A stretch of DNA of 32,402 nucleotides. Origin: an uncultured bacterium. GTDB lineage: Bacteria > Bacteroidota > Bacteroidia > Chitinophagales > CAIOSU01. Position 1 is the stretch's first letter, and every line of letters begins with the position of its first letter. This document shows, piece after piece, positions 1 through 32,402 of this stretch. Where the stretch lies: positions 1 to 32,402 of the forward strand of contig CAIOSU010000476.1 in NCBI GenBank assembly GCA_903861055.1. Reading direction: 5' to 3'. The position numbers were made by a program, and so were the translations under genes. The notes beneath the pieces were generated by a model. The model made no database searches. It saw only the letters and a list, made by a program, of their open reading frames with translations, and had not been told where the DNA came from.

Positions 1-1
1 A

Positions 2-379
2 GAATTTGCTCAGGAAATAGCGGACAACTCGTTCCCGGTTCGTTTTAAGCAGGGGGATGTTATGGTAAAATATAACGACGAAGTGGATTACGTGCCACTA
101 ATTCTTGAAGGGGAAGCAGAAATAAAAACGACTACATCCTCTGCCAAAGAGATAATTGTCTATACGGTAAAACCTGGGGGTTATTGCTCTCTTGTGTTGT
201 TAAATTGCCTTACGGGTACCCCATCGTTGGTAAAGGCAGAATGCACTAAAGATATCTCTGCAGTTATGGTTCCAAAATCGGTTGCGCTAAACTGGCTCTC
301 CAATAACCCTAACTGGCGCAAGCACCTTATGGAAGATGTTTCTATAAAATACAGCACCCTTTTAAGTCAACTCAAGTAA
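2..379 (+). CDS. CRP/FNR-like cyclic-nucleotide-binding domain protein lacking an HTH (5' partial)
   Basis: The reading frame is open from base 2, so the gene starts upstream of the window; the ATG at 62 is internal. The visible 125 or so residues read as the beta-roll of a CRP/FNR effector domain (FKQGDVM, LILEGEAEI, then a VKPGGYCSLVLLNCLTGTPS stretch), followed by a helix (PNWRKHLMEDVSIKYSTLLSQL) that resembles the dimerisation helix. The protein stops right after this helix, where the family normally continues into a winged HTH of about 70 residues. It therefore probably cannot bind DNA by itself and may act as a signal-binding or partner protein. It lies 7 nt upstream of the H-NOX gene on the same strand, so co-transcription is likely. 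The ligand is unknown. The domain identity is fairly sure, the role is inference. Confidence 0.72.
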   Translation, partial: EFAQEIADNSFPVRFKQGDVMVKYNDEVDYVPLILEGEAEIKTTTSSAKEIIVYTVKPGGYCSLVLLNCLTGTPSLVKAECTKDISAVMVPKSVALNWLSNNPNWRKHLMEDVSIKYSTLLSQLK

Positions 380-386
380 TTTATTT

Positions 387-932
387 ATGTTAGGTTTTGT
401 TAACCAGGCCATCAAGGACATGGTGTTAAGCGAATTTGGTTCAGATTCGTGGATGGCCATTTGTGAGGATGTACAATTTTTAGAAAAATCGTTTGCAAGC
501 CAGCAAGATTATCCCGATTTGCTCACTTATCAATTTGTTGGATCAATTTGCAAGTTGAAAAACATGGAGGTAAGTGAGGTGCTTATTGCCTTTGGAGAAT
601 ATTGGGTTTTAAAAACAGCCGCTCCTAAATATGGAATCTTGTTTCGGGCAAGCGGTCAAACTTTTGCTGAGTTTTTAGAGTACTTACCCAATTTCCATAG
701 TAAGGTAATGTTGTTTTATCCAAATATAAATCCCCCTGATTTTCGCGTAGATAAAACAGCAGAAAACCAATATCGGCTTTTTTATTTCTCTCATCGCCAA
801 GGCCTGGATGCCTTTGTAATAGGGCTTTTACAAGGATTGGCAAAGTTTTACGACGAAAAAATCGAGACCTATTTTGGAGCCGTTGGAGAGGAAAAGGCTA
901 ACTGCGTAATCAACATCCAAATTTTAAAATAA
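387..932 (+). CDS. H-NOX (heme NO/O2-binding) sensor protein
   Basis: A stand-alone 181-residue protein of typical H-NOX length. The family hallmarks are visible: proximal heme ligand His104 in NFHSKVMLFYP, the following PPDF turn, and the heme-propionate-binding YxSxR motif at residues 133-137 (YFSHR). The N-terminal distal region begins MLGFVNQAIKDMV, as usual. H-NOX proteins bind NO, and some bind O2, through ferrous heme and pass the signal to a partner kinase or cyclase. The gene is 7 nt after the CRP-like gene and 2 nt before the histidine kinase, the classic hnoX/hnoK pairing. I see no distal-pocket Tyr that would clearly mark an O2 binder, so NO is the more likely ligand, but this is inference. 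Family assignment is secure. Confidence 0.92.
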   Translation: MLGFVNQAIKDMVLSEFGSDSWMAICEDVQFLEKSFASQQDYPDLLTYQFVGSICKLKNMEVSEVLIAFGEYWVLKTAAPKYGILFRASGQTFAEFLEYLPNFHSKVMLFYPNINPPDFRVDKTAENQYRLFYFSHRQGLDAFVIGLLQGLAKFYDEKIETYFGAVGEEKANCVINIQILK

Positions 933-934
933 AA

Positions 935-2206
935 ATGGCCAAAGTTGTTGAACTGCTCAACTTAACAGAGCCTTTTAATGTTTTTTTCGACAAAAGCTTA
1001 AAAATTTTAAGTTTTGGCCCTGCCATGCGAAAGGTGATTGGAGGCAATCAAGAAGGGAAAGAATTCAATGATTTGTTTTCGATAAAAAGGCCAATAACTA
1101 ACAAAGAGGCCAGTTTCGATTGGATACAAAAATCGCTCAGTTTGGTATTTATCCTTGAGTTAAACACCAACATCGAGCTCTGTTTTAAGGGGGAGTTTAA
1201 AGTTTACGAGGATAAACTTTTGTTTGTAGGCTCGCCTTACATAAATGATATTGCCCAGCTTAAAAATTATGGCCTAACTATTTCCGATTTCCCGGTTTCC
1301 GATTCAATCATCGACATTTTATTGTTGAATGACATGGAAAAACAAACCAGTAAGGAAATGAAAGAACTGATAACGGAGCTAATCGGCGTTAACTCGGCAT
1401 TGTCGTTAACTAGATTAGAATTGATTAAGGCTAACCAAGCATTGAACCAACAGTATGAGCGAGAAAAACAATCATATAAAAGTTTAGATGAAACTTTCAA
1501 GGACTTTACATTCTCTGTAAGTCATGATTTAAAAGCTCCGGTTAGGCAAGTATCAATGTTTGTAGAAATTTTCATGGACAGGCTAAAGCAGCTTTCGGTA
1601 GAGGATGACAAGCTTACAAAATTTGCCAACTTCATTTCCCTTAATAGCACAAGGGCTTTAAATATGATAGATGGCTTGTATTCTCTAACCAAATCGACAG
1701 GTAAAAAAATCGAATTAACTACAATCGAAATTGTTCCCTTTCTAGAGGAAATTATTGCATCGCAAAACCCAGATGATAAGTATAATTTTAAAATTGGACA
1801 CGACAGCCAAACTGCCGCTATTAAATCCGACAAGGTATTGTTGGATATAATAATGAGCAACTTAATATCAAACGCTATAAAGTATAGTAAAAACCTTGAC
1901 AACCCAAAGGTTAGCATAAATGTTAGCCAAAAAGAAGATTGCGGGCTAATTATAATAACCGATAATGGCGTTGGATTTAATATGAGTCACGGTAACCAGT
2001 TGTTTAAAATGTTTAGTAGGCTTCACGGGGAAGATAGTTTTGATGGGCTTGGTATTGGCCTAATGAACGTAAAAATGGCCCTGGATAAGTTACAAGGTAC
2101 CATTGAGTTTGAATCTTCTGTAAACAATGGTACTACCTTTACCATAAAGTTGCCTTTCCACTCCAATTATACAGTTTCTCATCAGCAGGAGCTCGTTAAC
2201 TTTTGA
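935..2206 (+). CDS. HNOBA-like histidine kinase, H-NOX partner
   Basis: A soluble 423-residue sensor kinase with no membrane segment. Residues about 8-135 form a PAS-like region containing YGLTISDFPVSDSIIDILLL, which resembles the HNOBA (heme-NO-binding-associated) domain of soluble guanylate cyclases. Residues about 135-185 are a charged helical, coiled-coil-like linker. The HisKA H-box is SHDLKAPVR with phospho-acceptor His197. The HATPase domain shows an N-box (NLISNAIKYSKN, 309-320), G1 (DNGVGF, 343-348), an F-box (LFKMFSRLH) and G2 (GLGIGL, 371-376). It starts 2 nt after the H-NOX stop, so the two are almost certainly translationally coupled and work as one sensor. No response regulator is in the window; it may lie upstream of base 1. 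Kinase identity is certain, HNOBA assignment is by motif recognition. Confidence 0.9.
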   Translation: MAKVVELLNLTEPFNVFFDKSLKILSFGPAMRKVIGGNQEGKEFNDLFSIKRPITNKEASFDWIQKSLSLVFILELNTNIELCFKGEFKVYEDKLLFVGSPYINDIAQLKNYGLTISDFPVSDSIIDILLLNDMEKQTSKEMKELITELIGVNSALSLTRLELIKANQALNQQYEREKQSYKSLDETFKDFTFSVSHDLKAPVRQVSMFVEIFMDRLKQLSVEDDKLTKFANFISLNSTRALNMIDGLYSLTKSTGKKIELTTIEIVPFLEEIIASQNPDDKYNFKIGHDSQTAAIKSDKVLLDIIMSNLISNAIKYSKNLDNPKVSINVSQKEDCGLIIITDNGVGFNMSHGNQLFKMFSRLHGEDSFDGLGIGLMNVKMALDKLQGTIEFESSVNNGTTFTIKLPFHSNYTVSHQQELVNF

Positions 2207-2302
2207 GTTGCCCTCCCAAAGCATGCTCCATTTATGTTATCGAGCCGCTGTGCATTGCACAATATACTTACATACACACAATCTAAATAGGAGAGCAGCT
2301 CC

Positions 2303-2911
2303 TCAATACACAAACGGTATAAAGCGCTTTGCTTCTTTTTGGTATTGCCGGTATGCATCGCCAAACTCAACAAGGAGCTTCTGCTCTTCGAGGTAGACCC
2401 CAATAGGTAGGTAAATTAAAGAGGTTGCCACAAAAACCAACATGGGGTAGCTAGGTATATACAGCAAGGCCCCAACCAGCAGCAGCACTATCCCAAAGTA
2501 AAGCGGGTGGCGCACATAGGCATACATACCCGTTTTGGTGAGCTGGGTAACTTGGTGCGGCGTTTGCTTGGGTGCATCATTTTGCCGCAATTGCTGCAAA
2601 CCCACAAACTCGGCCTTGTTGAAAGAAGCAAAAGCCATCACCAATACCACCAACCCAAGTACAAAAACTAATGCGCCTAATATAGGCAATAGCGCGGGCA
2701 GCTGCAGTATAGTCTCAGCCGGAAGGCTGAATTGAAAGACCAACAACCCTGACAGAAACACTACACTGATAACATTGAACAGCAACCGATAATACCGATA
2801 ATGCCCTTTGGCTTTGCTTTGAACGAATGCCTTAACGCTATGGTGGGCTAATGCGCTATGTAGGGCGTAAAACATTGCCCAACCCAAAAACAGCACCAAC
2901 AAACCAACCAT
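2303..2911 (-). CDS. Isoprenylcysteine carboxyl methyltransferase (ICMT)/NnrU-like membrane protein
   Basis: The ORF is listed as 251 residues, but the better start is the ATG at 2911 (MVGLLVLFLGWAMF), giving 202 residues and leaving the upstream yifB gene unoverlapped. The protein is mostly hydrophobic with about five membrane segments. Near the C-terminus is the family signature YVRHPLYFG (residues 132-140), followed by LEEQKL and a FGDAYRQYQK tail, which in ICMT/PEMT-type enzymes bind S-adenosylmethionine at the membrane face. Related proteins include NnrU and the methanethiol methyltransferase MddA. The substrate cannot be read from the sequence. It follows yifB by 52 nt on the same strand and may be co-transcribed. 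It converges with the histidine kinase gene across a 96-nt spacer in which I see only a weak GTGCA/TGCAC stem. Confidence 0.75.
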   Translation of the reverse strand: MVGLLVLFLGWAMFYALHSALAHHSVKAFVQSKAKGHYRYYRLLFNVISVVFLSGLLVFQFSLPAETILQLPALLPILGALVFVLGLVVLVMAFASFNKAEFVGLQQLRQNDAPKQTPHQVTQLTKTGMYAYVRHPLYFGIVLLLVGALLYIPSYPMLVFVATSLIYLPIGVYLEEQKLLVEFGDAYRQYQKEAKRFIPFVY

Positions 2912-2963
2912 ACGTTTTCTTTTTGCGACGAAAAGATAACAACAATTTTTGAATGGGGGTAAC

Positions 2964-4508
2964 TCACCCAGCCCAGCTCTCCCTATCCAAGCTACGGAAT
3001 TGTATGGCTTCGGCGAGGTGTTCAATTTTAATATCGTCGCTGCCGGCAAGGTCGGCAATGGTGCGGCTTACTTTCAGTATGCGGTCGTAGGCGCGGGCAC
3101 TGAGGCCCAGTTGCTCCATGGCTTTGTTTAGCAATGTTTTGCTAGACTCGTTGATGCGACAAAACTCCTTAATACTCTTGGCACCAATTTGGGCATTACA
3201 GTGCACGCCATCCAGCTCGGCATAGCGGGCCTCTTGTATGCGGCGGGCTTTCACCACTCGCTCACGAACCACCTCGCTGTGCTCTGATTGTTCTTCCGAC
3301 GACAGATCGGCAAACGGCAACGGGGTTACCTCTACGTGCAAATCAATCCTATCTAGCAGCGGGCCCGAAATTTTGTTCAGGTACTTTTGCACCACTCCTG
3401 GACCGCACACGCACTCCTTTTCGGGGTGATTATAAAAGCCACAAGGGCAAGGGTTCATGCTGGCTATGAGCATAAAGCTGCTCGGGTAATCGACACTAAA
3501 CTTGGCACGGCTAATGGTTACCCGTCGGTCTTCCATGGGTTGGCGCAGCACCTCTAGCACCGTGCGCTTAAACTCTGGCAATTCATCCAAAAACAGCACC
3601 CCGTTGTGCGATAGGCTTATCTCGCCCGGCTGCGGGAACGCCCCTCCCCCCACCAGCGCCACATCGCTTATGGTGTGGTGCGGCGAGCGGAACGGCCGCT
3701 CGTGCAGCAGCGTGGCATTGGCGCCCAACCTACCCACCACGCTATGTATTTTAGTGGTCTCCAGTGCCTCGTGCAGGCTCATGGGCGGCAGTATGGTAGG
3801 CAAGCGCTTGGCCAGCATGGTTTTGCCCGCTCCGGGCGGACCAATCAATATCACGTTGTGCCCACCAGCAGCGGCTATCTCCAGAGAGCGTTTGATGTTC
3901 TTTTGGCCTTTTACGTCGGCAAAGTCGAGCTCGTTGTGGGGCAGATTTTTATAAAACTCCTCGCGGGTGTTTACTTCTAGCGGCACTATCTCTTGACGGC
4001 CCTCCAGAAAATCAATTACCTCCTTGAGGTTGTCAACCCCATACACTGGAAAATCTTTTACGATAGCCGCCTCGCGGGCATTGGCGTTGGGCAATATAAA
4101 ACCCTTGAACTTATCTTTGCGGGCCTGTATGGCTATGGGCAACGCCCCTTTAATGGGCTGCAAGTTACCATCGAGCGAAAGCTCGCCCATCATTATATAA
4201 TCTTCCAGTGGCTTTTTTGCCTCTAGTTGATCGGTGCAGGCCAGCGCACCAATGGTCATGGGCAAATCATATGCTGAGCCCTCTTTTTTAAGGTCTGCTG
4301 GCGACAGGTTTACAATATACTTTTGGCGGGGCATGTGGTAACCAATTTGTTTCAGGGCGCTCTCCATCCTAAACAACCCCTCGCGCACGGCCGCATCGGG
4401 CAGGCCCACCACGTTCCAGCTAGGGCCACCGCCCAAATGGTTCGATTCGATGGTAATGGTGGCTGCATCTACCCCAAAAACGGCACTTCCGTATGTTTTT
4501 ACTAACAT
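2964..4508 (-). CDS. comM: YifB/ComM family Mg-chelatase-like AAA+ ATPase
   Basis: 514 residues, the full family length. The N-terminal domain (MLVKTYGSAVFGVDA; VNLSPADLKKEGSAYDLP) is the ChlI-like fold typical of YifB. The AAA+ core shows Walker A GPPGAGKT (223-230), PHHTISDVALVGGG (276-289), Walker B VLFLDELPEF (304-313) and the Cys cluster NPCPCG...CVCGP (352-369), which may bind metal. The SGPLLDRIDLH sensor region and the C-terminal Mg_chelatase_C domain follow. ComM homologues are hexameric branch-migration helicases that extend heteroduplex during natural transformation. Start ATG at 4508 is well supported by the conserved N-terminus. A perfect inverted repeat lies 8 nt upstream (see 4517-4540). 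No other competence gene is nearby. Confidence 0.95.
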   Translation of the reverse strand: MLVKTYGSAVFGVDAATITIESNHLGGGPSWNVVGLPDAAVREGLFRMESALKQIGYHMPRQKYIVNLSPADLKKEGSAYDLPMTIGALACTDQLEAKKPLEDYIMMGELSLDGNLQPIKGALPIAIQARKDKFKGFILPNANAREAAIVKDFPVYGVDNLKEVIDFLEGRQEIVPLEVNTREEFYKNLPHNELDFADVKGQKNIKRSLEIAAAGGHNVILIGPPGAGKTMLAKRLPTILPPMSLHEALETTKIHSVVGRLGANATLLHERPFRSPHHTISDVALVGGGAFPQPGEISLSHNGVLFLDELPEFKRTVLEVLRQPMEDRRVTISRAKFSVDYPSSFMLIASMNPCPCGFYNHPEKECVCGPGVVQKYLNKISGPLLDRIDLHVEVTPLPFADLSSEEQSEHSEVVRERVVKARRIQEARYAELDGVHCNAQIGAKSIKEFCRINESSKTLLNKAMEQLGLSARAYDRILKVSRTIADLAGSDDIKIEHLAEAIQFRSLDRESWAG

Positions 4509-4516
4509 GTTTCGCT

Positions 4517-4540
4517 TAATATTACAGTAGGGTAATATTA
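4517..4540. promoter_or_regulatory. Perfect dyad upstream of yifB, operator-like
   Basis: TAATATTAC, 6-nt spacer, GTAATATTA: 9-bp half-sites with perfect symmetry (24 bp in all), 8 nt upstream of the yifB start codon. Its AT-rich half-sites and lack of a T-tract fit a dimeric regulator's operator or a 5'-UTR hairpin better than a terminator. The cognate regulator is unknown. Confidence 0.45.
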
Positions 4541-4599
4541 GGTAAAAAGGGGCAAAAGGTGAAATAACCTCCTAAATATGGTAAATTATTTGGGGCCTG

Positions 4600-4804
4600 G
4601 GGTTTTGTTTGTGGGCAAGCATTATTTACTTTATAGGCTAATGCCCCTGCGCTGTTTCCGTTAAGGCGGAGAGTAAGCAAATGCTTACATCATGAAAAGA
4701 CACAAGTAGGAAATATACTTGCGTCCCCGCCTTAGGCGGGACAGGCTGAAGACGCGGTGTCCGTTACATCCTCCTCAAAAGAAGACGATGACGCGGGGGG
4801 GTAT
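4600..4804. repeat. Structured spacer with several inverted repeats
   Basis: The spacer between yifB and the DUF418-like gene (4509-4804, 296 nt) has no convincing ORF; the 100-residue plus-strand ORF at 4719-5021 overlaps a real gene antisense. It holds GTAAGCA-AA-TGCTTAC (4673-4688), a GC-rich hairpin CCCGCC-TTA-GGCGGG (4726-4740) that I have the impression recurs in Bacteroidota spacers, and a C/G-run near 4793-4801. The GC-rich stem lies about 65 nt after the DUF418-gene stop on the minus strand and may help end that transcript, but no clear T-tract follows it. A dispersed repeat is an alternative. Confidence 0.4.
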
Positions 4805-5881
4805 TCACCCAGAAACTTTGCGCATCAAGCTCTCTAATGGACCGTTGGAAAACTTCTTAAGCCACAAGTGGCTAGATAGGCAGCTTACTATAAAAAAGAA
4901 GATGGCAAAGAACAGAATAACGAGGGGCGGGGTGTCTGGCAGGTCCATAATCTGCTCATCCAAGGGTTTGCCAGTAACGATGGCCAAAAGTATAAAACCG
5001 ATGGTAATGTGCGATACATAATGGGTTAATGTCAGTTTTCCTGTCTCGGCTAGCACCTTTGCTATAAGGTTGTGCGATATCCGCTCTCCAATTTTCATGC
5101 ATAGCCCAATTACCACCATACCAAAACCCATAGTGCCGAGCATAAATGGCAAAAACGGCGGCAGGTAATCAGCCTGTATGTATGCAAGCATATCGCTGTT
5201 GGTGGTTATTTGTGCTGCATAGTATTGCAATACCTGTATGGGTATGAACAATGATAAGCCAGCCAAAATGGTGTTTCGTGCCGTATGGCTAGCATTCCAG
5301 TTAAGGCGGCCTAGATACTGCCCCACAAAAAAGTAAGCTACCCAAGGAAAGATGGGGTTCCAACCGTTGTAAAACGTGTTGCGAAGGAAGCCTTTGATGG
5401 TCCAAAAATCGAGATATTGGAACGACTCAAAATTCCATCCAGTATCAAACGGCACCAATACAAACAAAAGGTGAAATACCCCCACAGCAAGCCCTGCAGC
5501 AATTAAATAATAATGCTTAGGCACAAACAAGAGCAGTGCGGCCAAATGCATATAGCCGCCATAAAAGTGGAGAATGTCGGCTGGCCACCATAAAAAAAAT
5601 AGCAACCCAAAGAAGAAGAGAAACCAGGAGCGCTTTAAAATGATACTTCGAAGGTTGCCGCGCAAATCGCTTTGCTCTATGCCCTTTGCAGTAAACAGCG
5701 ATACGCCCATGCCCGCCAACATTACGAAAATGGTACTGGAATTTCCATTAAAAAGGTTTAAAAATCCACTTAGGCCTTGTTTATCGGTAAGGCTACCAAA
5801 TACCGTGTTAAAATTTACTACAAACATGCCTAACACTGCATAGGCTCTTGCCAAGTCAAAACCAATTATCCGCTTATTCAT
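4805..5881 (-). CDS. DUF418/YeiB-like (or HGSNAT-like) multi-pass membrane protein
   Basis: Multi-pass membrane protein of 358 residues from the ATG at 5881. The listed ORF start at 5911 is a GTG, and the conserved family N-terminus (RIIGFDLARAYAVLGMFVVNF) begins just after the ATG. The opening motif GFDLARAxAxLGM, the NSSTIFVMLAGMGVSLF stretch and a C-terminal LAETGKLTLTHYVSHI region (a TGRMxLTNY-like motif) are shared by the DUF418/YeiB and DUF1624 membrane acyltransferase-like families. About ten membrane helices are visible. A role in acyl transfer to an envelope molecule is possible but unproven; the substrate is unknown. It lies 72 nt downstream of a Crp/Fnr regulator gene on the same strand, which suggests an operon or local control. 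Confidence 0.75.
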   Translation of the reverse strand: MNKRIIGFDLARAYAVLGMFVVNFNTVFGSLTDKQGLSGFLNLFNGNSSTIFVMLAGMGVSLFTAKGIEQSDLRGNLRSIILKRSWFLFFFGLLFFLWWPADILHFYGGYMHLAALLLFVPKHYYLIAAGLAVGVFHLLFVLVPFDTGWNFESFQYLDFWTIKGFLRNTFYNGWNPIFPWVAYFFVGQYLGRLNWNASHTARNTILAGLSLFIPIQVLQYYAAQITTNSDMLAYIQADYLPPFLPFMLGTMGFGMVVIGLCMKIGERISHNLIAKVLAETGKLTLTHYVSHITIGFILLAIVTGKPLDEQIMDLPDTPPLVILFFAIFFFIVSCLSSHLWLKKFSNGPLESLMRKVSG

Positions 5882-5953
5882 CGCTATTTTTCTTGCTATC
5901 AAAGATGGCACACCCGGTTGGTTTATTTTTTGACCTAAGTCAAATAACCTTCG

Positions 5954-6514
5954 CTATCGCTTAGCACGAATGCGGCTTAATGTTTCCAGCGAGATGCCTA
6001 AATAAGAAGCCACTATGCCCAGCGGAACATGCTTAAGTATATTTGGGCTTTGCTCTAGTATCATGTCGTATCGCTGTTTCGCACTAAGGGTTCTAAGTTG
6101 CAACAATCGTTCTTCAATCCAAAGGCCATAATACTCCAATAGCATTATATCTAGCTCCATCAGTTTAGGATGCTTGGCTTTGGCTTCTTGAAAAGCAATA
6201 TAGTTGATAGCTGATACCTTTACCTCGGTAAGCGCCTCAATATATTCAGTGCTGGGATTTTGCAATGCGTAGCTACCGAATGAAATGGCAATATCGCCCA
6301 AAAAATAGAGCTCGGTAGTAATTTGCTTTGCCTCGTTTAAATAATATTTTCTAGCTATTCCATCCAATATTTGGTAGCTCCATTGGCATACCTCTCCCGG
6401 TTTTAGTAAAAGTGCACCTTTCTTAAAACTTTTGGAAACCGATATAACTTCGAGTGCCTCTATGGTTTCGCCATCCAAGCTTACCAAGAAACGCTCCAAT
6501 TTTACACCGTACAT
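5954..6514 (-). CDS. Crp/Fnr family transcriptional regulator
   Basis: 186 residues from the ATG at 6514 (MYGVKLERFLVSL). The ORF-track start at 6532 is a TTG and adds only six residues. The N-terminal half is a cNMP-type beta-roll (KKGALLLKPGEVCQWSYQILDGIARKYY, then TTELYFLGDIAISFGSY), followed by the long dimer helix and a C-terminal HTH (HVPLGIVASYLGISLETLSRIRAK) that ends the protein. This compact architecture is common among Bacteroidota Crp-like regulators, which often lack the cAMP-binding residues, so cAMP as ligand is not assumed. It precedes the DUF418-like gene by 72 nt and probably regulates it or is co-expressed with it. The ligand and regulon are unknown. Confidence 0.88.
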   Translation of the reverse strand: MYGVKLERFLVSLDGETIEALEVISVSKSFKKGALLLKPGEVCQWSYQILDGIARKYYLNEAKQITTELYFLGDIAISFGSYALQNPSTEYIEALTEVKVSAINYIAFQEAKAKHPKLMELDIMLLEYYGLWIEERLLQLRTLSAKQRYDMILEQSPNILKHVPLGIVASYLGISLETLSRIRAKR

Positions 6515-6619
6515 TTCAAGGTTACTCTTCAATCGAGGTTGGTTTTATAGCCTAATTTAGGGTATAATTTCAATTCCTACTACGCTGTATCGCAATTATT
6601 GCTGAATACAGCCATTCCA

Positions 6620-6652
6620 CAAAAAAACAAAGCCACCCCGAAGGATGGCTTT
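6620..6652 (-). terminator. Rho-independent terminator of the atp operon
   Basis: On the minus strand the stem AAAGCCA...TGGCTTT (6629-6652, 7 outer pairs plus two G-C pairs, TTCG loop) is followed directly by TTTGTTTTTTTG. The T-run is present only on the minus-strand side, so it terminates the leftward atp transcript about 80 nt after the atpG stop. Confidence 0.85.
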
Positions 6653-6670
6653 GCAAATATTCTAAATGAA

Positions 6671-6733
6671 GCAGTACTTCGACAAAAGCTCAGGATGAGA
6701 TTTCTTGATACTTGATACTCACTACTTGATACT
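6671..6733. repeat. Short dispersed-type repeats after atpG
   Basis: The minus strand reads TCATCCTGAGCTTTTGTCGAAGTA, which resembles the CCTGAGC(TT)GTCGAAG elements I recall from many Bacteroidota spacers. Next to it the plus strand has CTTGATACT three times (6704-6712, 6711-6719, 6725-6733), the last abutting the atpG stop codon. Family membership is from memory; the tandem copies are seen directly. Confidence 0.5.
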
Positions 6734-7622
6734 AGTTTGCTTCCAAAGCCGCCGCACCGCTTACAATCTCGGTAAGCTCGGTGGTAATGGCCGCTTGGCG
6801 TGCACGGTTGTAGCTAATGCTAAGCTCTTTCAATAGCTCTTGTGCGTTATCGGTGGCCTTGTCCATAGCAGTCATACGGGCACCATGTTCGCTGGCGTTG
6901 GTATCCAATAAGGCTTTATAGAACTGGGTTTTCAAAATCTTCGGTATCAGCACATCAATAATCTCGTGCTCGTTCGGCTCAAAAATAAAGTCGGCAACAT
7001 TGTTATTGGTTGGTGTTACTGCGGCCTCTACTTTCACCAATGGCAAAAACGGCTCTGACAGGTAATTTTGAACTGCCGCATTTTTAAACTGGGCGTAAAC
7101 CAACTCCACTACATCAAAATCGCCATTGATAAAACCGTTGATAGCAAATTCGGCAGCTTTAGCTGTTTCTTCAAAGCTACGATCTTGTAAAAGGTTTATG
7201 TATGTGCCATTAACGGTGCACTGCACTTTAGTAAAGTATGCGTTGCTCTTTTTGCCAATAGTCATTACATGCAAGTTAGCCTTAGCAATATGGCTGTACT
7301 TGGTGCGTATTTGCTCCATTGTCTTTTTAATAACATTGGCATTGAATGCACCACAAAGACCCCTATCGGCAGTATATACTACTAGCAATACGTTTTTTAC
7401 TTCCCGCTCTTCGGCAAGGTCTAATTTTACCTGGCCGTCTTGAGCAATAAGTATATTATTCAGTATCTCAGATAATTTATTGGAATAAGGACGCATTTCC
7501 TGAATAGCTACAGTAGCCCTGCGCAACTTAGCCGCCGAAACCATTTTCATGGCTTTGGTGATTTGTTGCGTAGACTTTACGGATTTCATCCGCTCGCGTA
7601 CTTCCTTTAGTTTACCAGACAT
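6732..7622 (-). CDS. atpG: F1F0 ATP synthase subunit gamma
   Basis: 296 residues. The N-terminal helix MSGKLKEVRERMKSVKSTQQ with TKAMKMVSAAKLRRA, the central LLVVYTADRGLCGAFNANV motif and the C-terminal helix ending MTAMDKATDNAQELLKELSISYNRARQAAITTELTEIV are all diagnostic. The two terminal helices form the rotating shaft in the alpha3beta3 head and couple c-ring rotation to catalysis. It is the last gene of the operon, 68 nt after atpA; the spacer contains a TGACAGATGACAAATATGA stretch that looks like another micro-repeat. The terminator at 6620-6652 follows. atpD and atpC do not follow it here. Confidence 0.98.
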   Translation of the reverse strand: MSGKLKEVRERMKSVKSTQQITKAMKMVSAAKLRRATVAIQEMRPYSNKLSEILNNILIAQDGQVKLDLAEEREVKNVLLVVYTADRGLCGAFNANVIKKTMEQIRTKYSHIAKANLHVMTIGKKSNAYFTKVQCTVNGTYINLLQDRSFEETAKAAEFAINGFINGDFDVVELVYAQFKNAAVQNYLSEPFLPLVKVEAAVTPTNNNVADFIFEPNEHEIIDVLIPKILKTQFYKALLDTNASEHGARMTAMDKATDNAQELLKELSISYNRARQAAITTELTEIVSGAAALEAN

Positions 7623-7690
7623 CTTAAATTAAATAAGAAATGACAGATGACAAATATGAAACGTTACATTCAGGCAATCAGCCATCATGC

Positions 7691-9268
7691 TTATTTATAC
7701 AACAATGATACTTCTTTAGATACTTCAACCAATGTTTTCTCAACCTCGTCAGTCAACTTACCGGCTTTCAATTCGGCCAATACGTTCGGGAAACGGGTCT
7801 CTAGTTGGGTAAGGTATTCGCTTTCAAAAGATTTTACCTTGTTTAGAGGTACTTCTTTCAACAAACCTTTGGTACCAGCGTAAATGATAGCAATTTGCTT
7901 CTCAACTGACATTGGAGCGTGCAAACCTTGTTTCAAGATTTCCACGTTTTTAGCACCTTTATCCAAAATGTTTTTGGTAGCAGTATCCAAGTCAGAACCG
8001 AATTTTGAGAAAGCCTCCAATTCGCGATATTGTGCCTGGTCAAGTTTCAAAGTACCAGCAACTTTTTTCATTGATTTAATCTGGGCGTTACCACCTACGC
8101 GGCTTACCGATATACCAACGTTAATAGCCGGGCGAACACCTGCGTTAAACAAGTTAGCTTCCAAGAAAATCTGACCATCGGTAATAGAGATTACGTTGGT
8201 AGGAATGTAAGCTGATACGTCGCCCGCTTGGGTTTCGATGATAGGCAATGCAGTCAATGAACCACCACCTTTCACAATGCCTTTCAACGATTCTGGTAGG
8301 TCGTTCATACTAGCGGCAATGCCATCGTTATTAATAACTTTAGCGGCACGCTCCAGCAAACGGCTGTGTAGGTAGAATACGTCGCCAGGGTATGCCTCAC
8401 GGCCTGGAGGGCGTTTCAATAGCAACGATACCTCACGGTAAGCTACTGCTTGTTTCGACAAATCATCAAATACGATCAATGCCGGACGACCGGTGTCACG
8501 GAAAAACTCGCCAATAGCTACACCAGCAAACGGTGCGTAAAACTGCATTGGAGCAGGGTCGGCAGCCGATGATGCAACAATAACGGTATATGGCATAGCA
8601 CCACGCTCCTCAAGGGTACGGGCTACGTTGGCTACGGTAGAAGCTTTTTGGCCACATGCTACATAAATGCAGTATACAGGCTCTCCACGATCGTAAAATT
8701 CTTTCTGGTTGATGATGGTATCCAGAGCAATAGCGGTTTTACCAGTTTGGCGGTCACCGATAATCAACTCACGCTGGCCACGACCTACAGGTATCATCGC
8801 ATCGATAGATTTGATACCAGTTTGCAACGGCTCAGTAACTGGCTGACGGTAGATAACACCTGGGGCTTTGCGCTCCAATGGCATCTCGTACAACTCTCCA
8901 GCAATTGGTCCTTTACCATCAATAGGCTCTCCAAGCGTGTTTACCACACGTCCGGCCATACCATCACCTACTTTGATAGAGGCAATTTTGCTAGTACGGC
9001 GCACAGTATCACCTTCTTTAATAGTATCCCAGCTACCCATCAATACAACACCCACGTTGTCTTCTTCCAGGTTTAGGGCAATAGCGCGAACGCCATTTTC
9101 GAACTCAACAAGCTCACCAGCGCGTACATGGTTCAAACCATATACACGGGCAATACCGTCGCCTACTTGTAGTACGGTACCTACTTCTTCCAGTTCTGCT
9201 TCGGTTTTGAAGTTTGATAGTTGCTCCCTAAGGATGGCACTAATCTCGTCTGGTTTTACCTCAACCAT
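7691..9268 (-). CDS. atpA: F1F0 ATP synthase subunit alpha
   Basis: 525 residues, full length. The P-loop GDRQTGKT is at residues 171-178, followed by the [25 protein letters not shown] and [26 protein letters not shown] blocks typical of the alpha subunit. The arginine-finger region [13 protein letters not shown] is intact. Alpha subunits bind nucleotide non-catalytically and complete the catalytic sites on beta. The N-terminus ([17 protein letters not shown]) contains the delta-binding helix. The gene lies 45 nt after atpH and 68 nt before atpG. Confidence 0.99.
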
Positions 9269-9313
9269 GGAATTATAATTTTTATTTGGGTTAAATGCTT
9301 TGTTTCTACTTAC

Positions 9314-9874
9314 TCAAAATGCTTTTACAAATTGGTTTTGGCTGAAACCTTTCTCCAGCAATTCCAGCTTGTGCGACACACTGGCGTCGTATAGTTTGTC
9401 TTCGTATTGCAACACAAATCCGCCAATCAGGGTTTCGTCTACCGCAACTTTTATCTGCGCGTTTGCAATGCCTGTTTTGCTCTTCAATTTAGCCACCAAC
9501 GCATCGGTGTAGGCTTTATCGAATTGAATGGCGGTAGTAATTTTTACTGGGGTGATGTGCTTATACTTGTTGTATAACTGAATGAAGCTTTTGGCTATGT
9601 CTTCCAAATAGGCTTCACGGCCTTTTTTAACCATCAGGGTCAAAAAGGTTTTTGTGATTTTGTTGGAGTCTTTACCAAAAATAGCATCTACTACTTTGTG
9701 CTTTTTCTCGGTGTTGATGATGGGGTTTTTCAACATCACCTTCAACTCGCGGCTGGCGCCAATAACGGCAGCCACCTGCTTCATATCCGCAAACACCTCT
9801 TCCACTTGGCCTAACTCTAGTGAAAGGTCAAACAACGATTTGGCATAGCGCGATGCTAAACGAATTGCCGACAT
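9314..9874 (-). CDS. atpH: F1F0 ATP synthase subunit delta
   Basis: 186 residues. The OSCP/delta signature is visible: N-terminal ASRYAKSLFDLSLELG, a middle KNPIINTEKKHKVVDAIFG segment, and the C-terminal GIANAQIKVAVDETLIGGFVLQ followed by DASVSHKLELL. Delta links the top of the F1 head to the peripheral stalk formed by b. Its start codon lies 1 nt beyond the atpF stop, so translational coupling is likely. Confidence 0.97.
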   Translation of the reverse strand: MSAIRLASRYAKSLFDLSLELGQVEEVFADMKQVAAVIGASRELKVMLKNPIINTEKKHKVVDAIFGKDSNKITKTFLTLMVKKGREAYLEDIAKSFIQLYNKYKHITPVKITTAIQFDKAYTDALVAKLKSKTGIANAQIKVAVDETLIGGFVLQYEDKLYDASVSHKLELLEKGFSQNQFVKAF

Positions 9875-9875
9875 A

Positions 9876-10370
9876 TTAGTTCAGTTTCAGGTCATCCACC
9901 AACTCGGCTGCATAGCTCTGTTGTTTCTGTGGGTCAGAAAATTCTTTCTTCAATACTTTCTCTGCAATTTCCAAGGCCATTTTACCGGCATAGTTTTTCA
10001 CTTCGGTAAGGGCAGCCATTTTTTGGTTCTCAATTTCGCGAGAGGCATCGGCCACTTTCTTATTGAACTCTACACCGGCTTTCTCTTTAGCGTCGGCAAT
10101 CAGCTTATCGCCAACGGCTTTGGCTTCTTTGATGATGATGGCGCGCTCTTCACGGGCCTCATTTAGCAAACGCTCGTTGTTAGCACTAAGTGCAGCCATT
10201 TCGGCGCGGGCTTTCTCGGCTTGCAACACTGCATCTGTAATGCGGTGCTCACGCTCTTTTACTGAAGTAAGAATTGGGGTCCACGCAAACTTGCGCAACA
10301 AAACCAACAAAAGTAAGAAGGCAACTGTTGCCCAAAACACCAAACCTATCGAGGGGGTTAATAACTCCAT
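9876..10370 (-). CDS. atpF: F1F0 ATP synthase subunit b
   Basis: 164 residues. One N-terminal membrane segment (PSIGLVFWATVAFLLLLVLL, residues 6-25) is followed by RKFAWTPIL and a long charged, heptad-like helix rich in Ala, Glu and Lys. This is the usual peripheral-stalk b architecture. The short C-terminal QQSYAAELVDDLKLN would contact delta. It is separated from atpE by a 138-nt spacer with a strong hairpin, while the next gene atpH follows after only 1 nt. Confidence 0.97.
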   Translation of the reverse strand: MELLTPSIGLVFWATVAFLLLLVLLRKFAWTPILTSVKEREHRITDAVLQAEKARAEMAALSANNERLLNEAREERAIIIKEAKAVGDKLIADAKEKAGVEFNKKVADASREIENQKMAALTEVKNYAGKMALEIAEKVLKKEFSDPQKQQSYAAELVDDLKLN

Positions 10371-10460
10371 GATGGATATTTTTCGATTTTTGACTGACGA
10401 TTTTCGATTTGATCTTTTTGATTAACAATCGCCAATCAAAAATACTTAAATCGTAAATTA
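10371..10460. repeat. Micro-repeat spacer upstream of atpF
   Basis: Contains repeated CGATTTT/CGATTTTCGATTT words and TCGTAAATT, similar to the AATCGTAAATCGTA-type motifs I recall from Bacteroidota spacers. It may also carry the atpF translation leader. No ORF is visible. Confidence 0.35.
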
Positions 10461-10469
10461 AAAGTGGGT

Positions 10470-10498
10470 AGGGTCTGCAACCAACCGTTGCAGACCCT
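10470..10498 (-). promoter_or_regulatory. Intra-operon hairpin between atpE and atpF
   Basis: AGGGTCTGCAAC, 5-nt loop, GTTGCAGACCCT: 12-bp perfect stem starting 10 nt after the atpE stop codon. On the minus-strand transcript it is followed by TACCCACTTTTAATTTACG, a poor T-tract set back from the stem. This fits a partial terminator/attenuator or an RNase-blocking 3' end that stabilises an atpB-atpE transcript. Since c is needed in about 8-15 copies per complex against one or two of the downstream subunits, it could set stoichiometry. The structure is seen, the function is inferred. Confidence 0.7.
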
Positions 10499-10508
10499 TA
10501 ACCATTTT

Positions 10509-10754
<246 letters not shown>

Positions 10755-10760
10755 TCAAAC

Positions 10761-11942
10761 TCAATGGTGTGCTTCAGCGCCGTGCTCGTGGCCATGGTCG
10801 TGCTCAGCAACGGCCATTCCGATAAACAAAGCAGAAAGCAACGTAAATATATATGCTTGCAATGCCGCAACCAACAACTCCAATGTACTCATAAATACCA
10901 CAAAAGGTATTGATACAAAGCCCATGTATGCGGTTTTGAAAATAAATATCAAAGCAATCAAAGCCAATATCAAAATGTGGCCTGCTGCAATGTTTGCAAA
11001 CAAACGCATCATCAAAGCAAAAGGCTTAGTAAGCGTACCTATTAACTCAATAACCGCCAATATAGGACGAATAACAACTGGCACGCCTGGCATCCAGAAA
11101 ATGTGCATCCAGTAGTCTTTGTTGCCACTAACAGTAGTAATAACATAAGTGATAACGGCCAATACAAAAGTTATAGAGATGTTACCGGTTACGTTTGAAC
11201 CACCTGGGAAGAAAGGAACTAAACCCATTAGGTTGTTTATCCAGATAAAGAAGAATACGGTAAGCAGATAAGGTAGGTATTTGCCATACTTTTTCTCGCC
11301 AATGTTGGGTATTGCTATCTCATCGCGTACGAAAACAACTAAGGGCTCCAAGAAGGCACCAATACCACGGGCAACACCGTTTTTGTCGTATGAGCGGGCA
11401 ACCGCACCAAACAGCAACAACAACAACAACATGGAAACGAAAATAGAAGCGACGTTGCGAGTTATGCTAAAATCAAGGGGTTTGGCGTTATTAGGGTAGC
11501 CATGAGCTACATCGGCATGCGCATCAACTGGTAGGGCTTCGTCTTGTTCGCCAGAGATCAAATCAAGTTCTTCAGCTACTTCGTTACCAACAATAGGCTC
11601 TTCATGACCAAAGTCTAATTTGCCATGCTCATCGGCTATATAGATAACACCGTGGTACTTTAAGTATTTGCCTTTGGCTAGCACTTGAGCGTTATCGTCG
11701 TGATGGAACTCACTAGACATAAAGAAATCCAAACCTGAGCCTGGAACGTACAAAATAACTGGAAGCGGAATGGAAAAATGACCAGCTACGTGCCAATCGT
11801 GGGCATCACTGATGTGGTGCATGATCATTTCTTTGGCGTCAAACTCAGCTTCTGCGAGTTCGCCAGCCTTTACAGTACTAACTTGAAATAGACCGAATAC
11901 GGCTAAAACCAGCGTAAATATTGAAAAGTTACTCTTATTCAT
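10761..11942 (-). CDS. atpB: F1F0 ATP synthase subunit a, with long periplasmic N-terminal domain
   Basis: 393 residues from the ATG at 11942; the listed ORF begins one codon earlier at a GTG. Residues 1-26 look like a cleavable signal peptide (FTLVLAVFGLFQVSTVKA). About 130 mostly polar, His/Asp-rich residues follow before the first true membrane helix near residue 165. The core a-subunit signature is intact, with the essential arginine at 313 in ALMMRLFANIAAGHILI and a late ELLVAALQAYIFTLLSALFIG helix. The N-terminal extension is a known feature of Bacteroidota a subunits. The C-terminus ends in a His-rich tail (AEHDHGHEHGAEAHH) that could bind metal, though this is unproven. It is the first gene of the operon; no atpI or atpZ precedes it. 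Confidence 0.97.
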   Translation of the reverse strand: MNKSNFSIFTLVLAVFGLFQVSTVKAGELAEAEFDAKEMIMHHISDAHDWHVAGHFSIPLPVILYVPGSGLDFFMSSEFHHDDNAQVLAKGKYLKYHGVIYIADEHGKLDFGHEEPIVGNEVAEELDLISGEQDEALPVDAHADVAHGYPNNAKPLDFSITRNVASIFVSMLLLLLLFGAVARSYDKNGVARGIGAFLEPLVVFVRDEIAIPNIGEKKYGKYLPYLLTVFFFIWINNLMGLVPFFPGGSNVTGNISITFVLAVITYVITTVSGNKDYWMHIFWMPGVPVVIRPILAVIELIGTLTKPFALMMRLFANIAAGHILILALIALIFIFKTAYMGFVSIPFVVFMSTLELLVAALQAYIFTLLSALFIGMAVAEHDHGHEHGAEAHH

Positions 11943-11976
11943 CACGGAACCGGACGTACTTTTTCTAAATCCGCTG

Positions 11977-11984
11977 CAAAGATA
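11977..11984 (-). promoter_or_regulatory. Probable atp operon promoter, -7 element
   Basis: The minus strand carries TATCTTTG, a full match to the Bacteroidota TAnnTTTG element, 34 nt upstream of the atpB ATG. A T-rich stretch lies further upstream, but the -33 TTTG is not perfect. Confidence 0.6.
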
Positions 11985-12200
11985 GTTACTTTTCGGGTAT
12001 GGAAAAAACTATTTTCCAATTGGTTACAGAAGAATAGATGTTAATACTAAAGTACTGGTACAGGGCACCCCGTTTGTGAAACCAAAAGCCTTAGTTTATT
12101 CTCCTCTAAAAACCTTATATTGTAAGAAAACTGGATAAAACCACATGCATCTTGTGGATATCAACTTAGCTAACGTTGGGTTGGTAACTATTAAAAAAGC
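11985..12200. other. Divergent spacer between atpB and the OmpA-family gene
   Basis: The spacer 11943-12228 separates two divergent transcripts. Besides the two promoter-like elements listed separately, I see only a short CCACA-TGCATCT-TGTGG dyad near 12141-12157. The upstream part of the 792-residue ORF (12145-12228) lacks coding character, and I treat it as leader. Confidence 0.4.
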
Positions 12201-12208
12201 TATTTTTG
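12201..12208 (+). promoter_or_regulatory. Possible -7 promoter element of the OmpA-family gene
   Basis: TATTTTTG matches TAnnTTTG and lies 20 nt before the chosen ATG, which would give a very short leader. A GTTGGG/TTGG stretch upstream could serve as a weak -33 element. The match is to an AT-rich consensus, so chance is possible. Confidence 0.35.
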
Positions 12209-12228
12209 ACTCACCAAAACCATTTACT

Positions 12229-14523
12229 ATGAAGAAAAGTCTACTATTGACTTTAAGGTTGTTTACCCAAATTATACTATTGGCTATGGCCAATACCATC
12301 CAAGCCCAGCAATATCTGGGGTTTACAAACAGCAACTATTCGGGTGTACACGGGTTGCTACTACAACCCGCCTCGGTTGTTGACAATAGAATGAAATTCG
12401 ATCTCAATTTGGTGAGCTTTCAAGGCACTTTCTCAAACAATTATGTTAGCCTGCGTGCCAAAGACCTAAGGACCAATTATGATGAGAATGCCGATTTTCA
12501 GGATACCTACCTGCGCATTAAGGAAAACAGCAACAACAAGTATGTTTATTTAAACTTGGATGTGCTGGGCCCCTCATTCTCTTTCAATATCGGCCATAAA
12601 AACGCGGTGGCCTTTACTTCCCGCTTTCGTACCACCGTTAACCTTGATAATGTAACACCCGAGCTGGCGCGGCTATCGTGGGAAGGGTTGGATTATCCGC
12701 AACTTTGGCAACAAAACTTGGGCAACCAGCGACTTAGTGCACAATATATGAGTTGGGCCGAGTATGGCATTACCTATGGTCGCGAGATTTTCCAAATTGG
12801 CAGACACTACTTAAAAGGAGCCGTAACTGCCAAGTTATTGCAAGGTATGGGCGCTGCTTATTTGTTTGTTGACGACCTATCATACAATTTCACTAACGAC
12901 GATACGTTGTCGCTTTTTGATAGTGATGTTAAGTACGGACACAGTACTAACTTTGATTTTAATACCGATGGCGTTGAGTATAAATTCATATCGGACCCTA
13001 CCGTTGGGTTCGATATGGGCTTTGTTTACGAGTTCCGTAAAAAAGAAGAAACCTACACCTATGACATGGACGGCAAAACCGGCTTGTACCGTAAAGACAA
13101 AAACAAGTATAAGCTAAAAATTGGCTTCTCTATTCTGGATATCGGAAGGGTGCGCTTTAAGAAAGGTGACATTAGCGCCAACTTCAACGCTAACATAAAC
13201 GACTATGATATTAGCGAATTTAATGTAGGCTCTATCGAAGATTTTAACGATACCCTTGCCAAGAACTTCCTCTTTACACAAACCACAGGCGAGACCTTTA
13301 CTATGAGGTTGCCCACCGCCATGAGTTTTCAAGTAGACTATAATATTTGGAAAGGCTTTTATGCCAACTTTACAGCCTTCGGCTCATTCCGACGCAAAAA
13401 CCTGGAAAGCAAATTGCGCCAACAGAGCACCTTTAGCATTACCCCGCGTTTTGAGCACAAATGGTTCGATTTTGCAGTACCATTCAGCGTTAATACAGAT
13501 AAACAAGTAATGTTGGGTAGCGCTATTCGCTTAGGCGTATTGTTTTTTGGCACTAACAATTTGCTGGGTTTAGCTAGCAATAGTGTTTACGGTGCCGATT
13601 TTTATATGGGCTTGAAGGTACCGATACCTTATGGCAAACCTAAGGATAGGGACAAGGATAAAGTAAGCAATCGAAAAGACAATTGCCCTAAAAATGCTGG
13701 TGTTTGGGAGTTTGCTGGCTGCCCCGATTCCGATTCCGATGGCTTACCCGACGACCAAGACCAATGCCCTAATGAGTTTGGCCCGAAAGACAACAAAGGT
13801 TGCCCTTATCCTGACCTGGATGGCGACGGTATTGTGAATGCCGAAGATGGTTGCCCGAACGAATTTGGCCCGAAAGACAACAAAGGCTGCCCATGGGGTG
13901 ATAAAGACGGCGATGGCCTGACAGATAACGTGGACAATTGCCCAGATGTGGCCGGACCGCGTGAAAATGTTGGTTGCCCTTGGGGAGACCGCGATAAGGA
14001 TGGCGTGCTTGATAACGTAGACCGTTGCCCTGATGAAGCTGGTGCTAGGGATAATGCTGGTTGCCCTTGGGGCGATTTGGACGGCGATGGCGTGTTGGAT
14101 AATGTAGACGAATGCCCTAAAACCCCAGGTCCTGCCGATAACGCCGGTTGTCCTCACCTTAAAGCTGCCGAAGCAGAGATTGTTAAACGTGCCTTCGACA
14201 ACCTAGAGTTTGAAACGGGCAAAGCCATTATCAAGCAATCATCGTTTGCTACGCTTACCGATTTGGCACAATTCCTTATTGAGAACCCGAGTTACAAACT
14301 GGTTATAGCTGGCCACACAGATGATGTAGGTAGCGATGAGTTGAACATGAAGCTAAGCAAAGCCCGCGGTGAAGCGGTTGCCAAAGCCATGACCGAGCGT
14401 GGTGTGAAAGCCGAACAACTAATTGTAGAGTATTTTGGCGAAACCCAGCCGATAGCTACCAACGCTACTGCCGAAGGCCGCGCTAAAAACCGCAGGGTAG
14501 AGATGAATATTAAGTTTGAGTAA
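12229..14523 (+). CDS. Outer-membrane OmpA-family protein with DUF5723-like barrel and TSP3 repeats
   Basis: 764 residues from the ATG at 12229, where a signal peptide begins (MKKSLLLTLRLFTQIILLAM...QAQ); the ORF-track start at 12145 adds 28 residues that do not look like a secretion signal. Residues about 25-470 form a barrel-like region with alternating hydrophobic strands and an opening (LLLQPASVVDNRMKFDLNLVS) reminiscent of DUF5723 proteins. Six Asp-rich thrombospondin type-3 calcium-binding repeats follow, each ending in a GCP motif. The last 120 residues or so are an OmpA C-terminal peptidoglycan-binding domain with AGHTDDVGS, NMKLSKARGEAV and AEGRAKNRRVE. The protein probably tethers the outer membrane to peptidoglycan with a calcium-stiffened linker. 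The transcript ends at the strong hairpin at 14548-14577. Confidence 0.88.
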   Translation: MKKSLLLTLRLFTQIILLAMANTIQAQQYLGFTNSNYSGVHGLLLQPASVVDNRMKFDLNLVSFQGTFSNNYVSLRAKDLRTNYDENADFQDTYLRIKENSNNKYVYLNLDVLGPSFSFNIGHKNAVAFTSRFRTTVNLDNVTPELARLSWEGLDYPQLWQQNLGNQRLSAQYMSWAEYGITYGREIFQIGRHYLKGAVTAKLLQGMGAAYLFVDDLSYNFTNDDTLSLFDSDVKYGHSTNFDFNTDGVEYKFISDPTVGFDMGFVYEFRKKEETYTYDMDGKTGLYRKDKNKYKLKIGFSILDIGRVRFKKGDISANFNANINDYDISEFNVGSIEDFNDTLAKNFLFTQTTGETFTMRLPTAMSFQVDYNIWKGFYANFTAFGSFRRKNLESKLRQQSTFSITPRFEHKWFDFAVPFSVNTDKQVMLGSAIRLGVLFFGTNNLLGLASNSVYGADFYMGLKVPIPYGKPKDRDKDKVSNRKDNCPKNAGVWEFAGCPDSDSDGLPDDQDQCPNEFGPKDNKGCPYPDLDGDGIVNAEDGCPNEFGPKDNKGCPWGDKDGDGLTDNVDNCPDVAGPRENVGCPWGDRDKDGVLDNVDRCPDEAGARDNAGCPWGDLDGDGVLDNVDECPKTPGPADNAGCPHLKAAEAEIVKRAFDNLEFETGKAIIKQSSFATLTDLAQFLIENPSYKLVIAGHTDDVGSDELNMKLSKARGEAVAKAMTERGVKAEQLIVEYFGETQPIATNATAEGRAKNRRVEMNIKFE
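13645..14154 (+). repeat. Six TSP3 calcium-binding repeats within the OmpA-family gene
   Basis: Six units of about 27-29 codons, each of the form DxDxDGxxDxxDxCP...GCP. The second and third share a 23-bp exact stretch (TTTGGCCCGAAAGACAACAA plus AGG) at 13777-13799 and 13864-13886, exactly 87 bp (29 codons) apart, which points to recent duplication or gene conversion. Copy number may vary among strains. Confidence 0.85.
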
Positions 14524-14547
14524 CCAATATTTGTGCTGAAACTAAAC

Positions 14548-14577
14548 AGGGGACCGAAACATGCGTTTCGGTCCCCT
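14548..14577. terminator. Bidirectional terminator between the OmpA-family gene and dabB
   Basis: AGGGGACCGAAAC-ATGC-GTTTCGGTCCCCT, 13-bp perfect arms with a 4-nt loop, between convergent genes. It is followed by CTTATTT on the plus strand; the minus-strand T-tract is weak. Confidence 0.85.
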
Positions 14578-14614
14578 CTTATTTACACCTTTGCCCATAG
14601 TGTTTGCGCCAATG

Positions 14615-16480
14615 TTATGACGACCGGTGACCAACTTGGTGATACGTTTTTACGTGCGGGCCTAAGAATAAGCGTGCATACATACGTATCAATGCCAAGC
14701 CTGAGAAAATAAAGCTCATTGAAACGAACAGGGCCAAGAAAAACTGGTCGATTTGAATGTGGCTATACAGCAAATCTTCGCCCAAGAAAGTAGTGGTAAT
14801 TGGGAAACCTGCCAAGCCCAAGCAGCTTAACAAAAATACTCCCGAAAGTTTCTCATACTCATAACTATGACCATAGAAACCATTAAGGTCGGTGCCTGGC
14901 TCGCGCTTAAGCAAGTAACGCAAACTAACATAACCCACAATTGCAGATACTACCACACCACTTAAGTATATGGCCGTGTGCGAGTAATCGAACAGCTCAT
15001 TGTATAACACTGCCAAGGCTATCCAAAAATGACTGAACACCACTAGCCACCAGCTGTTAACTGGGTTTTTTCGCTCTACAAATGCCCTTAGTATCATCAA
15101 AAAACCAATCATTGCAAAGGTGGTAGGTAGCATACTCAATACCCAAGCTGACAAATATTGTTGGTTGTGGTAAAAGAAAATACCTGCAGCGTAAATGGGT
15201 AATAGGCCCAACGCAATTTTAATGTTGAAAAAGCTAAACAAACGGCCTAATTTTTTAAACGGATTCCAAAGAAAACGGAACATAAAACTATCCAAATGCC
15301 ATTCACGCACACTGAATACATACAGCGAGTATTTTATCTTGGTCAACCAAGCCGGGTCTTGCTTCGGGGTAGATGGCATATAGTTGAAAAACTTCTCGCG
15401 GATGAGGTAAGTAACCACCGATGGAGAAACCAACAACTGGTAGCTTCGCAAAAACGCATTGCTAGCAAAGTGAATTAGGGCCAAGGTTTCGAGCCCTAGA
15501 GCCACCTCGATAAAAATGATACCGATTTGCGCTGCCGACGAATAGGCCACTTGCGACTTGATAGAGGACTGCACCCTGCCTGAGAAAGTGGCGGCTATAC
15601 TAGTAGCTAAACCCAACAGTCCAATTAAAACGCGAATGCCGACCAAATGCTCCCAAAAAGAGAACGTGCGCAGCAGCACAAACACACCTATATGAACCGA
15701 TAAGGAACTGTAAAATATAGCGCTCGATGGGGTAGGCCCCTCCATAGCACGCGGTAACCAAGATGTAAAAGGAAACTGAGCCGATTTCACGGCTGCGCTA
15801 AGCAAAATCATAAACGAGATAAGCACGCTTAGGTACAAATGCTCGTTTAAGGTGTGGTCAACCATGTCGTAGTTGTTCAGCTCAGCAAAGGTGATATTAT
15901 GGTGCCACAAGTGATGGCTCATCCACATAGCCAGTATCATACCAATGTCGCCAAGGCGATAGATGGAGAATACCTTGAAGGCATTTCGCACAGGCAAATA
16001 ACGGTCTCGGTAAAAGGCAATGAGCAAAAACGACGAAACACCGAGAATTTCCCAACCAATAAAAAGCGTCTCGAAATTGCCGGAGAAGATGGTAATGTTG
16101 TAACCCAGATAAAAGAACAAAACCGTATTGAAAAACCTACGATAGCCTTTCTCGCGGTGCAAATAGTATTGGCTATAAGTAGCTATAAGAAACGTAAGTA
16201 TGGCCCCCACCAATAGGTAGGTAGCGGTTACTTTATCAAAGTATAAATCGATAAAAAACTCGTAATGCCCTGATTGGTAAATAGATTGCTCTTTAATATT
16301 GAGCGTAGGGAATTTGGCAATAACCCAATAAACTAAAAAAACCAATGTGCTAAATAGCTGCATGCCGGTGGCAAATACAGCCACCCCAGAAATCAGTTTC
16401 TCGTTTTTTTCGGGTATAAGCAGGCTCGTAACAAAGCCCACAAAAGGTATTATTATGAATAAGGCAAGAATCGTGTCCAT
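14615..16480 (-). CDS. dabB: DabB, NuoL/MrpA-like proton-conducting subunit of the DAB inorganic-carbon transporter
   Basis: 621 residues, multi-pass membrane protein of the NuoL/Mrp antiporter family. Conserved functional residues are visible: Glu144 in FIGWEILGVSSF and Lys232 in KSAQFPFTSWLPRAMEGPTP, both used for proton movement in this family. It is not part of complex I here: no other nuo gene is present and it directly follows dabA with only 8 nt between. This pairing is the DAB (DABs accumulate bicarbonate) signature, in which DabB is thought to supply cation flow that drives DabA-mediated hydration of CO2 to bicarbonate in the cytoplasm. The C-terminus (ARLFLGPHVKTYHQVGHRSS) is soluble. 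Older annotation would call it NADH-quinone oxidoreductase subunit L. Confidence 0.92.
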   Translation of the reverse strand: MDTILALFIIIPFVGFVTSLLIPEKNEKLISGVAVFATGMQLFSTLVFLVYWVIAKFPTLNIKEQSIYQSGHYEFFIDLYFDKVTATYLLVGAILTFLIATYSQYYLHREKGYRRFFNTVLFFYLGYNITIFSGNFETLFIGWEILGVSSFLLIAFYRDRYLPVRNAFKVFSIYRLGDIGMILAMWMSHHLWHHNITFAELNNYDMVDHTLNEHLYLSVLISFMILLSAAVKSAQFPFTSWLPRAMEGPTPSSAIFYSSLSVHIGVFVLLRTFSFWEHLVGIRVLIGLLGLATSIAATFSGRVQSSIKSQVAYSSAAQIGIIFIEVALGLETLALIHFASNAFLRSYQLLVSPSVVTYLIREKFFNYMPSTPKQDPAWLTKIKYSLYVFSVREWHLDSFMFRFLWNPFKKLGRLFSFFNIKIALGLLPIYAAGIFFYHNQQYLSAWVLSMLPTTFAMIGFLMILRAFVERKNPVNSWWLVVFSHFWIALAVLYNELFDYSHTAIYLSGVVVSAIVGYVSLRYLLKREPGTDLNGFYGHSYEYEKLSGVFLLSCLGLAGFPITTTFLGEDLLYSHIQIDQFFLALFVSMSFIFSGLALIRMYARLFLGPHVKTYHQVGHRSS

Positions 16481-16488
16481 GGGTAGGG

Positions 16489-18981
16489 TTATTGAATTTC
16501 GTAAACCGGAAGATTCTCGGAAGTGGTTTCTGCTAGGTCTGTTGCGTCCTTCACAACTTTAAACTCCGTTGCTAATGGCTCGTAAGGCAAAAATTCACCA
16601 TTCCTGAAAACCAAAATTTCTTTGGTATCTGGGTTTTCAACGGCCAACATCACCCAGTTTTTATCAAACCACTCATAAGTGGCGGGGTTGGTTTTAATGG
16701 TGTTCAATACCACTTCGGGGTAGTGCTCTACTATTACCATCAAGCGCAAGGGGTCGTGTACTTCAATCATTTGTAAAGGTAAGCCCGTTCGCAAATCGCC
16801 ATCAAAGCCGTTTGCCACACCAAGAAGGCCCATTACGTTGTGCGGTAGTTTACTTCCCGCACCCAGTTTTTCATTATCGACCCTAGAGAAATAATACTCC
16901 AAATTGATACCTCCACAAACAGGTGCAGCTGCATTGAGTATGCCGAGCAAAAACTTACCGTCAGGGTCTACCCTGTAATCATACGAATTCAAAAAAGCGC
17001 GCCTATCTAAAAACAATTGGCCATTAAGACTCCTGCGGCCAATAATACACAAGGTATTGGTTGCGTGGTTTAGCTCGGGCCGCGGCTCAAACAACGATAC
17101 CGAGCGCAATTTTACCGCTTCGTGCACCTTTTTGGCGCTCAATTCGGTATTAATGCTCATAAACCTACGCGAGCGTTCTTTGGCATTTAAGTCAAGTGCT
17201 TGCTCAAAAACACCTAAGTTTAGTGCATGCAGTTTGGCGTTGGCCGGCGATAGGGTTTGCTCATCATAAAACATTACCTCGTCTCGGGTAGTGTCGTGCA
17301 GAGCGCCTACAAACTCTGTTTCGGTGGGTATAGCTATGCCCCTGGTTACCAAATTTTGCCTAACCATAGAGTGGTTGGCCATAAAGCTAAAAGCTCGTGC
17401 ATTTACCGAGCCTGGCCTGCCAGAGCATGCGCCGCAATCGTACCCGGCATAGTGGGTGTTGTTAACGCTACTGGCACCATGGCCAAACATATATACTAGT
17501 GGAGCGAAGTTGGCTACCAGACCCGTGCTTTTAAGTACCGCTTCTACTCGGTTGGTCATTTCATCAACGGTATAGCCCACTTGTAGCCCATCTTGCATAT
17601 GGCTGGGGCTCTTGTTCTCTATAGTTAGGCTCGAGAGCTTGTCCATGTGCCGAAACGAGTACGTAGTTGCTGGGCTAAGGCTTGGCTTAAATATATTTAC
17701 GCTCAGTTTTAGTGCCGACCAAAAACCCAATGTTTGCGATATAAGAGAGCTACGCAACAAACCATGCGTAGATTTGGAAAAGTGCACATCGCGTTCGGCT
17801 AAGCGCACCGTGCTTACTTCCTTAATAAGATGCTTCGGTTTTACTGGAGCAGGGCATATTTTAGTATGAAACTTGCCATTCTCCGGTTGATAATAGGTGT
17901 CGATGCCAAAAAACCCTGGGGTACCATAAGTAGTGCAGTTATGGTCAATTTGTTCAATATAACGCCTAATGGAACACTCCCTATCATCAATACAAAAGAA
18001 CGCTTGAAATGAAGGTGTGCTGGTTTTGGCATGGCTCTGGTTGCGGTGTTTAATGCCTCCCAGCACTTCGTCATAATAACTCCACTCGTAGGCTGCTTGC
18101 CAAAGGTTCAGCACTTCGTCAAGTTCGGTTAGTGGGCCAGGGTTAAGTACGTCAATTGCGGGCTCTTGCACTACGGTGGCCAGTGGCTGCCACTTTTTGC
18201 CCAAGGTTTGGTCAAGGTTGTCAATCTCAAGCAGCAACTCCAGATGAATTACGTCGGTCAAGGTTATGTTCTTATGTTCAAGCAAAAACTGAGGGTGATC
18301 TTCAACTACACTTACCATACCCGACCAGCCTGGGTGTGCGAATTGTTGATCGATAAGATATTGCTCAAAGTAACTTTCATCGCCTACCAACATTTGCAGT
18401 AGCGCATATATGTTTACACTGTCGTCGAACAAAAGGTTTTTGGCGCGCTTGGTTTTAAAGAAACTGAAGTAAGTGTTCTTTTCTATAGTCCTCAGCGCCG
18501 ATAGCAATCCTCCGTTTTCGACCGGAAAGGTAACCACGGCAATGCCCTGGTCGAGGTAGCTGTTGAGTATACGAAACAGGTTGGTATGCACAATGGTATC
18601 CAAATCGATATGATAATGGCTCTTCCAGTATTTACGCAACCGGCCTGTTAGTTTGCTTATGCTTGCATCATATTCTTGCTCGGTACACTTTTGTATCCAT
18701 TGGACTGCTGCCTGAGTGCCCTTTTCGGAGGTAATTACTCGCTCCAGCAAGGGCTTGCTTATTTTTTGCTCTTGGTATAGCGCCCTGTATTCGGCTAGGT
18801 TAAGTGAGGTTTTGAAACCAAAAATCTTGGAAGCCTTTCTAATGGCCTGCTCAAATGGTTCGTGCTGAAAAGCATGCAAGGTATTGTGGTGTATAAAATC
18901 TTTAAGCGGAGCCTGCTCAGGCAGGTAATGTCTCAATTTGTGGATTGTAACGTCCTCATCGAAACGAAATGAAGTTTTCAT
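16489..18981 (-). CDS. dabA: DabA (DUF2309/YbcC), carbonic-anhydrase-like subunit of the DAB transporter
   Basis: 830 residues, full length for DUF2309. The N-terminal FIHHNTLHAFQ motif is typical. The beta-carbonic-anhydrase-like zinc site is complete: Cys330 and Asp332 in FFCIDDRE, His501 in YMFGHGASS, and Cys516 in YDCGACSGRPG. These align in order and spacing with the Cys351, Asp353, His524, Cys539 set known from Halothiobacillus DabA. DabA is a cytoplasmic, peripheral membrane protein that with DabB hydrates CO2 to bicarbonate using membrane energy. It is first in a two-gene unit. No carboxysome, RuBisCO or separate carbonic anhydrase gene is in the window, so the likely purpose is bicarbonate supply to carboxylases under low CO2 (inference). 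Confidence 0.95.
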   Translation of the reverse strand: MKTSFRFDEDVTIHKLRHYLPEQAPLKDFIHHNTLHAFQHEPFEQAIRKASKIFGFKTSLNLAEYRALYQEQKISKPLLERVITSEKGTQAAVQWIQKCTEQEYDASISKLTGRLRKYWKSHYHIDLDTIVHTNLFRILNSYLDQGIAVVTFPVENGGLLSALRTIEKNTYFSFFKTKRAKNLLFDDSVNIYALLQMLVGDESYFEQYLIDQQFAHPGWSGMVSVVEDHPQFLLEHKNITLTDVIHLELLLEIDNLDQTLGKKWQPLATVVQEPAIDVLNPGPLTELDEVLNLWQAAYEWSYYDEVLGGIKHRNQSHAKTSTPSFQAFFCIDDRECSIRRYIEQIDHNCTTYGTPGFFGIDTYYQPENGKFHTKICPAPVKPKHLIKEVSTVRLAERDVHFSKSTHGLLRSSLISQTLGFWSALKLSVNIFKPSLSPATTYSFRHMDKLSSLTIENKSPSHMQDGLQVGYTVDEMTNRVEAVLKSTGLVANFAPLVYMFGHGASSVNNTHYAGYDCGACSGRPGSVNARAFSFMANHSMVRQNLVTRGIAIPTETEFVGALHDTTRDEVMFYDEQTLSPANAKLHALNLGVFEQALDLNAKERSRRFMSINTELSAKKVHEAVKLRSVSLFEPRPELNHATNTLCIIGRRSLNGQLFLDRRAFLNSYDYRVDPDGKFLLGILNAAAPVCGGINLEYYFSRVDNEKLGAGSKLPHNVMGLLGVANGFDGDLRTGLPLQMIEVHDPLRLMVIVEHYPEVVLNTIKTNPATYEWFDKNWVMLAVENPDTKEILVFRNGEFLPYEPLATEFKVVKDATDLAETTSENLPVYEIQ

Positions 18982-19084
18982 AAACTGTTGTTGGAATGGT
19001 TAAGCAACCGTCAAAATGGATAAATAGCCTTTTGAACGCGATGGGCAGTAAAATGCGGGAAATGCAGCAATTGCTACACGGTGC

Positions 19085-19426
19085 TTAACAAATGTCTAAT
19101 TTCAGATTGCAATACAACAGATAGCGGGGCGTGTGCTCTAATACCTGCTTTTGAACTCGATTTAATTTGCTGCTGCAATACTTAACAGCAAGGCCATCGC
19201 CCCACTTTTGAGTTGTGGTACTTACATAATCATCATCGCATTCGAACAGCGGAGTAAAATGTATGTCTATTTTGTTGGCAACATCCCGTTGGACATTGGT
19301 TTCTAATAAAGTATGCTTTTGCTTGTTTTCAACAAATACGGGAGTTTCTTTCAAAAAGGAACCACATAAAAGTGTGGCTACACTTAATATTAGGGTAAAT
19401 AAGGCCGTTTTTCCCGAAACTTTCAT
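19085..19426 (-). CDS. Small secreted hypothetical protein
   Basis: I do not recognise this protein. From the ATG at 19426 it has 113 residues; the ORF-track start at 19441 is a TTG. The N-terminus (MKVSGKTALFTLILSVATLLCGSF) looks like a signal peptide, and its Cys is preceded by Leu, which makes a lipobox poor. The mature part is polar with several Cys residues (ECDDDY, KYCSS, LYCNLKLDIC), compatible with disulfides in the periplasm or outside. It lies 103 nt upstream of dabA on the same strand; neither a terminator nor a clear promoter is visible between them, so a link with the DAB pair is possible but unproven. Confidence 0.55.
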   Translation of the reverse strand: MKVSGKTALFTLILSVATLLCGSFLKETPVFVENKQKHTLLETNVQRDVANKIDIHFTPLFECDDDYVSTTTQKWGDGLAVKYCSSKLNRVQKQVLEHTPRYLLYCNLKLDIC

Positions 19427-19519
19427 AGAAATGTTATGCAAAGCTAGTTACAATAGATGAGTAACACAATTATATTGCACGCTGAGCCACAACAATTTAA
19501 TTAAATAATGTTAATGGCA

Positions 19520-20173
19520 TTAATCTTGAGCCATGGTGGGTTTGCTAGCAATCTGGTGATTTATAATCGGTTGGAAGGCTATAGTGTCAAACAAGTAGGT
19601 GTATTTTAGCAAATCGGCAGTAGGCAAATTAAGGGTAATAGGAAAAATATCCGTTCCGTAAATGTCCATGTACAAATGCTGTAACAGCTCGCTACAATAA
19701 AACGAAGAAGGGTCGGAAGCATCAAAACCCAAATCGAAGGGAATATCCTGTTTCAGGTAGTAGTGCATTCTATCCGCCAACTGGGGCATGCGCGCCTGTT
19801 GGGTTTTATACCGCACCACTATAACCGAGTTTGGGCGGCTTTCGGCCACAAACTGATCAAGGCTTTGGGCTAAAATCCCGTCTAAACCACGCTCCTTATC
19901 TTGCATGGCATGCACTATCCATAGCTTGCCATTTTCTTCGAGCACCACCCCGCAGTGTGTCACGTCAAAAGGTTCTTTAAGCATATTGGCAATACCATCG
20001 CTCACTAGGCCATCACCTCGGCGCAATATAATATCGCCAGTATGCAAAAGGCGCTTCTCATCCCCGGTAAGGGTATAAGAAACGCCTTGCTTATTACGTT
20101 CGTTTTTGGGTTGCAAATAATAACCTCCCGCCAACAACAATACAATTAAAAATATGGGCCAAGCCTTTTTCAT
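19520..20173 (-). CDS. Permuted NlpC/P60-type (YiiX-like) cysteine hydrolase
   Basis: 217 residues. An N-terminal hydrophobic segment (AWPIFLIVLLLAGGYYL) serves as signal or anchor. The circularly permuted papain-like order is visible: LLHTGDIILRRGDGLVSDGI, the catalytic His73 in DVTHCGVVLE, and the catalytic Cys160 in PSSFYCSELLQ. YiiX/YebB-type proteins carry this arrangement and are thought to cleave peptide or acyl bonds in the envelope, but the substrate is not known for this branch. It follows the lipoprotein gene by 44 nt on the same strand and may share its transcript. Confidence 0.82.
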   Translation of the reverse strand: MKKAWPIFLIVLLLAGGYYLQPKNERNKQGVSYTLTGDEKRLLHTGDIILRRGDGLVSDGIANMLKEPFDVTHCGVVLEENGKLWIVHAMQDKERGLDGILAQSLDQFVAESRPNSVIVVRYKTQQARMPQLADRMHYYLKQDIPFDLGFDASDPSSFYCSELLQHLYMDIYGTDIFPITLNLPTADLLKYTYLFDTIAFQPIINHQIASKPTMAQD

Positions 20174-20217
20174 GTCAACAATACTAGCATACGGTTGTAG
20201 GCAGGGCCAACGGGCTA

Positions 20218-20715
20218 TTACATACCTTCGGTAGTAGCAGCCGAATCGATATCTTCCAATTTGAAAGAATCTTCTTCCAAAGCCGGTGCTTCGTCCATTG
20301 AAGGCTCTTCACCCATTCCGTCCATCGCGCCTTCGCCACCCATAAGGGTTTCTTTGCTCATGTCGGCTTTCCATTCGCCGTTTACTTTTACCATAGCCAA
20401 TTCAGACGACTCACCTTTCTCGTCGCAGCAGTATGTACAAGTACCTTTTTCGCCTTCAAGTTTGCAAGCAGTAACTTTTTTAGCTTCAGGCTTGGCCGAA
20501 TCTTCAGCAGCTGGCATTTGATCAGCAAAACCTTTCAAAAGATCCAACATTTTGTGGGTTTCTTCAGAGCTGAAAGTTTTAGCTTTCTCAAAATCTTTGT
20601 TGTCAAGTGCAGTCAAAAACTCTTCTGCAGTAGATTTTGCTTTGTCTTCTTCGCTACAGCCTACTGTTGCGAACACCAATGCTACTAGGCAAAGGAAAAG
20701 TGCGTTTTTTGTCAT
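20218..20715 (-). CDS. DUF4878-like lipoprotein
   Basis: 165 residues with a lipoprotein-type signal (MTKNALFLCLVALVFATVGC, Cys20). Residues about 25-125 have the NTF2/lumazine-binding-like pattern of DUF4878: KAKSTAEEFLTALDNKDFEKAKTFSSEET, a CKLEGEKGTCTYCCDEKGE strand pair and LAMVKVNGEWKADMSK. The last 35 residues or so are a low-complexity acidic, Met/Glu-rich tail. Function is unknown. The promoter element at 20746-20753 supports this as the first gene of a leftward unit with the NlpC/P60-like gene. Confidence 0.75.
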   Translation of the reverse strand: MTKNALFLCLVALVFATVGCSEEDKAKSTAEEFLTALDNKDFEKAKTFSSEETHKMLDLLKGFADQMPAAEDSAKPEAKKVTACKLEGEKGTCTYCCDEKGESSELAMVKVNGEWKADMSKETLMGGEGAMDGMGEEPSMDEAPALEEDSFKLEDIDSAATTEGM

Positions 20716-20745
20716 GATGGGAGTTCGTTAAATGGTTTAGTGATA

Positions 20746-20753
20746 CAAAGGTA
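20746..20753 (-). promoter_or_regulatory. Probable promoter of the DUF4878 lipoprotein gene
   Basis: The minus strand has TACCTTTG, a full TAnnTTTG match, 30 nt upstream of the ATG. A TTTG at 20776-20779 lies 22 nt further upstream as a -33 candidate. Confidence 0.6.
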
Positions 20754-20913
20754 CATTTTTTATTATCAAAACGAGCAAAACACAATATTGCAATAATTAA
20801 TAATTCAGACACTCAAATGCAATGGTTCGTTTTAAATTTTCAACAAACCTGATTTTTAAGAATTATTGCTAACTTACAGCTAATATTATTTTTACCTGTA
20901 GAAAAGTATAGCC

Positions 20914-21336
20914 ATGAAAACCATTGATAACGAGATAATGATATTGTACGATTCTGCATCGCACGTAGGCTCGAAAACATTGGCCTATGCCCATACTATA
21001 TCGCCCAACGTGAAAAGCTGGGACCATAGCCTGCTGCCCCTTACTGGTGCTATGTGGCAACAATTGCTCGGCATGTTGCAGTTGCATCCCAAAGAATTGC
21101 TAGACAAATCGCACCCTTATTATCAAACCCATATTCAGGGTCATTATTTTGATCAAGATGGCTGGCTGAATATGCTACGCCAAAACACTTTTCTGATTAA
21201 ATGGCCTATTTTGGTAAATGGCAATAAGGCCATAATGTGCACCACGCCCGAAAGCATATATCGCATATTGCAAGGTGCCGCGCAGCTTAAACAACCCAAC
21301 GGACCGAAAATGGGGGAACCTGGGCCTGGAGCCTAG
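20914..21336 (+). CDS. ArsC/Spx-fold thioredoxin-like protein without the catalytic cysteine
   Basis: 140 residues. The layout follows ArsC-type proteins: an N-terminal strand and loop (IMILYDSASHVGSKTLAYA), a middle LLGMLQLHPKELLDKSHPYY helix region, and a C-terminal LIKWPILVNGNKAIMCTTPESIYRIL that matches the family's ERPIV...P.....IL block. The active-site Cys is replaced (DSASHVGSK) and the conserved Arg before Pro becomes KW, so arsenate reductase activity is unlikely. Comparable Cys-less proteins occur in other Bacteroidota as far as I recall. The role is unknown. Its stop overlaps that of the convergent DUF2314 gene within CTAG. Confidence 0.72.
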   Translation: MKTIDNEIMILYDSASHVGSKTLAYAHTISPNVKSWDHSLLPLTGAMWQQLLGMLQLHPKELLDKSHPYYQTHIQGHYFDQDGWLNMLRQNTFLIKWPILVNGNKAIMCTTPESIYRILQGAAQLKQPNGPKMGEPGPGA

Positions 21337-21860
21337 TTGTTAATCTTATCTACAAAATTTGATAGGTCTTCTTCACCAGCGATTCCTTCTTTTTGCTTTG
21401 CTATCAACAACAAAGCTTGGGTAGTATAACCACCTCTAATTAACCCATCGGGCAGCTCTATCATCCAATCTAATACTTGACCCAACGGAAGCTCACGGTT
21501 AACTTCGTTCTCATTTTCTTTAAGGTACTTAGCCTCAATAACAATGCCCACATAGCCTGGGCCCATGCTGGTTACTTTGGCCCAGATATCTTCTTTAAAG
21601 CCACTTGGTCCATCGTGGGTAAACTTAATAAAACTATTGGTTGGGTATTGAGGGTATAGGGAGGTAAATGTATCGAGCGTAGCCGTGGCCTTAGCTTTGG
21701 CTTTGGCCCATAGCTCGTTGTTAGGGTCAACAAATTGAAGGTGGGCTGTGTCTTTTTTGTACTTTAGGGTAGCGGCATACCAAGCAAAGCCGCCAATTAG
21801 CGAAACAAAAAACGTAAGGAGCAGCAATACTCGAAATGGGGCAGAAGCAAACAAATTCAT
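21333..21860 (-). CDS. DUF2314 (YegJ-like) membrane-anchored protein
   Basis: 175 residues. The N-terminus (FRVLLLLTFFVSLIGGFAWYAA) is a signal or anchor. Residues about 65-165 match the DUF2314 pattern: a NSFIKFTHDGPSGFKEDIWAKVTSM block, then GYVGIVIEAKY, and the closing VLDWMIELPDGLIRGGYTTQALL. The molecular function of the family is not known. Its stop codon shares CTAG (21333-21336) with the stop of the convergent ArsC-fold gene, so the two genes overlap by 4 nt with no room for a terminator. Confidence 0.72.
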   Translation of the reverse strand: MNLFASAPFRVLLLLTFFVSLIGGFAWYAATLKYKKDTAHLQFVDPNNELWAKAKAKATATLDTFTSLYPQYPTNSFIKFTHDGPSGFKEDIWAKVTSMGPGYVGIVIEAKYLKENENEVNRELPLGQVLDWMIELPDGLIRGGYTTQALLLIAKQKEGIAGEEDLSNFVDKINN

Positions 21861-21918
21861 ACTGTAAACTTAAGTGTTTATTTGTTTCTAAGCGCGCGTT
21901 AATAACTAAAACGTTCCC

Positions 21919-22656
21919 TCAAAAATCGCACTCAGCACCATGCTTCTTGAGCCAGCGCTCTTGGTCCATATAGTTGGGCAGGCAGCGTTCAACTTCGTTC
22001 CAGAAGGCTGCGCTGTGGTTGGGGTGCACTAAGTGCGCCAGTTCATGAACCATTACATAATCTATCACTTCTTCGGGCGCAAACAATAGTCGGGTAGAGA
22101 TATTAATATTGCCTTGGCGAGAGCAACTGCCCCAAAGCGAATTGGTATACTTCAGTTTAAAGTCATTTACCGTTTTGCCAAAATACAATTTATTGAGGTA
22201 CAGCAGCTTGTGATGCATTGTGGTATAGTACTTCTTGGCCACCACGCGGCTTATCAGTTGGGGGATGGCTCTTTCGCGCTCTTCGTTGGTGCTTTCTTGA
22301 GGTTGCCTTATTAGCACTACCTTATTATGTAGCCTTGCCGTAAACGATGCCAAGGGCACCACCTCAAGGTTCAGCGTATACACTTCGCCCATGAGCATAA
22401 ACGTGTAGCCATCTTTATACTTCTTGGCCTTGTCCTGCTTCAGCAATTGGGGCTTGCTGCTATAGGTTTTGTAGGCCCAGTCTTTAAACGAAGCAATTTG
22501 CTGTTGGCGCTGGTCGGGCGTCAAAAAGAAGGGCAGTCTTATGGTCACACCCTTTTTACCTATTGATACCCGGGCGTTAGTGCGCTTCTCGGTGTGTATA
22601 TAAACCGTTATATCTTGCTCACTAACCTTTAGTATTGCCGTGCTTGTCTTCAACAT
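21919..22656 (-). CDS. YgjP-like M48-type metallopeptidase domain protein
   Basis: 245 residues. The zinc motif HELAH (His204, Glu205, His208) followed by HPNHSAAFW with a third ligand at His214, and the preceding YTNSLWGSCSRQGNINIS block, are diagnostic of the YgjP/DUF45 group. The N-terminal half is a beta-rich region (DITVYIHTEKRTNARVSIGKKG). The only ATG upstream of the conserved part is at 22656, inside the end of the ykvA-like gene, giving a 35-nt overlap and probable translational coupling. The substrate is unknown. Confidence 0.88.
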   Translation of the reverse strand: MLKTSTAILKVSEQDITVYIHTEKRTNARVSIGKKGVTIRLPFFLTPDQRQQQIASFKDWAYKTYSSKPQLLKQDKAKKYKDGYTFMLMGEVYTLNLEVVPLASFTARLHNKVVLIRQPQESTNEERERAIPQLISRVVAKKYYTTMHHKLLYLNKLYFGKTVNDFKLKYTNSLWGSCSRQGNINISTRLLFAPEEVIDYVMVHELAHLVHPNHSAAFWNEVERCLPNYMDQERWLKKHGAECDF

Positions 22657-23059
22657 TCAGTATAATCGGCTGCTGGGTTTCCCATTTCTTAAATTTATCC
22701 AAATCATCGCGAATGGCATTTACCACCCACCCGATTATCACAAAATCATCCAACAAACCCAACGCGGGTATAAAGTCGGGTATAACATCAACAAAACTAA
22801 CAAAATAGATGATGCCCAAAACGGCTTTTACCAGTGTGGCCCAAGGAATGGATTTATATTTCCCATCGTAGTATGATATAACCAAACGACGGATATCGTC
22901 GGCGTTTTCACGCAGGCTGGTAAAGAAAACAAACACGCCCACAATGCGCCTTAACCGCTTGCCGGCCAAAGCCAATAAACGTTTCACCAATGCAGGCTTT
23001 TGGGCTACATCTTCGGCATACTTAAAATGGCTATTGATAAAGTCGTCTGATTTTGACAT
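22622..23059 (-). CDS. YkvA family (DUF1232) protein
   Basis: 145 residues. The DUF1232 core is clear at residues about 80-120: LVKAVLGIIYFVSFVDVIPDFIPALGLLDDFVIIGWVV, a membrane-associated hairpin rich in Asp and Pro. The function of the family is unknown. The downstream peptidase gene overlaps it by 35 nt. It is divergent from mscL with 112 nt between start codons. Confidence 0.85.
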   Translation of the reverse strand: MSKSDDFINSHFKYAEDVAQKPALVKRLLALAGKRLRRIVGVFVFFTSLRENADDIRRLVISYYDGKYKSIPWATLVKAVLGIIYFVSFVDVIPDFIPALGLLDDFVIIGWVVNAIRDDLDKFKKWETQQPIILNVEDKHGNTKG

Positions 23060-23073
23060 CCTGTTTTATGTTG

Positions 23074-23098
23074 GTTACTACAAGTTACTACAAATATC
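23074..23098 (-). promoter_or_regulatory. Tandem decamer and weak promoter upstream of ykvA
   Basis: GTTACTACAA occurs twice in perfect tandem (23074-23083, 23084-23093). On the minus strand GATATTTG (23091-23098) is a 7/8 match to TAnnTTTG, 32 nt from the ATG. Confidence 0.35.
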
Positions 23099-23171
23099 TT
23101 GCCGCAACGTGCTTGCAATTATTACAATTTATGATTAGAATTGCTTCATCTCACAACTAAACCACGCAACT

Positions 23172-23597
23172 ATGGGCTTTGTAAAAGAATTTAAAGAATT
23201 TGCCATGAAGGGTAATGTACTTGATATGGCAGTAGGTATTATCATAGGAGGTGCCTTTGGTAAAATTGTCAGTTCTGCCGTTTCCGATATTTTAATGCCA
23301 CCACTTGGCTTGTTGTTAGGTAAGGTCGATTTCAAAGATTTGAAAGTAGAAATACAGCCCGAAATAAAAGATGCGGCAGGTGAAGTAACGCAAGCCTTAG
23401 TATCAATTAACTATGGTGCGTTTTTGCAAGTTACTATTGATTTTATCTTAATTGCCTTTGCCGTGTTTACGGTGATAAAACTGATGAACAACTTGAAAAA
23501 GAAAGAAGAGGCAAAAGTTGAAGCACCAGCGCCAGCGGCAGTGCCCGATGATGTGAAACTACTCACCGAAATACGCGATTTGCTGAAAAAGCAGTAA
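23172..23597 (+). CDS. mscL: Large-conductance mechanosensitive channel MscL
   Basis: 141 residues. N-terminal [45 protein letters not shown] is the invariant pore-helix region, the periplasmic loop spans about residues 55-85, and the second helix ([23 protein letters not shown]) and C-terminal bundle follow. An Ala/Pro-rich linker ([13 protein letters not shown]) joins the last helix. MscL opens under membrane tension as an osmotic safety valve. It is 9 nt upstream of the ceramidase-like gene, so the two are probably co-transcribed. Confidence 0.97.
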
Positions 23598-23606
23598 TTT
23601 AATAAC

Positions 23607-24944
23607 ATGAGGAAAAAACTGACATGGGCAGCCTTGGCACTAGCAGGGCTGCTCATTGTTTTTGTGACTAGCACCATTACTACTGTAATAGATGAGCCAC
23701 TGGAGCAAACTGCATATTACCAAAGGACCATGCAGCGCCTTGATGATTTCACGCCAGCAACTAATGGCGATACGGTGCAGGTAGGCTGGGCCAAAGTAAA
23801 CCTAGCGCCCGCACACCCCACGCCCATAGCTATTGATGCCCACAGAGACGGCAACTTTGAGAAGGTATTGGATAGTGTATATGTGCGGGCCTTTGTGTTT
23901 GACAACGGCACCCAAAAAGCGGCCTATGTAACGCTGGACATGCTCATCTTCCCACCAACGGTAACCGGGGTATTGAACGATAGCTTGGCAGGCACTGGCT
24001 ACTCATTAAATAATACTTTTCTTACTGCTACGCATACCCATAGCAGCTTTGGTGCCTGGGCGCCTGGCATTATTGGCGAAACCTTTGCTGGCAAATACGA
24101 CCCTGCCATTGTGGCACACATTGCCCATTGCGTGGTATTGGCCATCCGAAAGGCTAGTATGGATATGGATAAAGCCCAAATCGGTTTTAATAAAATGGAC
24201 TGCCGGGAACTGGTATATAACCGGTTGCTAAACGATAGCACCAATACCGACCCATGGTTAAGGTATATACGCATTACCCGAGACGATGGCAAAAACGCCA
24301 TTATTGCCAACTTTGCGGCCCACGCTACATACCTGCACGATAGTATTATGAAACTGCACCGCGACTACCCTGGCCATCTGGTTGATTACTTAGAGCGTAT
24401 GGCCTCTATTGATTTTGCCGCATTTGGTGCCGGTGCCATGGGCAGTATGGGCCCCGTATACCAAGAAAAAGGCCCCTGGTTGGGTATTGAGCAAATGGCT
24501 GCTGACTTGTATTACAAAGTGATGCAAAGCTGGAACAATACCCCCATAAACTACCTTACGCAACTAAACACCTTGCACCTGCCTGTTGATTTGGGAGAAC
24601 AACAGATGCGGCTAAACAACTCATTGCGCTTGAGGCCTTGGGTGGTAAAAAGGGTGTTTGGCGAAACACCCCATTTTATGAAGGGGCTAAGGTTAGGAAA
24701 CACCCTATTGATTGGCACACCCTGCGATTTTTCGGGCGAGCTGGTGGCGGAATTGGACAGCTTTGCCAGTGCCAATGGCTTGAATTTAATGGTACATAGC
24801 TTTAATGGCGACTTTGTAGGCTACATTACCCACGATGACCACTACCACCTAAATGCCTACGAAACCCGAACCATGAATTGGTTTGGCCCGCACAATGGTC
24901 GTTATTTCCAAGAAATCATTAAGAAAATGATTGACCACATCTGA
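23607..24944 (+). CDS. Neutral/alkaline ceramidase-like hydrolase (short form)
   Basis: 445 residues with an N-terminal signal or anchor (KLTWAALALAGLLIVFVTS). The neutral ceramidase N-terminal domain is recognisable from VGWAKVNLAPAHPTPIA, FLTATHTHSSFGAWAPG with likely zinc ligands His143 and His145, FAAHATYLH with His239, and HRDYPGHLVDYLE. A GAGAMGSMGPVY stretch sits where the family has its GxxGDxSP loop. Full ceramidases are about 650 residues, so the C-terminal Ig-like domain is absent. Bacteroidota make sphingolipids, so a ceramide or another amide-linked lipid is a plausible substrate, but other amidase roles are possible. It lies 9 nt after mscL. Confidence 0.75.
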   Translation: MRKKLTWAALALAGLLIVFVTSTITTVIDEPLEQTAYYQRTMQRLDDFTPATNGDTVQVGWAKVNLAPAHPTPIAIDAHRDGNFEKVLDSVYVRAFVFDNGTQKAAYVTLDMLIFPPTVTGVLNDSLAGTGYSLNNTFLTATHTHSSFGAWAPGIIGETFAGKYDPAIVAHIAHCVVLAIRKASMDMDKAQIGFNKMDCRELVYNRLLNDSTNTDPWLRYIRITRDDGKNAIIANFAAHATYLHDSIMKLHRDYPGHLVDYLERMASIDFAAFGAGAMGSMGPVYQEKGPWLGIEQMAADLYYKVMQSWNNTPINYLTQLNTLHLPVDLGEQQMRLNNSLRLRPWVVKRVFGETPHFMKGLRLGNTLLIGTPCDFSGELVAELDSFASANGLNLMVHSFNGDFVGYITHDDHYHLNAYETRTMNWFGPHNGRYFQEIIKKMIDHI

Positions 24945-24989
24945 TTTTTCGCATCTTTGGGCTTCATTTAATTTTCTACTTTGCTTTTG

Positions 24990-25017
24990 TCCATTGACTA
25001 TGGACTATCGACCATAT
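24990..25017. repeat. Short repeat element before the thioesterase gene
   Basis: CCATTGACTATGGACTATCGACCAT contains tandem GACTATGGACTAT-like words. A related word in opposite orientation (AGTCCACAGTCCATGGTCC, 25424-25442) follows the same gene. These resemble GTCCATAGTCC micro-repeats I recall from Bacteroidota spacers. Confidence 0.45.
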
Positions 25018-25425
25018 ATGGCACACATCACTGAAATTACCGTAAGGGGCTACCATCTTGATTTGTATCGCCACGTAAACAATGCCCGTTACCTTGAATT
25101 TTTGGAAGAGTCGCGCTGGCAGAACTATGATAAGCGTTTTGAAACGGCAGGCCTTAAAGAAAAAGGATTGGCCTTCGTTATTGTAAACATTAACATTGAC
25201 TATAAGCGCCCTGCTTTGCTTGGCGATGTGCTGAACATAGTAAATACCCTGCAACGCATTGGCAACAAAAGTGTGACCATACGCCAGCACATGTTCCTCA
25301 AAGGCACCGACACTACCGTGGTTGATGCAGCTGTAACCATAGTACTTATGGACATGAAAACAGGTAAAGCCGTTCCAATTGAAGGCGAGCTGCTGACGAT
25401 GATGCAAGCGAGCGAAACTAATTAG
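25018..25425 (+). CDS. 4HBT hot-dog acyl-CoA thioesterase
   Basis: 135 residues from the ATG at 25018. The track start at 24931 is a TTG inside the previous gene, and the codons between are repeat-like spacer, so the later start is preferred; the ATG at 25000 is an alternative. The hot-dog active-site block HLDLYRHVNNARYLEFLE (residues 13-30) is typical of YbgC/FadM-type thioesterases, followed by NINIDYKRPALLGDVLNI and KSVTIRQHMFL strands. It probably hydrolyses an acyl-CoA; chain length cannot be told. The gene is flanked on both sides by inverted copies of a short repeat. Confidence 0.85.
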   Translation: MAHITEITVRGYHLDLYRHVNNARYLEFLEESRWQNYDKRFETAGLKEKGLAFVIVNINIDYKRPALLGDVLNIVNTLQRIGNKSVTIRQHMFLKGTDTTVVDAAVTIVLMDMKTGKAVPIEGELLTMMQASETN

Positions 25426-25442
25426 TCCACAGTCCATGGTCC
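25424..25442. repeat. Short repeat element after the thioesterase gene
   Basis: AGTCCACAGTCCATGGTCC: three AGTCCA/GGTCC words, inverted with respect to the element at 24990-25017. It overlaps the last bases of the thioesterase stop codon. Confidence 0.45.
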
Positions 25443-25457
25443 AGGGAAAAGGTTGAG

Positions 25458-26795
25458 TTATATTTTCCCCGCTCTAGCGAGCTCCAAGAACTCCCTAACG
25501 GAGCTGTAGGATACTACATTTTTGATGAAATAGATTTTGGCTTTTTCTACTTCGGCTTCGCTGGCATGCATGGTTTTTAGGATGTTGAGCAAATGCATTT
25601 TCATGTGCCCTTTCTGTATACCAACCGTTACTAAAGAGCGAATGGCCGAAAAATTGTTGGCCAAGCCCACCGCAGCTGCAATCTGCATTAACTCATTGGC
25701 ACTGGGGTTGCCCAACATTTCCATGCCGCGCTTTACAAGGGGATGCAGGGTAGTTAAACCACCTACAGTACCTAATGCCAAAGGCACTTCTAGGGTATAT
25801 TTAAAATGGCCCTTCTCTAAATCCTCTAGGCTAATGCTGGTAAGGCTGCTATAACGCCCATTGCGCGATGCATAGGTATGCCCGCAAGCCTCGGTGGCCC
25901 TAAAATCGTTGCCAGAAGCTAGTATCACAGAATCAATGCCATTGAAAATACCTTTATTGTGCGTCGTGGCCCGGTAAGTATCAACTTGTGCTACCCTTAC
26001 ACCACGCGCAAAGCGCCAAGCAAAAGTTTGGGCATCCATGGTGCCATCATCAAAACTGCCAAGTGCTTCCACAGGGCACTCAACCCAAGCACGCACAATG
26101 CAATTGGGTGTGTAATTGCTCAGTATCGACATAATTACCTCAATATCCTTCTCGCTACCTTCAAAGCCATCATAAATGCTGGCCTCACGGCGCAAAGTAG
26201 CCGCAAAACTCTCCAGCACCGAGTTGATGAAGTTGGCACCCATAGAGTCGCAGGTATCAAATAGCCCCTTCAACTGAAAGTAATTAGCCTCATAGGCAGT
26301 CATGTCAATCAACTGTATATCCAGTATACCGCCGCCACGCGCCTCCATGCGGCCGGTAAGGTGGGTTGCATCGGCTTTCAGTATGGGTTTTAAGTGATTG
26401 AAAAAAGCCAACAAGCGGCGCTTTTCGCCACGCCATATAAAATGTACCTGTCCTACCTTCTCCATAGCCAATACTCGGGCATGAAAACCGCCACGGCTGC
26501 GCCAAAACTTAGCACTGTTGCTGGCTGCTGCCACCACAGAGCTTTCCTCAATCACCATTGGCACGGTGTAAATTTTATCGTTTATGAGCGTGTTGGGCAT
26601 TACACCAAACGGCATATAGAAATTGGTAATGGTATTTTCCGAAAACTCATCAAACAGCTTTTGGGTATCGGGTTTATTGTGCCAATAGCTCTCAAACTCG
26701 CTCTTTACCTGGGCGCTATCCTCAAAGTAGTTGTCGGCTACCCAGTCAAGCTTACCCTGTTTGGTCAGTTTCGAAAATCCTTCTATTTCTTTCAT
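25458..26795 (-). CDS. HMG-CoA reductase, class II
   Basis: 445 residues. Class II features are clear: FYMPFGVMPNTLINDKIYTV, catalytic Glu83 in VIEESSVVAAASN, Lys281 in THNKGIFNGID, the ASGNDFRA Asp297 and the late His397 in GIQKGHMKMH, with CDSMGANFINSVLE and a GTVGGLTTLHP block. The enzyme interconverts HMG-CoA and mevalonate using NAD(P)H. Class II enzymes are often labelled degradative, but beside an IPP isomerase the biosynthetic direction (mevalonate pathway) is the better reading. It is 84 nt downstream of the fni gene on the same strand, with repeats in between. Confidence 0.94.
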   Translation of the reverse strand: MKEIEGFSKLTKQGKLDWVADNYFEDSAQVKSEFESYWHNKPDTQKLFDEFSENTITNFYMPFGVMPNTLINDKIYTVPMVIEESSVVAAASNSAKFWRSRGGFHARVLAMEKVGQVHFIWRGEKRRLLAFFNHLKPILKADATHLTGRMEARGGGILDIQLIDMTAYEANYFQLKGLFDTCDSMGANFINSVLESFAATLRREASIYDGFEGSEKDIEVIMSILSNYTPNCIVRAWVECPVEALGSFDDGTMDAQTFAWRFARGVRVAQVDTYRATTHNKGIFNGIDSVILASGNDFRATEACGHTYASRNGRYSSLTSISLEDLEKGHFKYTLEVPLALGTVGGLTTLHPLVKRGMEMLGNPSANELMQIAAAVGLANNFSAIRSLVTVGIQKGHMKMHLLNILKTMHASEAEVEKAKIYFIKNVVSYSSVREFLELARAGKI

Positions 26796-26796
26796 T

Positions 26797-26877
26797 GGAA
26801 CCGCTGATTAATGTTGATTACCCTGATGGCGCAGATTTTTTACTTTTTTAAATCGTACCTCGTAAATCGTACCTCAA
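26797..26877. repeat. Dispersed-type micro-repeats between fni and the HMG-CoA reductase gene
   Basis: Two different repeat words fill the 84-nt spacer. GGAACCGCTGATTAATGTTGATTACCCTGATGGCGCAGATTTTTT resembles the CTGATTAACGCAGATT family I recall from bacterial spacers. Next to it a 14-nt unit AAATCGTACCTCNN occurs twice in tandem (26850-26863, 26864-26877). Confidence 0.5.
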
Positions 26878-26879
26878 AA

Positions 26880-27923
26880 TTATCTAACCTTCAAAAAGGC
26901 TTCGGCTACTTTAAGGCCCTCTACTTGGTATTTTACAAACTCTTGCAAGGCCGCATAGTCTCCTTGTGCGTGTTTCAAAAATGCCGAACCTTGCCCATAA
27001 ACGCTATTGCAGCGCAACTTGTGCATTAGCCAGTACCCATCTAAGTAAGTACCTACTCCTCCCGAAATGATGCACTCGCGCACTTGAGCCTTCTCGCCCA
27101 ATATTGCTATTAGTCCATTAACTAGGTCTACCATCTCTTCTGCAGTATGGCCAACATGGGCCAATTGCCCAAATACTTGTTGCTTTTGCTCGCTATCGCG
27201 CAGTAGCTCCAACCTTGAAAAGTTGGTACCACCGTGCGCCGCAAAATCAATAGCTGCCAATGGTAGTTGCAGCAATGCTTTCAAGCTATCGGGACCCATG
27301 CCTTGCCCCACTTCCTTTACGATTATTTTAACGCCCAACTCTAAGCACTGTTGTATAGTATCAATAGGTGGTTTTATTATAGCATCGCCCTCGGGTTGCA
27401 GCCACTCTTGCAGCGGATTTACGTGTATAAACAGGCCATCGGCACGCAACTTGTGCACCATGGCCTGTATCTTCTCTCCTTGGCCTTTTGCCAGTAATTG
27501 CTCTACCTGCGCTATGCCCAAGTTGGCGTAAAACGGCTGGCTATTGCCAATAATGGGGCGGAGGTTGAAGTCTTCGAAAAACTCATCGCTATCCAACAAC
27601 GCCCTGCACGAACCCAAGCCCATGCCCAAACCAAACTCTGCACAAGCTTGCGCCAAATTTCGGTTTATGGTACCTGCCATGGCTGTGCCGCCCGTCATGC
27701 TGCTTATCCATATTGGGGCGCGCAAGGTTTTACCCAAAAACTGCCTTTCTTTAAGCTGCTTCGGATGGGCGGCCATTAATGGTTCGTAATAAAACCGGTG
27801 GTCTATTTCTTCGCCGGGCACTCGACTCTGCAAGGCCAGTTCAATATGGTCTTGTTTCCGCTGCACGGCGGTTGGATCGTTTATCAACGAAGAAGCCGAT
27901 GTAATATCTTCTGATGGAGTCAT
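26880..27923 (-). CDS. fni: Isopentenyl-diphosphate delta-isomerase, type 2 (FMN-dependent)
   Basis: 347 residues. Diagnostic parts are RKQDHIELAL (residues 22-31), WISSMTGGT (FMN-binding, 72-80), LFIHVNPLQEWLQPEGD (164-180), IVKEVGQGMG (201-210), AAHGGTNFSRLE and SGGVGTYLDGY. It interconverts IPP and DMAPP using reduced FMN and Mg2+. Together with the adjacent HMG-CoA reductase it indicates the mevalonate route to isoprenoids (menaquinone, bactoprenol, carotenoids). The nearest upstream gene on the strand is 121 nt away. Confidence 0.95.
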   Translation of the reverse strand: MTPSEDITSASSLINDPTAVQRKQDHIELALQSRVPGEEIDHRFYYEPLMAAHPKQLKERQFLGKTLRAPIWISSMTGGTAMAGTINRNLAQACAEFGLGMGLGSCRALLDSDEFFEDFNLRPIIGNSQPFYANLGIAQVEQLLAKGQGEKIQAMVHKLRADGLFIHVNPLQEWLQPEGDAIIKPPIDTIQQCLELGVKIIVKEVGQGMGPDSLKALLQLPLAAIDFAAHGGTNFSRLELLRDSEQKQQVFGQLAHVGHTAEEMVDLVNGLIAILGEKAQVRECIISGGVGTYLDGYWLMHKLRCNSVYGQGSAFLKHAQGDYAALQEFVKYQVEGLKVAEAFLKVR

Positions 27924-28044
27924 AGTAAGGTTTGCCTCTGCTACAAGGTAAAAATAGGAGTTTTAACCCTCATTGGCTTGATTAACGGTTTTGAAAAGGA
28001 ATTGTTTTTGAAAAATCGCTAAAACTAGACTTCCGAATCAATGG

Positions 28045-28737
28045 TTACCCCACCTTCCTCAACTTATTCACTTGCTTTAGCCATGCTAGTTTCTCCAAAA
28101 CAATATTGGCCACCTCGTCGGCACGATTGTAAACCATAAAGTGGGTGCCTCCTTTTACCAAAATAAAGTCTTTGTTTTTGAGGTAGCAGCTCGGGAAAAG
28201 ATTGTCCTTATTGCCATGTATGTGCACTAGGTTGGGCACTATCTCGGTATTATCCCAGTTAATGGCCGCATCGGTTGCCCAATCGGTAAAATCGGGGTGG
28301 ATGCCTTTAGCCATTTTTTTAATGAAGGATTTCTCCATTTTGGTGGTTTTACCAAATGCCCAAGGGTACCAAAAATCGAACTCGATGGCTAAGAGGGACG
28401 GTACGTATTTATGTGGCCTTATTTGCTGTGCCAGCTTCATTTGTAGTGGCTTCTCGTATTGTGTTTTGATGCTCGATACAATTATGGTCAATTCGGGCTC
28501 TAACCGTTTGGCCATTTCTTGCGCTATCATACCGCCAAACGACAGACCAAAATACACGGGTCGTGTGCCGGGGTCAATTTGGTATTGTAGCCTTTTGGCG
28601 TAATCGGCTATTGTTTCACCATTTAAGGGCTTTATCCAACGGATGTGTTTTATATTGTATCCCGGTAAGTGTAGGTTTCTGAAAATGGTTTCGTCGGCAC
28701 CCAAGCCCGGAAACATGTAAATTGTAATATCGTTCAT
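28045..28737 (-). CDS. Alpha/beta hydrolase
   Basis: 230 residues without signal peptide. The fold is visible from MFPGLGADETIFRN (oxyanion loop), the nucleophile elbow GLSFGG with Ser66, an acidic residue Asp178 in HIHGNKDNLFP and His199 in VKGGTHFMVY, a complete Ser-Asp-His triad. Substrate is unknown; esterase or thioesterase activity is plausible. It is 121 nt upstream of fni on the same strand and could be co-transcribed, but its promoter region (28738-28886, divergent with the acyltransferase gene) shows no convincing consensus element. Confidence 0.85.
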   Translation of the reverse strand: MNDITIYMFPGLGADETIFRNLHLPGYNIKHIRWIKPLNGETIADYAKRLQYQIDPGTRPVYFGLSFGGMIAQEMAKRLEPELTIIVSSIKTQYEKPLQMKLAQQIRPHKYVPSLLAIEFDFWYPWAFGKTTKMEKSFIKKMAKGIHPDFTDWATDAAINWDNTEIVPNLVHIHGNKDNLFPSCYLKNKDFILVKGGTHFMVYNRADEVANIVLEKLAWLKQVNKLRKVG

Positions 28738-28886
28738 ACTTAAAGCGAGTCGTTATCTAATCAAACTATTACTTTGCGATGGGTAAATACCCCAAGTTAT
28801 GGCAAAGTATTTGGTTTGTCACTAAAACCTGATTTCCAGCAGGTATTTACTAAATTAGTTAACTTTAACGGATAAAACCAAACAGC

Positions 28887-29762
28887 ATGGCACCTCAAAC
28901 CAAGGCAACCGATAAGGCAGAAGAGTACGCACACAAGCTACCCTTTGACCCTCCAACGCTTTCTTTCGTAAAGAATCTAACCCGCCCGATGTTTGAGTAC
29001 TTTACGCCTGAGTTTTATGGTATTGAAAGTGTAGACCCCACCAAACCGACCCTGTTTGTAACCAACCACACGGTTTTTGGCTTGTTCGACGGGCCCATGT
29101 TCGGCGCCGAGCTGTATGAAAAAAAGGGAGTGTTTGTGCGATCGTTGGTTGACAACTTCCACTACGAGGTGCCCGTTTGGCGCGATTTGCTCACCTCTAT
29201 TGGCGGCGCCGTGCGCGGCACTCGCAAAAACTGTGCGGAGCTCATGAATCAAAAAGAGCACATACTGGTATACCCCGGCGGTGGCCGCGAAGTGTGCAAG
29301 CAAAAAGGCGAAAAATACAAGCTTACCTGGAAAAACCGCTTGGGCTTTGCGCACATGGCCATTGAACATGGTTACCAAATTATCCCTATTGCGGGCGTTG
29401 GGGGCGATGATGCCTACGATATATTGATTGACAGCAATGAGGTAATGCACAGCAAACTAGGCGATTTGCTTAAAAAAACCGGTATTGCCCAAAAATTCTT
29501 GAAAAACGGCGACCACATTCCACCACTGGTGCGTGGCATTGGCCCAACTTTTATACCTAAACCCGCCAAATTTTATTACGCCTTTGGCAAACCTATCGAT
29601 ACAGCGCAATATGCAGGCAAACAAGAAGATTTGGCCGCACAGCGCGCCGTGCGCAAAGAAGTAGAAGAAAGCATGTATGCCATGTTTAACGACCTTATTG
29701 CCAAGGCCAAAGAAGACTACCCAAAGCTAAACCCCATAAGAAGGTGGCTGAACAGTTTGTAA
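28887..29762 (+). CDS. LPLAT/DGAT-like membrane acyltransferase
   Basis: 291 residues. The acyltransferase box is NHTVFGLFDGPMF (Asn60, His61, Asp68), with the substrate-binding motif VYPGGGREVCKQKGEKYKLTWKNRLGFA at residues 128-155. This GLFD and PGGxRE...KxxLxWKxRxGFA form is that of the MGAT/DGAT-like and TMEM68-like branch rather than PlsC. It would esterify a glycerolipid or wax alcohol from acyl-CoA at the membrane; the acceptor is unknown. A TAACTTTA at 28860-28867 is a 7/8 promoter match. The gene ends at a strong shared hairpin. Confidence 0.87.
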   Translation: MAPQTKATDKAEEYAHKLPFDPPTLSFVKNLTRPMFEYFTPEFYGIESVDPTKPTLFVTNHTVFGLFDGPMFGAELYEKKGVFVRSLVDNFHYEVPVWRDLLTSIGGAVRGTRKNCAELMNQKEHILVYPGGGREVCKQKGEKYKLTWKNRLGFAHMAIEHGYQIIPIAGVGGDDAYDILIDSNEVMHSKLGDLLKKTGIAQKFLKNGDHIPPLVRGIGPTFIPKPAKFYYAFGKPIDTAQYAGKQEDLAAQRAVRKEVEESMYAMFNDLIAKAKEDYPKLNPIRRWLNSL

Positions 29763-29811
29763 TATTGCAAGCCTCAAGCGATATTACTGCGATTGTATAA
29801 CTCATTGTTTT

Positions 29812-29853
29812 AAAAAGAGACGCCTTGCAGTTTGCTGCAAGGCGTCTCTTTTT
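29812..29853. terminator. Bidirectional terminator between acyltransferase and PhoD-like genes
   Basis: AAAAAGAGACGCCTTGCAG-TTTG-CTGCAAGGCGTCTCTTTTT: 19-bp perfect arms and a 4-nt loop with T-runs on both strands, placed 49 nt after one stop codon and 29 nt from the other. Confidence 0.93.
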
Positions 29854-29882
29854 ATATTGACCAAATCAATTGATTAAACAAA

Positions 29883-31712
29883 CTAGTTAACCTTAACCAC
29901 TTGCTTGCGGTAGGTTTGCTTGCCGTTATCTAGTACCAGTATGTAACTACCAGCAGGTAGTTTGCTACCGTTTACGTTGGCAAGGTTTATACCTTCGTTG
30001 CTAAAACCCAGCTCTTGCGAAGCCACTTGCTTTCCAGCAAGGTCATAAAAGTAAGCGGTTACGCTACCTGGTTGTTGCAAAAAGTACTGCACCACAAATT
30101 GGTCGTGGAAAGGATTCGGGAAAGCGCCAACTAGAACCAACTCGGTAGGCTGTGGTGTTTTAATGCCAACCGCAATCCCAGGTAGTTTTGGCGCCAGAGG
30201 CACATTAACTGTGCTTGCTACCGATTGCGTGCCCTGTGTAAGGGTATTTGCACCGTCGTTGGTGTACCAAGCTACACCAAAGGTAGTTGTAGTATCTAAG
30301 GCAGTAATGGTATTTACATAATAGAAATCGGACTGGGTGCGGGTAGCGTTGATGTCTAATATTAAGTAGCCCTTTTTGGTCAAGTCCACATATTTCACGT
30401 GTGGCAATAAAGCGCTAATGGCGCCACTACCAACAGGAAAGTTTCCAGAGCTTGAGGTTACGCTTGTAGTTACAAACTCTACACCTACAGCAGTGCCGGA
30501 ACTCAGCAAATTGTTAGCCCATGACGTATGTATATCGCCTGTTATAACCACCATATTTTCAATATCATTGTTAATGACATTGTTGTAAATCCGGTTACGC
30601 TCGGCTTGGTATCCATCCCATTGGTCGGGGTTTAGTATAGTGCCACCTAAAGCAAGTGGGGCCATCATTACTTGGTTGGCAACAATCTTCCATTGCGTAG
30701 TTGTGTCTTGCAGTTGAAGTTCCAACCAATCAGCTTGGTCAGCGCCTAGTAAAGTCCTGTTAGGGTCGCTAATTACAGCAGTGTTAGAGGTTTCCTCCTC
30801 ACGGCCTTCAATACGGGTATCAATTACCACTACATCGGCCAAATTGCCATAGTTTATGTTGCGGTATCCTCTAAACTCATTAGGAGCAGCTTGGTCGCGT
30901 ATCGGCATCCACTCAAAGTAGGCTGTTTTGCTATTGTTCAATCGGTCACTCCAGTTACCTTCGGTGCCCGGTGTATGGTTTTGTGCACCACCGCTCCATG
31001 AGTTGTTCGCGCTTTCATGATCGTCCCAAATAGTAATAAACGGATAGTTTTGGTGCAAACCACGCAACTGTGCATCCAGATGGTAGTGGCTAAAACGACC
31101 ACGGTAGTCGCTCAGAGTAGTTATTTCGTTTGCGGGCTCGTGATTTCTATCTGGCAGGCTAGAGCCAGCACCATATTCGTAAATATAATCACCTAGGTGT
31201 ATTACGGCATCAAAGTCGTTACGGTGCATTAAGTGCTCATAAGCATTGAAATAACCATTTTCATAGTCAGAGCAAGACACCACTGCAAAACGCAAGTTAC
31301 TTACGTTTCCAGTAGGGGCCGTTTTAGTGCGACCTGTAAGCGAAAAACGGCCGTTATACTCAAACCGATAATAATAAAACGTATTGGCTTGTAGGCCGGT
31401 CACGTCAAGCTTCACCGTAAAATCTTTGGCCGCATCCGTAGAAAACTGGCCTTGCTTTAAAGTGTTGTTAAACAGCGTATCAGTAGCGACATGCCAGTTG
31501 CCGGTAATGGTGCCCGTATCGGGTGTAGTTACGCGGGTCCAGATAATTACGGCATCAGCAAGCGGGTCGCCCGATGCAACGCCATGGTAAAATGGTGCCA
31601 AGGTTGTATCCAAGCTCAAGCGCTTTAAACTGGCATATTCTTGGGCGTGCAATACTGATGGCAAACAAGCCATGGCAAACACTAGACTTAGAAGGTAGAA
31701 ATTTCGAAACAT
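29883..31712 (-). CDS. PhoD-like alkaline phosphatase D with T9SS C-terminal sorting domain
   Basis: 609 residues with a signal peptide (FYLLSLVFAMACLPSVLHAQ). Residues about 40-140 are the PhoD N-terminal beta domain (FYHGVASGDPLADAVIIWTRV). The catalytic metallophosphatase domain shows VVSCSDYENGYFNAY, DAVIHLGDYIYEYG, ITIWDDHESANN and VVITGDIHTSWANN, the metal ligands of the family. Residues about 525-609 are a type IX secretion sorting domain: GAFPNPFHDQFVVQYFLQ, VTAYFYDLAGKQVA and the terminal KLPAGSYILVLDNGKQ. It is therefore exported by T9SS to the surface or medium, where it probably releases phosphate from phosphodiesters or phosphomonoesters. No phosphate-regulon site is recognised upstream. 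Confidence 0.92.
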   Translation of the reverse strand: MFRNFYLLSLVFAMACLPSVLHAQEYASLKRLSLDTTLAPFYHGVASGDPLADAVIIWTRVTTPDTGTITGNWHVATDTLFNNTLKQGQFSTDAAKDFTVKLDVTGLQANTFYYYRFEYNGRFSLTGRTKTAPTGNVSNLRFAVVSCSDYENGYFNAYEHLMHRNDFDAVIHLGDYIYEYGAGSSLPDRNHEPANEITTLSDYRGRFSHYHLDAQLRGLHQNYPFITIWDDHESANNSWSGGAQNHTPGTEGNWSDRLNNSKTAYFEWMPIRDQAAPNEFRGYRNINYGNLADVVVIDTRIEGREEETSNTAVISDPNRTLLGADQADWLELQLQDTTTQWKIVANQVMMAPLALGGTILNPDQWDGYQAERNRIYNNVINNDIENMVVITGDIHTSWANNLLSSGTAVGVEFVTTSVTSSSGNFPVGSGAISALLPHVKYVDLTKKGYLILDINATRTQSDFYYVNTITALDTTTTFGVAWYTNDGANTLTQGTQSVASTVNVPLAPKLPGIAVGIKTPQPTELVLVGAFPNPFHDQFVVQYFLQQPGSVTAYFYDLAGKQVASQELGFSNEGINLANVNGSKLPAGSYILVLDNGKQTYRKQVVKVN

Positions 31713-31986
31713 ATAGAGCAGGTTTTTAGCTGCTTAAAGTTAAAATTTTATCCTTTGTTTTAGGCATTTTGCTGTGTTAAATATTGGTTACATGCCAATG
31801 ACCGATACAATAAGTAGGCTACAAAAGCATATTAAATAGCCAATTGTTTTATCTATCAACTTTTATCATAAAAGGTTAATAATGAGCGTTTTAGGTTTAA
31901 CCGATTGCTTTGTTAAAGCCCGTTCAACTAAAAAAGGATAGGAAAAATAGTACACCGTAAAAAGAAATTTTTTTATCTTCAATATC
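31713..31986. other. Divergent spacer, PhoD-like gene / pentapeptide gene
   Basis: An AT-rich 274-nt spacer with no ORF or strong hairpin. On the minus strand TAACTTTA (31735-31742) is a 7/8 match to TAnnTTTG 22 nt before the phosphatase ATG; on the plus strand TATCTTCA lies just before the pentapeptide gene but is a weaker match. Confidence 0.35.
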
Positions 31987-32349
31987 ATGAAAGCATCCGA
32001 ATTACTCAGTCAGATAGAAGCCGGCGAAACTCGTTTTGCGGGCCTGCACATTGCCGGTTCGTTGGCTGGGGCCAACTTGGAGGGTATTATTTTTGAGCAA
32101 TGCTCGTTTTTGGCAGATTTTACGGGTGCCAACCTGAAAGGTGCCAAATTTTTGAAAGGTAACATCAAACGCGCCAACTTTACCGATGCCGACCTTACCA
32201 AAGCCTTCTTTGAATATATGACCATTGATGCGGCCATATTTAGAGGCTCTAAAGCCAGTGATGTTTACTTTAGGGAAAACACCTACGCCGGCGAATATGT
32301 AAGTCAAGACCAATTTGACCAGCGTTTGCGCTACGCTGCCGATTATTGA
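31987..32349 (+). CDS. Pentapeptide-repeat protein
   Basis: 120 residues. The A(N/D)LxX pattern is present in runs: AGANLEGIIF, FTGANLKGAKFL, KRANFTDADLTKAFF, DAAIFRGSKAS, giving about 12 pentapeptide units and a right-handed quadrilateral beta-helix. Short proteins of this type have various roles, including gyrase protection (Qnr), but nothing here marks that function and it is much shorter than Qnr (about 218 residues). The C-terminal FRENTYAGEYVSQDQFDQRLRYAADY is non-repeat and may be a dimer cap. Promoter is uncertain. Confidence 0.83.
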   Translation: MKASELLSQIEAGETRFAGLHIAGSLAGANLEGIIFEQCSFLADFTGANLKGAKFLKGNIKRANFTDADLTKAFFEYMTIDAAIFRGSKASDVYFRENTYAGEYVSQDQFDQRLRYAADY

Positions 32350-32402
32350 GCATCTTTTTGTTAGAATCCTCTTTTTATCGGGACAAGCGTTGTTTTGTTT
32401 GA

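Follow-up and report, generated by a model that had tools for sequence, protein, structure and literature searches.

Genes and Features of the Locus

The window, which is the whole 32,402-nucleotide stretch of DNA analyzed here, starts at a contig end of a 3.38-Mb, 533-contig genome, and its closest relatives with a name are Chitinophagales-like Bacteroidota. Its first part encodes the end of a Crp-like protein, a stand-alone H-NOX protein and a soluble histidine kinase with an HNOBA domain at its N terminus, and the features of these genes are as follows (counts refer to H-NOX proteins that are paired with an HNOBA kinase).

2 to 379, + strand: Crp-like cyclic-nucleotide-binding-fold protein, 3′ part of the gene, no HTH (PF00027, 38.2 bits)
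387 to 932, + strand: H-NOX haem sensor protein, 181 aa (PF07700, E = 8.1e-43)
603 to 605, + strand: H-NOX Trp73, distal pocket (W in 123 of 125)
696 to 698, + strand: H-NOX His104, proximal haem ligand, codon CAT (invariant, 125 of 125)
783 to 797, + strand: H-NOX haem-propionate motif Y133-x-S135-x-R137 (Y in 124, S in 120 and R in 122 of 125)
813 to 815, + strand: H-NOX Phe143, distal position, equivalent to Alr2278 Met144 by alignment (F in 99 and M in 20 of 125)
935 to 2206, + strand: soluble histidine kinase, 423 aa, with HNOBA (PAS), linker, coiled coil, DHp and HATPase
935 to 1273, + strand: kinase HNOBA/PAS domain, residues 1 to 113 (PF07701, E = 1.7e-19; AF2 pLDDT 89.5; Foldseek)
1274 to 1342, + strand: PAS-CC linker motif GLTISDFPVSDSIIDILLLNDME, residues 114 to 136 (HMMER alignment to 6jt0_A, 6jt0_B and 6pas_A)
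1304 to 1477, + strand: signaling-helix coiled coil, residues 124 to 181 in the model (AF2 helix 124 to 181)
1523 to 1525, + strand: His197, predicted phospho-acceptor (SHDLKAP), codon CAT (invariant in the kinase alignment)
1829 to 2158, + strand: HATPase_c catalytic domain, residues 299 to 408, with N, G1, F and G2 boxes (PF02518, E = 2.5e-21)

The initial annotation had described an H-NOX gene followed after 2 nt by a kinase gene, and the ORFs at 387 to 932 and 935 to 2206, which lie on the same strand, agree with it. The H-NOX protein matches PF07700 over the whole domain (146.6 bits, profile positions 2 to 160 of 163) and is the single HNOB protein of the genome; its nearest solved structures are those of Nostoc Alr2278 (E ∼1e-33). 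H104, Y133, S135 and R137 are all present, so that the haem ligand and YxSxR motif are indeed intact, as had been claimed from the letters alone. According to the work of Boon and Marletta, O2-binding homologs reportedly carry a tyrosine at the distal position. Because this position is Phe143 in the window protein, and not a tyrosine, its pocket is expected to bind NO selectively. The protein departs from family-conserved residues at L2, M12, F50, Y99, K106 and I114, all departures that are common to the sister species, and it forms a long branch in the H-NOX tree, where its exact placement is unsure.

The Kinase N Terminus Is an HNOBA Domain with the sGC Linker

Our analyses revealed that the kinase N terminus is a true HNOBA domain, PAS part included. 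PF07701 matches it with 70.6 bits against a cut-off of 23.4, in two stretches that together cover approximately residues 13 to 145 (profile positions 13 to 78 and 111 to 179), and the kinase is the sole HNOBA match that a profile search found in the genome. Weak PF07701 matches in Bacteroidota that span no more than profile positions ∼165 to 216 are mostly generic coiled coil. The AF2 model, obtained from window residues 1 to 182 together with 39 relatives, shows a PAS fold and, after it, a long helix, and all 23 Foldseek matches with E < 0.001 are soluble guanylate cyclase (sGC) subunits or the PAS domain of the Nostoc HNOBA kinase. The HNOBA signature that the initial annotation had read here, and had made dependent on a profile search, is borne out by this significant match.

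The remainder of the kinase has the predicted phospho-acceptor histidine as well as intact N, G1 and G2 boxes. HisKA scored below the Pfam cut-off (18.3 vs. 26.9 bits), and no transmembrane segment was noted by inspection. The C terminus is HATPase_c and not a cyclase catalytic domain, which places the protein outside the soluble guanylate cyclases.

The SDFPVSDSIIDILLL motif aligns with residues 398 to 420 of human sGC α1 and with β1, and the longer HMMER alignments place kinase residues 9 to 136 on human sGC α1 283 to 420 and residues 13 to 145 on sGC β1 218 to 369. In sGC, the PAS-CC linker contacts the β H-NOX domain (PMC6839917). Since kinase residues 114 to 136 fall on α1 398 to 420, the motif is a homolog of this H-NOX-contacting linker, and the proposal that the kinase has retained it holds. 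Linker residues D118, F119, D123 and D127 are 84 to 91% conserved in 125 paired kinases, with the motif overall ∼80 to 90% conserved; six HNOBA kinases without an adjacent H-NOX give a mixed picture, with the linker kept in three and degraded or missing in three. The AF2 model superimposes on the NO-activated β chain, 6jt2_B, with 5.7 Å and on the inactive 6jt0_B with 16.9 Å, a better fit that probably arises because the model helix is straight and from which we draw no mechanism.

H-NOX/HNOBA-Kinase Pairs Form a Widespread Lineage

GTDB genomes were scanned with an H-NOX alignment; this gave 302 relatives, and the analysis used the best 80. Partner presence was not used in finding the loci; partners were detected with a model built from Bacteroidota HNOBA domains, with HNOBA confirmed by Pfam in the 15 relatives examined. 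An HNOBA-kinase ORF lies directly downstream in 79 of these best 80 of the 302 relatives, the last being cut by a contig end. Of 151 distinct H-NOX proteins in a merged set, 128 score 140 bits or more against the family model, a group that lies close to the window by construction because the query was built from paired H-NOX proteins; 125 of these 128 adjoin an HNOBA kinase. The other three have no downstream sequence, or only ∼600 nt of stored sequence. Among the lower-scoring H-NOX proteins, which belong to another lineage, none of 23 has an adjacent HNOBA kinase. The pair spans Bacteroidota, Verrucomicrobiota, Planctomycetota, Acidobacteriota and others.

When 76 H-NOX proteins were placed in a maximum-likelihood tree, a single branch (99% SH-aLRT) set the HNOBA-partnered ones apart from the rest, with partner type changing once on the tree compared to 20 times in shuffles. 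Nostoc Alr2278 was unlabeled in this tree, and the five rows closest to it by path all have an HNOBA partner. The H-NOX/HNOBA-kinase pairing is real, widespread and of an already known type, and the window pair is not exceptional. The HNOBA domain on the kinase, which the initial annotation had singled out, is not new: it is found in the Nostoc structures 2p04 and 2p08, and such partners accompany nearly every H-NOX of the lineage.

Of six genomes that contain an HNOBA kinase without an adjacent H-NOX, five gave no H-NOX gene in the family search. HNOBA is thus retained in several genomes that yielded no H-NOX, from which it follows that the domain can work without H-NOX. Three HNOBA-kinase loci for which no H-NOX was found in the genome are from the Flavobacterium group (L084, L086 and L089, in genomes G209, G379 and G256, respectively); L086 and L089 keep the order receiver, HNOBA kinase, FIST-like gene, which looks like sensor loss. 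At three further loci (L143, L171 and L104), a second H-NOX of the other lineage lies near an HNOBA-type pair, and in L171 a kinase with an HnoK-like N terminus stands beside these genes, suggesting side-by-side dual H-NOX systems.

Operon Context

The window locus combines a minimal kinase with an unusual operon partner. The Crp-like gene ends 7 nt before the H-NOX gene and is truncated by the start of the contig at base 1. Its 5′ part lies on another contig of the same genome (C385; L244, G000:C385), which overlaps window positions 1 to 59 exactly, in reverse complement, over 59 nt. Upstream of base 1 are thus the rest of the Crp-like gene, a gene for a DUF2834 protein and a divergent gene for a collagen-like-repeat protein; the sister genome shows the same upstream gene order, and in the sister species the Crp-like gene is complete (∼145 aa). 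Among the loci examined, only three congeners carry a stand-alone, HTH-less Crp-like domain beside H-NOX. The third of them (G004; L076, 8924 to 9860) has many frameshifts in its H-NOX and Crp-like genes and an intact kinase, reflecting either assembly error or decay.

The initial annotation had expected a response regulator upstream of base 1. Joining contig C385 shows that it is absent there: no response regulator was found in the ∼3-kb upstream contig, nor among the next downstream genes scanned. In relatives, a response regulator often lies directly upstream (45 of 82 upstream ORFs are REC-like by a simple motif), as a single receiver of ∼137 aa in Flavobacterium and as a REC-AAA-HTH protein of ∼450 aa elsewhere.

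Other genes of the window were recorded in passing. Convergent with the kinase is a gene for an NnrU/PEMT-like membrane methyltransferase-family protein (2306 to 2914, − strand; PF07298, 31.5 bits; DUF1295, 36.3), with a complete copy in the sister species and a second, partial one in L075. By inspection, a gene pair at 14615 to 18981 (− strand) resembles DabB/DabA (NDH5-like and DUF2309-type), possibly for inorganic-carbon accumulation, and adjacent genes at 25458 to 27923 (− strand) resemble those for HMG-CoA reductase and type 2 isopentenyl-diphosphate isomerase, of mevalonate-type isoprenoid synthesis.

A Putative Nitric-Oxide Two-Component Sensor

The studied H-NOX/kinase systems are taken to have HnoK/HqsK-type kinases without HNOBA. 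In most of them, autophosphorylation is inhibited by NO-bound H-NOX (PMC12329717), and regulation in known H-NOX/kinase pairs occurs in trans (PMC12329717, PMC8196705). We propose that the window pair works as a bacterial two-component sensor for nitric oxide, of the HNOBA type, a reading to which we assign a probability of roughly 75%. In this mechanism, the stand-alone H-NOX would bind haem and, judging by its pocket, NO rather than O2, so that the haem protein probably senses nitric oxide. On the soluble kinase dimer, it would dock in trans at the HNOBA PAS domain and the PAS-CC linker. Bound NO would break the Fe–His104 bond and shift the proximal side of H-NOX, and the linker and coiled coil would relay this shift to the DHp helices, altering autophosphorylation of His197. 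The phosphate would then be transferred to a response regulator encoded elsewhere. The domains and motifs, the conservation of the pair, the tree split, the linker alignment, the upstream response regulators of relatives and the trans regulation of known pairs count in favor of this reading; the lack of coevolution enrichment, the pose of a fusion model, the H-NOX-less HNOBA kinases, the Caulobacter H-NOX, whose kinase is not controlled through NO (PMC12329717), the copper nitrite reductase not found in the genome and the long branch of the window H-NOX count against it. The initial annotation had also held that the output changed from cyclase to histidine phosphorylation, but nothing here supports a direction of change.

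Docking through the same surface as in sGC is plausible by homology and conservation. Of the earlier proposal that this surface was kept, the part that stands is the conservation of the linker; paired coevolution and a fusion model, both weak tests, did not reproduce the sGC interface. In mean-field DCA on 123 pairs (Neff 94, underpowered), the inactive-state interface defined from sGC contained none of the top 40 couplings, compared to 1.9 expected, and one top-10 pair (H-NOX A37–kinase E141) fell in the active-state block. The fusion model was built from an in-frame, stop-read-through H-NOX/kinase fusion of a Chitinophagaceae relative (pLDDT 85, pTM 0.54). It matched sGC β domain by domain, with root mean square deviations of 24 to 29 Å, and the sGC docking pose was not reproduced in this single-chain read-through model of a relative; contacts across the dimer could not appear in it because the model is one chain.

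These results bear on an alternative in which HNOBA is a dimerization PAS only, H-NOX acts directly on the kinase core and docking of the sGC kind is wrong. The PAS domains of sGC and 2p04 are dimerization modules (PMC8196705), HNOBA kinases without H-NOX exist and the docking block gave no coevolution signal, all of which would fit. However, a domain serving dimerization alone would sit poorly with HNOBA being present on 125 of 128 partners of one lineage and 0 of 23 of the other, and with a linker so well conserved in paired kinases and degraded or lost in half of the six H-NOX-less ones, and we consider this reading unlikely. More improbable still is that the pair senses redox state or haem availability, with H-NOX acting through haem occupancy or cysteine oxidation and not NO. 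There is precedent in the Caulobacter H-NOX, an exception that controls its kinase through cysteine oxidation and not NO (PMC12329717), and a Cu-type nitrite reductase was not found in the window's genome. Against it, the haem ligand and propionate motif are conserved, and the window H-NOX has cysteines only at 26, 55 and 173, with the zinc-cysteine motif absent by inspection. No paired H-NOX matched a zinc-like C-terminal pattern either, but neither did the comparison set and there was no positive control; being absent from all sequences, the pattern is uninformative between the lineages.

A further possibility would add to the NO-sensor reading and not replace it, namely that the upstream Crp-like domain binds the kinase or H-NOX as a second input. 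The gene's close spacing to H-NOX, its retention beside the pair in all three congeners where it occurs and a product that ends without an HTH are consistent with this, as is an arrangement seen in no other locus examined. The idea is a tentative and rather doubtful one, given that the congeneric genomes number only three, one with many frameshifts, and that canonical cyclic-nucleotide phosphate-binding residues are not obvious by inspection. The fuller version, a two-input NO kinase in which the HTH-less Crp-like domain and H-NOX both dock on a minimal HNOBA kinase without an adjacent response regulator, is quite unlikely; if true, it would rank among the smallest split counterparts of the sGC regulatory relay in bacteria, plus a second sensor.

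Comparison with Known Systems

Iyer et al. (2003) are said to have named HNOBA for its association with HNOB, and the domain is reportedly known on bacterial signaling proteins. It is also listed in PMC1592074, and the structure of a Nostoc HNOBA kinase was crystallized in 2007–2008 (PMC8196705, PMC2828450). This Nostoc punctiforme HNOBA/PAS kinase (PDB 2p04 and 2p08; Npun02000820) has the same HNOBA at its N terminus, with 1.5 to 1.7 Å over 98 to 100 columns and 31% identity to the window model. The window kinase consists of HNOBA, coiled coil, DHp and HATPase only, and the Nostoc kinase was compared by its HNOBA domain alone. A literature search to which most subscription papers lay outside found no functional or biochemical study of an HNOBA kinase with its H-NOX.

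The HnoK-type pairs of Shewanella, Vibrio and Bacteroidota (for example, L093) also consist of a stand-alone H-NOX beside a histidine kinase, but their partners lack HNOBA in the loci examined and their H-NOX proteins fall in a separate lineage. The window pair, with an HNOBA domain and an H-NOX of the other lineage, is not of this type, and the H-NOX/HNOBA-kinase pairs form one lineage apart from it. The same H-NOX/HNOBA pair occurs in a Flavobacterium operon (for example, L080 and L085) with the order REC, H-NOX, HNOBA-PAS kinase, FIST protein, kinase, HPt-like protein, regulator; the window has none of that operon's additional PAS domains, nor its FIST gene or neighboring response regulator. 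Because it has 423 aa and no extra domains and is among the smaller ones found, the window kinase is a practical test object.

In animal sGC (β1 and α1), the H-NOX, HNOBA/PAS, PAS-CC linker and coiled coil are homologous to those of the window operon and follow in the same order along it. The window system differs in that H-NOX is a separate protein, the output is a histidine kinase and not a cyclase, and the kinase is presumably a homodimer. With such a split soluble system, the question of how H-NOX acts on the PAS-CC linker and coiled coil in sGC could be tested in trans.
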